Positions 1 to 64,000 of a stretch of 64,000 nucleotides of DNA are shown in pieces. The notes under the pieces were generated by a model. It was given only the letters and a program-made list of their open reading frames with translations. It was not told the origin of the DNA and did not search any database. Source of the stretch: Streptococcaceae bacterium AF77-01CM03A (GTDB lineage: Bacteria > Bacillota > Bacilli > Lactobacillales > Streptococcaceae); the NCBI GenBank assembly GCA_027665725.1, contig JAQDDS010000002.1:372001-436000 (forward strand). Reading direction: 5' to 3'. A program made the position numbers and the translations under genes. How positions within the stretch are numbered: the first letter of the stretch is position 1; each line of letters begins with the position of its first letter.

Positions 1-708
1 GGAGATGTAACTCTTGAATTGAACGAAGGTGAACTTGTTGGCCTGATTGGACCGAATGGTGCCGGGAAAACAACTCTTTTCAACTTGCTGACAGGAGTTT
101 ATGAACCAAGCGAAGGAACAGTAACCTTGGCTGGCCACTTACTAAATGGTCAGCAACCTTATAAAATCGCATCTCTTGGTTTAGGGCGTACCTTCCAAAA
201 CATCCGCCTCTTTAAAGACTTGACAGTTTTGGATAACGTTTTGATTGCATTTAGTAACCATCATAAACAACATGTTTTTGCAAGTTTCTTGCGCTTACCA
301 GCTTTTTATAAGAATGAAAAAGAATTAAAAGCTAAAGCCTTAGAATTACTAAAAATCTTTGATTTAGATGGTGATGCTGAAACCTTAGCTAAAAACTTAG
401 CCTATGGCCAACAACGTCGTTTGGAAATTGTTCGTGCCCTTGCTACAGAACCTAAAATCCTCTTCTTGGATGAGCCTGCAGCAGGTATGAATCCCCAAGA
501 AACTGCAGAATTGACTGAGTTGATTCGTCGCATCAAGGATGAATTCAAGATCACCATCATGCTGATTGAACATGATATGAACTTGGTCATGGAAGTCACT
601 GAACGTATCTACGTACTTGAGTACGGTCGTTTGATTGCTCATGGGACACCAGATGAAATCAAGAACAATAAACGTGTTATCGAAGCTTATCTTGGAGGTG
701 AAGCCTAA
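1..708 (+). CDS. livG: Branched-chain amino acid ABC transporter ATPase LivG (5' truncated)
   Basis: Cytoplasmic ATPase of the Liv high-affinity leucine/isoleucine/valine importer. The reading frame is open to the first base of the window, so the N-terminus lies outside; the TTG at 19 is internal. Visible motifs are Walker A (GPNGAGKTT), a signature-like AYGQQRRLEIVRAL, Walker B LFLDEPAAGMNP and the H-loop IEHDM. The AAGMNP variant and the short C-terminal region ending IEAYLGGEA are typical of LivG. Its stop overlaps the start of livF by one base (TAATG), indicating translational coupling in the liv operon. The paralogous LivF next door supports the assignment. Confidence 0.93.
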   Translation, partial: GDVTLELNEGELVGLIGPNGAGKTTLFNLLTGVYEPSEGTVTLAGHLLNGQQPYKIASLGLGRTFQNIRLFKDLTVLDNVLIAFSNHHKQHVFASFLRLPAFYKNEKELKAKALELLKIFDLDGDAETLAKNLAYGQQRRLEIVRALATEPKILFLDEPAAGMNPQETAELTELIRRIKDEFKITIMLIEHDMNLVMEVTERIYVLEYGRLIAHGTPDEIKNNKRVIEAYLGGEA

Positions 709-1418
709 TGTCTATGTTAAAAGTTGAAAACCTCTCAGTACACTACGGTATGATTCAAGCTGTGCGTGATGTGAGCTTTGAAGTCAATGAAGGGGAAGTT
801 GTTTCTCTTATCGGTGCTAATGGTGCTGGTAAAACGACCATTCTTCGTACCCTATCAGGTCTCGTTCGTCCAAGTTCTGGTCGAATTGAATTTTTGGGGC
901 AAGAAATCCAAAAGATGCCTGCACAAAAAATTGTTGCATCAGGGCTTTCTCAAGTACCAGAAGGGCGTCACGTTTTCCCTGGTTTAACAGTTATGGAAAA
1001 CTTGGAGATGGGAGCCTTTCTTAAGAAAAATCGTGAAGAGAATCAAGCAAATTTGAAGAAAGTCTTCTCTCGTTTCCCTCGTTTGGAAGAACGTAAAAAT
1101 CAAGATGCGGCTACTCTATCTGGTGGTGAACAGCAGATGCTTGCTATGGGACGTGCACTCATGTCAACGCCTAAACTTCTTTTATTAGATGAACCATCAA
1201 TGGGGCTTGCGCCAATCTTTATCCAAGAAATTTTTGATATCATTCAAGATATTCAAAAACAAGGAACAACAGTTCTCTTGATTGAACAAAATGCCAATAA
1301 AGCACTTGCTATTGCAGATCGAGGATATGTTCTTGAAACAGGTAAAATCGTTCTTTCAGGAACAGGTAAAGAACTCGCAGCATCAGACGAAGTCAGAAAA
1401 GCATATCTAGGTGGCTAA
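708..1418 (+). CDS. livF: Branched-chain amino acid ABC transporter ATPase LivF
   Basis: Second ATPase of the branched-chain amino acid importer, expected to pair with LivG beneath the LivH/LivM permeases. The 236-residue length is normal for the family. Motifs: Walker A GANGAGKTT near residue 37, signature LSGGEQQMLAMGRAL near 140, Walker B LLLLDEPSMGLAP and H-loop LIEQNA, the DEPSMGLAP and EQNA forms being characteristic of LivF. It is the last gene of the operon: a tandem terminator-like array and a further terminator follow at once. The start is the ATG in the TAATG overlap with livG. Confidence 0.94.
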   Translation: MSMLKVENLSVHYGMIQAVRDVSFEVNEGEVVSLIGANGAGKTTILRTLSGLVRPSSGRIEFLGQEIQKMPAQKIVASGLSQVPEGRHVFPGLTVMENLEMGAFLKKNREENQANLKKVFSRFPRLEERKNQDAATLSGGEQQMLAMGRALMSTPKLLLLDEPSMGLAPIFIQEIFDIIQDIQKQGTTVLLIEQNANKALAIADRGYVLETGKIVLSGTGKELAASDEVRKAYLGG

Positions 1419-1420
1419 AC

Positions 1421-1576
1421 TAGTCTGGGAGACTAGTTTAGGTTGCGGATAAGGATTGCGTAGTAATCTTCGTATAGTCTGGGAGACTAGTTTAGGTTGC
1501 GGATAAGGATTGCGCAAGCAATCCACATTAGTCCGGGGGACCTTTTTAGTCGGCGGATAGAGATTGCAAAGCAATC
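1421..1576 (+). repeat. Tandem 54-base terminator-hairpin array behind livF
   Basis: Two identical 40-base copies (1421-1460 and 1475-1514) and a diverged third (from about 1529) are spaced exactly 54 bases apart. Each begins with a hairpin (CTAGTCT-GGG-AGACTAG in copies 1 and 2; GTCC-GGG-GGAC in copy 3) followed by T residues. Each ends with a second small inverted repeat, GGATTGCGCAAGCAATCC in copy 2 and GATTGCAAAGCAATC in copy 3. The array fills most of the 314-base livF/CBS gap. Similar arrays occur at 3563-3735 and 30172-30276. Probably reiterated intrinsic terminators; the spacer may have another role. Confidence 0.8.
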
Positions 1577-1601
1577 ATACAATCTACATAAATATAAGAT
1601 G

Positions 1602-1626
1602 AAGGGCTCTAACTTGAGCTCTTTTT
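1602..1626 (+). terminator. Intrinsic terminator upstream of the CBS gene
   Basis: Stem AAGGGCTC / GAGCTCTT around a TAACTT loop (one G-T pair), followed by TTTTT. It closes the liv transcription unit after the tandem array. Confidence 0.75.
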
Positions 1627-1665
1627 CGTAAAGTCCTTCAGATTTTTCTGAATCTTGAAAAAGAA

Positions 1666-1704
1666 ATGAAAGCGTTTGATAGCTTTCCGTAAAAAGTGTA
1701 TAAT
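1666..1704 (+). promoter_or_regulatory. Promoter with candidate CcpA (cre) site for the CBS-domain gene
   Basis: TTGATA (1676-1681) and TATAAT (1699-1704) are separated by 17 bases. ATGAAAGCGTTTGAT (1666-1680) matches the cre consensus WTGNAANCGNWNNCW at 14 of 15 positions and overlaps the -35 box, a position where CcpA binding would repress. One-mismatch cre matches are expected many times by chance in 64 kb, so the position is the main argument. Confidence 0.6.
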
Positions 1705-1732
1705 AAAACTATAAACATAAAGGAGATTTCCT

Positions 1733-2389
1733 ATGGCAGTTAAAGATTTTATGACACGCAAGGTCGTTTATATCAGTCCTGATACAACTGTTGCACACGC
1801 AGCAGATTTGATGCGCGAACAAGGCTTGCACCGTCTCCCTGTTATTGAGAATGATAAATTAGTAGGCTTGGTAACAGAAGGGACAATCGCTGAAGCTAGT
1901 CCTTCAAAAGCAACGAGTCTTTCAATCTTCGAGATGAACTATCTGTTAAATAAGACAAAAGTAAAAGACGTCATGATTCGTAATGTTGTTACTGTCTCAG
2001 GCTATGCAAGTTTAGAAGACGCAACTTATCTCATGCTTAAAAATAAGATTGGTATTCTGCCAGTTGTTGACAATGGACAATTGTATGGAGTCATTACAGA
2101 TCGTGATGTATTCAGTGCCTTTCTTGAAATCGCTGGTTATGGTGAAGAGGGTGTTCGTGTTCGTTTTATCACAGAAAATGAAGTTGGGGTCTTAGGCAAG
2201 ATTATTTCTTTGATTGTTGAAGAAAATCTTAATATCTCTCACACTGTTAACATTCCACGTAAGGATGGTAAAATTGTTATTGAAGTACAAATTGAGGGAA
2301 GCATTGACCTTTCATCATTAAAAAAGAAATTCGAGGATGAAAATATTCTCGTAGATGAAATTACAAAAACTTCTGCAAAAAAACTCTAA
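1733..2389 (+). CDS. CBS-domain protein with C-terminal ACT-like domain (AcuB-like)
   Basis: 218-residue soluble protein. Two CBS motifs occupy about residues 1-60 (MTRKVVYISPDTTVAHAADLM) and 72-135 (VKDVMIRNVVTVSG...ITDRDVFSAF); such pairs bind adenine nucleotides. Residues about 142-215 resemble an ACT-type regulatory domain (VRVRFITENEVGVLGKI). This order is that of proteins called AcuB, named for acetoin utilisation in Bacillus, but no acetoin genes are present here and the true ligand and target are unknown. It has its own promoter, a good AAGGAG ribosome site, and the rpsF promoter downstream, so it is probably monocistronic. Confidence 0.82.
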   Translation: MAVKDFMTRKVVYISPDTTVAHAADLMREQGLHRLPVIENDKLVGLVTEGTIAEASPSKATSLSIFEMNYLLNKTKVKDVMIRNVVTVSGYASLEDATYLMLKNKIGILPVVDNGQLYGVITDRDVFSAFLEIAGYGEEGVRVRFITENEVGVLGKIISLIVEENLNISHTVNIPRKDGKIVIEVQIEGSIDLSSLKKKFEDENILVDEITKTSAKKL

Positions 2390-2415
2390 AAAGAAAAATA
2401 TAACTTACTTTAAGC

Positions 2416-2500
2416 TTGCGAAAAAAACTTTTTTCTAGTATAATAGTTTATTGTGAGCAAACCTCACTTACCCCTTGCAAAGGCTTGGGGTCATTAGACC
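2416..2500 (+). promoter_or_regulatory. rpsF operon promoter and structured leader
   Basis: TTGCGA (2416-2421), 17-base spacer, TATAAT (2439-2444). The roughly 70-base leader can form CCCC(2471-2474)/GGGG(2487-2490) and GGTC/GACC (2489-2500) helices just before the AAAGGAGG ribosome site. Bacterial rpsF-ssb-rpsR operons are often autoregulated by S6:S18 binding the leader. I do not see that motif clearly enough to claim it, so the autoregulatory role is inference. Confidence 0.6.
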
Positions 2501-2518
2501 AAAAGGAGGAACATATCA

Positions 2519-2809
2519 ATGGCTAAATACGAAATTCTTTATATCATTCGTCCAAACATTGAAGAAGAAGCGAAAAACGCTTTGGTAGCACGTTTTGACT
2601 CTATCTTGACTGACAACGGTGCAACTGTTGTTGAATCAAAAGATTGGGAAAAACGTCGTCTTGCATACGAAATCCAAGATTTCCGTGAAGGACTTTACCA
2701 CATCGTTAACGTTGAAGCAAATGACGACGCAGCTCTTAAAGAGTTTGACCGTCTTTCAAAAATCAACGCTGACATTCTTCGTCACATGATCGTCAAACTT
2801 GACGCGTAA
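2519..2809 (+). CDS. rpsF: 30S ribosomal protein S6
   Basis: Small-subunit protein that forms a dimer with S18 on the platform of the 30S subunit. The 96-residue length and the start [19 protein letters not shown] are typical, and the protein ends shortly after the core fold without a long tail, as in streptococci. It is the first gene of rpsF-ssb-rpsR, preceded by AAAGGAGGAA. Codon use is strongly biased (CGT for Arg, AAC for Asn), as expected of a highly expressed gene. Confidence 0.98.
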
Positions 2810-2820
2810 GAAGGTAGATT

Positions 2821-3291
2821 ATGATTAACAATGTTGTACTTGTAGGGCGTATGGTACGTGACGCTGAGTTGCGTTATACCCCATCAAATGTAGCAGTTGC
2901 GACTTTTACTCTTGCAGTAAACCGTACATTCAAGAGTCAAAATGGCGAACGTGAGGCTGATTTTATCAATGTCGTTATGTGGCGCCAACAGGCTGAAAAC
3001 CTTGCTAACTGGGCTAAAAAAGGCTCTCTTGTCGGGATTACAGGCCGTATTCAGACTCGTAGTTACGATAACCAGCAAGGACAACGTGTCTACGTGACAG
3101 AAGTCGTAGCTGAGAATTTCCAAATGTTGGAAAGCCGTAGTGCTCGTGAAGGACAAAGTGGTGGAGCTTATTCTGCACCAACTGCTAATCACGCAACACC
3201 TACAAATTCAGTACCTGACTTTTCACGTGATGAAAATCCATTTGGATCAACCAATCCTTTGGATATTTCAGACGATGATTTACCATTCTAA
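2821..3291 (+). CDS. ssb: Single-stranded DNA-binding protein
   Basis: 156-residue essential SSB that coats single-stranded DNA during replication, repair and recombination. An OB fold occupies residues about 1-105 ([23 protein letters not shown]), followed by a Ser/Pro/Asn-rich linker and the acidic tip DDDLPF that binds partner proteins. It lies 11 bases after rpsF and 31 before rpsR in the conserved arrangement. It is the longer, housekeeping-type SSB. Confidence 0.97.
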
Positions 3292-3322
3292 TGGACAATT
3301 AATACTATAAAGGAGAAAAAAC

Positions 3323-3562
3323 ATGGCTCAACAACGTCGTGGCGGATTCAAACGCCGTAAAAAAGTTGATTACATCGCAGCAAACAAAATTGAATATGTT
3401 GATTACAAAGATACTGAGCTTCTTAGCCGTTTCGTTTCAGAACGTGGAAAAATCCTTCCACGTCGTGTAACTGGAACTTCAGCTAAAAACCAACGTAAAG
3501 TAACAACAGCTATCAAACGCGCTCGCGTAATGGCTTTGATGCCTTTCGTAAACGAAGATTAA
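3323..3562 (+). CDS. rpsR: 30S ribosomal protein S18
   Basis: 79-residue basic ribosomal protein, partner of S6. It shows the family core with [21 protein letters not shown] and a basic C-terminus with [19 protein letters not shown]. It has a strong AAAGGAG ribosome site and is the last gene of the operon. The first hairpin of the downstream array starts within a few bases of its TAA stop. Confidence 0.98.
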
Positions 3563-3735
3563 AAAAGAGGTCCAGTGGACCTCTTTTTCATGAGCTTGAA
3601 AATAAGAAAGCGAAGTAAGACCCTTACGGGTCTTTTTTTCACGAGCTTGAAAATGTAAGAGCGAGTTGAGGTCCAGTGGACCTCTTTTTCAGACCCGGGT
3701 GGGTCTTTTTTTCAGGTCCAGTGGACCTCTTTTTC
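3563..3735 (+). terminator. Array of five terminator hairpins after rpsR
   Basis: Five hairpins each followed by 5-7 T: GAGGTCC-AGT-GGACCTC (about 3566-3588), AGACCC-TTAC-GGGTCT (3618-3638), GAGGTCC-AGT-GGACCTC (3668-3689), AGACCC-GGGT-GGGTCT (3691-3712) and AGGTCC-AGT-GGACCT (3714-3734). The first three are about 52 bases apart and separated by a spacer resembling GAGCTTGAAAATAAGAAAGCGA; the last two are packed without it. Two stem sequences alternate while the shape is kept. This array fills the rpsR/acetyltransferase gap together with the promoter at 3788. Confidence 0.85.
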
Positions 3736-3787
3736 ATGAGCTCAGTGAGTAAGACCTGGCTATTTTTTTTCTTTCTCTAAAGCGTGC

Positions 3788-3793
3788 TATAAT
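3788..3793 (+). promoter_or_regulatory. -10 box for the broken acetyltransferase gene
   Basis: TATAAT lies 28 bases before the ATG at 3822, with a CTAAAGGAG ribosome site between. I see no convincing -35 box. Confidence 0.5.
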
Positions 3794-3821
3794 GATAGTA
3801 GTAATTCTAAAGGAGTATTTT

Positions 3822-4330
3822 ATGAAGGGAAACGCTATTATTAGAAAAATGATTGAATCGGATATCCAACACCTGTCCCAAGGTTTTATCAATCAGGGTT
3901 GGCCTGGTAGAGAGGAGAATTTAACTCGATACTTTAAGGAGCAAGAAAGTGGGGAGAGAGAAGTCTTAGTTGCAGAGGTCGAGAGTGCTGTAGCGGGCTA
4001 CATTACCATTTTCCCTCTGCTAAACATGGTCCTTTTGCAGAAATCTATCCAGAATTATCAGATTTCAATGTCTTTGAGCCTTTTCAAAATCAAGGTATTG
4101 GAAATCTCTTGATGGAAGAAGCGGAAAAACGAGTTAAACTCGTATCGGATAAGGTGACGCTTGGTGTTGGACTCCACTCAGGTTATGGACCTGCTCAGAG
4201 ATTGTACATCAGACGAGGTTATATTCCAGATGGTTCGGGAGTTTGGTATCGAAATCAACCCTTGGAAATGAACGCTACTAGTCAAAACAATGATGATTTA
4301 GTTTTGTACTTATCTAAGGAATTCGAATAA
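3822..4330 (+). pseudogene. GNAT family N-acetyltransferase, frameshifted
   Basis: The intact gene would encode a GCN5-type acetyltransferase of about 169 residues. The first frame runs from ATG 3822 through a normal N-terminal half (REVLVAEVESAVAGYITIFPL). Near 4018-4021 one base is missing relative to the continuing frame, which then reads AKHGPFAEIYPELSDFNVFEPFQNQGIGNLLMEEAEKR when joined and includes the acetyl-CoA motif (QNQGIGNLLMEEAE) and RLYIRRGYIPDG. The span is 509 bases, not a multiple of three. A sequencing or assembly error would give the same picture. Substrate unknown. Confidence 0.85.
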
Positions 4331-4411
4331 GAGGTAGCAAATTTCTTTGAAGATAGGGGAATTCTCTACTTTATGGTATAATGGAAAGAGTGAATTGAAG
4401 GAGGTATTATA

Positions 4412-5812
4412 ATGGATGCCAAGTTAAGATACAAGGCTAAGAAGATTAAGATTATCTTTTTTGATATAGATGATACGTTACGAAATTCAAAGACTGGCTT
4501 TATTCCAAGTACTATTCCAACAGTGTTTCAACAATTACGCGAGAAGGGAATCTTGACAGGAATTGCGACTGGGCGAGGTATTTTCGGCGTCGTACCAGAG
4601 ATTAAAGCCCTCAAACCTGATTTCTTTGTAACCTTGAATGGTGCCTATATCGAGGACAAAAAGGGCAATGTCATTTATAGTAACAAAATTGCTAAAGATA
4701 AGGTTGAAGAGTATATTGCTTGGACTAAGGAAGTTGGAATTGACTACGGTTTGGTCGGTAGTCATGCAGCTAAACTATCTAGACGAACAGAAATGATTAG
4801 CCAGGCGATTGATCCAATTTATCCTGATTTAGATGTGGACCCTGATTTTTATCAAAAAGAAGATATTTATCAGATGTGGACCTTTGAGGATCAGGGAGAT
4901 GACTTGACGTTGCCTGAAAGTTTAGCATCGACTTTGCGTATGGTACGCTGGCATGAACATTCATCAGATGTTGTGCCTATTTCCGGTTCAAAGGCAGCTG
5001 GGGTTGCAAAAGTTGTAGACCAATTAGGTTTAAAACCTGAAAACGTTATGGTTTTTGGGGACGGTCTTAACGATTTAGAACTCTTTGATTATGCAGGTAT
5101 TAGTGTTGCTATGGGAATATCTCATGAGAAAATCAAAGAAAAAGCAGATTATATTACAAAAACATTAGAAGAAGATGGCATCTTTGATGCCTTAGAAGGA
5201 TTTGGTATGGTAGAAAAAGAATTACATTTTCCACAAGTAGACATTGAAGCAGTAGATGGTCCAATTGCGACTATTAAGACAAATCATGGAGATATGCGCA
5301 TCAAACTTTTCCCTGATCACGCACCAAAAACAGTAGCCAACTTTATTGCTCTTTCAAAAGATGGTTACTATGACGGTGTGATTTTCCATCGTATTATTAA
5401 AGATTTTATGATTCAAGGTGGAGACCCAACTGGAACTGGTATGGGTGGAGAGTCTATCTATGGAGAGTCTTTTGAGGATGAGTTTTCAGAAGAACTTTAC
5501 AATGTCCGTGGAGCCCTTTCTATGGCTAATGCTGGGCCAAATACAAATGGTAGCCAGTTCTTTATCGTGCAAAATCAACACCTGCCTTATTCTAAGAAAG
5601 AAATTGCTCGTGGTGGCTGGCCAGAACCAATTGCGGAAATTTATGCTGAACAAGGTGGGACTCCTCATCTAGACCGTCGTCACACAGTATTCGGTCAACT
5701 TGCGGATGAAGCTTCTTATGAAGTTCTGGACGCAATTGCAGGTGTCGAAACAGGTGCAATGGACAAGCCAGTTGACGACGTAGTCATTGAAACTATTGAA
5801 ATTGAGGACTAG
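4412..5812 (+). CDS. Fusion of Cof-type HAD phosphatase and cyclophilin peptidyl-prolyl isomerase
   Basis: 466-residue two-domain protein. Residues about 1-260 form a HAD hydrolase of the Cof/YidA type: the nucleophile motif is IFFDIDDTLRN and the metal site is VMVFGDGLNDLELF. Residues about 275-466 form a cyclophilin: ATIKTNHGDMRIKLF, FHRIIKDFMIQGGDPTGTGMGG, ANAGPNTNGSQFFI and RRHTVFGQL. No stop or frameshift separates the domains, so the fusion is real in this sequence, and I recall the same fusion in other streptococci. TATAAT at 4377-4382 and a GAAGGAGG ribosome site precede it; the S1-domain gene starts 1 base after its stop codon. Confidence 0.9.
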   Translation: MDAKLRYKAKKIKIIFFDIDDTLRNSKTGFIPSTIPTVFQQLREKGILTGIATGRGIFGVVPEIKALKPDFFVTLNGAYIEDKKGNVIYSNKIAKDKVEEYIAWTKEVGIDYGLVGSHAAKLSRRTEMISQAIDPIYPDLDVDPDFYQKEDIYQMWTFEDQGDDLTLPESLASTLRMVRWHEHSSDVVPISGSKAAGVAKVVDQLGLKPENVMVFGDGLNDLELFDYAGISVAMGISHEKIKEKADYITKTLEEDGIFDALEGFGMVEKELHFPQVDIEAVDGPIATIKTNHGDMRIKLFPDHAPKTVANFIALSKDGYYDGVIFHRIIKDFMIQGGDPTGTGMGGESIYGESFEDEFSEELYNVRGALSMANAGPNTNGSQFFIVQNQHLPYSKKEIARGGWPEPIAEIYAEQGGTPHLDRRHTVFGQLADEASYEVLDAIAGVETGAMDKPVDDVVIETIEIED

Positions 5813-5813
5813 A

Positions 5814-6176
5814 ATGAAAATCGGTGATAAGCTAAATGGCCGTATTACTGGGATTCAGCCCTATGGAGCTTTTGTTGAGTTAGAAACAGGAGTGACAGGT
5901 CTGATTCATATCTCGGAGATTCGGACAGGATTTATCGAAAATATTTACGAGGTTTTAAAGATTGGTGATGAAGTCCAGGTACAAGTAGTAGATTTTGACG
6001 AATATACAGGAAAGGCTAGCCTTTCCATTCGTACCTTGGAAGAAGAAAAACATCAACTTCCTAGACGAAGACGTTTTTCGAATGATCGCATCAAACATGG
6101 TTTTGCACCGCTTGGTCGCATGATGCCTGTTTGGACTCGAGAAGCCTTGGAGCATTTAAAGAAAAACAGTAATTGA
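5814..6176 (+). CDS. S1-domain RNA-binding protein (GSP13/CvfD family)
   Basis: 120-residue protein with one N-terminal S1 RNA-binding domain (MKIGDKLNGRITGIQPYGAFVELETGVTGLIHISEI, residues 1-70) and a basic tail (LPRRRRFSNDRIKHGF). This is the layout of Bacillus general stress protein 13 (YugI) and of the pneumococcal post-transcriptional regulator CvfD. I chose ATG 5814 because it begins the S1 domain and directly follows the upstream stop; an in-frame earlier start would lie inside the cyclophilin gene. Probably co-transcribed with it. Confidence 0.85.
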   Translation: MKIGDKLNGRITGIQPYGAFVELETGVTGLIHISEIRTGFIENIYEVLKIGDEVQVQVVDFDEYTGKASLSIRTLEEEKHQLPRRRRFSNDRIKHGFAPLGRMMPVWTREALEHLKKNSN

Positions 6177-6224
6177 TAAATTTCTAACCATCTTTGATGT
6201 TATTAAATTTGTGGCAATAGAAGT

Positions 6225-6974
6225 ATGAACGAAGAACAATTATTAAAATCAGGAGAGCGCATTAACCAACTCTTCTCTACAGATATCAAGATTATTCAAA
6301 ATAGAGAGGTTTTCAGCTATTCAGTGGATAGTGTTCTCCTGTCTCGTTTTCCTCGTTTTCCTAAAAATGGGTTGATAGTGGATTTTTGTGCAGGTAATGG
6401 AGCTGTTGGACTTTTTGCCAGTAGTCGTACCAAGGCTAGAATTTTATCCGTAGAAATTCAGGAACGCCTGGCAGATATGGCAGAACGCTCAGTCCGATTA
6501 AATGGCTTAGAAGAGCAGATGCAGGTTATTTGTGATGATTTGAAAAATATGCCTAGCCACATTCAGGGGAGTAAGGTTGATTTGATTTTGTGCAACCCTC
6601 CCTATTTTAAGGTGGACGCAAATTCTAATCTGAACGAGAGTGAACACTACCTTCTGGCCAGACACGAAATTACGACTAACCTAAAAGAAATTTGCCGTAG
6701 TGCCCAGAGTATACTCAAATCTAACGGGCGTCTAGCCATGGTTCATCGTCCTGATCGTTTGTTAGATATTTTAGAAACCCTTCAACAACACAATTTAGCT
6801 CCAAAGCGTCTGCAATTTGTCTACCCTAAACGGGAAAAGGAAGCCAATATGCTTTTGATTGAAGCTATCAAGGATGGGTCCACTAGTGGCTTTAAGGTTT
6901 TACCACCACTCATTGTTCATAATAGTGATGGTACTTATACACCAGAAATTCAAGAGATTTACTATGGATCATAA
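6225..6974 (+). CDS. trmN6: tRNA1(Val) (adenine-37-N6)-methyltransferase family protein
   Basis: 249-residue SAM-dependent methyltransferase of the YfiC/TrmN6 type. The SAM-binding motif is [15 protein letters not shown] (about residue 48) and the catalytic motif LILCNPPYF (about 124), the NPPY form used for exocyclic N6 methylation of adenine. It overlaps the GIY-YIG gene by 11 bases, a pairing also known from Bacillus (yabB-yazA). The ribosome site (AATAGAAGT) is weak. The tRNA target is inferred from the family. Confidence 0.85.
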
Positions 6975-7248
6975 GGCTTATATGTATGTGGTAGAGTGTC
7001 GTGATGGTTCCTACTATACAGGCTATACAACAGATGTCAAGAAAAGGATTGCCGTTCACAATAGCGGTAAAGGAGCCAAATATACACGCGCTCGCTTGCC
7101 AGTAAAACTCATCTATGCAGAAGGTTTTGATAGTAAGGAAGAGGCCATGTCTGCTGAAGCTCTTTTCAAGCGCAAGACACGTATTCAAAAAGAACATTAT
7201 CTCAAAGAGAATCAAAATAGAAATTTAGTTGATTCTTTTGACTTGTAA
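6964..7248 (+). CDS. GIY-YIG domain protein (YazA/UPF0213 family)
   Basis: 94-residue single-domain GIY-YIG protein. The core motifs are [15 protein letters not shown] (residues about 8-22, GIY represented by YVV and YIG by YTG), R at KKRIAVHN, and the downstream Glu in [11 protein letters not shown]. Members of UPF0213 resemble the nuclease domain of UvrC/SLX1 but their cellular role is unclear. I chose ATG 6964 because it overlaps the trmN6 end and gives the usual family length; a longer frame upstream lies within trmN6. Confidence 0.85.
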
Positions 7249-7249
7249 T

Positions 7250-7275
7250 GAGGAGTCCTTTGACTCCTCTTACTT
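7250..7275 (+). terminator. Intrinsic terminator after the GIY-YIG gene
   Basis: GAGGAGTC-CTTT-GACTCCTC hairpin followed by TTACTTTT. It lies immediately before the ppaC promoter. Confidence 0.8.
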
Positions 7276-7304
7276 TTGTCAAAAAGCGAAAAAAATGCTA
7301 CAAT
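7276..7304 (+). promoter_or_regulatory. ppaC promoter
   Basis: TTGTCA (7276-7281), 17-base spacer, TACAAT (7299-7304), about 29 bases before the ATG. Confidence 0.75.
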
Positions 7305-7332
7305 AAAGAGAATAAAGAAACGAGGTATTATC

Positions 7333-8268
7333 ATGTCTAAGATTCTAGTATTTGGTCACCAAAATCCAGATTCAGATGCTATCGGTTCATCTGTAGCCTT
7401 TGCTTATCTTGCGAAAGAGGCTTATGGTTTGGATACAGAAGCAGTGGCTCTTGGTACTCCAAATGAAGAAACAGCTTTTGTATTGGATTATTTTGGCGTA
7501 GAAGCGCCACGTGTTATCACTTCAGCTAAGGCAGAAGGTGCAGAGCAAGTTATTTTGACTGACCACAATGAATTCCAACAATCAGTGTCAGATATCGCTG
7601 AAGTAGAAGTTTATGGTGTGGTGGACCACCACCGTGTGGCTAACTTTGAAACTGCCAGCCAACTTTACATGCGTTTGGAACCAGTAGGATCAGCGTCTTC
7701 TATCGTATACCGCATGTTCAAAGAACATGGTGTAGCAGTGCCAAAAGAAATCGCAGGTTTGATGCTTTCAGGTTTGATTTCAGATACCCTTCTTTTGAAA
7801 TCTCCAACAACTCATCCATCTGATAAAGTGATTGCGCCTGAATTGGCTGAATTGGCTGGTGTGAACTTGGAAGAATACGGTCTTGCAATGCTTAAGGCTG
7901 GTACGAACTTGGCAAGCAAATCAGCAGAAGAATTGATCGACATCGATGCTAAGACTTTTGAATTGAACGGAAAGAACGTTCGTGTGGCTCAAGTCAATAC
8001 AGTTGATATCGCTGAAGTATTGGAACGCCAAGCTGAAATCGAAGCAGCTATCCAAGCAGCAAACGCAGCTAACGGTTACTCTGACTTTGTCTTGATGATT
8101 ACAGATATCGTTAACTCAAATTCTGAAATTTTGGCTCTTGGATCAAACATGGACAAGGTGGAAGCAGCTTTCAACTTCAAACTTGAAAACAATCACGCTT
8201 TCCTTCCAGGTGCTGTTTCGCGTAAGAAACAAGTGGTGCCACAATTGACTGAAAGCTTTAATGCATAA
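7333..8268 (+). CDS. ppaC: Manganese-dependent inorganic pyrophosphatase
   Basis: Family II pyrophosphatase that hydrolyses PPi to two phosphates, pulling biosynthesis forward. The 311-residue length is standard. DHH-family metal motifs are visible: [14 protein letters not shown] near residue 7, TDHNEFQQS near 76, VDHHRVANF near 97, and the C-terminal DHHA2 part ending with [11 protein letters not shown] chose ATG 7333, after CGAGGT, because the family begins [15 protein letters not shown]; an upstream in-frame start would include the promoter. Codon use suggests high expression. Confidence 0.96.
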
Positions 8269-8292
8269 TGATAGATGGGGAAACCCAGTATT

Positions 8293-8317
8293 AAAAAGGA
8301 GTTTCGGCTCCTTTTTT
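8293..8317 (+). terminator. ppaC terminator
   Basis: AAAGGAG-TTTCGG-CTCCTTT stem with T6. Confidence 0.8.
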
Positions 8318-8331
8318 GCTAGGAGAGAAGT

Positions 8332-8844
8332 ATGTTAGAAAATGGCGATTTAATCTTTGTGAAAGATAGTTCGGATATAGGACAAGCTATCCAGGAATCT
8401 ACTGGTAACTATAGCCATGTGGCCATATTTTTGGACGGTTTCATCTATCATGCATCAACGGAAGGTGGTGTCATTGCCCAATCCCCTGAAGATTTCTTTG
8501 AAGCTGAAAGAATCTATGATCTTTATCGCTATGCGGAGATTGATTGTACAGAGGTTAAAAAGCGGGCAGAGAGCCACTTAGGTGCACCCTATAATGCTTC
8601 CTTTTACCCAGACGGAGATGGTTTCTACTGTTCCCAGTTCATCGCTGAACTACTCCCTATTTTTGAGACCATTCCCATGAAGTTTGGGGATGATACACAG
8701 GAAATCAGTGATTTCTGGAGAGAATATTATCAAGAGTTGGGGTTTCCTGTACCTCTGAATCAGCCTGGCACTAACCCGAGTCAATTAGCAGCATCAGCAC
8801 TTTTAGTATGTAAAGAAAGGAATCTTCATGATTCAGATTTTTAA
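8332..8844 (+). CDS. YiiX/YebB-like permuted papain-fold hydrolase
   Basis: 170-residue protein of the permuted NlpC/P60 (papain-like) fold. The pattern LENGDLIFV near the start, SHVAIFLDG with the putative catalytic His (about residue 33) and FYCSQFIAELL with the putative Cys (about residue 102) match the YiiX group. No signal peptide is visible, so it probably acts in the cytoplasm; substrates of this group are not established. A strong AGGAG site precedes the ATG. It overlaps the next gene by 17 bases, implying coupling. Confidence 0.78.
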   Translation: MLENGDLIFVKDSSDIGQAIQESTGNYSHVAIFLDGFIYHASTEGGVIAQSPEDFFEAERIYDLYRYAEIDCTEVKKRAESHLGAPYNASFYPDGDGFYCSQFIAELLPIFETIPMKFGDDTQEISDFWREYYQELGFPVPLNQPGTNPSQLAASALLVCKERNLHDSDF

Positions 8845-9478
8845 TCCATCACGATTGACACGGCAGCCATTCTTTAGGGACTTGGTAGACTATCTTGATC
8901 AGCATGATGATGTTATTCTACGCGAAATTAAGGCTCAGTTTCCAGAGGTTCTAGTTGACAAGTATTTGGAGGATTATATTAAAGCTGGTTTCATCCTTCG
9001 AGAAAACAAACGCTATTATCTCAATCTTCCCTTTCTAGAGTCTACGGAATCTCTTGAATTGGATCAAGAAGTCTTTGTAAGAGATGATAGTCCCATCTAT
9101 CTAGAAATCCTGGAGAAAAGATTTCAAACTGAATTGCTCAATCAAACCAATGCAGCTATCCTAGAAGAGTATACGGATTTTGCTAGGGAAAAGATGACCT
9201 TGTCTAATTACTTTTATAAGGTTAAGCACCAGTATCCGCTGACAGAAGATCAGCAGGCTCTTTATGCTGTTTTGGGGGATGTCAACCCTGAGTATGCTCT
9301 CAAGTATATGACAACCTTTTTGCTTAAATTTCTCAAAAAAGACCAGCTTATGCAGAAACGTCGAGATATCTTTGTTGATAGTTTAGTCTTATTGGGCTAC
9401 ATCATTCAAAATGAAGATGGGAAATATGAGTTGGCTGTAGAATTTGATAAAGAAAGATTAATTTTTATAAAAAAATAA
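8828..9478 (+). CDS. DUF1803 domain protein
   Basis: 216-residue protein of unknown function found mainly in streptococci and relatives. The N-terminal part (MIQIFNPSRLTRQPFFRDLVDYLDQHDD) and the YYLNLPFLE region match my memory of DUF1803. The pattern of helices followed by FILRENKRYYLNL looks like a winged-helix arrangement. No membrane segment. It overlaps the papain-fold gene and shares its transcript; convergent murE follows across a bidirectional terminator. Confidence 0.7.
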   Translation: MIQIFNPSRLTRQPFFRDLVDYLDQHDDVILREIKAQFPEVLVDKYLEDYIKAGFILRENKRYYLNLPFLESTESLELDQEVFVRDDSPIYLEILEKRFQTELLNQTNAAILEEYTDFAREKMTLSNYFYKVKHQYPLTEDQQALYAVLGDVNPEYALKYMTTFLLKFLKKDQLMQKRRDIFVDSLVLLGYIIQNEDGKYELAVEFDKERLIFIKK

Positions 9479-9505
9479 AGGCTAGGAATTTTCCTAGCCT
9501 TCTTT
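9478..9505. terminator. Bidirectional terminator between the DUF1803 gene and murE
   Basis: AAGGCTAGGA-ATTT-TCCTAGCCTT, with T-rich flank on the plus strand and the complementary A run giving T residues on the minus strand. Confidence 0.85.
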
Positions 9506-9512
9506 AAATATA

Positions 9513-10958
9513 CTATAGATAACGTTCTGCAACAGCAGCATCTCCAGGATAGTCTTCTTTCTTACCTTGAATGATTTGGTAGCAATCAGCTCCTTTACCA
9601 GCGATAATCACAGCGTCCAGTTCTTGACTTGTAACAGACATAGCAGCCTTGATAGCTTGTTCGCGATCGACAATCTTTTCAACAGGATGATGGATATAGC
9701 TACTGATTTCATCTGCAATGGCCATCGGATCTTCATAGTTTGGATCATCAGCTGTTAGAAAGACTTGAATTTCAGGATGTTGATTGAGGAGAAGTCCAAA
9801 GTCCTTACGACGGCTTTCTCCCTTGTTTCCTGTTGATCCCAGTACTAAAGCAATCTTTCCAGTCTGATGTGTTTCAACAACTGAGATTAGTTTTTTAAGA
9901 CTGTCACCATTGTGGGCGTAGTCAATGAAAACTTTTGCGCCATTTTTCTGAGTGAGAACTTCCATACGGCCAGGGACACGAGTAGCATCAATCCCTTTTT
10001 TAATGTCTTCAAGACTAGCACCTAAACGAAGGCAGGCAAGTCCAGCTGCGACTGCATTTTCTTGGTTAAAATGTCCAATCAACTGGATATCATAATCGCC
10101 AGCTAATTTACCAGTAGCTGAGAAGCTAAAGGCTTTGGAGTTTTCGATTTGGTTATCAGATTGGCTACCGTAGAAGTCATGCTCTTGGTTCTCAACTTGT
10201 TCTTTTAGAACAGAGAAGTGGTCCATATCGCTATTAATGACAACTGCTCGGCTATTTTTCATCAAGAGACGCTTGTGGTAGAAGTAGTCTTCAAAGGTTG
10301 GATGCTCAATAGGACCAATATGGTCAGGACTGATATTTAGGAACACTCCTACATCAAAAGTGAGGCCGTAGACTCGCTTCACCAAGTAGGCTTGACTAGA
10401 AACTTCCATAATCAGGTGGCTTCTTCCATTATCAACTGCCTGCGCCATCATATCAAAGAGATCGATGCTTTCAGGTGTTGTCAGAGCAGACTTGAAGAAA
10501 GTCTTACCGTCCAAGGTCGTGTTCATGGTCGATAACATAGCAGGACGATGTTGCTGATTTAAGATATTGTAGGCGAAGTATGCCGCTGTTGTTTTTCCTT
10601 TGGTACCAGTGAAAGCGAGAAGTTTTAGTTTTTCCTGCGGATTGCCATAAAATTCCATGGCAATCAAACTCATAGCCTTCTTAATATCGCTAACAACGAT
10701 GACAGGAATGCTTACTTCATAATCCTGCTCCGCTACATAACAACCGAGTCCTTGTGAGATTGCTGAAAGAAGAAATTCCTTCTTGAAAGCAGCTCCCTTA
10801 ACAAAAAATAGGCTATTATCTTTTGCTTTTCGGCTATCGTAGCAGATGCTATCAAAAGTTACATCATTAAAATTATAGTGGTAATGTCCTTGGTCGATAA
10901 TCTCACGGAAGAGATCGTCTTTCTTTAAAATATCTAATACGGTTTCAATCTTTATCAT
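9513..10958 (-). CDS. murE: UDP-N-acetylmuramoyl-L-alanyl-D-glutamate--L-lysine ligase
   Basis: ATP-dependent Mur ligase that adds the third residue of the peptidoglycan stem peptide. 481 residues. The ATP motif is [13 protein letters not shown] near residue 115; the middle domain has SSQAY and [14 protein letters not shown]. The substrate-selecting motif reads DDPNYEDP where meso-DAP enzymes have DNPR, supporting L-lysine as substrate, as in pneumococci. It is divergent from the flippase gene; both act in lipid II production. Confidence 0.95.
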
Positions 10959-10987
10959 ACTTTCTATTGTAAACTGAAAGTCTGAAT

Positions 10988-11016
10988 TTTACAAGTAACA
11001 AGGAAAAGTTTATAAT
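10988..11016 (+). promoter_or_regulatory. Promoter for the YtgP-type flippase gene
   Basis: TTTACA (10988-10993), 17-base spacer, TATAAT (11011-11016), in the short divergent gap with murE. Confidence 0.65.
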
Positions 11017-11063
11017 GGAAGATAAGGAACATTTCCTAGTGATTAAAAATGAATGAGGAAGTT

Positions 11064-12686
11064 ATGTCTAACGAAAATAATCATCAGCAGGCCCAGATGT
11101 TACGAGGGACTGCCTGGCTAACAGCAAGTAACTTTATCAGTCGCCTGCTCGGAGCTATTTACATCATTCCCTGGTATATCTGGATGGGGACTTATGCCGC
11201 TAAGGCCAATGGACTCTTCACTATGGGTTACAATATCTACGCATGGTTCTTGTTGATTTCGACAGCAGGTATTCCTGTTGCAGTCGCAAAGCAAGTTGCT
11301 AAGTATAATACCATGCATGAGGAAGAACATAGTTTTGCCCTGATTCGGAGTTTCCTAGGTTTTATGACAGGACTTGGTGTGGTCTTTGCTTTAATCTTGT
11401 ATCTCTTTGCCCCTTGGTTAGCAGATCTTTCGGGTGTCGGGAAGGATTTGATTCCCATTATGCAGAGTCTAGCTTGGGCTGTCTTGATTTTCCCGTCTAT
11501 GAGTGTTATCCGTGGATTTTTCCAAGGGATGAATAATCTTAAACCTTATGCCATGAGCCAAATCGCTGAACAGGTCATTCGTGTTATCTGGATGCTCTTA
11601 GCAACCTTTATCATCATGAAGCTGGGTTCAAAAGATTATCTATCAGCAGTTACCCAGTCTACCTTTGCGGCCTTTGTGGGAATGGTAGCTAGTTTTGCAG
11701 TCTTGATCTATTTCCTATACAAAGAAGGAATGCTTCAAAAAGTTTTTGAAACCCGAGATAAGATTGATAGTAAGAGTCTTTTGGTTGATACGATTAAGGA
11801 AGCTATTCCTTTTATCTTGACTGGTTCGGCTATTCAGCTTTTCCAAATCTTGGACCAAAATACCTTTATCAATAGTATGAAGTGGTTTACCAACTATAGT
11901 AATGAAGACTTAATTGTCATGTTTTCTTATTTCTCTGCCAATCCTAATAAAATTACTATGATTTTGATTTCGGTTGGAGTTTCGATTGGTAGTGTTGGTT
12001 TGCCTCTCTTGACGGAGAACTATGTCAAGGGGGATTTACCAGCAGCTTCTCGTCTCGTTCAAGATAGTATCACCATGCTCTTCCTATTCCTCTTACCTGC
12101 AACGGTTGGAGTAGTCATGGTAGGTGAACCACTCTATACAGTCTTTTACGGTAAGCCAGATGGCTTGGCTATGGGCTTATTTATCTTTGCGGTCTTGCAA
12201 TCAACAATTCTAGGCTTGTACATGGTCTTGTCACCAATGCTTCAGGCTATGTTCCGTAACCGTAAGGCGGTCTTGTATTTTGTTTATGGCTCAATTGCTA
12301 AGATTGTTCTACAATTACCATCGATAGCTATTTTCCATAGTTATGGTCCTCTCATTTCAACGACTATCGGTCTTATCATTCCGAACGTCTTGATGTATCG
12401 TGATATCTGTCAGGTTACAGGCGCGCGTCGAAAGATTATTCTGAAGAGAACAATCTTAGTCACTATTTTGACTCTGGTTATGTTTATTCTAGTAGGACTC
12501 TTGCAATGGATTCTCGGATTTGTTTTCCAACCAACTGGACGTTTCTGGAGTTTCCTCTATGTCGCCTTAATTGGTACAATCGGTGGTGGGCTCTATGGAG
12601 TCATGAGTCTCTATACTCGTCTCTTGGATAAGGTTATTGGACAGGAAAAAGCTGACCAGTTACGAACACGCTTGAAAATATCATAA
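11064..12686 (+). CDS. MATE/MOP-type oligosaccharide flippase (YtgP/MurJ group)
   Basis: Multi-pass membrane protein of about 540 residues and some 14 hydrophobic segments (for example FALIRSFLGFMTGLGVVFAL and TMLFLFLLPATVGVVMV). It belongs to the polysaccharide biosynthesis/MVF superfamily; the streptococcal YtgP group is credited with lipid II flipping. Its position divergent from murE fits. I chose ATG 11064 because TGAGGAAG lies 3 bases before it; an in-frame ATG at 11049 would overlap that site and has no ribosome site. Confidence 0.85.
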   Translation: MSNENNHQQAQMLRGTAWLTASNFISRLLGAIYIIPWYIWMGTYAAKANGLFTMGYNIYAWFLLISTAGIPVAVAKQVAKYNTMHEEEHSFALIRSFLGFMTGLGVVFALILYLFAPWLADLSGVGKDLIPIMQSLAWAVLIFPSMSVIRGFFQGMNNLKPYAMSQIAEQVIRVIWMLLATFIIMKLGSKDYLSAVTQSTFAAFVGMVASFAVLIYFLYKEGMLQKVFETRDKIDSKSLLVDTIKEAIPFILTGSAIQLFQILDQNTFINSMKWFTNYSNEDLIVMFSYFSANPNKITMILISVGVSIGSVGLPLLTENYVKGDLPAASRLVQDSITMLFLFLLPATVGVVMVGEPLYTVFYGKPDGLAMGLFIFAVLQSTILGLYMVLSPMLQAMFRNRKAVLYFVYGSIAKIVLQLPSIAIFHSYGPLISTTIGLIIPNVLMYRDICQVTGARRKIILKRTILVTILTLVMFILVGLLQWILGFVFQPTGRFWSFLYVALIGTIGGGLYGVMSLYTRLLDKVIGQEKADQLRTRLKIS

Positions 12687-12702
12687 TAGTTAATAAATAA
12701 AA

Positions 12703-12750
12703 CGAACAATTTTAACTTTTTGCGTAAAAGAGTCTAAATTGTTCTTTTTT
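12703..12750 (+). terminator. Terminator after the flippase gene
   Basis: CGAACAATTT (from 12703) pairs with AAATTGTTC (12736-12744) across a 23-base loop, followed by T7. The following stretch to 12814 is very AT-rich and otherwise empty. Confidence 0.65.
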
Positions 12751-12814
12751 TCTTAAAAAAATACAAAAAAATATAAAAAATGTAGAAAAATATAATTTTT
12801 TAGAGCATAATCAC

Positions 12815-12843
12815 TTGACTAAAAAAAACAATAGCTGTATAAT
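12815..12843 (+). promoter_or_regulatory. aliB-like gene promoter
   Basis: TTGACT (12815-12820), 17-base spacer, TATAAT (12838-12843). An A-rich upstream tract (12760-12810) could act as an UP element. Confidence 0.75.
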
Positions 12844-12875
12844 GATACAAATATTTAAATTTGGGGGTTCTGTTT

Positions 12876-14834
12876 ATGAAAAAGTCTAAGGCCAAGTATG
12901 CAGCACTTACAGGTGTCGTGTTAAGTGCAGGTATTTTATTAAGCGCGTGTGGAAATTCAAGTACAGGGTCAAAAACATATAGCTATGTTTATACTAGTGA
13001 TCCGTCTAGTTTGAACTATCTAGCAGAAAACCGTGCAACAACCAATGATATCGTGGTTAATCTGGTAGATGGGCTCATGGAAAATGACCAGTATGGGAAC
13101 TATATCCCATCCTTGGCAGAGGATTGGAGTGTATCCAAGGATGGTTTGACCTATACCTACAAACTGCGTAAAGATGCTAAATGGTATACTGCGGATGGGG
13201 AAGAATACGCTCCTGTAACTGCCCAAGATTTTGTGACAGGTTTGAAATATGCGGCTGATAAAAAATCAGAAGCCTTGTACTTAGTTCAAGAATCCGTTGC
13301 TGGTTTAGATGACTATATCACTGGTAAAACAACAGACTTTTCAACTGTTGGAGTTAAGGCTCTTGACGACCAAACGGTTCAATATACCTTGACACGACCA
13401 GAATCTTATTGGAACTCAAAAACAACTTCAACCATTCTCTTCCCAGTTAATGCGGAGTTCTTGAAATCAAAAGGGGATGATTTTGGAACAGTTGATCCTT
13501 CAAGTATTTTGTACAATGGACCTTTCTTGATGAAATCCTTTGTTTCAAAATCTGTCATCGAATTCAAGAAAAATCCTAACTACTGGGATGCTAAAAATGT
13601 CTTTGTAGATGATGTGAAATTGGCCTATTATGATGGTAGTGACCAAGATGCACTGGCTCGTAACTTTGTAGAAGGTGCTTATAGCTACGCTCGTCTTTAT
13701 CCAAATAGTTCAAGTTTTGAAGGAATTAAAGAAAAGAATAAGGATAATATCATTTATAGTTTACAAGATGCTACTTCTTACTTCTTAAACTTTAATCTAG
13801 ATAGAAAATCTTATAAATTCACTTCCAAGACAAGTGATGCTGAGAAGAAATCGACTCAAGAAGCGGTTCTTAATAAAAACTTCCGTCAAGCCATCAACTT
13901 TGCCTATGACCGTACAGCTTACGGGGCTCAATCTCAGGGAGAAGATGGTGCAACTAAGATTTTGCGTAACTTGGTTGTTCCTCCAAACTTCGTAAGTATC
14001 AACGGAAAAGACTTTGGTGAAGTAGTAGCCTCTAAGATGGTGAATTATGGTAAGGAATGGCAAGGAATCAACTTTGCGGATGCTCAGGATCCATACTACA
14101 ATGCTGAAAAAGCTAAAGCCAAATTTGCTGAAGCTAAGAAAGAACTCCAGGCCAAAGGAGTCCAATTCCCTATCCACTTGGACATGACAGTTGACCAAGC
14201 TGCTAAAAAGGGTGTCCAAGAGGCAAACTCTATGAAGCAATCTATTGAGGCGGCTTTAGGTGCAGAAAATGTTGTAATTGATATTCAACAACTCACTACG
14301 GAAGATTATGACAATTCAAGCTATTTAGCTCAGACAGCATCTCAGAAGGATTATGATCTTTACAACGGTGGTTGGGGACCTGATTACCAAGACCCTTCAA
14401 CTTATCTTGATGTCTTAAACCTTAATTCTGGAGGTTTGTTGCAAAATCTAGGTTTAGAGCCAGGTGAAGCCAATGACAAGGCCAAGGCTGTTGGGCTAGA
14501 TGTCTACACTCAAATGTTGGAAGAAGCTAACAAGGAACAAGAACTTGTGAAACGCTATGAAAAATATGCTGAGATCCAAGCTTGGTTGGTAGATAGTGCT
14601 TTAGCAATTCCAAATGTTTCCAAGGGTGGAACACCAGTATTGAGAAAGACAGTTCCATTTTCTTCACCGTATTCATTGGCTGGTAATAAAGGGGTCGAAT
14701 CATATAAATACCTCAAAGTACAAGATAAAACAGTCACAAAAGATGAATATGAAAAAGCTAAAGAAAAATGGCTGAAAGAAAAAGAAGAATCTAATAAAAA
14801 AGCCCAAGAAGAATTAGCTAAACACGTTAAATAA
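12876..14834 (+). CDS. aliB: Oligopeptide-binding lipoprotein, AliB/AmiA family
   Basis: 652-residue substrate-binding lipoprotein of the Ami oligopeptide importer. A lipoprotein signal ends in ILLSAC with the lipidated Cys at residue 25. SBP_bac_5 features follow, including YVYTSDPSSLNYLAENRATTNDIV, GPFLMKSFVSKS and YDLYNGGWGPDYQDPSTYLD, and the C-terminus is Lys/Glu-rich. No permease or ATPase genes are adjacent, which fits the orphan Ali proteins that feed the separate AmiCDEF transporter. I chose ATG 12876 after TGGGGGT; an upstream TTG would add five unneeded residues. Peptide specificity cannot be read from the sequence. Confidence 0.9.
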   Translation: MKKSKAKYAALTGVVLSAGILLSACGNSSTGSKTYSYVYTSDPSSLNYLAENRATTNDIVVNLVDGLMENDQYGNYIPSLAEDWSVSKDGLTYTYKLRKDAKWYTADGEEYAPVTAQDFVTGLKYAADKKSEALYLVQESVAGLDDYITGKTTDFSTVGVKALDDQTVQYTLTRPESYWNSKTTSTILFPVNAEFLKSKGDDFGTVDPSSILYNGPFLMKSFVSKSVIEFKKNPNYWDAKNVFVDDVKLAYYDGSDQDALARNFVEGAYSYARLYPNSSSFEGIKEKNKDNIIYSLQDATSYFLNFNLDRKSYKFTSKTSDAEKKSTQEAVLNKNFRQAINFAYDRTAYGAQSQGEDGATKILRNLVVPPNFVSINGKDFGEVVASKMVNYGKEWQGINFADAQDPYYNAEKAKAKFAEAKKELQAKGVQFPIHLDMTVDQAAKKGVQEANSMKQSIEAALGAENVVIDIQQLTTEDYDNSSYLAQTASQKDYDLYNGGWGPDYQDPSTYLDVLNLNSGGLLQNLGLEPGEANDKAKAVGLDVYTQMLEEANKEQELVKRYEKYAEIQAWLVDSALAIPNVSKGGTPVLRKTVPFSSPYSLAGNKGVESYKYLKVQDKTVTKDEYEKAKEKWLKEKEESNKKAQEELAKHVK

Positions 14835-14852
14835 TCAGTCTATTCAACAGGA

Positions 14853-14886
14853 AAAACGATAGTTTCTCAGGAAGCTATCGTTTTTT
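14853..14886 (+). terminator. aliB terminator
   Basis: AAACGATAG / CTATCGTTT stem with a 12-base loop, then TTT. Confidence 0.85.
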
Positions 14887-14980
14887 ATATAGTTTGAAAC
14901 TATAACTAGCTCTTGAAAACAAGAAAATGAGTAGATGGAAATAAGTGGTACAATAGTTAGTATAGATTTGGAGGTATTGT

Positions 14981-16075
14981 ATGAGTAAATCATTTCACAT
15001 CAACACAATTTTAGCCCAAGCAGGGATCAAGTCGGATGAGGCAACAGGTGCTTTGGTTACACCTATTCACTTTTCAACGACCTATCAACATCCAGAATTT
15101 GGTCAATCAACTGGATTTGACTATACCCGCACCAAAAACCCAACTCGTAGCAAGGCAGAGGATGTTTTGGCAGCTATTGAATCAGCCAAGTATGCTTTAG
15201 CGACTAGTTCAGGTATGTCTGCGATTGTGTTGGCCTTTAGTGTATTTCCAGTAGGAAGTAAGGTCTTAGCTGTTCGTGACCTTTACGGTGGTTCTTTCCG
15301 CTGGTTCAATCAAGTGGAACAGGAAGGTCGTTTCCATTTTACCTATGCCAACACAGAAGAAGAGTTGATTGCTGAGCTAGAAAAAGATGTGGATGTACTC
15401 TATATTGAAACACCAACAAACCCTTTGATGTTGGAATTTGATATTGAAAAATTGTCAACATTAGCTCATGCTAAAGGTGCTAAAGTTGTCGTCGATAATA
15501 CCTTTTATAGCCCGATTTACCAACGCCCGATTGAAGACGGAGCAGATATCGTCCTTCATTCAGCGACAAAATACCTTGCAGGACATAATGATGTTCTAGC
15601 TGGGGTGGTTGTGACAGATAGTGCGGATTTATACGAAAAACTCTTTTACAATCTCAACACCACAGGTGCTGTTTTGTCGCCATTTGATAGTTATCAATTG
15701 ATTCGTGGTCTTAAAACCTTGTCACTTCGTATGGAGCGCTCAACAGCTAATGCTCAAGAAATCGTAGCCTTTCTAGAACAATCACCTGCTGTTAAAGAAG
15801 TCTTGTATACAGGACGCGGGGGGATGATTTCCTTTAAAGTAGCTGATGAGAAGCGTATTCCTCATATCTTAAATACCTTGAAAGTATTCTCTTTTGCTGA
15901 AAGTCTGGGTGGTGTTGAAAGTCTGATTACCTACCCAACCACTCAAACGCATGCAGACATTCCTGCAGAGGTTCGTCATTCTTATGGATTAACAGATGAC
16001 CTTTTACGCTTGTCTATTGGTATTGAGGATGCAAGGGACTTGATTGAAGATTTGCGTCAAGCTTTGGAAGGATAA
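14981..16075 (+). CDS. metC: Cys/Met metabolism PLP enzyme (cystathionine gamma-synthase/beta-lyase type)
   Basis: 364-residue PLP enzyme of the trans-sulfuration family. The Schiff-base lysine is K197 in HSATKYLAGHND; DYTRTKNPTR and the phosphate-binding SSGMSA are visible. Synthase and lyase members cannot be separated safely by motif, so metB is an alternative name. A TACAAT at 14949-14954 and a GGAGG ribosome site precede it. The patB-like gene follows 4 bases after the stop, so the two probably act together in sulfur amino acid use and cysteine or cystathionine cleavage. Confidence 0.85.
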   Translation: MSKSFHINTILAQAGIKSDEATGALVTPIHFSTTYQHPEFGQSTGFDYTRTKNPTRSKAEDVLAAIESAKYALATSSGMSAIVLAFSVFPVGSKVLAVRDLYGGSFRWFNQVEQEGRFHFTYANTEEELIAELEKDVDVLYIETPTNPLMLEFDIEKLSTLAHAKGAKVVVDNTFYSPIYQRPIEDGADIVLHSATKYLAGHNDVLAGVVVTDSADLYEKLFYNLNTTGAVLSPFDSYQLIRGLKTLSLRMERSTANAQEIVAFLEQSPAVKEVLYTGRGGMISFKVADEKRIPHILNTLKVFSFAESLGGVESLITYPTTQTHADIPAEVRHSYGLTDDLLRLSIGIEDARDLIEDLRQALEG

Positions 16076-16079
16076 GACT

Positions 16080-17246
16080 ATGGGGAAATATGATTTTACG
16101 ACTTTGCCCAATCGTTTTGGACATCATACCTACAAATGGAAAGAAGCAGAGACTGACCGTCAAGTATTGCCAGCCTGGATTGCTGATATGGACTTTGAAG
16201 TGTTACCTGAGATTCGTCAGACTGTTCATGACTATGCTGAGCAATTAGTCTATGGCTATACCTATGCTAGTGATGGCTTGATTGAAGCCGTTCAAAATTG
16301 GGAGGAAAAACAGCACGGTTATCGCATAGATAAGGATGCTCTAGTCTTTATCGAAGGAGTAGTACCTGCCATTTCAACAGCCATTCAAGCTTTCACCAAG
16401 GAAGGTGAAGCAGTCCTCATTAACACACCGGTTTATCCTCCTTTTGCTCGCAGTATTAAGCTCAATAATCGTAGACTAATCACCAACTCTCTAGTAGAAA
16501 AAGACGGACTTTTTGAGATTGACTTTGATCAATTGGAGAAAGATTTTGTCGAAGAGGAAGTGAAACTCTATGTTCTCTGCAACCCTCATAATCCTGGTGG
16601 ACGTGTTTGGGAAAAAGAAGTGCTTGAGAAAATTGGACAGCTTTGTCAAAAACACGGGGTCCTGTTAGTATCAGATGAAATTCATCAAGATTTAACCCTA
16701 TTTGGTCACAAACACCATTCTTTCAATACTGTTAATCCAGCTTTTAAAGATTTCTCTTTGATTCTGAGCAGTGCTACCAAAACTTTCAACATTGCGGGGA
16801 CAAAGAATTCCTACGCTATTATCGAAAATCCTAAGTTGAGACTTGCTTTCCAAAAACGTCAGCTGGCTAATAATCAACATGAAATCTCAGGTTTGGGATA
16901 TTTGGCAACAGAAGCAGCTTATCGCTATGGTGAAGACTGGTTGACAGAACTAAAAGAACTGATTGAGAAACACATCAATTATGTAGTGGATGTGTTTGGG
17001 AAAGAAACTAAAATCAAGGTCATGAAACCTCAAGGGACCTATCTCATTTGGCTTGATTTTTCAGCCTATGATATTAGCGATGAAGAACTAAGAAAACTCT
17101 TGAGAGACGAAGCCAAGGTTATCCTGAACAGAGGCCTGGACTTTGGTGAGGAAGGAGCCCTTCACGCTCGTCTCAATGTAGCCATGCCGACATCTGTCCT
17201 AGAAGAAGTTTGCCAACGAATCATTTCTACTTTTTCAAATCTTTAA
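16080..17246 (+). CDS. patB: PatB/MalY-type aminotransferase (C-S lyase)
   Basis: 388-residue fold-type I PLP enzyme. It begins GKYDFTTLPNRFGHHTYKWKE, has LPAWIADMDFEV typical of the MalY/PatB group, CNPHNPGGRVW for substrate binding and the PLP lysine K234 in SSATKTFNIAGTKNS. Members act as cystathionine beta-lyases and release sulfide, ammonia and pyruvate from cysteine. The ATG at 16080 follows GGAAGG at the end of metC; a longer in-frame start would lie inside metC. A terminator follows. Confidence 0.9.
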   Translation: MGKYDFTTLPNRFGHHTYKWKEAETDRQVLPAWIADMDFEVLPEIRQTVHDYAEQLVYGYTYASDGLIEAVQNWEEKQHGYRIDKDALVFIEGVVPAISTAIQAFTKEGEAVLINTPVYPPFARSIKLNNRRLITNSLVEKDGLFEIDFDQLEKDFVEEEVKLYVLCNPHNPGGRVWEKEVLEKIGQLCQKHGVLLVSDEIHQDLTLFGHKHHSFNTVNPAFKDFSLILSSATKTFNIAGTKNSYAIIENPKLRLAFQKRQLANNQHEISGLGYLATEAAYRYGEDWLTELKELIEKHINYVVDVFGKETKIKVMKPQGTYLIWLDFSAYDISDEELRKLLRDEAKVILNRGLDFGEEGALHARLNVAMPTSVLEEVCQRIISTFSNL

Positions 17247-17292
17247 AAACTAGCCTTTTAGGAGAAAAGTCTTCCTAGAAGGCTATTTTCAT
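17247..17292 (+). terminator. metC-patB terminator
   Basis: AACTAGCCTT pairs with AAGGCTATTTT around the TAGGAGAAAAGTCTTCCTA inner hairpin. Confidence 0.7.
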
Positions 17293-17337
17293 AGGCAGAA
17301 ATATGGTATAATTAAGAGATAAAGTAAAGGGGACACT

Positions 17338-20300
17338 ATGGCTAAATTGATTCCAGGAAAGCTTCGAATGGAGGGAGTAGAACTCTACGAAACTGGTCAG
17401 ATTAAAATCATCAAAGAACAAGACCATCGCATCTATGCGCGTGTAGCGGATGAAGAAATTCGCTATAGCTTAGATGATGATTTGATTTTTTGTGCCTGTG
17501 ATTTTTTCAAAAAAAGAGGCTACTGTGTTCATTTGGCAGCACTGGAATATTACTTTAAAAATGATCAGCTAGGACAGGAAATCTTGCTCAATCTTGAGGC
17601 TAATCAGGAAGAGAAAGAGACTGTTGAGACACAAGTAACTTTCGGAGGAAAATTCTTGGAGTCTATCCAAGTTTCACGCCAAGCCAATATCTATCAGCTT
17701 TCTGCTCAAGGACAGGTAGAAGCAGGTACCAATCGCATTATCTGGACTTTAAGGATTGGTCTTTCTAACCAAGAAAAATTTTATGTAATTAGGGATATTC
17801 CTCTGTTTTTAAAAGTTATAGAGACCGCTAAACCATACATGATTGGAAAACATTATGAGATCTCATTAAGACTTGAGTATTTTGATAAAGCCAGCCAAGA
17901 AGTTTTGAGTTTCTTGCTAGGACTGGTTGAGGAGAAAACGGACAATCCTATTTTTTTCCAAAATCAAGGGCGACATCTCTATTTCCCTAAAACCTTTTTT
18001 GAGCAGGGGGCTAGTCTACTGATGGGCTTAGATGCTTTTCAGTTTGATCATCAGATTTCAAGCTATCATGAACTTCTTTTCCGAGACTTTGATGCCCAAG
18101 CAGGTTTGTTTTCATTTAGAATTGAAGAAAAATCCAACTATTTTGAAATGGAAATTTTCGAACAGGCAGGGCTTAATTTCTTTTACAGAGGACAAGTATT
18201 ATTCTCCAAGGGGAATTTTTTCCTGATGTCGAAAAAACAGGCTAGTTTATTAGATGCGCTTAGAAAAGTTCCTTTAGATCATAGTGGTAGGAAGATTTTA
18301 CAGTTTGATACTAGCGATCGAGATCTCTTAGCTTCGACCTTGTCCCAGTTTAAAGAGCTCGGTAATGTAGAGGCTCCTGAGTCGCTTCACATTCAATCCT
18401 TCCGCCCGTCTTTCTACATGGAACGAGAAGAGGACGGATCTATTCGTTTAGATATGCAGTTCCAATATGAAACTTGCTTAGTAACTACTCGAAATGAACT
18501 AGAGAATCTCCCTTTTGCTAGTGATATTCAACTAGAAAAAAGGATTTTTCAGCTGGCTCTATCTGCTGGATTTGAAGCAGATTTTCGTTCATGGCGTCAA
18601 AGTTTAAAAGCTGATGCAGTTCATACTTTCTTTCAGGAAATTTTACCAGCCTTTGCAGCGCTTGGAGAATTAAAAATTTCAGAGAGTTTGCAGAACCTTT
18701 ATCGAGTTCAGAAACCTCAAGTCCACATATCGTCTAAGGGAAGTCTTCTAGAAATTCGATTTGATTTTCAGGATATAGATCAAGAAGAAATCAATCGAGC
18801 AATGAAGGCTCTGGTTGCCAAACAGGACTATTATATTAGCTCGTCTAATCAGGTCTATTATTTTGATGAACAGACAAAACGCATTCGACAAGATTTAGAG
18901 GATTTGGGGATTGACGAGATGGAGAGTGATGCTTTCCATGCTCGCAAGTCTTTGGCTTATACCTTATCTCATCTGTTTAAGGACCAGGATCAAGTAACAT
19001 TTACCGAAGAATTTAAGCATTTAGCACACGATTTGACGCATCCAGAGGATTTTCCGATGACACCTCTGAATATAAAAGCTGATCTCAGAGATTATCAGAA
19101 AAAGGGAATTCAATGGCTTCAAATGCTTCACCATTATGGATTTGGTGGGATTTTGGCGGATGATATGGGACTTGGCAAGACCTTGCAAGCTATTGCCTTT
19201 CTGAGTAGCCAGATGCACGAAAAAAGCCGAGTTTTAATTCTTGCTCCATCTGGTCTCATTTATAACTGGGCTGACGAGTTTCAAAAATTTGCACCGAATT
19301 TGGATGTGGCTGTCGTGCATGGATTGAAACCTTATCGCGAGACTATTTTAGCAGAAAAACATCAGGTCTATGTGACCAGTTATGCCACTTTCCGTCAGGA
19401 TAGTGAAATCTATCAAAACTTATCTTTTGATTTTCTATTTCTAGATGAAGCCCAAGTGATGAAAAATGCCCAAACCAAAATCGCTAAGATTTTGAGAAAG
19501 TTTGTGGTTCCATCAGTTTTTGCTCTTTCCGGAACACCAATTGAAAATAATCTAGGGGAATTATGGTCTATCTTTCAGATTGTATTGCCGGGACTTTTGC
19601 CAGCAAAAAAAGACTTTATGAAATTGCCTGCTGAGAGAGTGGCACAGTTTATCAAACCATTTGTCATGCGTCGAAAAAAAGAGGATGTTCTTACAGAGCT
19701 ACCTGATTTGATAGAAGTTGTTTATAAGAATGAACTGGAAGACCAGCAAAAGGCCATCTATCTAGCTCAACTTCAACAGATGCAAGTGCGTTTGGGTCAG
19801 GTGACTGATGCAGAATTTCAACGAAATCGAGTTGAAATTTTAACAGGACTCATGCGTCTTCGCCAGATTTGTGATACTCCGGCCCTATTTATGGAAGATT
19901 ATAAGGGTGATAGCGGGAAACTTGATAGTTTACGAGATCTGCTAAGTCAAATTGCTGAGGGAAATCATCGTGTACTCATCTTCTCCCAATTTAGGGGGAT
20001 GCTTGACCGCATCGAAGAGGAACTGCCTAAACTTGGCTTAACATCCTTTAAGATTACTGGTTCTACACCATCACAGGAGCGTCAAGAAATGACCAAGGCC
20101 TTTAACCAAGGTGAGCGCGATGTATTTTTGATTTCTCTAAAAGCTGGTGGAGTTGGTCTCAATCTTGCTGGTGCGGATACAGTTATTCTGGTAGACTTAT
20201 GGTGGAATCCGGCAGTTGAATCGCAAGCTATTGGCAGGGCCCACCGTATGGGACAAGAACAAGCTGTTGAGGTTTATCGTCTGGTAACTAGAGGTACAAT

Positions 20301-20436
20301 CGAGGAGAAAATTCAAGAGTTGCAGGAACAGAAAAGAAATCTGGTCTCTGAAGTCTTGGACGGAACAGAGTCTCGTGGAAGTCTCACACTTACTGAAATT
20401 CAAGAAATATTAGGAATTTCTGAAGCCAAGACTTGA
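17338..20436 (+). CDS. SNF2/RapA-type helicase with SWIM zinc finger
   Basis: 1032-residue superfamily 2 ATPase. Residues about 50-72 hold a SWIM-type zinc finger (CACDFFKKRGYCVHLA). A long middle part of bacterial SNF2-associated type follows. The C-terminal half is the SNF2 engine: DDMGLGKTLQA (about residue 607), FLDEAQVMKN (DEAQ box, about 701), SGTPIENN, and the helicase C domain with FSQFRGMLDRI, LKAGGVGLNLAGAD and AIGRAHRMGQ. Such proteins remodel DNA- or RNA-polymerase-bound complexes; the specific role is unknown. AAAGGGGA precedes the ATG. No DNA methylase or nuclease is adjacent, so I see no reason to call it a defence gene. Confidence 0.88.
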   Translation: MAKLIPGKLRMEGVELYETGQIKIIKEQDHRIYARVADEEIRYSLDDDLIFCACDFFKKRGYCVHLAALEYYFKNDQLGQEILLNLEANQEEKETVETQVTFGGKFLESIQVSRQANIYQLSAQGQVEAGTNRIIWTLRIGLSNQEKFYVIRDIPLFLKVIETAKPYMIGKHYEISLRLEYFDKASQEVLSFLLGLVEEKTDNPIFFQNQGRHLYFPKTFFEQGASLLMGLDAFQFDHQISSYHELLFRDFDAQAGLFSFRIEEKSNYFEMEIFEQAGLNFFYRGQVLFSKGNFFLMSKKQASLLDALRKVPLDHSGRKILQFDTSDRDLLASTLSQFKELGNVEAPESLHIQSFRPSFYMEREEDGSIRLDMQFQYETCLVTTRNELENLPFASDIQLEKRIFQLALSAGFEADFRSWRQSLKADAVHTFFQEILPAFAALGELKISESLQNLYRVQKPQVHISSKGSLLEIRFDFQDIDQEEINRAMKALVAKQDYYISSSNQVYYFDEQTKRIRQDLEDLGIDEMESDAFHARKSLAYTLSHLFKDQDQVTFTEEFKHLAHDLTHPEDFPMTPLNIKADLRDYQKKGIQWLQMLHHYGFGGILADDMGLGKTLQAIAFLSSQMHEKSRVLILAPSGLIYNWADEFQKFAPNLDVAVVHGLKPYRETILAEKHQVYVTSYATFRQDSEIYQNLSFDFLFLDEAQVMKNAQTKIAKILRKFVVPSVFALSGTPIENNLGELWSIFQIVLPGLLPAKKDFMKLPAERVAQFIKPFVMRRKKEDVLTELPDLIEVVYKNELEDQQKAIYLAQLQQMQVRLGQVTDAEFQRNRVEILTGLMRLRQICDTPALFMEDYKGDSGKLDSLRDLLSQIAEGNHRVLIFSQFRGMLDRIEEELPKLGLTSFKITGSTPSQERQEMTKAFNQGERDVFLISLKAGGVGLNLAGADTVILVDLWWNPAVESQAIGRAHRMGQEQAVEVYRLVTRGTIEEKIQELQEQKRNLVSEVLDGTESRGSLTLTEIQEILGISEAKT

Positions 20437-20482
20437 AAAATCAAGACTTTACGTTATAATGGAGTATTGAAAGGGAATAAAA

Positions 20483-21076
20483 ATGAAACAAGTACGATTT
20501 CCAATAGTGTCAGATGATGAAATCATACTGACAGAGATGCCATTTATGGATTTATATGATGAGTCGGATCTCATCAGTAATATCAAGGGAGACTACCAGG
20601 ACAAAAACTACTTGGAATGGTCACCAATTACTACTGAAAAAAAGTCACCGGTTCAAGCATCAGATAAGCTACCTGAAAAGAAGGAAAAATCCTATGCTGA
20701 ACTTGCTCGTGAAGAAGCAAGAGCTGATCTAAAACGGAAACGTTCAGCAAAATATTTGACTCAAGATGTTAGTTTTACGAAACGATATAAACCTTCAAAT
20801 AGTGTAGTAAGACAGGCAAATCAGCCTACGGCTCCTTTCCAAAAGGAAAATCCTGGGGAGCTAGCAAAATTTAGTGACAAACTAACTCAGAAACATTATA
20901 TTTTGGCTGAAATGGCTCCTCAGATGCAAGAGACAAGCAAAGAAGAGCATCTTGGACCAAAGAAAAATAATTATGATTTTTTAAAGAAAAGCCAAATTTA
21001 TAATAAAAAAGAAAATCAATCAGAAAAAGAACGTAAAATTGCTCAAGAGTTAAACTTGACAAATATGACAGAGTAA
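20483..21076 (+). CDS. Conserved streptococcal disordered protein between SNF2 and murC
   Basis: 197-residue charged protein with no signal peptide, membrane segment or domain I recognise. It starts with an acidic, hydrophobic patch ([27 protein letters not shown]), then Lys/Glu/Gln/Ser-rich sequence predicted to be mostly disordered, including a basic helix ([22 protein letters not shown]). It has a TATAAT-like element at the end of the SNF2 gene (TTACGTTATAATGGAG) and lies 11 bases before murC. That tight spacing suggests shared expression with cell-wall synthesis. Function unknown. Confidence 0.75.
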
Positions 21077-21087
21077 AGGGGAAAAAG

Positions 21088-22422
21088 ATGGCAAAAACCT
21101 ATCATTTTATCGGAATTAAAGGATCTGGGATGAGTGCCTTGGCCTTGATGTTGCACCAAATGGGGCATAAGGTCCAAGGATCTGATGTAGAGAAATACTA
21201 CTTTACACAACGTGGATTGGAGCAAGCAGGTATCAAAATTTTGCCTTTTGATGAAAACAATCTTCAAGGGGATTTAGAAATCATCGCTGGGAATGCCTTT
21301 CGTCCAGACAACAATGTTGAAATTGCTTATGCAGACAAGAACGGACTAAGCTATAAACGTTATCATGAGTTTCTTGGTAGCTTTATGCGGGATTTTATCA
21401 GCATGGGAGTTGCTGGTGCACACGGTAAGACTTCAACAACAGGTATGCTTTCTCACGTTTTGTCACACATCACTGATACAAGCTATCTAATTGGAGATGG
21501 TACAGGTCGTGGTTCTGAAAATGCCAAGTATTTTGTCTTTGAATCAGACGAGTACGAACGTCACTTCATGCCATATCACCCAGAGTACTCTATTATTACG
21601 AATATCGACTTTGACCATCCTGACTATTTCACAAGCTTAGAGGATGTCTTTAACGCCTTCAATGATTATGCTAAACAAATCACCAAAGGTTTGTTTGTCT
21701 ACGGTGAAGATGCTGAGCTGCGTAAGATTACGGCAAATGCCCCAATCTATTATTACGGTTTTGAAGCAGACAACAATGACTTTGTAGCCAGCGATTTGCT
21801 TCGTTCTACTACAGGTTCAACTTTCACAGTTCACTTCCGTGGTCAAGAATTGGGTCAATTCCACATTCCAACTTTTGGTCGCCACAACATCATGAATGCA
21901 ACAGCAGTAATTGGTTTGCTTTATACTGCTGGCTTTGACTTGAATTTAGTGCGTGAACACTTGAATACTTTTGGAGGAGTTAAGCGTCGCTTTACAGAAA
22001 AAATTGTCAATGATACTGTTATCATCGATGATTTTGCGCATCACCCAACTGAAATTATCGCAACTCTAGATGCTGCACGTCAAAAATACCCAAGCAAGGA
22101 AATCGTTGCTATTTTCCAACCGCATACCTTTACTCGTACAATTGCTTTGTTGGATGATTTTGCACAAGCCTTGAATCAGGCTGATGCAGTTTACTTGGCA
22201 CAAATCTATGGTTCTGCTCGTGAAGTTGACCATGGTGATGTTAAGGTTGAGGATTTAGCAAACAAGATTCATAAAAAACATCAAGTTATCACTGTTGAAA
22301 ATGTGTCTCCTCTCTTAGACCATGACAATGCTGTATACGTCTTTATGGGAGCAGGTGATATTCAATCATATGAATACTCATTCGAACGTCTCTTGTCAAA
22401 TTTGACAAGTAATGTTCAGTAA
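21088..22422 (+). CDS. murC: UDP-N-acetylmuramate--L-alanine ligase
   Basis: Adds the first residue (L-Ala) to UDP-MurNAc in the cytoplasm. 444 residues. The nucleotide motif [16 protein letters not shown] at the start is diagnostic for MurC, the ATP P-loop is [15 protein letters not shown] (about residue 108), and [11 protein letters not shown] and [10 protein letters not shown] mark the C-terminal domains. AAAGGGGA precedes the ATG. Two acetyltransferase genes follow within 8 bases. Confidence 0.97.
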
Positions 22423-22430
22423 GGAAAACC

Positions 22431-22946
22431 ATGGAATTTCCAATTAAAATTCGAGAAGCCATGCAATCAGATATGGAGCAAATTTGCTTGATATCTGATT
22501 GTACATCAAGCTCTCACGAAATAATGAATAGAGAAATAATAGAAGAACGTATCCGCAAACATGCGGATACGTTTCTCTTAGCTAGTTTAGATGATCAGGT
22601 GATTGCTTATATTTCAGCGACAGTTCTTGCTACATCCTCAGTAAGTAGATGGATAGTAGAGATGGCAGATGGAGAAGCTATTAGTAATAGCAATCTTGTG
22701 ATTGATGGCTTATCTGTTCATCCGGATTACCAAGGGCAAGGATTTGGAACCTTGCTGCTTGCAGCCTTGAAACAAGTTGCTCTTCAACAAAATAGCCCCG
22801 GTATTTATCTTCTATGTAAGGATGAATTACTGTCTTTTTTTGAGATGAATGAATTTATAGAGCAAGGGATAGTAGACCTGGGAGTCGGCAATGAAGTTAA
22901 TTTTCTCATGTCTTGGAAGAATCCCTTTTATCAGGAGGAATTATGA
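22431..22946 (+). CDS. GNAT family N-acetyltransferase
   Basis: 171-residue acetyltransferase. The acetyl-CoA site is VIDGLSVHPDYQGQGFGTLLLAAL (motif A, about residue 89). Substrate unknown. It starts 8 bases after murC and overlaps the next acetyltransferase by four bases (ATGA), so the three are likely one transcript. Confidence 0.82.
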   Translation: MEFPIKIREAMQSDMEQICLISDCTSSSHEIMNREIIEERIRKHADTFLLASLDDQVIAYISATVLATSSVSRWIVEMADGEAISNSNLVIDGLSVHPDYQGQGFGTLLLAALKQVALQQNSPGIYLLCKDELLSFFEMNEFIEQGIVDLGVGNEVNFLMSWKNPFYQEEL

Positions 22947-23437
22947 TTATTCGACAAGCTAGACTGAGTGATTTAGACCGTATTTTAGAGATTGAATTAG
23001 AGAATTTCTCAATTGAAGAAGCCATACCTCGATCTGTTTTTGAAGCTCACTTAAAAGAGATTAAAACTAGCTTCCTAGTGGCTGAAAAAGATGGAGAGAT
23101 ACTCGGTTATATCGAAGGACCGGTAATCCCTCATCGTTATTTACAAGACCAGTCTTTCACTGAAGAAATAGAAGACCATAGTCATCAAAAAGGCGGATAT
23201 ATTTCTGTGACTTGTCTTTCTATAGCCAAAAAAGCTCAATCTCTAGGGCTGGGAAAAAAACTCTTGACCGCATTGAAAGAAGTGGCTCTTAAGCATGAAC
23301 GAGAGGGGATCAATCTAACCTGTCATGACTATCTTATTGAATATTATGAGAAGCATGGCTTTGTCAATGAAGGAAAGTCTAAGTCCCAATTTGCGGGTGA
23401 AGAATGGTATGATATGGTCTGGGAAAACAAGAATTAG
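22943..23437 (+). CDS. GNAT family N-acetyltransferase
   Basis: 164-residue acetyltransferase, homologous in layout to the preceding gene. Motif A is VTCLSIAKKAQSLGLGKKLLTAL; CHDYLIEYYEKHGFVNEG lies near the C-terminus. The start ATG 22943 sits in the ATGA overlap and has AGGAGGAA before it, so I prefer it over an in-frame upstream codon. It resembles small-molecule or arylalkylamine-type acetyltransferases, but no substrate can be assigned. Confidence 0.82.
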   Translation: MIIRQARLSDLDRILEIELENFSIEEAIPRSVFEAHLKEIKTSFLVAEKDGEILGYIEGPVIPHRYLQDQSFTEEIEDHSHQKGGYISVTCLSIAKKAQSLGLGKKLLTALKEVALKHEREGINLTCHDYLIEYYEKHGFVNEGKSKSQFAGEEWYDMVWENKN

Positions 23438-23519
23438 TGACTAGAAAGGCTTCTAAGGTTGCTTTTCTTTAGTTTTTAAGATATAATATTAAGGATTATC
23501 AACAAGGAGGTAAATACCT

Positions 23520-25187
23520 TTGAGCGAAAATTCAAATGAAGAAAAGTTGAGTTTTAAAGAGCAAATTTTGCGAGATTTAGAACGACTAAAAAAAGAGGCA
23601 AATGAAGTCGAACAAACGGATGATCTTTTTTCAACTTTAGCAGAATCTTCTGAAGCAACTTCAGAAAAAAAGGAACCAAGTATTACGGAAGAGGAGTTGA
23701 TTGCAAAATCAGTTGCAGCTATTGATCAATTGATTGATAATGCACCAACTGTTCCTGAGCGTCCAGTTCTTAGAGAAGAAGTACAGGAAGCAGTTCCAGA
23801 AGCAGTGCAAGAAGAAGTACAAGAAGAAATTCCAGAAGAAGTAGTTGAGTCATCTCAATCAATTCCGGAAAAAGAAGAAAATAATTCAATTCCAACTAGA
23901 GTTTCAGTTTCTTACCGTGCATTTGATACTGTTCCAGAAAAAGAAACAGTAAACCTTGTGTCACATGAGGAAGAACTGGCAAGTCCAGAAGCTACTGAAG
24001 AAGCAGAACTTCCTAGAAGAAGTCGGAGAGAGACTGTGAAACCAGCCAAGAAAAAGAAAAAATCCCGCTTAAAAGGATTTTTAGTAACAGTTTTGGTATT
24101 ATTGATTCTAATTGGTGCTGGTGGTTTCTTTGGCCTTCGCTATGCTGAATCAGCTCTACAACCAGTAGATCCAAGTTCTAAACAATATATGTCAGTTCAG
24201 ATTCCAGATGGTGCTAATACTCAAGAAATTGGCTCAGTTTTGGAAAAATCTGGTGTTATTAAAAACGGTTTGGTCTTTACACTTTATGCCAAGTATAAAA
24301 ACTACACTGGATTGAAGTCTGGTTATTACAACTTGCAAAAGAGTATGAGCGTTGAAGATGTCATTAAAGAGTTGCAAAAGGGTGGTACACCTGAACCTCA
24401 GGAAGTTACTCTTGCAGACTTGACTATTCCTGAAGGCTATACTTTGGAACAGATTGCTCAGACAGTTGGCCAACTTCAAGGCGACTTTAAGGAACCTTTG
24501 ACAGCGGAAGCATTCTTGGCTAAGGCCCAAGATGAGACCTTTATTGCTCAAGAGGTTGCCAAATATCCAAACTTACTTGAAAGCTTACCAGCAAAAGATA
24601 GTGGTGTTCGTTACCGTTTGGAAGGTTATCTTTTCCCTGCGACTTATACGATCAAAGAAAGTACAACTGTTGAAAGTTTAATTGATTCAATGCTTGCAGC
24701 TATGGATAAGAACCTTTCTTCACACTATGCTGCTATCAAAGAAAAGAACTTAACCGTAAATGAGCTCTTAACAATTGCGTCACTTGTTGAGAAAGAAGGA
24801 GCAAAAACAGAAGATCGTAAGCTGATTGCAGGAATCTTCTATAACCGCTTAAACCTCGGTATGCCACTTCAAAGTAATATTGCTATCCTTTACGCAGAAG
24901 GCAAACTTGGTCAAAACATCAGTCTCTCTGATGATGCAGCCATTAATACATCTATTGATTCACCATATAATGTCTATACAAAAGTAGGTCTAATGCCTGG
25001 ACCAGTTGATAGCCCAAGCTTGGATGCTATCGAATCAAGTATCAATCAGACAAAGAGTGAATATCTCTATTTTGTAGCCAATGTTCAAGATGGTAAAGTT
25101 TACTATGCAACAACATTGGAAGAACATGATCGTAATGTTCAAGAACATATCAATAGTAAATTACCTCAATCAAATAGCACAAACTAA
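23520..25187 (+). CDS. mltG: Endolytic transglycosylase MltG (YceG-like)
   Basis: Membrane-anchored glycan-strand terminase that cleaves nascent peptidoglycan. 555 residues with a start at TTG, chosen because AAGGAGG lies 9 bases before it and TATAAT at 23482-23487. Residues about 1-175 are cytoplasmic, acidic and repetitive; a single membrane helix (GFLVTVLVLLILIGAGGFFGL) follows Lys/Arg-rich sequence. The extracellular YceG domain has the catalytic Glu in TIASLVEKEGAK and the closing YNVYTKVGLMPGPVDSPS. The long cytoplasmic arm is typical of streptococcal MltG. It acts with the nearby mur genes in wall growth. Confidence 0.93.
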   Translation: MSENSNEEKLSFKEQILRDLERLKKEANEVEQTDDLFSTLAESSEATSEKKEPSITEEELIAKSVAAIDQLIDNAPTVPERPVLREEVQEAVPEAVQEEVQEEIPEEVVESSQSIPEKEENNSIPTRVSVSYRAFDTVPEKETVNLVSHEEELASPEATEEAELPRRSRRETVKPAKKKKKSRLKGFLVTVLVLLILIGAGGFFGLRYAESALQPVDPSSKQYMSVQIPDGANTQEIGSVLEKSGVIKNGLVFTLYAKYKNYTGLKSGYYNLQKSMSVEDVIKELQKGGTPEPQEVTLADLTIPEGYTLEQIAQTVGQLQGDFKEPLTAEAFLAKAQDETFIAQEVAKYPNLLESLPAKDSGVRYRLEGYLFPATYTIKESTTVESLIDSMLAAMDKNLSSHYAAIKEKNLTVNELLTIASLVEKEGAKTEDRKLIAGIFYNRLNLGMPLQSNIAILYAEGKLGQNISLSDDAAINTSIDSPYNVYTKVGLMPGPVDSPSLDAIESSINQTKSEYLYFVANVQDGKVYYATTLEEHDRNVQEHINSKLPQSNSTN

Positions 25188-25213
25188 AATTATGTGGTTT
25201 TCCACATAATTTT
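25186..25213 (+). terminator. mltG terminator
   Basis: AAAATTATGTGG-TTTT-CCACATAATTTT perfect hairpin ending in T residues. Confidence 0.8.
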
Positions 25214-25264
25214 GCTTTAAGAAAGTAAAAAGTTAGTTAAACAATCAAAAGAAAGTTGAGAAAA

Positions 25265-25747
25265 ATGGTAGAAAAAACTTATCCAATGACCTTGGAAGAA
25301 AAGGAAAAACTCGAAAAAGAATTAGAAGAATTGAAACTAGTACGTCGTCCAGAAGTTGTAGAACGTATCAAAATTGCACGTTCATACGGTGATTTGTCAG
25401 AGAACAGTGAGTATGAAGCAGCTAAGGACGAGCAAGCCTTCGTTGAAGGACAAATCTCAAGTCTAGAGACTAAGATTCGTTATGCAGAAATCGTTAACAG
25501 CGATGCAGTTGCTCAGGATGAGGTTGCTATTGGTCGAACTGTAACTATTCAAGAAATTGGCGAAGAAGATGAAGAAGTATACATCATCGTTGGTTCAGCT
25601 GGGGCAGATGCCTTTGCAGGAAAAGTATCAAATGAAAGCCCAATTGGTCAGGCATTGATTGGTAAGAAAAAAGGTGATGTTGTTACAATCGAAACACCTG
25701 CTGGAAGCTATGATGTTAAAATCTTAAAGGTTGAAAAAACGGTTTAA
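25265..25747 (+). CDS. greA: Transcription elongation factor GreA
   Basis: 160-residue factor that rescues backtracked RNA polymerase by stimulating transcript cleavage. It has the N-terminal coiled coil with the acidic tip ([20 protein letters not shown]) and the C-terminal FKBP-like domain ([16 protein letters not shown]). I chose ATG 25265 ([12 protein letters not shown]) as in other streptococci; an earlier in-frame codon would add three residues. The ribosome site (AAAGTTGAG) is modest. Confidence 0.96.
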
Positions 25748-25756
25748 TAGGATAAA

Positions 25757-25805
25757 AAAGAAGGAGTAGATTTAGGGAAAGCGTTTCCTATCACTCCTTT
25801 TCTTA
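25757..25805 (+). terminator. greA terminator (nested stems)
   Basis: AAGAAGGAGT pairs with ACTCCTTTTCTT; inside it GGGAAAGCGTTTCC forms a second stem. Confidence 0.75.
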
Positions 25806-25828
25806 ATTCTAAAAATTAAGGAGACTAT

Positions 25829-27202
25829 ATGAATTCAGAAAAAAAGCACAAAAAGAAAAGTAAAATGGAGCGTGGTTTAACCAATCGCCATGTTCAGGTT
25901 ATGGCCATTGCCGGAACGATTGGTACGGGATTATTTCTTGGAGCTGGTCGGTCTATCAGTTTGACTGGACCTTCGATTGTCCTGGTCTATATGATTACAG
26001 GTGGCTTCATGTATCTCATGATGCGTGCCATCGGGGAAATGTTGTACCAGGATCCAGAGCAACACACCTTTATCAATTTTATTACTCGCTATCTTGGAAA
26101 GGGCTGGGGCTATTTCTCGGTTTGGTCTTATTGGCTATCAGTAGTCTTTATTGGTATGGCTGAGATTACAGCTATTGCTCACTATGTTCAGTTTTGGTTT
26201 CCATCTTGGCCATCTTGGTTGATTCAGGTTGTATTCCTAACAATTTTGGGCTTGGTCAATCTGATTGCTGTTAAAATCTTTGGTGAGGTAGAATTTTGGT
26301 TTGCCATGATTAAAATTGTGGCTATTCTCGCCATGATCGCGACAGGGATTTTTCTAGTCTTGACTGGCTTTGAAACTCCTTATGGATCAGCAAGTCTTGC
26401 CAATATTAGTGAACAATTCTCCCTTTTCCCAAATGGAGGAATGAACTTTGTCATGGCCTTTCAAATGGTTTTCTTTGCTTACTTGATGATTGAATTTATC
26501 GGTGTTACCACATCTGAAACTAAGGATCCACGAAAAGTATTGCCTAAGGCTGTTAAGGAAATTCCTTTGCGAATTATCTTCTTCTACGGTGGAGCTCTCT
26601 TAGCCATCATGTCTATTATTCCTTGGCGTGAGCTTTCTGCGACAGATTCACCATTTGTAACGGTATTTGAACTTGTTGGTCTTAAGTGGGCGGCGGCCTT
26701 GATTAACTTTGTTGTCTTGACTTCCGCTGCGTCAGCCTTGAATTCAACTCTTTACTCAACAGGTCGTCACTTGTACCAAATTGCCCATGATTCACCAAAT
26801 CGTTTCTTAAAAGCTATTAAGGCAGATACACTTTCACGCCACAACGTTCCTCAGAATGCTATCATTGCTTCTGCTGTCTTGATTGGTTTTGCAGCCTTCA
26901 TCAATGTACTTCCTGGCGTATCAGATGCCTTTGCTTTGATTACAGCATCTTCATCAGGTGTTTATATAGCCATCTACATCTTGATTATGGTAGCCCATCT
27001 CAAGTATCGCAAGTCTAAAGACTTTATGGCAGATGGCTATCTCATGCCTCAATATCGCTTGCTAAATCCTCTGACTATGCTCTTCTTTATCTTTGTATTT
27101 GGTACACTCTTCTTACAAGAGTCAACTGTAATGGGAGCTAGAGGTTCGGCTATCTGGATTGTCGCTTTTGGTATTTATAGCCAATGGAGATTTAGAAAAT
27201 AA
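25829..27202 (+). CDS. APC-family amino acid permease
   Basis: 457-residue membrane transporter with about 12 helices of the amino acid-polyamine-organocation superfamily. GTIGTGLFLGAGRSISLTGPS in helix 1 and the GEML motif after helix 2 are typical of the AAT subgroup, which includes CycA-type D-serine/D-alanine/glycine and aromatic amino acid permeases. Specificity cannot be fixed from sequence. The N-terminus is short and very basic (KKHKKKSKMERGL). It has a good AAGGAG ribosome site and its own terminator. Confidence 0.87.
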   Translation: MNSEKKHKKKSKMERGLTNRHVQVMAIAGTIGTGLFLGAGRSISLTGPSIVLVYMITGGFMYLMMRAIGEMLYQDPEQHTFINFITRYLGKGWGYFSVWSYWLSVVFIGMAEITAIAHYVQFWFPSWPSWLIQVVFLTILGLVNLIAVKIFGEVEFWFAMIKIVAILAMIATGIFLVLTGFETPYGSASLANISEQFSLFPNGGMNFVMAFQMVFFAYLMIEFIGVTTSETKDPRKVLPKAVKEIPLRIIFFYGGALLAIMSIIPWRELSATDSPFVTVFELVGLKWAAALINFVVLTSAASALNSTLYSTGRHLYQIAHDSPNRFLKAIKADTLSRHNVPQNAIIASAVLIGFAAFINVLPGVSDAFALITASSSGVYIAIYILIMVAHLKYRKSKDFMADGYLMPQYRLLNPLTMLFFIFVFGTLFLQESTVMGARGSAIWIVAFGIYSQWRFRK

Positions 27203-27208
27203 GTCATA

Positions 27209-27238
27209 AGCTCATCAACTCAGGTTGGTGAGTTTTTT
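27209..27238 (+). terminator. Permease terminator
   Basis: CTCATCAAC-TCAG-GTTGGTGAG followed by T7. Confidence 0.85.
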
Positions 27239-27242
27239 TAGT

Positions 27243-27271
27243 TTGACAGTCTATCTAAATATGGTTATAAT
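27243..27271 (+). promoter_or_regulatory. Promoter of the 136-residue acetyltransferase gene
   Basis: TTGACA (27243-27248), 17-base spacer, TATAAT (27266-27271): full consensus. Confidence 0.85.
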
Positions 27272-27299
27272 CATGCTATAAGTGTATTTAGGAGGTTTT

Positions 27300-27710
27300 A
27301 TGCAGCTAAGATTGGAGAATACAGAGTCTCGGAAAGCACAGGAAATAGGGGGATTGATTCGCTCTTATAATCGTTCTAAAAGAGAAGTTGCTGAAAGCGA
27401 GCCACTTAATATTTATGTCGAAGATGATGGCGGTGAACTCATGGCGGGTTTAGTAGCAGAGACTTTCGGGAACTGGTTAGAGATCGAATATTTGTTTGTA
27501 AAAGAAGACTTACGAGGACAAGGGATTGGATCACAACTATTGCAGCGAGCAGAAAGTGAAGCTAAGAAGAGAAACTGTCGCTTTGCTTTTGTAAATACTT
27601 ATCAGTTTCAAGCACCGGCCTTTTATCAAAAGCATGGCTATAAGGAAGTTTTTACATTGAAGGATTATCCATACACTGGACAAAGACACTATTATCAAAA
27701 AGATTTGTAA
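27300..27710 (+). CDS. GNAT family N-acetyltransferase
   Basis: 136-residue acetyltransferase. LEIEYLFVKEDLRGQGIGSQLLQRAE is the acetyl-CoA motif, and FVNTYQFQAPAFYQKHGYKEV is the usual C-terminal strand-helix. I chose ATG 27300, preceded by AGGAGG, and not the upstream in-frame start. Monocistronic with its own consensus promoter and terminator. Substrate unknown. Confidence 0.85.
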   Translation: MQLRLENTESRKAQEIGGLIRSYNRSKREVAESEPLNIYVEDDGGELMAGLVAETFGNWLEIEYLFVKEDLRGQGIGSQLLQRAESEAKKRNCRFAFVNTYQFQAPAFYQKHGYKEVFTLKDYPYTGQRHYYQKDL

Positions 27711-27716
27711 GCACAG

Positions 27717-27748
27717 AACTCTCTATCATGTAAGTGGTAGAGTTTTTT
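27717..27748 (+). terminator. Terminator after the acetyltransferase
   Basis: AACTCTCTATCA / TGGTAGAGTT with a two-base bulge, followed by T7. Confidence 0.75.
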
Positions 27749-27783
27749 TGTTTATAAAAAATTAAATACAGAATAAGATAGCA

Positions 27784-27825
27784 CAATGTTCCTCTTTTCT
27801 CAATGTTCCTAAAATGTGTTATAAT
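27784..27825 (+). promoter_or_regulatory. pncB-nadE promoter region with a direct repeat
   Basis: TATAAT at 27820-27825. CAATGTTCCT occurs twice (27784-27793 and 27801-27810), 17 bases apart and covering the -35 region. This may be an operator, but it does not resemble the NiaR consensus I remember. Unassigned. Confidence 0.5.
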
Positions 27826-27891
27826 AGTACTAATTTATGAGAAAAGAAGAAACATTTTCATCTTTTTACAAATAGGGAAGAAGGACAGTAT

Positions 27892-29352
27892 ATGTACCCA
27901 GATGATAGTTTAACTTTGCACACTGATTTGTATCAAATTAACATGATGCAAGTTTACTTCGACCAAGGAATTCACAATAAGAAGGCGGTTTTTGAGGTTT
28001 ACTTCCGCCAGCAACCGTTTAATAACGGCTATGCGGTTTTTGCTGGTTTGGAAAGAATTGTACATTATCTTGAAGATTTACGCTTTTCAGATAGCGATAT
28101 TGCCTACTTGGAGACGCTTGGGTATCATGGAGAATTCTTGGATTACCTACGAAATCTCAAGTTAGAACTAACGGTTCGTTCTGCTCAGGAAGGGGACTTG
28201 GTTTTTGCTAATGAGCCGATCGTTCAAGTGGAGGGACCTTTGGCGCAGTGTCAATTGGTGGAAACAGCCCTTTTGAATATCGTCAACTTTCAAACCTTGA
28301 TTGCGACCAAGGCAGCTCGTATTCGTTCAGTCATTGATGATGAACCTTTGATGGAGTTTGGTACACGTCGTGCGCAAGAAATGGATGCAGCTATCTGGGG
28401 GACTCGTGCGGCTGTTATTGGTGGTGCTAATGGAACTAGTAATGTACGCGCAGGGAAGCTCTTTGGTATTCCGGTTTTAGGGACTCATGCTCATGCTTTA
28501 GTTCAAGTTTATGGAAATGACTATCAGGCTTTCAAGGCTTATGCCTCAACTCACAAAAACTGTGTCTTTCTAGTAGATACCTACGATACTCTTCGCATCG
28601 GTGTTCCAGCAGCGATTCAGGTTGCGCGTGAACTTGGTGATAAGATTAATTTCCTTGGTGTCCGCATTGACTCTGGAGATATTGCTTATATTTCTAAAAA
28701 AGTTCGTCAACAACTAGATGAAGCTGGATATACTGATGCTAAGATCTATGCATCCAATGATCTTGATGAAAATACCATCCTTAACCTCAAGATGCAAAAA
28801 GCTAAGATTGACGTCTGGGGTGTCGGGACTAAGCTCATCACAGCCTATGACCAACCAGCTCTAGGAGCAGTTTATAAGGTTGTTGCCATTGAAGATGAAA
28901 ATGGTCAGATGCGCAATACTATCAAACTTTCAAACAATGCAGAGAAGGTTTCAACACCAGGTAAGAAACAAGTTTGGCGCATCACCAGTCGTGAAAAAGG
29001 CAAGTCAGAAGGTGATTACATTACCTATGACGGTGTCGATGCTGCTAGCATGACTGAAATTAAGATGTTCCATCCAACCTATACTTACATCAAGAAGACT
29101 GTCCGTAATTTTGATGCCGTTCCTCTCTTGGTAAACATCTTCAAGGACGGTAAGCTAGTCTATGATTTACCAAGTCTTCCTGAAATTCAAGCTTATGCTC
29201 GTAAGGAATTTGACAAGCTTTGGGACGAATACAAACGCGTACTGAATCCACAACATTATCCTGTTGACTTGGCTCGTGATGTATGGCAAGACAAGATGGA
29301 CTTGATCGATAAGATGCGTAAGGAAGCTCTGGGCGAAGGAGAAGAAGAATGA
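27892..29352 (+). CDS. pncB: Nicotinate phosphoribosyltransferase
   Basis: Converts nicotinate and PRPP to nicotinate mononucleotide, the entry step of NAD salvage. 486 residues, the Firmicute length. The start [19 protein letters not shown], the central [16 protein letters not shown] and [16 protein letters not shown] are family motifs. It overlaps nadE by four bases (ATGA), so salvage of nicotinate and final NAD synthesis are coupled. The enzyme making nicotinate (pncA) is separately encoded beside codY in this window. Confidence 0.96.
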
Positions 29353-30173
29353 GTTTGCAAGATACCATTATCCAACAACTAGGGGTTAAACCTGTCATCA
29401 ATCCGCAAGAAGAAATTCGTCGTTCGATTGACTTTTTGAAAAGATACTTGAAAAAACATCCTTTTTTAAAGACATTTGTCTTAGGAATTTCTGGGGGACA
29501 GGACTCGACCTTGGCAGGACGCTTGGCTCAACTAGCTATGGAAGAAATGCGAGCAGAAACAGGTGATGACAGCTATAAATTTATCGCTGTTCGTCTACCT
29601 TATGGAGTGCAAGCTGACGAGGATGATGCTCAAAAAGCCTTAGCTTTTATTCAGCCAGATGTTAGTTTGGTAGTCAACATTAAAGAGTCTGTAGATGCTA
29701 TGGCAGTGGCTGTAGAAGTTACAGGCAGTCCAATGACGGATTTTAACAAAGGAAATATCAAAGCTCGTAGCCGCATGATTGCCCAATATGCCCTTGCAGG
29801 TGCTCATAGCGGAGCTGTTATCGGGACAGATCATGCTGCGGAAAATATCACAGGTTTCTTTACCAAGTTTGGTGACGGTGGTGCAGATATTCTCCCGCTT
29901 TATCGCCTCAATAAACGCCAAGGGAAACAACTTTTGAAGGAGCTTGGAGCTGATCCAGCCCTCTATGAAAAAGTTCCTACAGCAGATTTGGAAGAAGAAA
30001 AACCAGGCATTGCAGACGAAGTAGCCTTGGGAGTCACTTACAATGAAATTGATGATTACCTCGAAGGTAAACAAGTAAGCCTAGAAGCCCAAGCAACCAT
30101 TGAAAAATGGTGGTATAAAGGCCAACACAAACGCCACCTACCAATCACTGTCTTTGATACGTTTTGGGAGTAA
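29349..30173 (+). CDS. nadE: NH3-dependent NAD+ synthetase
   Basis: Amidates deamido-NAD+ to NAD+ using ammonia and ATP. 274 residues, the short form lacking a glutaminase domain. The PP-loop ATP motif is [16 protein letters not shown] (about residue 47); [29 protein letters not shown] and [13 protein letters not shown] are diagnostic. Overlaps pncB. The stop is immediately followed by a terminator array. Confidence 0.97.
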
Positions 30174-30276
30174 AAAGGTCCGGGGGACCTTTTTACCCCG
30201 AGCCTGAAAATAGAAAAGCGAGGAAAGTCCAGGGGACTTTTTTAGCCCGAGCCTGAAAATAGAGAAGCGAGGTTGA
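30172..30276 (+). terminator. Two-unit terminator array after nadE
   Basis: AAAAGGTCC-GGG-GGACCTTTT (about 30173-30193) and AAAGTCC-AGG-GGACTTT (30224-30240), each with a T run and each followed by a nearly identical spacer, CCCGAGCCTGAAAATAGA then (A/G)AAGCGAGG. Unit length is about 50 bases. The spacer matches that of the rpsR array (GAGCTTGAAAATAAGAAAGCGA). The second spacer ends directly at the next gene, so its GCGAGG may serve as that gene's ribosome site. Confidence 0.85.
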
Positions 30277-30279
30277 ATT

Positions 30280-30822
30280 ATGAAATCCATAGGTACAAAG
30301 ACATTACATACTGAACGGTTGCTATTGCGACGCTTTTGTGAAACTGATGCTCAAGCTATGTTTGATAATTGGGCTTCACGCTCAGAAAATCTGACTTATG
30401 TGACTTGGGATCCACACCTGAATATTGAACAGACTCAAAATTCTATTGGCAATTGGGTTAAATCCTATGACAATCCTGATTACTACAAATGGGCTATTTG
30501 TCTCAAAGATAATTCAGATTATGTCATTGGAGATATTAGTCTGGTCAGTGTGGATGAAGAAAATTCTAGCTGTGAAATCGGGTATATCTTAGGGCTGGAC
30601 TACTGGGGGCAAGGACTCATGACAGAAGCCTTGAAGGCTGTTTTATCATACTGTTTGGATGAGATTAGATTTAAAGAGGTTAATGCTTGCTATGCAAGTT
30701 TAAATCCAGCTTCTGGACGTGTCATGGAAAAGGCTGGCATGACTTTTTGGAAGACTATTCCAAATGAAGTTGAACAAAAAGGTTATATAGCTGATAAAAT
30801 TTATTATCAAATCAAAAAATAA
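30280..30822 (+). CDS. GNAT acetyltransferase, RimJ/RimL type
   Basis: 180-residue acetyltransferase. HTERLLLRRFCETDAQAMFDNWAS and SCEIGYILGLDYWGQGLMTEALKAVLSY are typical of the RimJ/RimL group, which acetylates ribosomal proteins or small substrates; ASLNPASGRVMEKAGM is the usual closing motif. The exact substrate is unknown. It follows the nadE terminator array with no recognisable promoter of its own. Confidence 0.85.
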   Translation: MKSIGTKTLHTERLLLRRFCETDAQAMFDNWASRSENLTYVTWDPHLNIEQTQNSIGNWVKSYDNPDYYKWAICLKDNSDYVIGDISLVSVDEENSSCEIGYILGLDYWGQGLMTEALKAVLSYCLDEIRFKEVNACYASLNPASGRVMEKAGMTFWKTIPNEVEQKGYIADKIYYQIKK

Positions 30823-30857
30823 GATGGAAAAGTCTCACTTTTCCATCTTATTTTTTA
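30820..30857. terminator. Bidirectional terminator between the acetyltransferase and pepQ
   Basis: AAGATGGAAAAGT-CTC-ACTTTTCCATCTT perfect stem, T-rich on both strands. Confidence 0.88.
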
Positions 30858-30867
30858 TAGATTTATT

Positions 30868-31950
30868 TTATTCAAAGTAAAGCAAATCTTTGCTGGTACT
30901 TGTAAAGAGGTCGAAGCCATCTTTGGTAACAACACCACAGTCCTCGATACGAACACCGACTTTACCAGGGATATAGATACCAGGTTCAACAGAGAAGCAC
31001 ATGCCTTCTTCGATAACCATGTCGTTTCCTTCCATGATAGATGGGAATTCGTGGACATCCATACCGATACCATGACCGAGACGGTGATTGAAGTACTCAC
31101 CATAGCCAGTTTTTTCGATCACTTCACGAGCTGCACGGTCAACCTCATGAGCTGTTACACCAGGTTTGATAAAGTCAAGGGCAGCCTGTTGAGCTTCTAG
31201 AGTCAAGTTGTAAATATCTTTCTTGAACTGGTCAGGTTTACCAACAGCGACTGTACGAGTCATATCTGATGCATAACCATTGACCATCACACCGAGGTCA
31301 AAGAGGAGAAGGGCATTGTTTTCAACCTTGTTAGCTCCAGGAATACCATGTGGATTCGCAGCATTATCACCAGTCAAGACCATGGTATCAAAGCTCATTT
31401 CATAGCCTTCACGTTTCATGGCAAAATCGATTTGCGCAATGATATCTGTTTCGGTATTGTCAAGAGAGATATTGTCAAAACCAACTTTGACGGACTTGTC
31501 GGCGTAAACACCTGCTACCATCATCTTTTGCACTTCGTCAGCTGATTTGATCAAGCGCATGCGTTGGATTAATGGAGTTAAGTTTTCAAATTCAGCAGTT
31601 TCAAAGACAGATTTTAAACCGTGATATTTAGTCAAAATAAGGTTATCAAACTCAACTGCGATACGTTTGAAATCAAGTTGTGGCAAGGCGTTTTGGATTT
31701 TTTTCCAAGGGTTTTCAGAGTCTACATAACCAACAACTGGGAAAGAGACAGTGCTAGTTGCGCGCTCAACTTCAAGTGCTGGAACGAAGAGAAGCGGTTC
31801 CTGATCTGCAAGGACAAAGAGGAACATTTGACGTTCGTGTGGATCACTGTAAAAGCCAGTGAGGTAATTAATTGTGACGGGGTCAGATACGACAGCGACG
31901 TCTAGCTTTTCTGATTCAAGATAAGTTAAGATTTGTTGTAATTTAGACAT
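30868..31950 (-). CDS. pepQ: Xaa-Pro dipeptidase (M24 family)
   Basis: 360-residue cytoplasmic metallopeptidase that cleaves dipeptides ending in proline. N-terminal creatinase-like domain (VVSDPVTINYLTGFYSDPHERQMF) and C-terminal pita-bread domain with the five metal ligands: D in LLFDLGVMVNGY, D in ASDMTRTVAVG, H in HRLGHGIGMDVHEFP, E in FSVEPGIYIPG and E in VRIEDCGVV. AGAAGGTAGC precedes the ATG. Likely its own transcript. Confidence 0.92.
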   Translation of the reverse strand: MSKLQQILTYLESEKLDVAVVSDPVTINYLTGFYSDPHERQMFLFVLADQEPLLFVPALEVERATSTVSFPVVGYVDSENPWKKIQNALPQLDFKRIAVEFDNLILTKYHGLKSVFETAEFENLTPLIQRMRLIKSADEVQKMMVAGVYADKSVKVGFDNISLDNTETDIIAQIDFAMKREGYEMSFDTMVLTGDNAANPHGIPGANKVENNALLLFDLGVMVNGYASDMTRTVAVGKPDQFKKDIYNLTLEAQQAALDFIKPGVTAHEVDRAAREVIEKTGYGEYFNHRLGHGIGMDVHEFPSIMEGNDMVIEEGMCFSVEPGIYIPGKVGVRIEDCGVVTKDGFDLFTSTSKDLLYFE

Positions 31951-32024
31951 ATGCTACCTTCTTTCTACCCCTCTATTTTTGCAAAAATTAGTAGAAAATG
32001 CAAGGGAGAAGGGGAAAAGAACCT

Positions 32025-32058
32025 AAAAAAATTCCAACAGCTAATAGCATATTGGAAT
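32025..32058 (-). terminator. murT-gatD terminator
   Basis: ATTCCAA (32031-32037) pairs with TTGGAAT (32052-32058); the adjacent A run 32025-32030 gives a U tract on the minus strand. Confidence 0.75.
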
Positions 32059-32065
32059 CTAAATA

Positions 32066-32848
32066 TTAGTCGAATTCTGCCTTACTCTTAACATCGCTAT
32101 ATTCTTCAGCAACTTCTTGGCTAAGGATATCCTCATAAGCTGGAAGGTCGATGTCCTGACCATATTTTTTCTTAAGAGCAGTAGTGACCAAGCGATAGGC
32201 AAGGTTGGCATTACGAGATAAGATAGGCCCGTGGAAATAAGAACCGAAAACATTTTTATAGTGAACACCTTCACCGACCTTTTCTTCGTTGTTTCCATTT
32301 CCGTAAACAACCTGCCCCAGTGGTTTTTGGTCATCTGAGAGGAAGGTACGGCCTTGGTGGTTCTCAAAGCCATAGTAGGTTTCATCAAATTCTTCGTTAT
32401 GAATTTTAATATCACCGATAAAGCGGTTGTTAGTTTGATTGAGAGTGTAGTGTCCCATGACACCTAGACCTTCGATACGTCTTCCAGAAGCTTCGATATA
32501 GTATTGACCCAATAGTTGGAAGCCACCGCAGATAGCAAGGACAACACCATCATTTTGGATAAAGTTATCGATGTTTTCTTTTTTAGCAGGCAAATCACCA
32601 GCAATGATACTTTGTTCAAAGTCTTGGCCACCACCGAAAAAGGCGATATCGTAATGTTTTTCATCAAAATCATCATGAAGTGAAACGATGTCAACTGTTA
32701 CATGGGCACCAAGTTTTTCAGCTACGTACTTGAGCATAAGGATATTCCCGTTATCTCCGTAGGTATTCATGAGGTTACCATAGAGGTGGGCGATATTTAG
32801 CTGGTAAGGATAGTTGCCGTCTTTTGAGGAAAGTGAAGTATAAACCAT
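32066..32848 (-). CDS. gatD: Lipid II isoglutaminyl synthase, glutaminase subunit GatD
   Basis: 260-residue class I glutamine amidotransferase (CobB/CobQ-like). It supplies ammonia to MurT for amidation of D-Glu in lipid II. The nucleophile Cys is in [16 protein letters not shown] (about residue 95) and the His in [13 protein letters not shown]. It overlaps murT by one base (TAATG), in the conserved murT-gatD pair. Amidation of the stem peptide is needed for efficient cross-linking in staphylococci and pneumococci. Confidence 0.95.
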
Positions 32849-34191
32849 TAGTTCATCTCCTTTCTAACAAGTTGACGATTGGCTAGTAATTCTCGGAATT
32901 CCAGCATGGCCGTATAAGTCGCAAGGATATAAGCATGTTTGCAGTCTTGGGCTTCAATCGTTTTAAGAACTTGCTCCAGACTGCTTGTTTCAGTGATTTT
33001 ATCAGCTGGATAACCAGTTACTCGAAGACGACGAGCGATTTCAGAATGACGTACGCCACCAGCGTTGATTTCTGGAATGTCCATATCAGTAATTTGTTCA
33101 AAATCAGCATCCCAAATCCAGCTGGTATCTATCCCGTCTGCATAATTCGCATTGAGGAGAACAGATAGACTAAATGGATAAGGAGCTAGCTTAATCATTT
33201 CAATAGCTTGGGTAGCACCAACAGGATTTTTGATGAGAACCAGTGTACATTCCTTATCACCGATATGAAACGTTTCTTGGCGTCCAAAAACAGCACGACT
33301 CTTGTCAAATCCTTGTTTAATCAGTTGAGAATCAGCTCCTAGGTAACGAGCGATAGCAACTGCAGCTAGAGCATTATAGATATTATAAAGTCCACCGATT
33401 TGAATACCGTATTCCTGACCATCGATAACGAAGCGAGAACGATTGTTGGTCAACTCAACCAATTCTGTCAGACGGTAGTCCAAGTCAGGACGTTTACATC
33501 CACAGTTTTCGCAGATATAAGCTCCTAAATTGGCATAAGTATTAAGCTCATATTTCAAAATACTTTGACAATCTGGGCAGAGAATACCTTCAGTATTGTA
33601 GTGAGCCAGTTTGGCAGGTCCTTTCTCCATATCAAAGCCAAAATACTGAACAGGATTTGGAATTGCAGGTTTGTAGAAAAGAGGACTGTCACCGTTTAGC
33701 AGAACAGTAGCAGTAGGAACTTTTCGAATAGCGTCCAAAATCATGTTGTAGGTCGTATAAATCTCACCGTATCGATCCATCTGATCGCGGAAGATATTGG
33801 TGATGACGAAAAGACTAGGCTGTATGTAGTCACAGATGTGTGAGAGACTAGCTTCATCGATTTCAAGCACTGCAATATTTTTTCCAGTTTTTGAAGATTT
33901 TGCAGTCAAGAAAGTCGTTGTAATCCCTGTGATCATGTTGGCGCCACTTGGATTGGTTAATACTTGGCCATAGACTTCTTTTAAAATCCCGACAGTAAGG
34001 GCTGTTGTCAAGGTTTTACCATTGGTACCAGTTACTACGACAATCTCATGGTTTTTTGCTAGATGCTGTAAAATATCTTTATCAAATTGAAGGGCAAGTT
34101 TTCCTGGGAGCGTACTTCCACGTCCAAGACGACTTAAAATAAAGTGAGAAGAACGTCCAACTAGGAGCCCAAAAGTAGTTTCAAGTTTCAT
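32848..34191 (-). CDS. murT: Lipid II isoglutaminyl synthase, ligase subunit MurT
   Basis: 447-residue Mur-ligase homologue. ATP motif [18 protein letters not shown] (about residue 51); a Cys4 zinc ribbon characteristic of MurT (CPDCQS...CENCG, residues about 205-230) is inserted in the middle domain; the C-terminal DUF1727 domain includes [19 protein letters not shown]. Partner of GatD. There is no ribosome site before the ATG: an extended -10 box lies 6 bases upstream, suggesting a leaderless transcript. Confidence 0.95.
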
Positions 34192-34197
34192 GTTTCT

Positions 34198-34206
34198 ATT
34201 ATATCA
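34198..34206 (-). promoter_or_regulatory. Extended -10 promoter of murT, 6 bases before the start codon
   Basis: Read on the minus strand: TGATATAAT, then AGAAAC, then ATG. Transcription from this box would begin at about the A of the ATG. No good -35 box. Confidence 0.6.
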
Positions 34207-34238
34207 TAAAAGATGGAAAAGATAGAATTGAGATTTTG

Positions 34239-34274
34239 GATAAAAAAACAACCCTAGGGAGGTTGTTTTTTCAT
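34239..34274 (-). terminator. Terminator of the disulfide oxidoreductase gene
   Basis: AAAAAACAACC-CTAGG-GAGGTTGTTTTTT, symmetrical; serves the minus-strand gene at 34289-35605. Confidence 0.85.
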
Positions 34275-34288
34275 AAGTGTATCTTAGG

Positions 34289-35605
34289 TTAAATCGCAAA
34301 TAAGTCATTCAAGTTTTCAGCCAAGGTTGGGTGAGTGAAGATTTGTTTTGTGAAGTAAGTGTATGGGATCTTGTTGTCCATAGCAACAGTAATGATATTG
34401 ATGATTTCTTGAGAACCTTCAGAGAAGATAGTTGCCCCGAGAATTTCTTTGGTTTCAGTGTTGACAACTGCTTTGAAGGTTCCACGAAGGTCACCATTTA
34501 CATGACCACGAGGCATAGCAGCGACAGGGATTTCCTTAACAGCGTATGGAAGTTTCAATTCAGCAGCTTGGCTTTCAGTCAAACCAACTTGTGAAAGTGC
34601 AGGTGTGATGAACATAGTATTTGGCACATTGAGGCGGTCTTCAAGTGTGTAGCTGCCATCGCCAGCAAGGTAGCTATAAACAACACGGAAGTCATCGAGT
34701 GAAACGTAAGTGAATTGAAGTCCACCGTTGACATCTCCAACCGCAAAGACACCTGGAACGTTTGTTTGGCAGTGTTTGTCGACTTTGATCGCACCACGTT
34801 CAGTTAGTTCAATATCTGTATTTGAAAGTTGAAGTGGTTCCATATTTGGTTTGCGTCCTGTTGCGTAGAGAAGGGCATCGAAACGATAGGTTTCTTTTTC
34901 AGTTACGACAAGGACTTGGTCGCCATCATTTTTGATTTCAGTAGTATGGATATTTTGAAGGAGTTCAATACCGTCTTCTTCCATGTACTGTTTAGCAAGA
35001 GCAGCGATAGAAGGTTCAGCACGAGGCAAGAAAGTATCCAAAGCGTCTAAGACGGTTACCTTACTTCCAAGTTTATTGTAGAGACCAGCAAATTCAAGAC
35101 CGATATTACCACCACCAAGAATTCCAAGTTTTTCTGGCAATTTGTCCAAATTTTGGATGCCTGTTGAGTCAAAGACGTTTTTACTTGTAACAAGACCTGG
35201 GATTGGTAATACATTTGAAACAGCACCAGTGTTGATGACGATAGTTTCAGCTGTTAGTTCTTGTTTTTCATCACCAGCTTGAATTTCGATGACTTTATTA
35301 GAAACAAAGTGAGCTTCAGCATCAATGATATCAACGCCTGTACCAGCAATAGTAGCATAGTTTTTACCATTGAGACGTGTAGTAACTGTATTTTTTGTAG
35401 CCATAACCTCGTCAAATGACAAGTCTTTTTCTGCAGCGACTAACAAGGTTTTAGTTGGGATACAACCGATGTTGATACAAGTTCCTCCGTACATTGCCTT
35501 GTTGCGTTCGATAAGGGCAACTTTTTTACCAGCTGAAGCTAGTTTCCCAGCAAGCGTCTTACCAGCCTTACCAAATCCAATGACAATTAAATCGTATGTT
35601 AACAT
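34289..35605 (-). CDS. FAD-dependent disulfide oxidoreductase, RclA/mercuric-reductase-like
   Basis: 438-residue class I pyridine nucleotide-disulfide oxidoreductase. FAD motif VIGFGKAGKTLAGKLA, redox pair GGTCINIGCIPTK (about residues 43-48), NAD(P)H motif GILGGGNIGLEFAGLY, and the dimerisation domain with IFTHPTLAENL. It lacks the extra metal-binding Cys of mercuric reductase. The short length and sequence resemble RclA-type proteins of hypochlorite/copper stress, which is a family inference only. AGGAGG precedes the start. A candidate cre site lies upstream. Confidence 0.85.
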   Translation of the reverse strand: MLTYDLIVIGFGKAGKTLAGKLASAGKKVALIERNKAMYGGTCINIGCIPTKTLLVAAEKDLSFDEVMATKNTVTTRLNGKNYATIAGTGVDIIDAEAHFVSNKVIEIQAGDEKQELTAETIVINTGAVSNVLPIPGLVTSKNVFDSTGIQNLDKLPEKLGILGGGNIGLEFAGLYNKLGSKVTVLDALDTFLPRAEPSIAALAKQYMEEDGIELLQNIHTTEIKNDGDQVLVVTEKETYRFDALLYATGRKPNMEPLQLSNTDIELTERGAIKVDKHCQTNVPGVFAVGDVNGGLQFTYVSLDDFRVVYSYLAGDGSYTLEDRLNVPNTMFITPALSQVGLTESQAAELKLPYAVKEIPVAAMPRGHVNGDLRGTFKAVVNTETKEILGATIFSEGSQEIINIITVAMDNKIPYTYFTKQIFTHPTLAENLNDLFAI

Positions 35606-35946
35606 TTTTAAATCCTCCTGTTTGATTTCATTCTAGCACAAGAAATAATTTTTTTCACAATTCTGCTACGGGAAAAAATATCCAAACAAAATAGTCTTGA
35701 GAATGCTTTGATAAATCGACTTCAAAAGATAGAAAAATCGTTTACATGATTTAATCAGGTGGTTAGACTATCTTTTGCCCCTGTCTTGTGTTATACTAGA
35801 TAAGTTGTAAAAAAGCAGTACTTTTTCTTTAGTGGAAAAGAAGCAACACGGTCTTTCATAAAAGATATGAAAGTACGTCATGACAAGAAAAGTATAAACT
35901 AAGCGCTATAGGATGGCTTCGCACCATCTTTAGAAAGAAGAATAAC
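35606..35946. promoter_or_regulatory. Divergent regulatory region and structured cshA leader
   Basis: 341 bases between divergent genes. AAAAATCGTTTACAT (35733-35747; reverse complement ATGTAAACGATTTTT) matches the cre consensus at 14 of 15 positions, about 128 bases before the oxidoreductase. For cshA, an extended -10 (TGTTATACT, -10 box 35792-35797) gives a leader of about 145 bases. The leader can form CTTTCATA/TATGAAAG (35855-35875) and GATGG/CCATC (about 35912-35928) hairpins. Long structured leaders are common for RNA-helicase genes; function here is inference. Confidence 0.6.
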
Positions 35947-37521
35947 GTGAAATTTAATGAATTTAATCTTTCTGCGGATTTGTTAGCAGAAATCGAAAAA
36001 GCAGGATTTGTAGAAGCAAGTCCTATCCAAGAGCAAACCATTCCTTTGGCTCTTGAAGGGAAAGATGTTATCGGACAAGCTCAAACCGGTACAGGGAAAA
36101 CTGCAGCCTTTGGCTTGCCAACCCTTGAAAAAATTCGTACAGAAGAAGGAACCATTCAAGCTTTGGTCATTGCACCAACCCGTGAACTAGCTGTACAAAG
36201 TCAGGAAGAACTTTTCCGCTTTGGTCGAAGCAAGGGTGTAAAAGTCCGTTCTGTTTATGGTGGTTCAAGTATCGAAAAACAAATCAAGGCACTTAAATCA
36301 GGAGCTCATATCGTAGTTGGAACGCCTGGTCGTCTCCTAGACTTGATCAAACGCAAGGCCTTGAAACTACAGGACATTGAAACTCTTATCCTTGACGAAG
36401 CAGATGAAATGCTCAACATGGGATTCCTTGAAGATATCGAAGCAATCATCTCTCGTGTACCAGAAAATCGTCAAACCTTACTCTTTTCAGCAACCATGCC
36501 AGAAGCTATCAAACGCATCGGGGTTCAGTTCATGAAAGAACCTGAGCATGTGAAGATTGCGGCGAAAGAGTTGACAACTGAACTAGTAGATCAGTACTAT
36601 ATCCGAGTTAAAGAACAAGAAAAATTTGATACTATGACTCGTCTCATGGACGTGGAGCAACCCGAACTTGCGATTGTATTTGGTCGTACCAAACGTCGTG
36701 TAGATGAGTTGACTCGTGGTCTTAAGATCCGTGGTTTCCGTGCAGAAGGTATTCATGGAGACCTTGACCAAAATAAACGTCTTCGTGTCCTCCGTGATTT
36801 CAAAAATGGCAATCTTGATTTCCTCGTTGCAACAGATGTTGCTGCTCGTGGTTTAGACATCTCAGGCGTGACTCATGTCTACAACTATGATATTCCTCAA
36901 GATCCTGAGAGTTATGTTCACCGTATCGGTCGTACAGGTCGTGCTGGTAAGTCAGGTCAATCGATTACTTTCGTAGCACCAAATGAGATGGGTTATCTCC
37001 AAATCATTGAAAACTTGACCAAGAAACGCATGAAGGGCTTGAAACCAGCGACAGCAGAAGAAGCCTTCCAAGCTAAAAAGCATGTTGCGCTGAAGAAAAT
37101 TGAACGTGACTTTGCGGATGAATCTATTCGTGGAAACTTTGATAAATTCGCAAAAGATGCTCGTAAATTGGCTGCAGAATTCAGCCCAGAAGAATTGGCC
37201 ATGTATATCCTTAGCTTGACGGTTCAGGATCCAGACAGTCTTCCAGAAGTTGAAATTGCGCGTGAGAAACCATTACCATTTAAACCATCTGGTGGTGGAT
37301 TTGGTGGTAAAGGCAAGGGTGGTCGAGGAGGCCGTCATGGAGATGACCGTAGAGATCGTGACCGCCGTGGCAATGGATGTCGTGATGACTACCGAAAGGC
37401 TGGTCGCTCCAATGATCGTTTTGATAAAGAAAAGCGTTACCGCAAAGATCATAAAAAACCACGCAATACTTCAAGCGAGAAGAAAACAGGCTTTGTTATT
37501 CGTAACAAAGGAGATAAATAA
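35947..37521 (+). CDS. cshA: DEAD-box ATP-dependent RNA helicase CshA
   Basis: 524-residue RNA helicase for RNA decay and ribosome assembly, especially in the cold. All motifs present: Q motif ASPIQEQTIPLALEG, I AQTGTGKT (about residue 45), Ia PTRELA, II LDEADEML, III SAT, V ATDVAARGLD, VI HRIGRTGRAG. The C-terminal tail is Gly/Arg/Asp-rich (GGRGGRHGDDRRDRDRRGNG) and basic. The start is GTG, chosen because the family begins KFNEFNLS and GAAAGAAGAA precedes it. Confidence 0.95.
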   Translation: MKFNEFNLSADLLAEIEKAGFVEASPIQEQTIPLALEGKDVIGQAQTGTGKTAAFGLPTLEKIRTEEGTIQALVIAPTRELAVQSQEELFRFGRSKGVKVRSVYGGSSIEKQIKALKSGAHIVVGTPGRLLDLIKRKALKLQDIETLILDEADEMLNMGFLEDIEAIISRVPENRQTLLFSATMPEAIKRIGVQFMKEPEHVKIAAKELTTELVDQYYIRVKEQEKFDTMTRLMDVEQPELAIVFGRTKRRVDELTRGLKIRGFRAEGIHGDLDQNKRLRVLRDFKNGNLDFLVATDVAARGLDISGVTHVYNYDIPQDPESYVHRIGRTGRAGKSGQSITFVAPNEMGYLQIIENLTKKRMKGLKPATAEEAFQAKKHVALKKIERDFADESIRGNFDKFAKDARKLAAEFSPEELAMYILSLTVQDPDSLPEVEIAREKPLPFKPSGGGFGGKGKGGRGGRHGDDRRDRDRRGNGCRDDYRKAGRSNDRFDKEKRYRKDHKKPRNTSSEKKTGFVIRNKGDK

Positions 37522-37523
37522 CA

Positions 37524-37557
37524 AAAAAAGCGGTTCACTGAAGTGGATCGCTTTTAT
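37524..37557 (+). terminator. cshA terminator
   Basis: AAAAAAGCGGTTCAC-TGAA-GTGGATCGCTTTTT, one G-T and one A-C mismatch in the stem. The stretch from 37558 to 37700 is AT-rich and shows nothing else. Confidence 0.75.
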
Positions 37558-37701
37558 ATATAAGGAGACCGAGATTCATATAAAAAGTAATACGAGAAGT
37601 TTGTATTTATAAATTTGTTATCTTGTAATATTATCTTATCAAAAAAATAAAATGCTGTCAATAAGAAAATAATAAAAAATAGGTAAAATTTTCGAATACA
37701 C

Positions 37702-37780
37702 TTGAATTGCAATTCAATAAACAATTTTCAGATAATTGTTGAAGTAGTCAGAATTTTGTGATATAATGAAAGCGATTATA
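37702..37780 (+). promoter_or_regulatory. codY promoter with CodY box, palindrome and cre-like site
   Basis: TTGAAG (37739-37744), 17-base spacer, TATAAT (37762-37767). AATTTTCAGATAATT (37723-37737) matches the CodY box AATTTTCWGAAAATT at 14 of 15 positions, immediately upstream of the -35, which suggests autoregulation. A perfect 16-base palindrome, TTGAATTGCAATTCAA (37702-37717), lies just upstream. ATGAAAGCGATTATA (37766-37780) is a one-mismatch cre match over the start point. Confidence 0.7.
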
Positions 37781-37793
37781 TGCGAGGTAAAAA

Positions 37794-38582
37794 ATGGCAC
37801 ATTTATTAGAAAAAACAAGAAAAATCACATCAATTTTAAAGCGTTCGGAGGAGCAATTACAAGATGAGCTTCCTTATAATGCCATTACACGTCAATTAGC
37901 AGATATTATTGACTGTAACGCTTGTATTGTGAATAGTAAGGGTCGTTTGTTGGGCTACTTTATGCGCTACAAAACTAATAATGACCGAGTAGAGCACTTT
38001 TTCCAATCAAAGACTTTCCCAGAAGATTATGTACAAGGTGCAAACATGATCTACGATACGGAGGCCAATCTTCCTGTAGAGCATGATTTGACAATCTTCC
38101 CAACTGAGAGTCGTTCAGATTTCCCAGATGGTTTGACAACGATTGCTCCCATTCATGTCTCAGGAATTCGCTTAGGTTCCTTGATCATTTGGCGTAATGA
38201 TAAAAAGTTTGAAGATGAGGATTTGATTCTTGTTGAGATTGCTAGTACAGTAGTAGGAATTCAACTCTTGAACTTCCAACGTGAAGAAGATGAGAAAAAT
38301 ATTCGTCGTCGTACGGCTGTAACTATGGCGGTTAATACACTCTCTTACTCTGAACTTAGAGCTGTATCGGCTATTCTAGCAGAACTAGATGGTAATGAAG
38401 GCCAATTAACTGCTTCAGTGATTGCAGATCGTATCGGAATCACACGCTCAGTAATTGTTAATGCCCTTCGTAAACTTGAATCTGCAGGGATTATTGAGAG
38501 TCGTTCTCTTGGTATGAAAGGAACTTATCTCAAAGTTTTAATTCCAGATATTTTTGAAGAAGTGAAAAAGAGGGACTATTAA
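37794..38582 (+). CDS. codY: Global nutritional regulator CodY
   Basis: 262-residue repressor that responds to branched-chain amino acids (and GTP in many Firmicutes). N-terminal GAF domain (about 1-155) and C-terminal winged helix-turn-helix containing [32 protein letters not shown], the strongly conserved DNA-recognition part. It is followed with one-base overlap by pncA. Two targets visible nearby are its own promoter and perhaps the DAACS gene at 60503. Confidence 0.97.
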
Positions 38583-39157
38583 TGACTAAGGCTTTAATTT
38601 CTATTGACTATACAGAAGATTTTGTAGCGGATCATGGGAAACTGACTGCGGGTGCTCCAGCTCAGGCAATATCTGATGATATATATGGGGTGACCCAAAA
38701 GGCTTTTGAGCGTGGCGATTACATCTTTTTTACAATCGATGCTCATGAGGAAAATGATGTCTTTCATCCTGAAAGCAAGCTATTCCCGCCTCATAACATT
38801 ATCGGGACAAGTGGACGAAATTTGTATGGAAAGTTAGCCGACTTCTATCAGAAACATGCAGATGATAGTCGTGTTTTCTGGATGGACAAACGTCACTATT
38901 CGGCTTTTTCTGGAACAGATTTGGATATCCGTCTCAGAGAGCGTAGAGTAGATACAGTCATTTTGACAGGAGTTCTTACAGATATCTGTGTCTTGCATAC
39001 AGCCATTGATGCTTATAATCTTGGTTATCAGATAGAAGTTGTGAAACCAGCAGTTGCATCCATTTGGCCTGAAAATCATACCTTTGCACTTGGACATTTT
39101 AAGAATACACTTGGTGCAAAATTACTTGATGAAAATTTGCTTGAAATTACAGAATAA
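38582..39157 (+). CDS. pncA: Nicotinamidase / isochorismatase family
   Basis: 191-residue cysteine hydrolase. Catalytic Asp in ISIDYTEDFV (about residue 9), Lys in WMDKRHYSAFSGTDLD, and Cys in TGVLTDICVLHTAIDAY. The metal-site DAHEENDVFHPES supports nicotinamidase, which makes nicotinate for PncB. It overlaps codY by one base (TAATG), so NAD salvage is tied to the CodY transcript. Confidence 0.92.
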   Translation: MTKALISIDYTEDFVADHGKLTAGAPAQAISDDIYGVTQKAFERGDYIFFTIDAHEENDVFHPESKLFPPHNIIGTSGRNLYGKLADFYQKHADDSRVFWMDKRHYSAFSGTDLDIRLRERRVDTVILTGVLTDICVLHTAIDAYNLGYQIEVVKPAVASIWPENHTFALGHFKNTLGAKLLDENLLEITE

Positions 39158-39190
39158 TACATTTCAAGATGAAAAAATCTGAAAAAAGTC

Positions 39191-39219
39191 TTGACAATTT
39201 TTTTCAAAGTTGATATACT
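39191..39219 (+). promoter_or_regulatory. tRNA-Leu promoter
   Basis: TTGACA (39191-39196), 17-base spacer, TATACT (39214-39219), 15 bases before the mature tRNA end. Confidence 0.85.
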
Positions 39220-39234
39220 AGTAAAGTAATCGAC

Positions 39235-39320
39235 GCGGGGATGGCGGAATTGGCAGACGCGCAGGACTAAGGATCCTGTGACCGCTTTAGGTCGTGAGGG
39301 TTCAAGTCCCTCTCTCCGCA
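39235..39320 (+). tRNA. tRNA-Leu (anticodon AAG)
   Basis: 86-base class II tRNA. Acceptor GCGGGGA pairs with TCTCCGC (one G-T); D arm with GGCGGAATTGGCAGACGC; anticodon stem CAGGA/TCCTG with loop CTAAGGA giving anticodon AAG (Leu, CUU); long variable arm; T arm GAGGGTTCAAGTCCCTC. The CCA end is not encoded. The long variable arm confirms Leu. Stands alone, with a terminator just after. Confidence 0.95.
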
Positions 39321-39327
39321 TAATAGT

Positions 39328-39392
39328 GAGCTAGCTTTGGCTAGCTTTTTATTTTTCATAAAAAAGAGCAAAAATATTTTTGCTCTTTTTTT
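39328..39392 (+). terminator. Two terminators between tRNA-Leu and vex1
   Basis: AGCTAGC-TTTG-GCTAGCT with T5 (39329-39351), then AAAAAGAGCAAAAA-TA-TTTTTGCTCTTTTT (39361-39391). Confidence 0.85.
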
Positions 39393-39454
39393 GGTATTTC
39401 ATAAACATTTCATATTTGAATATTATAATGGTTTTACAAATATGGAGGTGCTAT

Positions 39455-40732
39455 ATGAATCCCATTCAAAGAGCTTGGGCTTACGTCAGCAGAAAACGAC
39501 TGAGAAGTCTCATATTATTCTTGATTTTATTTATCTTATTGGCTGGAATATCAGCTTGTTTGACGCTCATGAAGTCCAACAAAACAGTAGAAAATAATCT
39601 CTATCGCTCATTGAATACGTCTTTTTCTATTAAAAGAATAGAAGCAGATCAGACTTTTCAATTGTCTCAACTAGATGACCTTAAAAAAATAAAAGGTCTT
39701 GAGGAGATTTCCCCAGAGCTTGAGACAATAGCTAAGTTGACTGACAAAGAAGTGGTTACTGGAGAACAAAGTATCCAAAGGGATGATTTGACAGAGGCTG
39801 AAAAAAATCTCATCAGTTTGATAGCTTTAGAAGATTCCTCTAAGGATGTCTCCTTTACTAGCTCTGCCTTTATCCTTAAAGAAGGAAGGCATTTAGAAAA
39901 AGGAGATAGCAAAAAAATCTTAATCCATGAAGATTTAGCAAATAAAAACAATCTAAAAGTAGGAGATAAGATTAGCTTAAATCCTGGTCAAGTAGAAGGA
40001 AATAGTGGACAAAGGCTAGACTATGAAATCGTAGGTATTTTCTCAGGTAAGAAGCAAGAAAAATTCACTGGTCTTAGCTCAGATTTTAGTGAAAACACGG
40101 TCTATACAGACTTCGAAAGTAGCCAAACTCTTCTTGGAAATAAGGAAGCTCAAGTTAGCGTCGCTCGTTTTTATTTAGAAAATCCAAAAGATATGGATGG
40201 TATCATTCAAGAGGTTGAAAAGTTATCCCTGGAAAACCAAGGGTTCCAAGTTGAAAAGGAAAACAAAGCATTTGAACAAATCAAGGATTCCATTTCGACC
40301 TTCCAAACCTTCCTCCAAATTTTCCTCTATGGCATTATGATTGCTGGTGTAGGAGCGCTGATCTTGGTCTTGTCACTTTGGTTACGAGAGCGAGTCTACG
40401 AAGTTGGTATTTTATTGGCACTAGGTAAGGGAAAAAGAGAAATCTTTAGCCAATTCTGCCTGGAAGTCATCATAGTTTCATTGGCATCTATTTTGCCGGC
40501 ATTTGTAGCTGGAAATGCCATTACTTCCTATCTCTTGAAGACTGTACTAGCAAGTGGCGACCAATCTGCCCTACAAGATACTCTGGCAAAGGCAACGAAT
40601 CTTACAACAAGTCTTCTATCATTTGGAGAATCTTATATTTTCCTACTTATAATTAGCTGCTTGTCAGTTGCACTTTGTTTTATCTTTTTATTTAGAAAAT
40701 CACCGAAAGAAATTTTATCATCTATTAGTTAA
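39455..40732 (+). CDS. vex1: ABC transporter permease Vex1
   Basis: 425-residue FtsX/MacB-type permease: one N-terminal membrane helix (LRSLILFLILFILLAGISA), a large extracellular domain (about 50-285) and three C-terminal helices (FLYGIMIAGVGALILVLSLW, IIVSLASILPAFVAGNAI, SYIFLLIISCLSVALCFIFL). With Vex2 and Vex3 it forms an exporter whose substrate is not firmly known. I chose ATG 39455 because GGAGGTG lies before it; a longer in-frame start would have a poor N-terminus. TATAAT at 39424-39429. Confidence 0.88.
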   Translation: MNPIQRAWAYVSRKRLRSLILFLILFILLAGISACLTLMKSNKTVENNLYRSLNTSFSIKRIEADQTFQLSQLDDLKKIKGLEEISPELETIAKLTDKEVVTGEQSIQRDDLTEAEKNLISLIALEDSSKDVSFTSSAFILKEGRHLEKGDSKKILIHEDLANKNNLKVGDKISLNPGQVEGNSGQRLDYEIVGIFSGKKQEKFTGLSSDFSENTVYTDFESSQTLLGNKEAQVSVARFYLENPKDMDGIIQEVEKLSLENQGFQVEKENKAFEQIKDSISTFQTFLQIFLYGIMIAGVGALILVLSLWLRERVYEVGILLALGKGKREIFSQFCLEVIIVSLASILPAFVAGNAITSYLLKTVLASGDQSALQDTLAKATNLTTSLLSFGESYIFLLIISCLSVALCFIFLFRKSPKEILSSIS

Positions 40733-40834
40733 TACTCTTCGAAAATCTCTTCAAACCACGTCAGCTTCGCCTTGCCGTACTCAAGTACAGCCTGCAGCTA
40801 GCTTCCTAGTTTGTTCTTTGATTTTCATTGAGTA
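40733..40834 (+). repeat. BOX element (boxA-boxC)
   Basis: 102-base intergenic repeat of pneumococcal type: boxA starts TACTCTTCGAAAATCTCTTC and continues with AAACCACGTCAGC, boxC ends CTAGCTTCCTAGTTTG...GATTTTCATTGAGTA. The ends are imperfect inverted repeats. No boxB. It starts at the vex1 stop and ends 16 bases before vex2, inside the transport operon. BOX elements are found in pneumococcus and close relatives, supporting the species group. Confidence 0.95.
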
Positions 40835-40849
40835 GAAGAAGGAGAAATC

Positions 40850-41497
40850 ATGACTTTACTACAATTACAAGATCTTACTTATCGTTACAAGAACACTGCA
40901 GAAGCAGTATTATATAAAATCAATTACGATTTTGAACCAGGCAAGTTTTATAGTATTATCGGAGAATCAGGAGCTGGGAAGTCAACACTCTTGTCTCTCT
41001 TAGCAGGACTTGATAGCCCAGTCGAAGGTGCTATCCTATTCGAAGGCAAGGATATTCGTGAACAAGGTTATTCTTATCATCGTATGCACCATATCTCGCT
41101 AGTTTTCCAAAACTATAACTTGATTGATTATCTTTCTCCATTGGAAAATATCCGCTTGGTTAATAAAAAAGCTAGCAAGGATACCCTTCTTGAACTTGGT
41201 TTAGATGAAAGTCAAATCAAGCGGAATGTTCTCCAATTATCAGGTGGACAGCAACAACGTGTTGCCATTGCTCGTAGCCTTGTATCGGAAGCACCAGTGA
41301 TTTTAGCAGATGAACCAACTGGAAACTTGGATCCTAAGACTGCTGGAGATATCATTGACCTGCTCAAATCTCTCGCTGAGAAAACAGGCAAGTGTGTGAT
41401 CGTTGTGACCCACAGTAAGGAAGTAGCACAGGCGTCAGATATTACACTGGAATTGAAGGATAAGAAACTGACTGAAACAAGAAAAAATAGTAACTAA
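40850..41497 (+). CDS. vex2: ABC transporter ATPase Vex2
   Basis: 215-residue ATPase of the LolD/MacB type. Walker [13 protein letters not shown] (about residue 39), signature [17 protein letters not shown], Walker [14 protein letters not shown]-loop VVTHSKEVA. It drives Vex1 and Vex3. AGAAGGAG precedes the ATG, formed right after the BOX element. Confidence 0.93.
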
Positions 41498-41544
41498 AAC
41501 TTTTAAATATATTAAAAACTGAAGTAAATCTAGAAAGGAATCTT

Positions 41545-42924
41545 ATGTTACACAATGCATTTGCCTATGTCACAAGAAAATTTTTTAAGTCTATTGTGAT
41601 CTTTCTTATCATTCTCTTGATGGCTAGTTTGAGTTTGGTCGGCTTGTCTATCAAGGGAGCAACAGCCAAGGCTTCTCAAGAAACCTTTAAAAATATCACC
41701 AATAGTTTCTCCATGCAAATCAACCGCAGGGTCAATCAAGGTACTCCACGTGGTGCGGGGAATATCAAGGGTGAAGATATCAAAAAAATTACCGAGAATA
41801 AGGCCATTGAATCCTACATCAAACGAATTAATGCTATCGGTGATTTGACAGGCTATGAACTGATTGAAACGCCTGAAACCAAGAAAAATCTAACTGCAGA
41901 TCGAGCTCAACGTTTTGGAAGTAGCTTGATGATAACAGGTGTAAATGACTCTTCTAAAGAAGACAAGTTTGTGTCAGGCTCTTACAAACTGGTCGAAGGA
42001 GAACATTTAACAAACGATGACAAATACCAGATTCTCCTGCACAAAGATTTGGCGGCTAAACATGGCTGGAAGGTAGGAGATAAGGTCAAACTGAACTCTA
42101 ATATCTACGATGCAGATAATGAAAAAGGAGCAAAGGAAACGGTAGAAGTAACGATCAAAGGACTTTTTGATGGACATAACAAATCTGCTGTGACCTATTC
42201 ACAAGAACTTTATGAGAATACAGCTATCACAGATATTCACACAGCTGCCCAACTCTATGGTTATACAGAAGATACAGCTATTTATGGAGATGCTACCTTC
42301 TTTGTAGCTGGAGATAAGAATCTAGATACTGTCATGCAAGAATTAGGATCTATCAACGGAATCAACTGGAAGATGTATAGCTTGATTAAGAGTTCATCTA
42401 ACTATCCTGCCCTTGAACAATCTATCTCAGGCATGTACAAGATGGCTAATCTTCTCTTCTGGGGTAGCTTGAGCTTCTCTGTTCTTCTACTTGCTCTCTT
42501 ACTGACACTATGGATTAACGCCCGTCGTAAAGAAGTTGGAATTCTCCTTTCAATTGGTCTTAAACAAGCAAGTATTCTAGGACAATTTATCACAGAAGCA
42601 GTTATGATTGCAATTCCAGCACTAATTTCAGCTTACTTCCTAGCTAATTATACAGCTCGTGCTATTGGGAACACAGTTCTTGCAAATGTTACATCAGATG
42701 TGGCTAAGCAAGCTAGTAAGGCAGCCCAAGCTTCTAATCTTGGTGGTGGTGCAGAAGTGGACGGCTTTAGCAAGACTCTTTCAAGTTTAGATATATCCAT
42801 TCAACCTTCTGACTTTGCTATTATCTTTGTACTTGGCTTGGTTCTAGTAGTACTAGTTATGGCACTTGCCTCCAGCAATCTCCTCTTTAAACAACCAAAA
42901 GAACTTTTGATAGATAGTGAATAA
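41545..42924 (+). CDS. vex3: ABC transporter permease Vex3
   Basis: 459-residue FtsX/MacB-type permease, homologous to Vex1. N-terminal helix (SIVIFLIILLMASLSLVGLS), extracellular part (about 45-300), and three C-terminal helices, the last followed by KQPKELLIDSE. AAAGGAA precedes the ATG. It is followed by a hairpin that combines a terminator with the vncR promoter. Confidence 0.9.
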   Translation: MLHNAFAYVTRKFFKSIVIFLIILLMASLSLVGLSIKGATAKASQETFKNITNSFSMQINRRVNQGTPRGAGNIKGEDIKKITENKAIESYIKRINAIGDLTGYELIETPETKKNLTADRAQRFGSSLMITGVNDSSKEDKFVSGSYKLVEGEHLTNDDKYQILLHKDLAAKHGWKVGDKVKLNSNIYDADNEKGAKETVEVTIKGLFDGHNKSAVTYSQELYENTAITDIHTAAQLYGYTEDTAIYGDATFFVAGDKNLDTVMQELGSINGINWKMYSLIKSSSNYPALEQSISGMYKMANLLFWGSLSFSVLLLALLLTLWINARRKEVGILLSIGLKQASILGQFITEAVMIAIPALISAYFLANYTARAIGNTVLANVTSDVAKQASKAAQASNLGGGAEVDGFSKTLSSLDISIQPSDFAIIFVLGLVLVVLVMALASSNLLFKQPKELLIDSE

Positions 42925-42928
42925 AAAA

Positions 42929-42977
42929 CATGCTACCTATTCTCACTCAAATGAGATATAATATAGGTAGCATTTTT
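42929..42977 (+). terminator. vex terminator overlapping the vncR promoter
   Basis: ATGCTACCTAT (42930-42940) pairs with ATAGGTAGCAT (42963-42973), with TCTCA/TGAGA inside, then T5. TATAAT (42957-42962) lies within the hairpin, so vncRS may start from DNA whose transcript forms the vex terminator. No coding sequence resembling the Pep27 peptide I recall is present in this 70-base gap. Confidence 0.7.
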
Positions 42978-42994
42978 GATAGAAAAGGATTTAT

Positions 42995-43651
42995 ATGAAA
43001 ATTCTAATTGTAGAAGATGAAGACATGATTCGTGAGGGAATTAGTGATTATTTGACGGATTGTGGCTATGAAACCATTCAGGCAGCAGATGGCCTTGAGG
43101 CCTTAGAACAATTTTCCAATCACCAAGTTGCCCTAGTTCTTTTAGATATTCAAATGCCTAAACTCAATGGTTTAGAGGTTTTGTCAGAAATCCGAAAAAG
43201 TAGTCAAGTTCCTGTCCTCATGTTAACAGCCTTTCAGGACGAAGAATATAAGATGAGTGCCTTTGCTGCATTAGCAGATGGTTATTTGGAAAAGCCTTTT
43301 TCTCTATCTTTGTTAAAAGTACGAGTGGATGCCATCTTTAAACGTTATTATGATACTGGTCGTATTTTTACCTATAGAGACACCCAGGTAGACTTTGAAA
43401 GCTATAGTGCTAAAGTGGCTGGTCAAGAGGTTGCAGTGAATGCAAAAGAATTGGAAATCCTAGACTATCTCGTAAAAAATGAAGGACGAGCCTTAACTCG
43501 GTCGCAGATTATCGATGCTGTTTGGAAGATGACAGATGAAGTCCCTTTTGATAGAGTGATCGATGTCTATATCAAGGAATTACGGAAAAAATTGGATTTA
43601 GATTGTATTCTTACCGTGCGCAATGTTGGTTATAAATTGGAGAGAAAATGA
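42995..43651 (+). CDS. vncR: Response regulator VncR
   Basis: 218-residue OmpR/PhoB-type regulator. Receiver domain with acidic pocket VEDEDM and phosphoacceptor Asp in VLLDIQMPKLNG (about residue 51), Lys in YLEKPFS; C-terminal winged helix with VPFDRVIDVYIKELRKKL. It overlaps vncS by four bases (ATGA). Named by synteny with the pneumococcal vex-vncRS locus. Confidence 0.93.
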   Translation: MKILIVEDEDMIREGISDYLTDCGYETIQAADGLEALEQFSNHQVALVLLDIQMPKLNGLEVLSEIRKSSQVPVLMLTAFQDEEYKMSAFAALADGYLEKPFSLSLLKVRVDAIFKRYYDTGRIFTYRDTQVDFESYSAKVAGQEVAVNAKELEILDYLVKNEGRALTRSQIIDAVWKMTDEVPFDRVIDVYIKELRKKLDLDCILTVRNVGYKLERK

Positions 43652-44979
43652 GACGTTCAGGTTTATTTAAAAAAATTTTTATCTATACCTTCTCGGTATT
43701 TTCTACCTTGGTCATTTGTTTGCATTTGGCCATCTATTTCCTCTTTCCATCGACTTATCTCAGTCACCGTCAGGAAAGCATCGGGCAAAAGGCTACCGAA
43801 ATAGCACAATCTCTCCAAGGCAAAGATAGTCAAGCTATTCAGGAAGTCCTTGAACTCTATTCTCAAAGTAGTGATATTAAGGGATCTATCAAGGGAGAGA
43901 TGACCCAGGATAAGTTGGAGGTTAAGGACAATCTTCCCATTGATAAAGAACGACAAACGGCCTCCTTGGTTATTGAGGAAAGAGAAGTTCAAACTAAGGA
44001 TGGTCAGACGATGACCTTACAGTTTTTAGCTTCTATGGATTTGCAGAAAGAAGCAGAAGACATCAGTCTGCAATTTTTGCCTTATACGCTATTAGCTTCC
44101 TTCATCATTTCGCTCCTCATCGCCTTTATCTATGCGAGAACCATTGTTGCTCCTATTTTGGAAATCAAACGAGTGACTCGACGGATGATGGATTTGGATG
44201 CAGAAGTACGCTTGCGCGTGGATTCAAAGGATGAAATTGGGGATCTCAAGGAGCAAATCAATAGTCTCTATCAGCATCTCTTGACAGTCATTGCGGATTT
44301 GCATGAGAAAAATGAAGCCATCCTCCAGTTAGAAAAGATGAAGGTTGAGTTTTTGCGAGGAGCTTCCCATGAACTGAAAACACCTCTAGCTAGTCTGAAA
44401 ATCCTTCTGGAAAATATGCAAGCAAACATTGGGCGCTACAAAGATAGAGACCATTATCTAGGAGTTTCTTTGGGTATCGTTGACGATTTGAGCCACCACG
44501 TGCAGCAGATTTTGTCCCTTTCCTCCGTGCAAGAATTACGAGACAAAAAGGAGGAAATCAACCTTCTTGATATGACAGATCTTCTATTGAAGGACTATGA
44601 TTTGTTAGCCAAAGAGAGAGAAATCACAGTAGATAATCAAGTCACTAACCAGAAAGTTTATCTAAATCCTTCAGTACTCAAGCTGATTCTTTCCAACCTT
44701 ATCAGTAATGCGGTGAAACACTCTGTCCAAGGAGGCTATCTAAAAATTGGTTCAAAAGATGGTTGGATGTTTATTGAAAACACCTGTACAACAGAAGAGC
44801 AAGATAAGTTTGAACAATCCTTTACAACTTCTAGTCGCCAAAGTAAGGGAGCTGGTTTGGGACTATTCGTCGTCAAAAGTTTATTAGAAAATGAAGAAAT
44901 TGACTATCATTTTGAAAGAGACAATGATCACCTAGTATTTTTCATGAAGCTACCACAAGTCAATCCGGAAAGTGATTAA
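43648..44979 (+). CDS. vncS: Sensor histidine kinase VncS
   Basis: 443-residue sensor kinase. Membrane helix near residues 8-31, an extracytoplasmic region of about 110 residues, a second helix (LLASFIISLLIAFIYA), a HAMP domain (TIVAPILEIKRVTRRM), the H box FLRGASHELKTPLASLKILL (about residue 244), N box SNLISNAVKHS, and G box GAGLGLFVVKSLL. Partner of VncR; a signal has been debated in pneumococcus and cannot be read from sequence. Confidence 0.92.
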   Translation: MRRSGLFKKIFIYTFSVFSTLVICLHLAIYFLFPSTYLSHRQESIGQKATEIAQSLQGKDSQAIQEVLELYSQSSDIKGSIKGEMTQDKLEVKDNLPIDKERQTASLVIEEREVQTKDGQTMTLQFLASMDLQKEAEDISLQFLPYTLLASFIISLLIAFIYARTIVAPILEIKRVTRRMMDLDAEVRLRVDSKDEIGDLKEQINSLYQHLLTVIADLHEKNEAILQLEKMKVEFLRGASHELKTPLASLKILLENMQANIGRYKDRDHYLGVSLGIVDDLSHHVQQILSLSSVQELRDKKEEINLLDMTDLLLKDYDLLAKEREITVDNQVTNQKVYLNPSVLKLILSNLISNAVKHSVQGGYLKIGSKDGWMFIENTCTTEEQDKFEQSFTTSSRQSKGAGLGLFVVKSLLENEEIDYHFERDNDHLVFFMKLPQVNPESD

Positions 44980-45114
44980 GAAAGGGTTTACATCTATCTA
45001 ATTGGAAGAAATTCAATCTAAAGTACGGGAAAAACTAGATTTTTTTATCAAAAAGTGATAAAATGAACAATGTAAATGGGATATCCCATAAAAATATACA
45101 GGAGGCCTGATAAA

Positions 45115-45996
45115 ATGGCAATCGTTTCAGCAGAAAAATTTGTCCAAGCAGCTCGTGACAACGGTTATGCAGTTGGTGGATTTAACACAAACAACCTTGA
45201 GTGGACTCAAGCTATCTTGCGCGCAGCAGAAGCTAAAAAAGCTCCAGTTTTGATCCAAACTTCAATGGGTGCTGCTAAATACATGGGTGGTTACAAAGTT
45301 GCTCGCAACTTGATCGCTAACCTTGTAGAATCAATGGGTATCACTGTACCAGTAGCTATCCACCTTGACCACGGTCACTACGAAGATGCACTTGAGTGTA
45401 TCGAAGTTGGTTACACTTCAATCATGTTTGACGGTTCACATCTTCCAGTTGAAGAAAACCTTAAATTGGCTAAAGACGTTGTTGAAAAAGCACACGCTAA
45501 AGGTATCTCAGTAGAAGCTGAAGTTGGTACTATCGGTGGTGAAGAAGACGGAATCATCGGTAAAGGTGAATTGGCTCCAATCGAAGACGCTAAAGCAATG
45601 GTTGCAACTGGTATCGACTTCTTGGCAGCTGGTATCGGTAACATCCATGGTCCTTACCCAGCAAACTGGGAAGGTCTTGACCTTGACCACTTGCAAAAAT
45701 TGACAGAAGCTCTTCCAGGATTCCCAATCGTATTGCACGGTGGATCAGGTATTCCTGATGAGCAAATCCAAGCAGCTATCAAACTTGGTGTTGCTAAAGT
45801 TAACGTTAACACTGAATGCCAAATCGCATTCGCTAACGCAACTCGTAAATTTGCTCGTGACTACGAAGCAAACGAAGCAGAATACGACAAGAAGAAACTC
45901 TTCGACCCACGTAAATTCTTGGCTGACGGTGTCAAAGCTATCCAAGCATCAGTTGAAGAACGTATCGACGTATTCGGTTCAGAAGGAAAAGCTTAA
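45115..45996 (+). CDS. fba: Fructose-bisphosphate aldolase, class II
   Basis: 293-residue zinc-dependent glycolytic aldolase. Zn ligands and phosphate sites: IHLDHGHYEDA (about residue 80), EAEVGTIGGEEDG, GIGNIHGPYP, VLHGGSGIPDEQI and VNVNTECQIAF. I chose ATG 45115, preceded by AGGAGGCC, over an upstream in-frame codon. Highly biased codon use (AAC, CGT, GGT). Its last 19 bases are repeated at the far end of the following island, and its 3' end is intact. Confidence 0.97.
   Translation: MAIVSAEKFVQAARDNGYAVGGFNTNNLEWTQAILRAAEAKKAPVLIQTSMGAAKYMGGYKVARNLIANLVESMGITVPVAIHLDHGHYEDALECIEVGYTSIMFDGSHLPVEENLKLAKDVVEKAHAKGISVEAEVGTIGGEEDGIIGKGELAPIEDAKAMVATGIDFLAAGIGNIHGPYPANWEGLDLDHLQKLTEALPGFPIVLHGGSGIPDEQIQAAIKLGVAKVNVNTECQIAFANATRKFARDYEANEAEYDKKKLFDPRKFLADGVKAIQASVEERIDVFGSEGKA
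45978..45996 (+). repeat. Left copy of the island-flanking direct repeat (end of fba)
   Basis: TTCAGAAGGAAAAGCTTAA, including the fba stop codon. It matches 52332-52350 at 18 of 19 positions. Candidate left attachment site. Confidence 0.75.
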
Positions 45997-46019
45997 GAAG
46001 CTTGTAAAAGCTTGATTTA

Positions 46020-46052
46020 ACAGGGTTTATCCGATTTGGATAAACCTTTTTT
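46020..46052 (+). terminator. fba terminator
   Basis: GGTTTATCC-GATTT-GGATAAACC followed by T6. Confidence 0.88.
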
Positions 46053-46205
46053 CTTTATTTTGCCATAAATTTTTTATTGATTATCTAACATTTTTACCTA
46101 TTGAGTAACTAGTACTAGTGTAGGATCGAAAATGTTAAGAAGTATTTTAGTTCTTTTTAGAACCTTGAATTTTTGGAATGTTAAAAAAACTTTGAATTTG
46201 ATTAT

Positions 46206-46241
46206 AAAAACAATGGAATTCCCATTGTTTTTTGTTATAAT
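46206..46241 (+). promoter_or_regulatory. Island promoter overlapped by a perfect inverted repeat
   Basis: AAAAACAATGG-AATTC-CCATTGTTTTT (about 46207-46231) is an 11-base perfect stem ending 4 bases before TATAAT (46236-46241), which has an extended TGT. The repeat covers the -35 zone. It may be an operator, or a terminator that shields the island from fba read-through. AGAGGAGG follows before the helicase ATG. The stretch 46053-46205 is AT-rich and otherwise empty. Confidence 0.6.
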
Positions 46242-46263
46242 AACACTATAAGAGGAGGTTTTT

Positions 46264-49200
46264 ATGAAAACGTTTAAACAAGCATTGGAATCATATCTAA
46301 AATCATTAAATGAAAAACATACTATTTATGTATTAAAAGGCTTTAACTATTGGTTAGATGATCTTGATACAGATTTATTTTTAGGAGGCAAAACTGTAAA
46401 TTCATATAAGAATTTAAAAGAATCTATTAAAGAATTATCTAGTGCGACTAGAGCAATGTTTTTATTGTATGAAAATCTTCTTTATTTATACGATCAAAAT
46501 GCGTTGGGATCTATTGAATTTTTTACACAATATAAATTCATTATAATTGAAAATGATTATTTTGATAGCTATTATCCAGGATTTCGTACTGATTTAGAAA
46601 CAATTAAAAATGATTTCGAAAGTGAAGAAGATAATATAATTCAAAAATTTTATTGTGATATTCAAAAAATAGATAACACTTTATTTATGAATTTTAATGA
46701 AATTCCTGATAAAGAATTTGAGACTATTAAGTTGACAGAAGTAGGAATAAATTTTGAAGTAGATAATAGTCTTGAAATAGAGTTATATAGGAATATAAAT
46801 AACTTGGCACTTCAGGGAATTATTTTTGAGATTTTAAATTTTGGTAAAGGGAAAATTTTATGTGAAAAAGAAGGAGAATATGGTAAAAATATAGGAATAA
46901 TCAGAAAAAAATTTGAATCTATAAATATATTTATTACAGTTAAAGATGATTTTAATAAGCATGATGTTGAAGAGAGTGATTATAAAGAATACCTTGAAAT
47001 TTTACAAAGAAAGAATCAGTCATATAATTTTTTAGATATTCAAATATATCATGCCCCAGATGAAAATACTGAAACAAAAGAAATAAGCCAAGCTGTTATA
47101 ATTGATAGAATAGTGAAGAATTGTATGAAAGCTCAAAAAGAGGAGCAGTTCCGAGATATTTTTGTTACAGCTCCTACCGGTGCAGGGAAGTCTGTAATGT
47201 TCCAAATTCCAGCAATTTATTTGGCAGAAAAAAGTAATCTAGTAACAATAGTCATAAGTCCTTTGATCGGTCTTATGAATGATCAAGTCAATAATATACA
47301 ATCAATGACGAAACTAGCTGAAACAATTAACTCAGATTATACACCGTCACAAAAAGAAAATGTTTTAGAACAAATAAAGAATGGTGATAAATCCATCCTC
47401 TATCTCTCACCAGAGACTTTGCTGTCTAATACAGATATTACAAATCTAATTGGAGATCGGAAAATTGGTTTATTAGTTGTTGATGAGGCGCACATAGTCT
47501 CTACATGGGGGAAATCATTTCGTCCAGACTATTGGTATCTAGGAGAATTTATTTCAAGACTTAGAAAAAGTGAGAAATCTAATCAAAACTTTCCAATTGC
47601 AACCTTTACTGCAACAGCGACGTATGGTAGTAAAGACAATATGTATTTCGACATAATTGAATCACTGAAAATGACTGCCGAAACATTTTTAGGTAGGGTG
47701 AGACGGGATGATATCGATTTTGAGATTACTAGTAAAACTAAAGAGATAAATTATCAAGATGAAAAATTATTAGTAGCAGTTGATAGCATTAATAAGCTTC
47801 AAAAGACAGGAGAAAAAACGCTTGTCTATGTTCCATACAGAAGGCATATAGATGACATATATTCCAGATTAGAAAATCAGGAGAAAATTGGTAAATACTC
47901 TGGTGAGATGTCCTCCGGAGAAAAAAATGAAACACTAGAAAAAATTGTTAGTGGTGAGAAAAATGTCGTGTTAGCAACAAAAGCTTTTGGTATGGGGATT
48001 GATATTAATGATATTAAATATGTATACCATTTTGCTCCAACAGGGAATATCTCTGATTATTTACAGGAAATAGGAAGAGCTGCTCGTGAAAGAGGAATGA
48101 ACGGTGTTGCTCTAACTGATTTCTTTAAAGAGGATTTTCGTTACATTAATCAATTATTTGGAATGTCTGCTATTAAACAATGGCAAGTTATCGCTGTATT
48201 AAGCAAAATTAATGAGCTATATAAGAAACATAAAAAGCGTAATTTTTTGGTTTCGCCAATGGAGTTTTCACATATTTTTGCAAACGAATCAGATACAAGC
48301 AGAATAGATGCTCAGTTAAAAACAGCATTATTGATTATAAAAAAAGATTTTGAATTACTAAATTCTTCAAATTATATTCCATTAATTTTTAAACCGAGAA
48401 GTATGTTTACTAATGCGTATTTTATGATTAAAGATGGTTTTGTTGATAAGTTAGTATCTAGTGATAATTTTAAATATTTTAGAAAAATACAGATGCCAAG
48501 AAATCATACAAATGAAACATGCACAAATCCGGTTAAAGTTGAATATGTCTGGGAAACATATGTACTTGATTTTAAAAAGATGTGGGAAGAAAAATATAAG
48601 GATTTATCTTTTGCAAGTTTTAAATATTCATTTTATAACAATGAATTAAGCAATTTTGATTTTAAAGTTAATGAAGAATTAATCCCTAAAACAATAATTG
48701 AAATAAAATTCGATAAAATTAATTTTAATGATGCAATTATTGAGATGTCTAACATCTTAAATGCATTAAAGGACATTTTTGATGATATTAGGCAATCTAG
48801 AAAGCATTTCACGGTTCGAGAGCTGGCTAATAAACTTAGAGAACGTTTATCATTTAAAAACACATATACTCCAGATCTCTTAGCACAATCAATGATTTAT
48901 ATTTTGAACAATATTGATACGGGTCATTTTGTAAGACAAAATTTTGCAACTTATAATTCACAGACAGATAAGTGGAATATTCAGACAGCTTCTTATGAGA
49001 CTAGAATAAAAAAAATAATAAAACAGGCAAAATCATCACTAACTAGTAACATAAATACTATACAGATTAGTGTTAAAAATAGAAACAGCAACAAAGATAT
49101 TAAAGTGTTATTAGCTCAAATTATTGAAATTCTAGAATTAGCAGAAGTAAATATACGTACAGGAGATAATCCGGAATTTTTTGTACGTGTTAATAACTCC

Positions 49201-49704
49201 AATGCGATTGAAAAAATTATTAACGATAAGTTTTATAAGAGTAAAACGGTTGAGCAGGTTAAAGAGAAACATGATAATTCAACTAGAATAATGGAGTACT
49301 TCTTTACTCAACTTTCAACAAAGGAAGATCGTTGGAATTTTATTGAACAATATTTCTTGGGACATTTAGACACTACAGATAAAAAACAGATAAAGGACAC
49401 TCAGAGACAGTCTAAAAAAGATAATGTCTCTATAACAAATAAAGTTAAATTTTCATATTCTAACTGGGAAGAGGCAAGTGGTATTTCACCTGATGAATTT
49501 TATATTATTAATGAAATACCGATACCTACTTATTTTGGCGGGGAGTTCACATTAAATAATGAGACATATCCTTTTTCATATGTCTGGGAGGATAGAAAGA
49601 TGATTGTGTATAATCCTGAAGAAACAGAAAAATCTATCAAGAACACAAACTGTGAATGGAAAATTATTTCTGAACAGGATTTGAAATTATCTGATTTTAT
49701 GTAA
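46264..49704 (+). CDS. Large RecQ-like DNA helicase (island gene 1)
   Basis: 1146-residue helicase. Residues about 1-290 match nothing I know. The RecQ engine spans about 291-660: Walker A VTAPTGAGKSVMFQIPA (about 300), SPLIGLMNDQV, LSPETLL, motif II VVDEAHIVSTWGKSFRPDY (the RecQ aromatic loop form), TFTATAT, VLATKAFGMGIDINDIKYVYHF, and motif VI LQEIGRAARERG (about 600). The ~480-residue C-terminal part lacks an obvious zinc-binding RQC or HRDC domain. Arg codons are mostly AGA and the gene is much more AT-rich than fba or vnc genes, indicating transfer. It lies 12 bases before the NERD-UvrD gene and probably works with it in phage or plasmid defence; that role is inference. Confidence 0.85.
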   Translation: MKTFKQALESYLKSLNEKHTIYVLKGFNYWLDDLDTDLFLGGKTVNSYKNLKESIKELSSATRAMFLLYENLLYLYDQNALGSIEFFTQYKFIIIENDYFDSYYPGFRTDLETIKNDFESEEDNIIQKFYCDIQKIDNTLFMNFNEIPDKEFETIKLTEVGINFEVDNSLEIELYRNINNLALQGIIFEILNFGKGKILCEKEGEYGKNIGIIRKKFESINIFITVKDDFNKHDVEESDYKEYLEILQRKNQSYNFLDIQIYHAPDENTETKEISQAVIIDRIVKNCMKAQKEEQFRDIFVTAPTGAGKSVMFQIPAIYLAEKSNLVTIVISPLIGLMNDQVNNIQSMTKLAETINSDYTPSQKENVLEQIKNGDKSILYLSPETLLSNTDITNLIGDRKIGLLVVDEAHIVSTWGKSFRPDYWYLGEFISRLRKSEKSNQNFPIATFTATATYGSKDNMYFDIIESLKMTAETFLGRVRRDDIDFEITSKTKEINYQDEKLLVAVDSINKLQKTGEKTLVYVPYRRHIDDIYSRLENQEKIGKYSGEMSSGEKNETLEKIVSGEKNVVLATKAFGMGIDINDIKYVYHFAPTGNISDYLQEIGRAARERGMNGVALTDFFKEDFRYINQLFGMSAIKQWQVIAVLSKINELYKKHKKRNFLVSPMEFSHIFANESDTSRIDAQLKTALLIIKKDFELLNSSNYIPLIFKPRSMFTNAYFMIKDGFVDKLVSSDNFKYFRKIQMPRNHTNETCTNPVKVEYVWETYVLDFKKMWEEKYKDLSFASFKYSFYNNELSNFDFKVNEELIPKTIIEIKFDKINFNDAIIEMSNILNALKDIFDDIRQSRKHFTVRELANKLRERLSFKNTYTPDLLAQSMIYILNNIDTGHFVRQNFATYNSQTDKWNIQTASYETRIKKIIKQAKSSLTSNINTIQISVKNRNSNKDIKVLLAQIIEILELAEVNIRTGDNPEFFVRVNNSNAIEKIINDKFYKSKTVEQVKEKHDNSTRIMEYFFTQLSTKEDRWNFIEQYFLGHLDTTDKKQIKDTQRQSKKDNVSITNKVKFSYSNWEEASGISPDEFYIINEIPIPTYFGGEFTLNNETYPFSYVWEDRKMIVYNPEETEKSIKNTNCEWKIISEQDLKLSDFM

Positions 49705-49716
49705 AGGAGATTAGCA

Positions 49717-51441
49717 GTGGTTCATTTAATACCTAAAAATAGAGATATCAAAGAATTTCATGGTTCGTCTGGAGAAATGCGTCTTTATAATGAATTCAAA
49801 AAACTATCAGATAAATGGTATATATTTCATTCTATTAAATGGTCAAGAATTGTATATAGAAGTGATTTGAATAGAGATTGTTTCAAACAAAGTGAATCTG
49901 ATTTTGTTATCCTTAATCCAGACTATGGACTATTGACGTTAGAAGTAAAATCGGGTGGTTTTGTAATAGAAGATAATAGATTAAAGCAGATTAGAAGAGA
50001 TACTAATGAGGTTGTATCATGTAAAAGTCCAATGGATCAAGCGGATGCTTCAAAGTTTATGTTTCGGAGTATATTGACGGATCATTTTACTAATTTTGAT
50101 GATAGATATCCAGTTCATGCGATGGTTTGGTTAACTGATGTGTCATCTAAGGACATACAAGGCAAATTTCCACACGACTATCATATAAGACAAAACACAT
50201 TTTTTCATGAAGATTTAGAAAATGTTGAAGAAACATTGATAAAATGTTTTGAATTTTATAAAGTTCTTCCCCAAAAGAAGGACAATAAGATTATTGCTAA
50301 AACGATAAATTTGATTGCTCCAGAAGTTAATGCGATTCCTGCTCTACATACTGAAATTGAAGATGAAAATTATTTTATAGATCGTATGACCACACAACAA
50401 GGATATTTATTAGATTATTTGGAAGAACAAAAGATTGCTGCTATTCAAGGAGGAGCAGGGACAGGGAAAACAGTTCTGGCAGTTGAAAAAGCAAGAAGAT
50501 TAAGCCAAAATCAAAAAGTAGTTTATTTATGTTTCAATAGAATGTTAGTCGAATATTTACAGAAAAAGTATAATGAAGAACTACCAAATGTTGATTTTAC
50601 TAATTTATATTCTTTAACAGCAAAAGCATTAAAGAAAGTTAAAGTAGAAAAACAAGATATTTTATATTTCTTAAAACATTTAGAAGATTATACGGATATT
50701 TGGAATTATAATTCAATTATAATTGATGAAGGACAAGATTTTTCAAATGACGAAATTACTGAATTAAAAGAATACCTGGAAATTAGTGATGAAGAAGGAA
50801 GTTTTTATATCTTTTATGATAAAAATCAGTTAGTCCAACAAAGAAATAATTTAGAATGGTTACAAAATATGGACTGTCGTTTAATTCTGTCAATAAATTG
50901 TCGTAATACACAATGTGTTGCAGAAACAGCATTAAGTCCTTTAGGGATCAATGGTGTAAAGACTAAAATGCCAATAAAAGGGGAAATCCCCTTGATGAAT
51001 ATTTCTGATGATGAAAATGATTCTATTGAATGGATTAATAAAAAAATACGTGAGCTGACGGATAATGGGATCAAAAAAGATCAAATTACTATTTTATCTG
51101 TCAAAGGCGAGGGTCAATCTATTTATTCGAATAGAACAAAAATTGGAAATTATTCCATTTCTTCTGAAAAGGAATCGGGGAAAATATTGTTCACAACTGC
51201 TAGAAAATTTAAAGGTTTGGAGTCAGATTTTATTTTATTAGTAGATGTTGATGCTGAAACGTTTAGAGATGAAGAACAAAAAAGATTATTTTATGTTGGT
51301 GCTTCAAGAGCTAGAAACAGATTATTTATTACTTCTGTTGTAAGTGAAGAAGAAGAGAAACAAATGGTGCGAGCAATTACAAATGGAAGCTACGAAAAAA
51401 GAATGAGATTAGCTTCATATTTGAAAGTTACTTTAAAGTAG
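49717..51441 (+). CDS. NERD nuclease-UvrD-type helicase fusion (island gene 2)
   Basis: 574-residue protein. Residues about 12-150 form a NERD (nuclease-related) domain: HGSSGEMRLYNEF with a conserved Glu, QSESDFVILNP with Asp, and LLTLEVKSGGF giving the D-(E)xK core of the PD-(D/E)XK fold. From about 230 a UvrD/Rep-type ATPase follows: IQGGAGTGKTVLAVEKA (about 245), VVYLCFNRML, IIIDEGQDFSNDE, LILSINCRNT, FTTARKFKGLESDFILLVD, and LFYVGASRARNRLFI. Start is GTG after AAAGGAG, which overlaps the stop of the RecQ gene; the two are almost certainly co-translated. AGA-rich codons. Similar NERD-helicase proteins occur in defence islands; a specific named system is not recognised. Confidence 0.87.
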   Translation: MVHLIPKNRDIKEFHGSSGEMRLYNEFKKLSDKWYIFHSIKWSRIVYRSDLNRDCFKQSESDFVILNPDYGLLTLEVKSGGFVIEDNRLKQIRRDTNEVVSCKSPMDQADASKFMFRSILTDHFTNFDDRYPVHAMVWLTDVSSKDIQGKFPHDYHIRQNTFFHEDLENVEETLIKCFEFYKVLPQKKDNKIIAKTINLIAPEVNAIPALHTEIEDENYFIDRMTTQQGYLLDYLEEQKIAAIQGGAGTGKTVLAVEKARRLSQNQKVVYLCFNRMLVEYLQKKYNEELPNVDFTNLYSLTAKALKKVKVEKQDILYFLKHLEDYTDIWNYNSIIIDEGQDFSNDEITELKEYLEISDEEGSFYIFYDKNQLVQQRNNLEWLQNMDCRLILSINCRNTQCVAETALSPLGINGVKTKMPIKGEIPLMNISDDENDSIEWINKKIRELTDNGIKKDQITILSVKGEGQSIYSNRTKIGNYSISSEKESGKILFTTARKFKGLESDFILLVDVDAETFRDEEQKRLFYVGASRARNRLFITSVVSEEEEKQMVRAITNGSYEKRMRLASYLKVTLK

Positions 51442-51484
51442 CAGTATTATTCATACAGCAAGTATTTAATATAGCTATGTTATT

Positions 51485-51513
51485 TTGTTCAGCCTTAAAT
51501 CAAGTATTATAAG
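51485..51513 (+). promoter_or_regulatory. Promoter before island gene 3
   Basis: TTGTTC (51485-51490), 17-base spacer, TATAAG (51508-51513), 40 bases before the ATG at 51553. Confidence 0.55.
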
Positions 51514-51552
51514 TAATAGAAGATTTATTTTTACAAAGAAAGGTAGAAAAAA

Positions 51553-52122
51553 ATGAACCAAAAAGAATTTCAAACAATAATCAATAAGAATTTTGAGCAT
51601 ATTCCAGATTCTCTAATTAATTTCAGTGATGTTAAAGAATGTGAATTTTTAGCGGATTAATTATCATTTATGGGATATGGCCAAAATGCTGAAGGATACT
51701 TTAAACATAACAATGTACCTAATCCATCACAACGATTCCATCTCACAGAAGCGTATTTTGAATATAAATTTAGCAAAGCAAAAGACAAGATAGAAAAGGA
51801 GCTCATTAAAGACTGCGAATTAAGTGGAATTCGATGTCCTCAATTGATGTTGTGGATTGCGGAGATTGTCCAAATACCAGAAGAAGTATTACAAGATGCT
51901 TATAATTATATAGTTAAAGCTGAAGAAGAATTATTTCATAAAAAAGGAATAAATAAAGGTTTACTTGGAGCAGATAAGTATTGGAAAATAATGACAGAGA
52001 ACTCACATATTACATTGAGTGAATTTCGGACGAAATTAAAGTATTTAGAAATATGTAAAATTATTAAAAGTTCTAGTGATTGGTCAGAAATTATTGCAAA
52101 CTGTCAAAGCTTAGATTTCTAA
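51553..52122 (+). pseudogene. Island gene 3, interrupted by one in-frame stop
   Basis: The frame starts at ATG 51553 (MNQKEFQTIINKNFEHIPDS) with GAAAGG upstream, meets TAA at 51658-51660, and continues in the same frame as LSFMGYGQNAEGYFKHN to 52122. Without the stop it would encode about 189 residues, mostly helical and charged, with no motif I recognise (RCPQLMLWIAEIVQIPEEVLQDAYNYIV is the most conserved-looking part). A re-start at ATG 51670 would give 150 residues but lacks a ribosome site. AT-rich like its neighbours, so it belongs to the island. A nonsense mutation or a sequencing error are both possible. Confidence 0.75.
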
Positions 52123-52331
52123 AATAGTTTAAATTTACTTTAATTAAATAATTCTAGCAAACCAGGATTTATGATTTGTGGCAAACAAAAATAAATTTTA
52201 TCCTCATTCTGTACTATTTTTAAAGAACAAAGAGGAATACTGAAGATGCTTTTCTATATGATACGTCTGAATAAAAATCTAATCAAAATGTTTTCGGTGT
52301 ACTAGGAAATACAGATTTTTAATCCGTTATA

Positions 52332-52350
52332 TTCAGAAGGTAAAGCTTAA
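52332..52350 (+). repeat. Right copy of the island-flanking direct repeat
   Basis: TTCAGAAGGTAAAGCTTAA, one base different from the last 19 bases of fba. It carries no coding context here. Candidate right attachment site; the fba-like TAA is retained within it. Confidence 0.75.
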
Positions 52351-52446
52351 TCTAGCTGAACCATACAAAACAGAAACCTGCCCCTGAGGGTGGGTTTTTT
52401 GTTTCTGGATATATACAGATTATACAGGAAAATTCTATAACTTAAG

Positions 52447-52475
52447 TTGCTAAAAGAGTCTAATTTTTGTACAAT
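52447..52475 (+). promoter_or_regulatory. Hydrolase promoter ending 6 bases before the start codon
   Basis: TTGCTA (52447-52452), 17-base spacer, TACAAT (52470-52475); ATG begins at 52482. No ribosome site precedes the ATG, so transcription may begin at the start codon. Confidence 0.6.
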
Positions 52476-52481
52476 AATGCT

Positions 52482-53414
52482 ATGAAAATACTGAAAAAAT
52501 CAGCCCTTGTCCTTCTTACTTTCCTTATCTTGTTTTTAGTAGGGACATTTATCTTTCATCGTATCAGCTTAGAAAAGGAACAAGCCTCTCTAACTCCTAT
52601 GGGTAAAACTGTCCTCGTTAATGGGCACAAAATCAATGTTTACGTTGAGGGGGATGGTCCAGAGACAATAGTAGTTCTATCAGGTGCTGGAATTGCTTCC
52701 CCAATCTTGGACTTTAAGAATGTTTCAGATTCCTTATCAAAAAAATATAAGGTAGTCATTGTGGAGCGGGCTGGCTATGGTTATAGCGAGGATAGTAATC
52801 AGTCCAGAGATGTGATGGAAGTTTTGTCTGAAACTCGTCAAGCTCTTTCTCAGGCTAATGTCACAGGGCCTTTTATTATTCTATCTCATTCAATGGCTAG
52901 TCTTGAAAGTCTGGCTTGGCAGGAAAAGTATCCTGATGAAGTGAAAGCCTTGGTTGGTCTGGATTGGGCATTACCAGCAAGTTATGAGGATTTAAAGGAT
53001 AATCAGGCCTTGCTTACTGTGGCTTATTGGAGCAGTAAGATTGGCTTATTACGCTATTTCCCTGAGTCCTTTTATATAAAAAATCCAACTCTGACTGAAA
53101 CTGAACGACAACAATATAAATTACTAGCATTTAAGCAGTTGATGTCACAAGCCATGCTTCATGAATCCCGTTTAGCAAAGGAAAATGCCAAGAAAGTTCC
53201 ATCTAGCATTAATCCGAAAATTCCAGCCTTATTACTGGTTTCTAACGGTGAAGGCACGACCTTTAGCCAATCAGAATGGCAGCGTTATGCAGAGAAGTTT
53301 TCTAGTGACGAGTCTAATGTTCAAGTCATCTATATGGATGCGCCTCACGAACTTTATCATTATCAAAGTCATGAAATAGTTTCTCAGATTGAAGATTTTT
53401 TAAAGAGTCATTGA
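52482..53414 (+). CDS. Membrane-anchored alpha/beta hydrolase
   Basis: 310-residue protein. An N-terminal membrane helix (ALVLLTFLILFLVGTFIF) puts the enzyme outside the cell. The alpha/beta hydrolase fold is shown by the strand VVLSGAGIASPILDF, the nucleophile elbow ILSHSMASLESL (SHSMA in place of GxSxG, Ser about residue 135), and the C-terminal His in MDAPHELYHYQ. The altered elbow is typical of some hydrolases and does not exclude activity. Substrate unknown. I use ATG 52482; an in-frame upstream start would sit in the promoter. Confidence 0.83.
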   Translation: MKILKKSALVLLTFLILFLVGTFIFHRISLEKEQASLTPMGKTVLVNGHKINVYVEGDGPETIVVLSGAGIASPILDFKNVSDSLSKKYKVVIVERAGYGYSEDSNQSRDVMEVLSETRQALSQANVTGPFIILSHSMASLESLAWQEKYPDEVKALVGLDWALPASYEDLKDNQALLTVAYWSSKIGLLRYFPESFYIKNPTLTETERQQYKLLAFKQLMSQAMLHESRLAKENAKKVPSSINPKIPALLLVSNGEGTTFSQSEWQRYAEKFSSDESNVQVIYMDAPHELYHYQSHEIVSQIEDFLKSH

Positions 53415-53743
53415 TGGTTTAGAGATCATTTTAATTTTAGACTGATGACAATAATTAAATGTTTAAGGATTAACAGTAGAATCGTTAATTTTTTCAATTA
53501 AAAAAATTCTTTTTTGGTGTTTAAGGAAACTATTTAACATAATTTTTGATTAAAAGCATCATTTTAAGAGAGAAATATCTAATTTCATAATCTATAAGCA
53601 AACGCTTGCATTCCTTTATTTATTGGATTATAATAGGTTGGTATAAATCCTTCTATAATAATATTGAGAAGGTGTAGAAAGTAAGGATTTAGAATATTTG
53701 TAGTCAAAAATACAATGTTGCTTCTTACGATAGGGAGATAGAT
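53415..53743 (+). promoter_or_regulatory. Regulatory region and long leader of the ABC-2 exporter operon
   Basis: 329 bases. Promoter TTGCAT (53606-53611), 17-base spacer, TATAAT (53629-53634). AAGCAAACGCTTGCA (53596-53610) matches the cre consensus at 14 of 15 positions and overlaps the -35 box. The ~108-base leader has two exclusive pairings: CCTTCT (53649-53654) with AGAAGG (53667-53672), or TAAATCCTT (53644-53652) with AAGGATTTA (53683-53691). 53415-53590 is AT-rich and empty. Confidence 0.55.
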
Positions 53744-54736
53744 ATGGCAATGATAGAAGTGGAACATCTTCAGAAAAATTTTGTGAAGACTGTTAAGGAA
53801 CCGGGCTTGAAGGGAGCTTTGCGCTCCTTTATTCATCCTGAAAAGCAGACCTTTGAAGCGGTCAAGGATTTGACTTTTGAAGTACCCAAGGGGCAGATTC
53901 TAGGTTTTATCGGAGCTAATGGTGCTGGGAAGTCGACCACCATCAAAATGCTAACAGGGATTTTGAAACCGACATCTGGTTTTTGTCGGATTAACGGCAA
54001 GATTCCCCAGGATAATCGCCAAGATTATGTCAAGGATATTGGAGTCGTTTTCGGACAACGTACCCAGCTATGGTGGGATTTGGCCCTGCAAGAGACCTAC
54101 ACGGTTTTGAAGGAGATTTACGATGTGCCAGACTCGCTTTTCCATAAGCGTATGGACTTTTTGAATGAAGTTTTGGATTTGAAGGAATTTATCAAGGATC
54201 CTGTGCGGACTCTTTCATTGGGTCAACGGATGCGGGCGGATATTGCGGCTTCCTTGCTTCACAATCCCAAAGTTCTCTTTTTAGATGAGCCGACTATTGG
54301 TTTGGATGTGTCGGTCAAGGATAACATCCGACGTGCTATCACCCAGATTAATCAGGAGGAAGAGACAACTATTCTCTTGACTACTCACGACTTGAGCGAT
54401 ATTGAGCAACTCTGTGATCGGATTTTTATGATTGACAAGGGGCAGGAGATTTTTGATGGGACGGTGAGCCAGCTCAAGGAGACCTTTGGCAAGATGAAGA
54501 CTCTTTCCTTTGAACTGACGCCAGGTCAAAGTCATCTCCTTTCTCACTATGAAGGTTTTTCGGATATGACCATTGATAGACAAGGAAACAGCCTCAATAT
54601 TGAATTTGATAGTTCCCGCTACCAATCAGCTGATATTATCAAGCAAACCTTATCTGATTTTGAAGTCCGTGATTTGAAGATGGTGGATACGGATATTGAA
54701 GATATTATCCGTCGCTTCTATCGAAAGGAGCTCTAA
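53744..54736 (+). CDS. ABC-2 type exporter ATPase
   Basis: 330-residue ATPase of the group that pairs with two large ABC-2 permeases. Walker A GFIGANGAGKSTTIKML (about residue 62), signature RTLSLGQRMRADIAASLL, Walker B VLFLDEPTIGLDV, H-loop LLTTHDLSDIEQL. The long N-terminus (EPGLKGALRSFIHPEKQTFEAVKDL) is characteristic of this group, sometimes linked to daunorubicin-type exporters; the substrate is unknown. Stop precedes the next start by 1 base. Confidence 0.9.
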   Translation: MAMIEVEHLQKNFVKTVKEPGLKGALRSFIHPEKQTFEAVKDLTFEVPKGQILGFIGANGAGKSTTIKMLTGILKPTSGFCRINGKIPQDNRQDYVKDIGVVFGQRTQLWWDLALQETYTVLKEIYDVPDSLFHKRMDFLNEVLDLKEFIKDPVRTLSLGQRMRADIAASLLHNPKVLFLDEPTIGLDVSVKDNIRRAITQINQEEETTILLTTHDLSDIEQLCDRIFMIDKGQEIFDGTVSQLKETFGKMKTLSFELTPGQSHLLSHYEGFSDMTIDRQGNSLNIEFDSSRYQSADIIKQTLSDFEVRDLKMVDTDIEDIIRRFYRKEL

Positions 54737-54737
54737 G

Positions 54738-55556
54738 ATGGTCAAATTGTGGAGACGTTATAAACCCTTTATCAATGCAGGGATTCAGGAGTTGATTAGC
54801 TATCGAGTTAACTTTATTCTCTATCGGATTGGTGATGTCATGGGGGCTTTTGTCGCTTTCTATCTCTGGAAGGCTGTCTTTGACTCCTCCCAGGAGCCTT
54901 TGATTCAGGGCTTCAGTATGGCGGATATCACCCTCTACATCATCATGAGTTTTGTGACTAATCTTCTGACTAGGTCGGATTCTTCCTTTATGATTGGTGA
55001 TGAGGTCAAGGATGGTTCCATTATCATGCGCTTGTTGCGACCAGTGCATTTTGCAGCTTCTTACCTCTTTACGGAGCTTGGTTCCAAGTGGTTGATTTTT
55101 ATCTCTGTTGGACTGCCATTTTTAAGTGTCATTGTTTTGATGAAAATCTTATCTGGGCAAGGGATTGTAGAAGTGCTGGGACTAACTACCCTTTATCTTT
55201 TTAGCTTAACGCTGGCCTATCTGATTAACTTTTTCTTTAATATCTGCTTTGGATTTTCAGCCTTTGTATTTAAAAATCTTTGGGGGTCCAACCTACTTAA
55301 GACTTCCATAGTGGCCTTTATGTCAGGAAGTTTGATTCCCTTGGCTTTCTTTCCAAAGGTCATTTCAGATATTCTGTCCTTCTTACCTTTCTCATCCTTA
55401 ATTTACACTCCGGTCATGATTATTGTTGGGAAATACGATGCTAGTCAGATTCTTCAAGCACTTTTGCTTCAGCTTTTCTGGCTTATAGTGATGGTGGGCT
55501 TGTCTCAGTTGATTTGGAAACGAGTCCAGTCATTTATCACCATTCAGGGAGGTTAG
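54738..55556 (+). CDS. ABC-2 type permease (first subunit)
   Basis: 272-residue, six-helix permease of the ABC-2 type with RVNFILYRIGDVMGAFVAFYLW and SIVAFMSGSLIPLAFFPKVI. I chose ATG 54738 because AAAGGAG lies at its usual distance; a longer frame would run into the ATPase gene. The three genes (53744-56343) form one operon with 1-base gaps. Confidence 0.88.
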   Translation: MVKLWRRYKPFINAGIQELISYRVNFILYRIGDVMGAFVAFYLWKAVFDSSQEPLIQGFSMADITLYIIMSFVTNLLTRSDSSFMIGDEVKDGSIIMRLLRPVHFAASYLFTELGSKWLIFISVGLPFLSVIVLMKILSGQGIVEVLGLTTLYLFSLTLAYLINFFFNICFGFSAFVFKNLWGSNLLKTSIVAFMSGSLIPLAFFPKVISDILSFLPFSSLIYTPVMIIVGKYDASQILQALLLQLFWLIVMVGLSQLIWKRVQSFITIQGG

Positions 55557-55557
55557 T

Positions 55558-56343
55558 ATGAAAAAATATCAACGCATGCATCTGATTTTTATCAGACAAT
55601 ACATCAAGCAAATCATGGAATACAAGGTAGATTTTGTGGTTGGTGTGTTGGGAGTCTTCCTGACCCAAGGCTTGAACCTCTTGTTTCTCAATGTTCTCTT
55701 TCAACACATCCCCTCGCTAGAAGGTTGGACCTTTCAAGAGATTGCCTTTATCTATGGATTTTCCTTAATTCCAAAGGGATTAGATCATCTCTTTTTTGAC
55801 AATCTCTGGGCTTTAGGTCAACGACTAGTTCGAAAAGGGGAGTTTGATAAGTATCTAACTCGTCCTATTAATCCTCTCTTTCACATCCTCGTTGAGACCT
55901 TTCAGATTGATGCCCTAGGTGAGCTATTGGTAGGTGGCATTCTATTGGGAACAACAGTGACTAGCATTGCTTGGACTCTTCCAAAATTCCTGATTTTTCT
56001 AGTTTGTATTCCTTTTGCGACCTTGATTTATACTTCCTTGAAAATTGCAACAGCCAGCATCGCTTTTTGGACCAAGCAGTCAGGTGCCATGATTTACATT
56101 TTCTATATGTTTAATGATTTTGCCAAGTACCCGATTTCCATTTACAATTCGCTCCTTCGTTGGTTAATTAGCTTTATTGTACCTTTCGCCTTTACGGCCT
56201 ACTATCCTGCCAGCTATTTCTTGCAGGGCAAGGATGTAATCTTTAACATCGGAGGTTTGATGTTGATTTCCCTTGTTTTCTTTGTCATTTCCCTTAAACT
56301 TTGGGATAGGGGCTTGGATGCCTACGAAAGTGCAGGTTCGTAA
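55558..56343 (+). CDS. ABC-2 type permease (second subunit)
   Basis: 261-residue permease with six predicted helices, homologous in plan to the preceding one (YKVDFVVGVLGVFLTQGLNLLFLNVLF, YPISIYNSLLRWLISFIVPFAF). It should form a heterodimer with it. Followed by a terminator. Confidence 0.88.
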   Translation: MKKYQRMHLIFIRQYIKQIMEYKVDFVVGVLGVFLTQGLNLLFLNVLFQHIPSLEGWTFQEIAFIYGFSLIPKGLDHLFFDNLWALGQRLVRKGEFDKYLTRPINPLFHILVETFQIDALGELLVGGILLGTTVTSIAWTLPKFLIFLVCIPFATLIYTSLKIATASIAFWTKQSGAMIYIFYMFNDFAKYPISIYNSLLRWLISFIVPFAFTAYYPASYFLQGKDVIFNIGGLMLISLVFFVISLKLWDRGLDAYESAGS

Positions 56344-56356
56344 GAGGAATAATCTC

Positions 56357-56385
56357 AAAGCCTTGTCTCAGGACAGGCTTTTTTT
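56357..56385 (+). terminator. Terminator of the ABC-2 operon
   Basis: AAGCCTTGTC-TCAG-GACAGGCTT with one bulged T, then T7. Confidence 0.8.
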
Positions 56386-56425
56386 AATGGAGATGGGTTC
56401 TGTTTAAAATCCATATCTTCGGATA

Positions 56426-56467
56426 AAAATATAAATACAAACGGTTGTTTATATTTTGTGGTATAAT
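56426..56467 (+). promoter_or_regulatory. Promoter with overlapping inverted repeat, DUF6287 gene
   Basis: AAAATATAAA (56426-56435) and TTTATATTTT (56447-56456) flank CAA-ACGG-TTG, an inverted repeat ending 5 bases before TATAAT (56462-56467). Its place over the -35 zone suggests an operator. The leader to the ATG is long (about 160 bases), AT-rich and otherwise unremarkable. Confidence 0.5.
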
Positions 56468-56630
56468 GTATTGTAATAAATACTTGTTTTGATACCAATC
56501 TAGAGATGTTTTTATAGTTAATTATTCTAGAAATTTTTGCTTAGATTTTCTAAAAATTATAAAAAATCATGGATAGTAACGAATGAAGTCTCGTAAGCTT
56601 GGCTGAATATAAATCTAAAAGGAGAAAATT

Positions 56631-57530
56631 ATGAATAAGAAAGAATGGGTAAAACAATTTGAGGAGGCGAATGGTCGCAAGCCGACGGAATCAGAATTAG
56701 TAGAGGCGCATTCAACTAAAAAGCTTGCGAGAGGAGCTAGAAACATCAAAATCTATTTTGGGATAGTCATCGGTATTTTGGTTGCTCTAATCCTAGTAAG
56801 TATTTTCTCATATTCTTTGATTGGAAAGAAAGAGTCAAATCAAGCATCGTCTGCTGTTTCAACTACAGAGTCAACAAGTCAATCGTCTACAAGCCAAGGA
56901 AAAACAGATGAGACTGATAAGGATAAACAAGAGGAAATTCAGAAACTCAAGAATCAACTGACTGCTTTAGATACCAAAATTACTGAAGCAGAAGCACTTG
57001 TTAGCAAGTTGAAGAAAGAAACTACCGTTCCAAAACTAGATATTGAAGCAATCAAGAACAATGATTTGTCTAGTTTAGAAGGTACTTGGCGTAGTCAATC
57101 TGGTAATGAATACATTATTAATGATTCTGGAGAAGTACGTGCGACTTGGTTTACAAATGATCAAAAGTACGAATCTGTAGTTGGATTAAAGGTATCAAAA
57201 GGACAAGATAGTCGTAACCCTGAGACAGCGTCTATCAGTGCATGGGTAAAAGATTCTGTTGCTGGAGGATTTGTAGTAGTAGCTGTGCCAAGTGGAGTTG
57301 TTATGCAACCTGGGGATGATGGGAAGATTACGGATAAAAGCAATCATGCTGAGGAAAGACTTTTTTCTGGACAACAATATGAAGCGATGTTAATGAAACC
57401 AGAAAAGGTTTATTATCGTGTGAAACCAGATACCAGTAAACTTGAGGAAGAAGAAAAGAACTTAGCTCAACTGCAAGCAGATCGTGAAGCAATCAAATCT
57501 TCTCTAGAGTCAAAGGAAAAGAAAAACTAG
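56631..57530 (+). CDS. Membrane-anchored protein with DUF6287-like domain
   Basis: 299 residues. A short cytoplasmic N-terminus (WVKQFEEANGRKPTESELVEAH) resembles a small helical domain seen at the start of several streptococcal surface proteins; a membrane helix (IYFGIVIGILVALILVSIFSYSLI) follows. A Ser/Thr/Gln linker and coiled coil (about 100-140) lead to a beta-rich part beginning IEAIKNNDLSSLEGTWRSQSGNEYIIN, as in DUF6287, and a second coiled coil at the C-terminus. Function unknown; probably an extracellular envelope protein. AAAGGAG precedes the ATG. Confidence 0.72.
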   Translation: MNKKEWVKQFEEANGRKPTESELVEAHSTKKLARGARNIKIYFGIVIGILVALILVSIFSYSLIGKKESNQASSAVSTTESTSQSSTSQGKTDETDKDKQEEIQKLKNQLTALDTKITEAEALVSKLKKETTVPKLDIEAIKNNDLSSLEGTWRSQSGNEYIINDSGEVRATWFTNDQKYESVVGLKVSKGQDSRNPETASISAWVKDSVAGGFVVVAVPSGVVMQPGDDGKITDKSNHAEERLFSGQQYEAMLMKPEKVYYRVKPDTSKLEEEEKNLAQLQADREAIKSSLESKEKKN

Positions 57531-57570
57531 ATTGTATTCGTTTAAAAATACTGTTACAATTGGCAAAATC

Positions 57571-57598
57571 AAGAAGCCCTAATGGGCTTCTTTTTCTT
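57571..57598 (+). terminator. Terminator after the DUF6287 gene
   Basis: AAGAAGCCC-TAAT-GGGCTTCTT followed by T3C. Confidence 0.88.
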
Positions 57599-57654
57599 TT
57601 ATCACTACTATTTAACCACTTAGATAGAGATATTGACCAGATAGGCAAAAGGGC

Positions 57655-57683
57655 TTGTTCTTGAAAAATTCCTCTGCTATAAT
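57655..57683 (+). promoter_or_regulatory. Promoter of the 103-residue membrane protein gene
   Basis: TTGTTC (57655-57660), 17-base spacer, TATAAT (57678-57683). Confidence 0.7.
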
Positions 57684-57755
57684 GGTTCATGTAAGGGACA
57701 TGAGGGGTCAGTATCAGACAACTCAAGAACCCAAAAAAGAAAATGGAGACAAAAA

Positions 57756-58067
57756 ATGAAAAAATTATTGGGACTTGTATTTTTAGTAGCAGCAGCGCTA
57801 GTATTGTATTTCGGATCTGTTGGATGGCCAAGTTTTGTTAACATCTGGGCACTCTTTCCAGTAGGTCTATTTCTATTTTTCACTCTTGAAAATCTAGTCA
57901 AAAAAGATTATAAGGCCAGTCTCATGAGCTTGATTATTGCCTTTATCATCGCCAATGCCATTCTTGATATCTTGCCACTTTCAAGTGGTTTGGTTATCGG
58001 TGCAGGTGTGCTAGCTTGTGTGGGGATTGGTTTCCTCTTTCCAGAAACTAATAAGAAAGAAGCATAA
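57756..58067 (+). CDS. Small four-helix membrane protein (LiaI/LiaF-like region)
   Basis: 103 residues with four hydrophobic segments (about 3-21, 27-44, 54-72, 75-95) and a short basic tail. The arrangement resembles the LiaI/LiaF-like transmembrane domain found in cell-envelope stress proteins; that likeness is weak. ATGGAGAC lies upstream of the start. Function unknown. Confidence 0.65.
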   Translation: MKKLLGLVFLVAAALVLYFGSVGWPSFVNIWALFPVGLFLFFTLENLVKKDYKASLMSLIIAFIIANAILDILPLSSGLVIGAGVLACVGIGFLFPETNKKEA

Positions 58068-58068
58068 T

Positions 58069-58098
58069 AAAAAGTCTCGAGATTTATCGAGACTTTTT
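58069..58098. terminator. Bidirectional terminator
   Basis: AAAAGTCTCGA-GATTTA-TCGAGACTTTT serves the membrane protein gene and the convergent amidase gene. Confidence 0.9.
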
Positions 58099-58099
58099 A

Positions 58100-59785
58100 T
58101 TATTTACCTGCGTAATATTTTTGAATACCTTTGACAATCCCAGCTACCAATCTATTTTGGTAGGCATCGCTACGAATTTGTTGGTTTTCGTTGAAATTGT
58201 CCATATAACCAAGCTCTAGGAGAACAGCTGGTTTATCAGTTTCTCGAAGGACAGCAAAGCTACTTTGGAGGAGGCCAGCATCCTTAGCACCTGTTTCAGC
58301 TAGGAGTGAAGAGTGGATATCAGCAGCAAGGCGATTGCTTTCACTGATACGATCAGGGTGGTTATGCCAGTATGAATTAATCCGAGAAGGATAGCCAGGT
58401 GCTTCTTCGTAAGAATAAGTTTGGATACCAGAGCGGTTAGAAGCAGGAGCTCCACTTGCATTGAAGTGAATACTTATGAAGATATCTGAGTTAGTATTAT
58501 TGACCATTTTTGAACGTTCAGTAATAAAGTCAACATAGACATCACTATCTCTCGAAGAAAGAACGGTATAACCAAGACCTTCTAGCTCTTTTCGTAGTTT
58601 TTGATAAACTTGCATGGTTAGGTCTTTTTCCTGAGTGTTATAATAAACAGCACCAGGATCTTTACCACCGTGTCCTGGATCTAAGAAAACAGTTTTCGTA
58701 TATTTTCCTTTTTCAAATCCACGACTGATTGGTACTTCGCCAATCCATTTCCCATTACTTTGGAACTGATGAGCCTTCCCATCGATTTTACGAGTTCCTG
58801 TTACATAGACACCATTTTCATCCACATAGTAACGGGCATTGTAATAGCTGTCATCAATCCATTCACTCTTAGCCATGTAACCACCTGACTTGAGGTAGTA
58901 TGAGCCAATCCATTCACGCGCTGCATAAGCACCACCTGATTTTAAATAGAACCAGCTATTGTAGTTTTTATCAAAAATCCATTCTCTTTCAGCCATAGCC
59001 CCGCTAGCTTTTAGGTAGTAGTTACCTTGCCATTGGTTGCTTGCCATTGTGGCATCTTTGTTAAAGTAGTACCAAGTACCACCAATTTTATCCCACTTAT
59101 TTTTACTTAATTTGCCAGAACTTTGGGCATAGTACCATCTACCATCTTGTTTGACCCAAGCGCTCTCAGCCATAGCTCCACTATTTGTAAAGATATAACC
59201 ATCAAAAATGGTGTTGCTGAGCATGATTCCGTCTTTGTCAAAGTAGTACCATACACCACCAACTTTTTCCCATTTTTGCTGAGAGATTTTACCAGATGGC
59301 TTTGCATAATACCATTTATCTTTGACTTTACCCCAGCCACTATCGACCATAGCACCGCTAGAAGTTAGAATGTATCCATCGAAAATAGTATTATCAAGCA
59401 TGGTTCCATTTTTATCGAAATAGTACCATTTTCCGTGAATTTTTTTCCAATTTAGAGCTGGTTTGTTTGCTTCATAGAAGCGCCAGATGTTTTCTTCTAA
59501 GACCCAACCTTCTTTTTTGACTTCTGGAGCTTTACTTTCTTCTTTCTTAGCTGGACTAGTACTTGGGGCTGTAGTAGAAGTTGTCGGTAAGCTTGAACTT
59601 GCTTCCGTTGAAGGTGCTGTTTCCTTAGTTGAAGGCTCCTTCGTTTCGACCTTATCAGCTCTTGTAGTCTCTTGAGTTGTTTCTACCGTAGTAGTTTGTA
59701 GGTTATTTTCTTCAGCCAAAGTAGGGTTTGTTGCGAATCCTAGAAAAGTAAGCGTGATGGCACTTGCCAAGAGCGTTTTTTTCAC
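58100..59785 (-). CDS. Choline-binding N-acetylmuramoyl-L-alanine amidase (Amidase_3)
   Basis: 561-residue secreted enzyme. Signal peptide (TLLASAITLTFLGFATNPTLA), a Thr/Ser/Glu-rich spacer to about residue 92, then about ten choline-binding repeats (about 93-345; WYYFDKNGTMLDNTIFDGYI, SAWVKQDGRWYYAQSSGKLS), and an Amidase_3 zinc peptidase (about 365-561) with FLDPGHGGKDPGAV, FISIHFNASGAPAS and LLELGYMDN as the metal and catalytic residues. It cleaves the glycan-peptide bond at teichoic-acid-decorated wall. LytA differs in having an Amidase_2 domain first; here repeats come first. AGGAGATCAAAC precedes the start. The repeats imply choline-bearing teichoic acids. Confidence 0.9.
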   Translation of the reverse strand: MKKTLLASAITLTFLGFATNPTLAEENNLQTTTVETTQETTRADKVETKEPSTKETAPSTEASSSLPTTSTTAPSTSPAKKEESKAPEVKKEGWVLEENIWRFYEANKPALNWKKIHGKWYYFDKNGTMLDNTIFDGYILTSSGAMVDSGWGKVKDKWYYAKPSGKISQQKWEKVGGVWYYFDKDGIMLSNTIFDGYIFTNSGAMAESAWVKQDGRWYYAQSSGKLSKNKWDKIGGTWYYFNKDATMASNQWQGNYYLKASGAMAEREWIFDKNYNSWFYLKSGGAYAAREWIGSYYLKSGGYMAKSEWIDDSYYNARYYVDENGVYVTGTRKIDGKAHQFQSNGKWIGEVPISRGFEKGKYTKTVFLDPGHGGKDPGAVYYNTQEKDLTMQVYQKLRKELEGLGYTVLSSRDSDVYVDFITERSKMVNNTNSDIFISIHFNASGAPASNRSGIQTYSYEEAPGYPSRINSYWHNHPDRISESNRLAADIHSSLLAETGAKDAGLLQSSFAVLRETDKPAVLLELGYMDNFNENQQIRSDAYQNRLVAGIVKGIQKYYAGK

Positions 59786-59840
59786 TTGTTTGATCTCCTA
59801 TTTATTCTTTAATAATCTCTTTTTAAAATGTCATTAGAAA

Positions 59841-59883
59841 AGCACCTCATGTGGAAGAACTAGTCGCCAACTGTTGAGGTGCT
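59841..59883 (-). terminator. Terminator of the DUF3397 gene
   Basis: AGCACCTCA (59841-59849) pairs with TGAGGTGCT (59875-59883); on the minus strand TTTTC follows. Confidence 0.7.
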
Positions 59884-59897
59884 GGCAGGGTTTGGTT

Positions 59898-60251
59898 TTA
59901 TTTCAACATGAAGATTTGAACAATCATAACGATGTAGATGAGCAATGTGAGTAAAAATCCAGCTCTCCAAAAGAATTTCAGGAATTTTGGATAATAAAAA
60001 CTACGTTTTTTGCTCAAAAAGAAAAAGGCTAGAATGATGGCCAACAAAGATAAGGCTGCTCCCAAAATGGGAAGTTGATTATGGGTAAAAACCTTTCCAG
60101 TAATCAAATAGTATTCAAAAATCAGAAAAGGAAAAGCCAAATCTGCAAAGTTAATCCCCTTTTTCTTTAGCTTAAAGAATCTACTAAAGATAAAAGCCAA
60201 AGCCAAGGTTAATACCAAAAGCAAGACGGAAGCGAGTTTCATTAAAATCAT
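59898..60251 (-). CDS. DUF3397 family membrane protein
   Basis: 117 residues with four hydrophobic helices (MKLASVLLLVLTLALAFIFS; DLAFPFLIFEYYLITG; PILGAALSLLAIILAFFFL; FWRAGFLLTLLIYIVMIVQIFML). Small membrane proteins of this group are widespread in Firmicutes and not understood. There is no ribosome site; TGATACAAT lies 6 bases before the ATG at 60251, so the mRNA may be leaderless. ATG 60242 (MKLAS) is an alternative start. Confidence 0.72.
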   Translation of the reverse strand: MILMKLASVLLLVLTLALAFIFSRFFKLKKKGINFADLAFPFLIFEYYLITGKVFTHNQLPILGAALSLLAIILAFFFLSKKRSFYYPKFLKFFWRAGFLLTLLIYIVMIVQIFMLK

Positions 60252-60502
60252 AACAATATTGTATCATAAAATTTGAATAAAAGAAAAGCATATTCCTTTA
60301 TTTAACAGTGTTTTTCTAAAAATTTTTGTTTAGAAACTGATTTTTTATACTATGTCAAACATCAATGTGATTTACTTTGTAAAGTTGGAATAGTTTGAAC
60401 GTTCATTATAAATCTTTTTTATGGTGACAATAAAAAATATATATTAGTCAGGAGAGAAGAATAGTAGTAGAATGAGTAGCAAATAAAACAAAGGAGTTTC
60501 TT
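60252..60502 (+). promoter_or_regulatory. Divergent region; DAACS promoter and candidate CodY site
   Basis: TTGGAA (60385-60390), 16-base spacer, TATAAA (60407-60412). GTTTTTCTAAAAATT (60310-60324) matches the CodY box at 12 of 15 positions and sits about 60 bases upstream of the -35. On the minus strand TGATACAAT (about 60258-60266) serves the DUF3397 gene. AAAGGAG precedes the ATG at 60503. Confidence 0.5.
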
Positions 60503-61753
60503 ATGAAATTAGTTACTTTATGGTCAAAACTCTCACTAGGTATTCAATTATTGGTGGCTTTGGTCTTGGGTGTGATTGCCGCAGTCATCTGGCCACAATT
60601 TGCAGGCTTTTATCAATTTTTAGGTCAAGCCTTTATTAAATTGATCAATATGGTTATCATTCCGCTAATCTTCCCAACCATTGTAGTTGCAGTAGCTGGA
60701 GTTATCGGGAAAAAATCTTTCGGAAAAATCTTGACCAAGAGTTTGGTTTACTTTTTTGCCGTAACAACTGCCATTACTCTTTTGTTTGTATTTGCTAGTT
60801 ACTATTTAGGATTTGGTCAAGGAGTGAATATCGGTCAAACTGGTGGAAACGTTGATGGGATTGCCAACAATGTCAAGTTCAGCGAATTTTTGCTTGGTTT
60901 CATTCCATCAAATATCGTTAAATCTCTTTCAGATGGTGCTCTATTGCCAATTATCGTTTTTGCAATCTTTCTTGGTTACGGAATTGGGAATCTTAAGTCT
61001 GAGAAATCTCAGAAGATTATCGAAGGTTTCCAAATCTGGATTGAAGCCATCTACAAGATTGTTGCAGTAATTATCAAATTATCACCGATTGGAATTTTTG
61101 GCTTTATTGCCAAAGACGTTGCAACGACTGGTGTTGATAAATTGATTGGACTTGGTCAATTTGTAATTGGAACTTATTTGGCTTATGCTGTATTGGTTCT
61201 TCTTATTTTCCCTTTGATTGCTTTCTTCTTTAAAGTACCGTATTTGACAGCCTTTCGTGAAAATTGGAGTCTCTTGACTCTAGCTTTTGTTACGGGTAGT
61301 TCTAGTGTTGTCTTGCCATCCCTTCTTAAAGATTTGAAAAAACAGGGCCATGACGAGCATACAATTGATTTAGTTGTTCCTTTAGGATATACTTTTAATT
61401 TAGAAGGAGCAGCAGTTTATTTCTCAGTAGCGACAATCTTTATCGCGCATGCCTACGGCATTCAATTTTCTTTATCAAGTCTCTTGTTTACTGTTTTATT
61501 GTTGACCTTGATTGGAAAAACTGCAGCAACTGTGCCATCAGGGGCTATCGTGGTTCTATTAGCAGCAGCACCTCAACTGGGATTGCCAGTTGAAGGAGTA
61601 GCCTTAATCTTTGCAGTTGATTTCTTTGTCAATGCAGGCCGTACTATGATCAATGTTTTGGGTCAAATCTTAACAGTCAGCGTTATTGAAAAAACAGAAG
61701 GATATATTTTAGAAGAAGAAAAGGAAAGCCAATTATCAGTCAGCTTTTCTTAA
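60503..61753 (+). CDS. Dicarboxylate/amino acid:cation symporter (DAACS)
   Basis: 416-residue transporter of the GltP/SstT/DctA family with eight helices and two hairpin loops. FVTGSSSVVLPSLLKDL is the serine-rich hairpin 1, and VPLGYTFNLEGAAVYFSVATIFIA and FFVNAGRTMINVLGQ are the binding-site helices 7-8. Substrate is an acidic or neutral amino acid or dicarboxylate; the NAGRTMINVLG form does not allow me to choose. It lies 13 bases before an ATP-grasp ligase gene and forms an operon with it. Confidence 0.9.
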   Translation: MKLVTLWSKLSLGIQLLVALVLGVIAAVIWPQFAGFYQFLGQAFIKLINMVIIPLIFPTIVVAVAGVIGKKSFGKILTKSLVYFFAVTTAITLLFVFASYYLGFGQGVNIGQTGGNVDGIANNVKFSEFLLGFIPSNIVKSLSDGALLPIIVFAIFLGYGIGNLKSEKSQKIIEGFQIWIEAIYKIVAVIIKLSPIGIFGFIAKDVATTGVDKLIGLGQFVIGTYLAYAVLVLLIFPLIAFFFKVPYLTAFRENWSLLTLAFVTGSSSVVLPSLLKDLKKQGHDEHTIDLVVPLGYTFNLEGAAVYFSVATIFIAHAYGIQFSLSSLLFTVLLLTLIGKTAATVPSGAIVVLLAAAPQLGLPVEGVALIFAVDFFVNAGRTMINVLGQILTVSVIEKTEGYILEEEKESQLSVSFS

Positions 61754-61766
61754 GGAGATATGAATA

Positions 61767-62708
61767 ATGAGTGAAGCAAAAGTTTATGTGATTCATGAGA
61801 ATCTAGAATGGACCCAGCATTTGGTCAAATGGTTGGAAGAACTAGAAGTCCCTTATGAACTATGGGATTTGTCTAGTGGGATTTTGGATCTGCAAAGTCC
61901 ACCGCCACAGGGTATCTTTTACAATCGCATGTCTGCATCCTCTCACACCAGAGGACATCGCTATGCGCCAGAATTTACTGAGCAGGTGATTACTTGGTTA
62001 GAAGCACACGGACGCAAAGTTGTGAATGGTACTGGTGCTATCAACCTTGAAATTAGTAAAATCAAACAATATTTGAAGTTAAACGAATCTGGTATCGAGA
62101 CTCCTGCAACAGTTGCAGTTTTGGGGCAAGAGAACATTATTGACGCGGCAAGAAAATTAAACATTTATCCTTTGATTACCAAGCACAATCGAGCAGGTAA
62201 GGGATTAGGCGTTCAACTCTTCCAAAATGAAGAAGAATTGGAAGCTTATGTCAATAGCCCTCTCTTTGAACCATCAGTGGACGGGATTACCTTGTTACAA
62301 GCCTACATCAAGCCAAGTGATGGACGTATCCGTCGTTCAGAGTTTATCAACCAGAAGTTTCTCTATACTGTTTCTATCGATTCTTCAGATGGTTTCCAAC
62401 TGTGTCCAGCAGATGGTTGCCAAATCGGCAAGAGACCAGAGCAACTAGAAACGTCTGAAAAATTCCAGATTACAGAACCTCTACCAGATGACCGTAGAGA
62501 AGCTTATGAGAATTTCTTGAAAAATGCTCAGATTGAAGTTGCTGCTATTGAATGGGTTCAGTCAGAGAGTGGTGATATTTATGTTTATGATGTAAATACC
62601 AACACAAACTACAATCCTACCGCAGAAAAGAATGCCAATATTTTTGCCCATCAACATTTGGCTCACTATCTAAAAACAGAATTGCAAGCCCTAACGAGTG
62701 GACAATAA
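61767..62708 (+). CDS. ATP-grasp ligase, RimK-like (alpha-L-glutamate ligase type)
   Basis: 313-residue ATP-grasp enzyme. The pre-ATP-grasp part has IFYNRMSASSHTRGHRYAPEF, the ATP-grasp core has ISKIKQYLKLNESGIETPAT, PLITKHNRAGKGLGVQLF and the Mg-site WVQSESGDIYVYDVNTNTNYNPTAE with conserved Glu/Asp/Asn. This type joins a carboxylate to an amine (glutamate addition in RimK and F420 pathways). No acceptor is encoded nearby; pairing with the symporter suggests action on the imported amino acid. AAGGAGATATG precedes the start. Substrates unknown. Confidence 0.82.
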   Translation: MSEAKVYVIHENLEWTQHLVKWLEELEVPYELWDLSSGILDLQSPPPQGIFYNRMSASSHTRGHRYAPEFTEQVITWLEAHGRKVVNGTGAINLEISKIKQYLKLNESGIETPATVAVLGQENIIDAARKLNIYPLITKHNRAGKGLGVQLFQNEEELEAYVNSPLFEPSVDGITLLQAYIKPSDGRIRRSEFINQKFLYTVSIDSSDGFQLCPADGCQIGKRPEQLETSEKFQITEPLPDDRREAYENFLKNAQIEVAAIEWVQSESGDIYVYDVNTNTNYNPTAEKNANIFAHQHLAHYLKTELQALTSGQ

Positions 62709-62722
62709 AGTAGGAAATTCAA

Positions 62723-62753
62723 AAATCCCCCAGTAGAGATGACTGGGGGATTT
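62723..62753 (+). terminator. Terminator after the ATP-grasp gene
   Basis: AAATCCCCCAGT-AGAGATG-ACTGGGGGATTT, perfect 12-base stem. Confidence 0.85.
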
Positions 62754-62785
62754 ATCTGTTTTCGTTACATACAAGTAAACGAGAA

Positions 62786-63649
62786 TTATTGATTGACCTT
62801 GAAGTCTGGATCCTTCAAACTTTGAACACTGGCATTGATGACAGCACCGATAATCAATATCTTGGCAATGATAATGAACCAGAACATCATGACAACGACG
62901 ACAATCGAACTGAAAAATCTGACGTCAACGAGATAATTGACATAATTGTTGAAATAAGCTGCAAAGATGTTTAATAAAGCAATCGTCGTAACTAGTACAA
63001 AGAGACTTCCAGGTATGACGTAGCGAATCTTACTTACTTTAACATTTGGTAGGAAATAATAGAGCATGATTACGATTGCAAAAAGAAAGGCATAAATCAG
63101 AGGTCCTGTAAAATCTTGTAGATAAGAAAAGAGAGCACTCTCGGATTTCCAGTAGTTTTTAAGCAAATCCAATAGCATATGGCCAAACATACTGAGGAAT
63201 AAAGCAAGCGCGAAAAGAATTTGAAGTCCAAAGCTAACTAAGAGGCTCATCAGCTGATGTGAGATAATTCCTCTATTTTTTGCGATTCCATAGGCTTTAT
63301 TAAAAGCCTTTTGAAGAAAATTCATGGATTTGGAGAAAGTCCAAAGAGCTGATAAGATAGCAAAACTCAGTAAACCTGTCGATGGTTGAGTCAGAACTTC
63401 TCTGACAATCTTTGCAACAACTTCATAGATTGTATCCGGTAAAAATTCCTTGATTGTTAATAGAAAGTTTGAGATAGGAATCTGAAAGTAGGGTAAGATG
63501 TTGACCACAATCATAAGTAAGGGGAAGATTGAAATCAACCAATAGTAGGCAACAGCAACGCTGGTTAGCTCACTATCAGAGGCTTGATAGTAGTGTAAAA
63601 AAGCTTTTAAGAAGGGTCTATCATTCAGCTGTTTCCACAACTTTTTCAT
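62786..63649 (-). CDS. YihY/virulence factor BrkB family membrane protein
   Basis: 287-residue inner-membrane protein with six helices. Family-typical stretches: YYWLISIFPLLMIVVNILPYF, LLSFAILSALWTFSKSMNFLQKAFNKAYGI and NVKVSKIRYVIPGSLFVLVTTIALLNIFAAYF. Once misannotated as ribonuclease BN; the function is unsettled (envelope integrity and serum resistance have been suggested). TGGAGGTTTG precedes the ATG. Confidence 0.87.
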   Translation of the reverse strand: MKKLWKQLNDRPFLKAFLHYYQASDSELTSVAVAYYWLISIFPLLMIVVNILPYFQIPISNFLLTIKEFLPDTIYEVVAKIVREVLTQPSTGLLSFAILSALWTFSKSMNFLQKAFNKAYGIAKNRGIISHQLMSLLVSFGLQILFALALFLSMFGHMLLDLLKNYWKSESALFSYLQDFTGPLIYAFLFAIVIMLYYFLPNVKVSKIRYVIPGSLFVLVTTIALLNIFAAYFNNYVNYLVDVRFFSSIVVVVMMFWFIIIAKILIIGAVINASVQSLKDPDFKVNQ

Positions 63650-63686
63650 TTCACAAACCTCCAGTTTTTCTTGTTTTGTATAGACT

Positions 63687-64000
63687 TTAATTTCTTCGAA
63701 CTAATTCCATCATATCGTAAGGTAAAGTATTAGCAGATTCTTTTAGGGAATAAGTTTCTAGGTTGTTTACATTTTGTCGTAGTTTTTTAGCATACTGGGC
63801 TGAGATGAGTTTTTGAGCTTCGTATTCAAAGATACATTTACGTTCAAGGTAGTATCCTCTGAGCATTTCGTCGATATTATTGGGCTTGATACGATTGATA
63901 ACCCGCTCCACAAAGGCACCACTGGTAATATGACTGGTTTCACGGAGACGAGATTCCTGCATAAAGCTAATTAGAGAACTCTTATAAATCCCTTTGAGGT
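63687..64000 (-). CDS. C-terminal part of a larger protein (5' end beyond window)
   Basis: The minus-strand frame is open from its stop at 63687 to the window edge, so this is the last ~104 residues of a longer gene. The visible part is charged and helical (MLRGYYLERKCIFEYEAQKLISAQYAKKLRQNVNNLETYSL) with no membrane segment. It could be the cytoplasmic tail of a cation/proton antiporter-type transporter, but I cannot support that from this piece. It ends 37 bases before the YihY start, so the two may share a transcript. Confidence 0.6.
   Translation of the reverse strand, partial: LKGIYKSSLISFMQESRLRETSHITSGAFVERVINRIKPNNIDEMLRGYYLERKCIFEYEAQKLISAQYAKKLRQNVNNLETYSLKESANTLPYDMMELVRRN

What the first reader, a model, noticed from the sequence alone, without database searches (positions are those of the whole stretch)
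46264..52122. Candidate defence system: RecQ-like helicase + NERD-UvrD fusion + small third gene
Seen: two large genes 12 bases apart, the ribosome site of the second overlapping the stop of the first, and a third AT-rich gene behind them. Known: NERD nucleases, RecQ-like and UvrD-like helicases recur in anti-phage systems such as Gabija, Nhi and Hachiman, which pair a nuclease with a helicase. Inference: this is a helicase-helicase-nuclease system that unwinds and cuts invading DNA. I do not recognise it as one of the named systems, since it combines two different helicase superfamilies with a NERD domain.
Basis: partly seen in the sequence, partly recalled or inferred. Interest (0 to 1): 0.85.

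Follow-up and report, generated by a model that had tools for sequence, protein, structure and literature searches.

The report
Imported RecQ plus nuclease-helicase defence pair
Two adjoining genes, one for a RecQ-like helicase and one for a nuclease fused to a second helicase, arrived together on a small foreign insert at a spot where related bacteria keep other anti-phage systems, so they are probably an uncharacterised immune system that attacks invading DNA.

Summary
The pair is real: 46264-49704 (1146 aa, RecQ-like helicase with large extra N- and C-terminal parts) and 49717-51441 (574 aa, NERD nuclease fused to a UvrD-like helicase), intact and 12 nt apart. The 'third gene' is an interrupted passenger, not a component. 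The pair lies on an AT-rich 6.35-kb insert in the 3' end of the preceding gene (fba, named by eye), bounded by a 19-bp repeat (18/19). The site is empty in 9 of 11 congeners with the same flanks; gene 2 is in 0 of 284 congeneric genomes (control 8 of 8). At the same fba end, 5 of 10 fetched congeners carry defence-type genes (Septu-like, type IIG, GmrSD, methylase). Of 80 NERD-UvrD loci elsewhere, 12 have the long RecQ-like gene directly upstream, 11 a short RecQ, 16 a DruE-like helicase. Defence is supported by position and association; the mechanism is inferred and no assay exists. PADLOC already models both proteins as unnamed candidates; nine literature searches found no named system with this pair. 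Best filed as a new variant of helicase-nuclease defence, with NERD-UvrD as a swappable partner of different SF2 helicases.

The parts
45978..45996 (+). left copy of a 19-bp direct repeat: last 19 bases of the upstream gene (fba by eye)
   Evidence: the repeat finder family D15, 95% identity, spacing 6354; empty sites hold one copy
45978..46072 (+). fba tip plus terminator of another streptococcal lineage (terminator-like stem 46022-46048)
   Evidence: 89-95% identical to the fba end of 15 of 279 congeneric genomes, no match in the nearest genome; terminator scan
46264..49704 (+). gene 1: RecQ-like SF2 helicase, 1146 aa; helicase core about residues 295-608, extra N-terminal part 1-230 and C-terminal part 650-1146
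   Evidence: Pfam DEAD/Helicase_C; PADLOC C3a193 4.4e-147 over residues 45-1035; conserved motifs in 37 sequences; fold of core
49717..51441 (+). gene 2: NERD nuclease - UvrD-like helicase fusion, 574 aa; NERD about residues 14-120, motor about 217-545
   Evidence: UvrD_C, SLFN-g3_helicase; RTasNERD-Hel 3.9e-65; invariant E20, E60, D62, E76, K78 and Walker motifs in 23 sequences; fold
51553..51660 (+). 5' piece of the interrupted third gene (35 codons, then an in-frame stop); passenger
   Evidence: sequence; intact relatives
51670..52122 (+). 3' piece of the interrupted third gene (150 aa); passenger, not a system part
   Evidence: no Pfam, PADLOC or NCBIfam hit; no relative in L008-L094
52332..52350 (+). 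right copy of the 19-bp repeat: start of the resident fba 3' flank
   Evidence: the repeat finder; the flank of 9 of 11 congeners aligns from 52332

Best explanation
A horizontally acquired two-gene defence system against phages and/or plasmids. Shown: an intact RecQ-like SF2 helicase and an intact NERD-UvrD protein, 12 nt apart, on a foreign insert at a site that holds other defence-type genes in related bacteria, and the same pair in the same order in distant Bacillota. Inferred: gene 1, with its large N- and C-terminal additions, recognises aberrant DNA of the invader (forks, gaps, ends or flaps made during replication), opens it with ATP and loads or activates the partner; NERD-UvrD then tracks along the exposed strand and its NERD domain nicks or degrades it, working like a two-motor helicase-nuclease. 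NERD-UvrD seems to be the interchangeable half: elsewhere it sits beside a short RecQ or behind a DruE-like helicase.
For: Motifs of both motors and of the nuclease invariant across relatives. Foreign insert: GC 28.7% against 38%, 19-bp repeat, 9 of 11 congeneric sites empty, gene 2 in 0 of 284 congeneric genomes with 8 of 8 controls found. Hotspot: 5 of 10 fetched congeners carry defence-type genes behind fba, one (L120) between the same duplicated fba tips. Pairing: long RecQ directly upstream in 12 of 80 loci, spacing -23 to +6 nt in the 11 measured, distance correlation r 0.90, 0 of 5000 permutations. In a hand-chosen set of ten neighbour proteins of either gene's relatives, a C5 methylase, an Eco57I methylase, a T5orf172-ResIII protein, a MutH-type protein and a DUF3427-PLD helicase; a type I RM system beside a gene 1 relative on an Enterococcus plasmid.
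Against: No activity or protection was tested. 40 of 80 NERD-UvrD loci show none of the three helicase partners within the held flanks, and gene 1 relatives in 7 of 7 Lactobacillales loci lack gene 2 nearby, so neither gene strictly needs the other. L040 and L042 look near-identical, so the 12 are not all independent, and the distance correlation does not separate co-evolution from shared ancestry. Two of the ten chosen neighbours are not defence genes (pectin-type lyase, FtsX permease). Two of 11 congeneric sites hold small genes of unknown kind.
Confidence: 0.7

Rival explanations
1. The pair is an accessory DNA-repair or recombination module (RecQ/AddAB-like) carried on a mobile insert, not an immune system.
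For: The core of gene 1 is closest to RecQ, BLM, WRN and RECQL5 and the motor of gene 2 to UvrD, all repair enzymes.
Against: Sporadic, foreign and AT-rich; gene 1 fails the RecQ model cut-offs; the insertion site holds restriction and Septu-like genes in relatives.
Confidence: 0.13
2. The proteins are ancillary effectors of another system (type III CRISPR or a defence reverse transcriptase), here stranded without it.
For: Best PADLOC profiles bear CRISPR- and DRT-related labels: C3a193 'poss. alt. Cas3', C3a187, RTasNERD-Hel. NERD and UvrD are named in a figure legend of putative CRISPR auxiliary genes in PMC10910872 (passage).
Against: The insert holds no other intact gene and no repeat array was reported in it. 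The recurrent neighbours found were SF2 helicases; but neighbours were not searched for reverse transcriptases or cas genes.
Confidence: 0.1
3. The two genes are neighbours without functional link, independent single-gene defence or repair genes in one hotspot.
For: Each family occurs without the other.
Against: Same order, strand and near-zero spacing in 12 of 80 loci collected by gene 2 alone, at 28-43% identity to the window.
Confidence: 0.05

Closest known systems
PADLOC candidate profiles C3a193 and C3a187 (unnamed)
   Same: C3a193 covers residues 45-1035 of gene 1 (4.4e-147); C3a187 'NERD+UvrD' covers residues 17-549 of gene 2 (1.9e-15)
   Different: Only candidate profiles labelled 'poss. 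alt. Cas3' and 'NERD+UvrD'; no function, no statement that they form a pair; their origin was not read
DRT-associated NERD-helicase (PADLOC RTasNERD-Hel)
   Same: Best profile of gene 2, residues 1-539, 3.9e-65
   Different: No reverse transcriptase on the insert: its ORFs are gene 1, gene 2 and the broken third gene
Gabija (GajAB)
   Same: UvrD-like helicase; GajB profiles match parts of gene 2 (best 1.7e-8); nuclease-helicase logic
   Different: No GajA-type partner: the partner is a RecQ-like helicase and the nuclease is NERD, fused
Nhi
   Same: Nhi profile matches residues 217-380 of gene 2 (2.2e-10); NERD is listed for Nhi-like and Mokosh type I in PMC10952713 (passage)
   Different: Only part of the motor matches; two-gene system with a RecQ-like helicase
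Druantia (DruE)
   Same: In 16 of 80 loci a DruE-like helicase is directly upstream of a NERD-UvrD gene; profiled in L017 (7.3e-174)
   Different: The window has a RecQ-like helicase instead of DruE
TALON (YprA-like helicase plus NERD nuclease), preprint PMC12458937
   Same: Pairs an SF2 helicase with a NERD nuclease in a predicted defence operon (passages and section 5)
   Different: YprA/ARMADA-like helicase with TPR-CSD and TBP genes, largely in Chloroflexota
Vertebrate Schlafens SLFN11/SLFN14
   Same: First in Foldseek for the gene 2 model (3.7e-14), spanning model 1-542 on SLFN11 404-899
   Different: RMSD 12-14 A; UvrD has the best Z (29.5 at 3.1 A); the NERD to Schlafen-linker relation is a lead only

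Membership tests
Housekeeping RecQ | score above the curated RecQ cut-off | tested here: not met
   recQ 226.6 against 640.2; recQ_fam 209.8 against 219.8; match limited to residues 296-658
Gabija | GajA (OLD/TOPRIM nuclease) partner | tested here: not met
   no GajA among the PADLOC rows shown for gene 1 (25 of 34) or for gene 2 (19 of 19); the partner is RecQ-like. The definition is recalled
Hachiman | HamA nuclease with HamB helicase | tested here: inconclusive
   no HamA or HamB among the rows shown, but 9 of 34 rows for gene 1 were not shown
Nhi | single full-length Nhi protein | tested here: not met
   only residues 217-380 of gene 2 match the Nhi profile, positions 179-308 of 470
Mokosh type I | MkoA/MkoB proteins | tested here: inconclusive
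   no Mko row among the rows shown; whether the library names such models was not checked
DRT with NERD-helicase | NERD-helicase of the RTasNERD-Hel profile | tested here: met
   gene 2, 3.9e-65
DRT with NERD-helicase | reverse transcriptase beside it | tested here: not met
   no reverse-transcriptase hit for the ORFs on the insert; ORFs in the rest of the window were not profiled
Type III CRISPR ancillary (C3a193 / C3a187) | profile match | tested here: met
Type III CRISPR ancillary (C3a193 / C3a187) | type III cas genes and CRISPR array at the locus | tested here: inconclusive
   none on the insert; the rest of the window and the genome were not searched for them
Druantia | DruE helicase | tested here: not met
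   gene 1 matches RecQ-type and C3a193 profiles; its one shown DruE row is weak (1.7e-4, residues 562-618)
Two-motor helicase-nuclease (works like) | two complete motors and one nuclease motif, conserved | tested here: met
   invariant motifs in alignments of 37 and 23 sequences
Two-motor helicase-nuclease (works like) | physical complex; unwinding and cutting | not testable with these tools
   needs biochemistry
Anti-phage defence system | protection of a host | not testable with these tools
   needs plaque and transformation assays

The most novel reading that the evidence does not exclude
NERD-UvrD is a general, interchangeable effector cartridge used by different SF2 'sensor' helicases (long RecQ, short RecQ with a ~320-aa helper, DruE-like). 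Some of these systems read transcription or replication intermediates: a sigma-70/MzaA-like gene precedes gene 1 relatives (7 of 7 Lactobacillales loci, an Enterococcus plasmid, L015), and RNA polymerase alpha-CTD domains occur in 2 of 9 profiled partners before the DruE-like helicase. The effector shares its domain order with the C-terminal half of vertebrate Schlafens, hinting at an ancient shared immune helicase module.
Probability: 0.15. Interest if true: 0.85.

Novelty: new variant of a known kind. Interest (0 to 1): 0.6.

Why it matters
If right, it adds a helicase-nuclease immune system found across distant Bacillota whose effector half is shared with other helicase systems, so that one effector can be tested with several sensors. 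It also marks the 3' end of fba as a defence hotspot in streptococci, a practical place to look for further systems, and raises a testable link between bacterial NERD-UvrD proteins and vertebrate Schlafens.

Tried and rejected
Third gene as a component: rejected (interrupted; no relative in L008-L094; the longest contigs of its relatives differ from those of gene 1 and gene 2 relatives, which is indirect). Housekeeping repair operon: rejected. Phage origin: one hit (24% identity) in 50,697 phage records; a scan of viral contigs with the single gene 2 protein gave no relative. The same kind of single-protein scan also found none in genome contigs, where the alignment A1 found 163, so the viral scan is weak evidence. 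Rfam on the insert: nothing at gathering scores. Promoter scan: 45 found against 40.1 expected, uninformative. Fold of the added parts of gene 1: structure hits barely cover residues before 229, so their fold is unassigned; no fold can be excluded. Literature: nine searches answered. RecQ+NERD+phage, NERD+helicase+phage defense+RecQ, and sigma factor+RecQ+antiphage+helicase+defense system each returned 0 papers; the library is open-access PMC only.

Rows dropped before counts: of 21 of 59 genomes matching the right-flank gene I used the 11 at 79% identity or more; the 10 at 33-44% were left out because their match is not beside fba. Of 25 of 279 genomes matching the left flank at E 1e-4 I count 15 strong ones (89-95%) and fetched 10 of them. 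Of 163 gene 2 relatives the tool kept 80. L052 (shortened gene 1) was left out of the pair measurement.
Full report
OBSERVATION. Two long ORFs lie at 46264-49704 and 49717-51441, + strand, 12 nt apart, with the second ribosome site overlapping the stop of the first. Gene 1 (1146 aa) carries DEAD and Helicase_C. Its best curated relatives are RecQ-type (recQ 5.4e-67, recQ_fam 6.5e-62), but it scores below both cut-offs and only residues 296-658 are covered. Gene 2 (574 aa) carries UvrD_C and the Schlafen group-3 helicase model; PADLOC's RTasNERD-Hel profile covers residues 1-539 (3.9e-65). Pfam does not call NERD on this protein; many of its homologues do carry PF08378. In 23 aligned sequences E20, E60, D62, E76, K78, the Walker A glycines and lysine, and D337-E338-Q340-D341 are invariant. 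In 37 gene 1 relatives the Walker A, DE-H and motif VI residues are invariant. That E60/D62/E76-x-K78 is the PD-(D/E)XK-type site of NERD is recalled, not a call.

THIRD GENE. ORF 51670-52122 is the 3' part of a gene whose 5' part is 51553-51660, with one in-frame stop between them in the window. Ten database relatives were found; seven cover the whole 150-aa query, and six of these are 188-211 aa and uninterrupted. None lies in L008-L094. It is a passenger. That intact copies exist says nothing about function; no family library names it.

THE INSERT. GC is 28.7% against 38% for the window. The last 19 bases of the upstream gene (fructose-bisphosphate aldolase, fba, by eye) at 45978-45996 recur at 52332-52350 with one mismatch, 6354 nt apart. 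In 11 congeneric genomes with a close relative (79-94%) of the right-flank gene (52467-53414, hydrolase-like by eye), the fba and right-flank matches are 92-134 nt apart in 9; in 2 they are about 1.86 kb (G001) and 1.04 kb (G396) apart, with other small ORFs between. The flank of 9 of 11 aligns from 52332 onward; in the two most divergent it aligns from 52446 and 52461. The left 95 bases (fba tip plus terminator) match the fba end of 15 of 279 congeneric genomes at 89-95%, but not that of the nearest genome. So the insert seems to have brought the fba tip of another lineage and displaced the resident one to the right. In G707 the same stretch is duplicated 3.6 kb apart. In L123 and L127 a 113-aa ORF lies right behind the fba terminator; in L123 it matches the C-terminal part of the phage-integrase family (4e-7), and the L127 ORF begins almost identically. 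A tyrosine-recombinase site whose insert lost its integrase is one reading; exchange by natural transformation is another. Neither is shown. The genus name Streptococcus is inferred (for example from the homologue P0006, named as S. suis); the genomes used are unnamed.

A DEFENCE HOTSPOT. Of 10 genomes fetched from the 15, five carry defence-type genes behind fba. L120, between the two repeats: an AAA ATPase and an HNH protein matching PDC-M62A/B and, more weakly, PtuA/PtuB of Septu. L122: a type IIG restriction-methylase (9.8e-226) and a GmrSD_N protein. L123: an N6-methylase and an S-subunit-like protein. L127: similar ORFs, not profiled. L129: an ATPase matching PDC-M01A and PtuA, about 1 kb further on. 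The other five carry there an ORF of 277-284 aa that looks like a methyltransferase by eye and was not profiled.

DISTRIBUTION. Gene 2 was found in 0 of 395 Lactobacillales genomes and 0 of 284 congeneric genomes; the control recovered 8 of 8 known carriers at 33-44% identity. Gene 1 relatives (34-39%) are in 7 of 395 Lactobacillales genomes, none of the same genus. Close relatives exist in sequence databases: gene 1 at 87-97%, gene 2 at 84-95% full length. Six of the top eleven gene 1 hits share their longest-contig length with one of the top eleven gene 2 hits, which suggests but does not prove co-location.

ASSOCIATIONS. From genome contigs 163 gene 2 relatives were found and the best 80 kept. 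Local profiles sort these 80: a long RecQ (gene 1 family) directly upstream in 12 (L015, L016, L018, L027, L032, L034, L040-L044, L052, the last shortened); a contig-cut fragment of it in L019; a short RecQ in 11, ten of them with a ~320-aa gene (L035 is cut by the contig; L047, L050, L051, L055, L057, L069 have NERD-UvrD first); a DruE-like helicase directly upstream in 16; none of these in 40. Spacing of the long-RecQ pair is -23 to +6 nt in 11 loci; the distances of the two proteins correlate (r 0.90; 0 of 5000 permutations; 12 pairs with the window). Shared ancestry alone can give such a correlation, and L040 and L042 look near-identical. The window proteins are 28-43% identical to these pairs, so the pairing is old.

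EACH WITHOUT THE OTHER. In L008-L014 (7 of 7 Lactobacillales loci) no gene 2 lies nearby, but a sigma-70-type gene lies directly before gene 1 (in L013 in two pieces); likewise on an Enterococcus plasmid behind a type I RM system. Four of these sigma-type proteins match PADLOC's MzaA (L009, L012, L014, L015), two were run against NCBIfam and match MzaA below its cut-off (L009, L015). L015 has sigma-type gene, long RecQ and NERD-UvrD in a row. In 11 genomes with a gene 2 relative and no partner of this kind, gene 1 was found in none; one match in G451 covers the helicase core only. Among 244 genomes of the class of one Saccharibacteria carrier, 2 hold gene 1 without gene 2 nearby, beside a C5 methylase or an Eco57I methylase with a ResIII protein. 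Of ten hand-chosen neighbours, a C5 methylase, an Eco57I methylase, a T5orf172-ResIII protein, a MutH-type protein and a DUF3427-PLD helicase are defence-type; a double GTPase and an Hsp70-VWA protein are suggestive (recalled); an HATPase is unclear; a pectin-type lyase and an FtsX permease are not.

MECHANISM. Shown: intact motifs, adjacency, foreign insert, defence-type location, recurrence. Inferred: gene 1 recognises and opens aberrant invader DNA; NERD-UvrD moves along and cuts it. Confidence 0.7 for defence; each mechanistic step is less certain.

KNOWN OR NEW. PADLOC already holds both components as unnamed candidates. No named system with this pair turned up in the profile libraries or in nine literature searches. 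Passages were read in PMC12458937 (and section 5), PMC10952713, PMC12409351, PMC10910872 and PMC12839542; none was read whole. The nearest published logic is TALON in the preprint PMC12458937: a YprA-like helicase with a NERD nuclease. Hence: new variant of a known kind.

Noticed in passing
L120, L122, L123, L127, L129 (fba 3' end of unnamed congeneric genomes): Septu-like, type IIG / GmrSD, and methylase / S-subunit-like genes behind fba; in L120 between duplicated fba tips.
   Followed up: partly
L037, L038, L045, L046, L047, L050, L051, L055, L057, L069 (and L035, cut by the contig): A short RecQ (~540 aa) with a ~320-aa gene and NERD-UvrD, in two gene orders; two ~320-aa proteins gave no hit in Pfam, PADLOC or NCBIfam. 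A candidate three-gene system.
   Followed up: partly
L017, L023, L024, L025, L026, L030, L036, L053, L054, L056, L058, L060, L062, L064, L078, L080: A DreE-like (Druantia DruE) helicase directly before NERD-UvrD, mostly behind a large unassigned gene; 2 of 9 such large proteins profiled carry RNA polymerase alpha-CTD domains (L017, L024).
   Followed up: partly
L008-L014, L015, L095: A sigma-70-type gene directly before gene 1 relatives; MzaA-like in the four profiled with PADLOC.
   Followed up: partly
window 49717-51441 (model m1018e76bb1de): Foldseek ranks human SLFN11/SLFN14 above all bacterial helicases for the whole NERD-UvrD model.
   Followed up: partly
L123 428-769 (-) and L127 330-671 (-): Fragment of a tyrosine integrase right behind the fba terminator (only L123 profiled).
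   Followed up: no
L098 1034-2603 and L099 1045-1846: Other small inserts behind fba in G001 (helix-turn-helix-like by eye, and small ORFs) and G396 (two small ORFs); function unknown.
   Followed up: no
window 51553-52122: A gene of a family known here only from ten database relatives, interrupted by one in-frame stop in this window; intact copies exist.
   Followed up: partly
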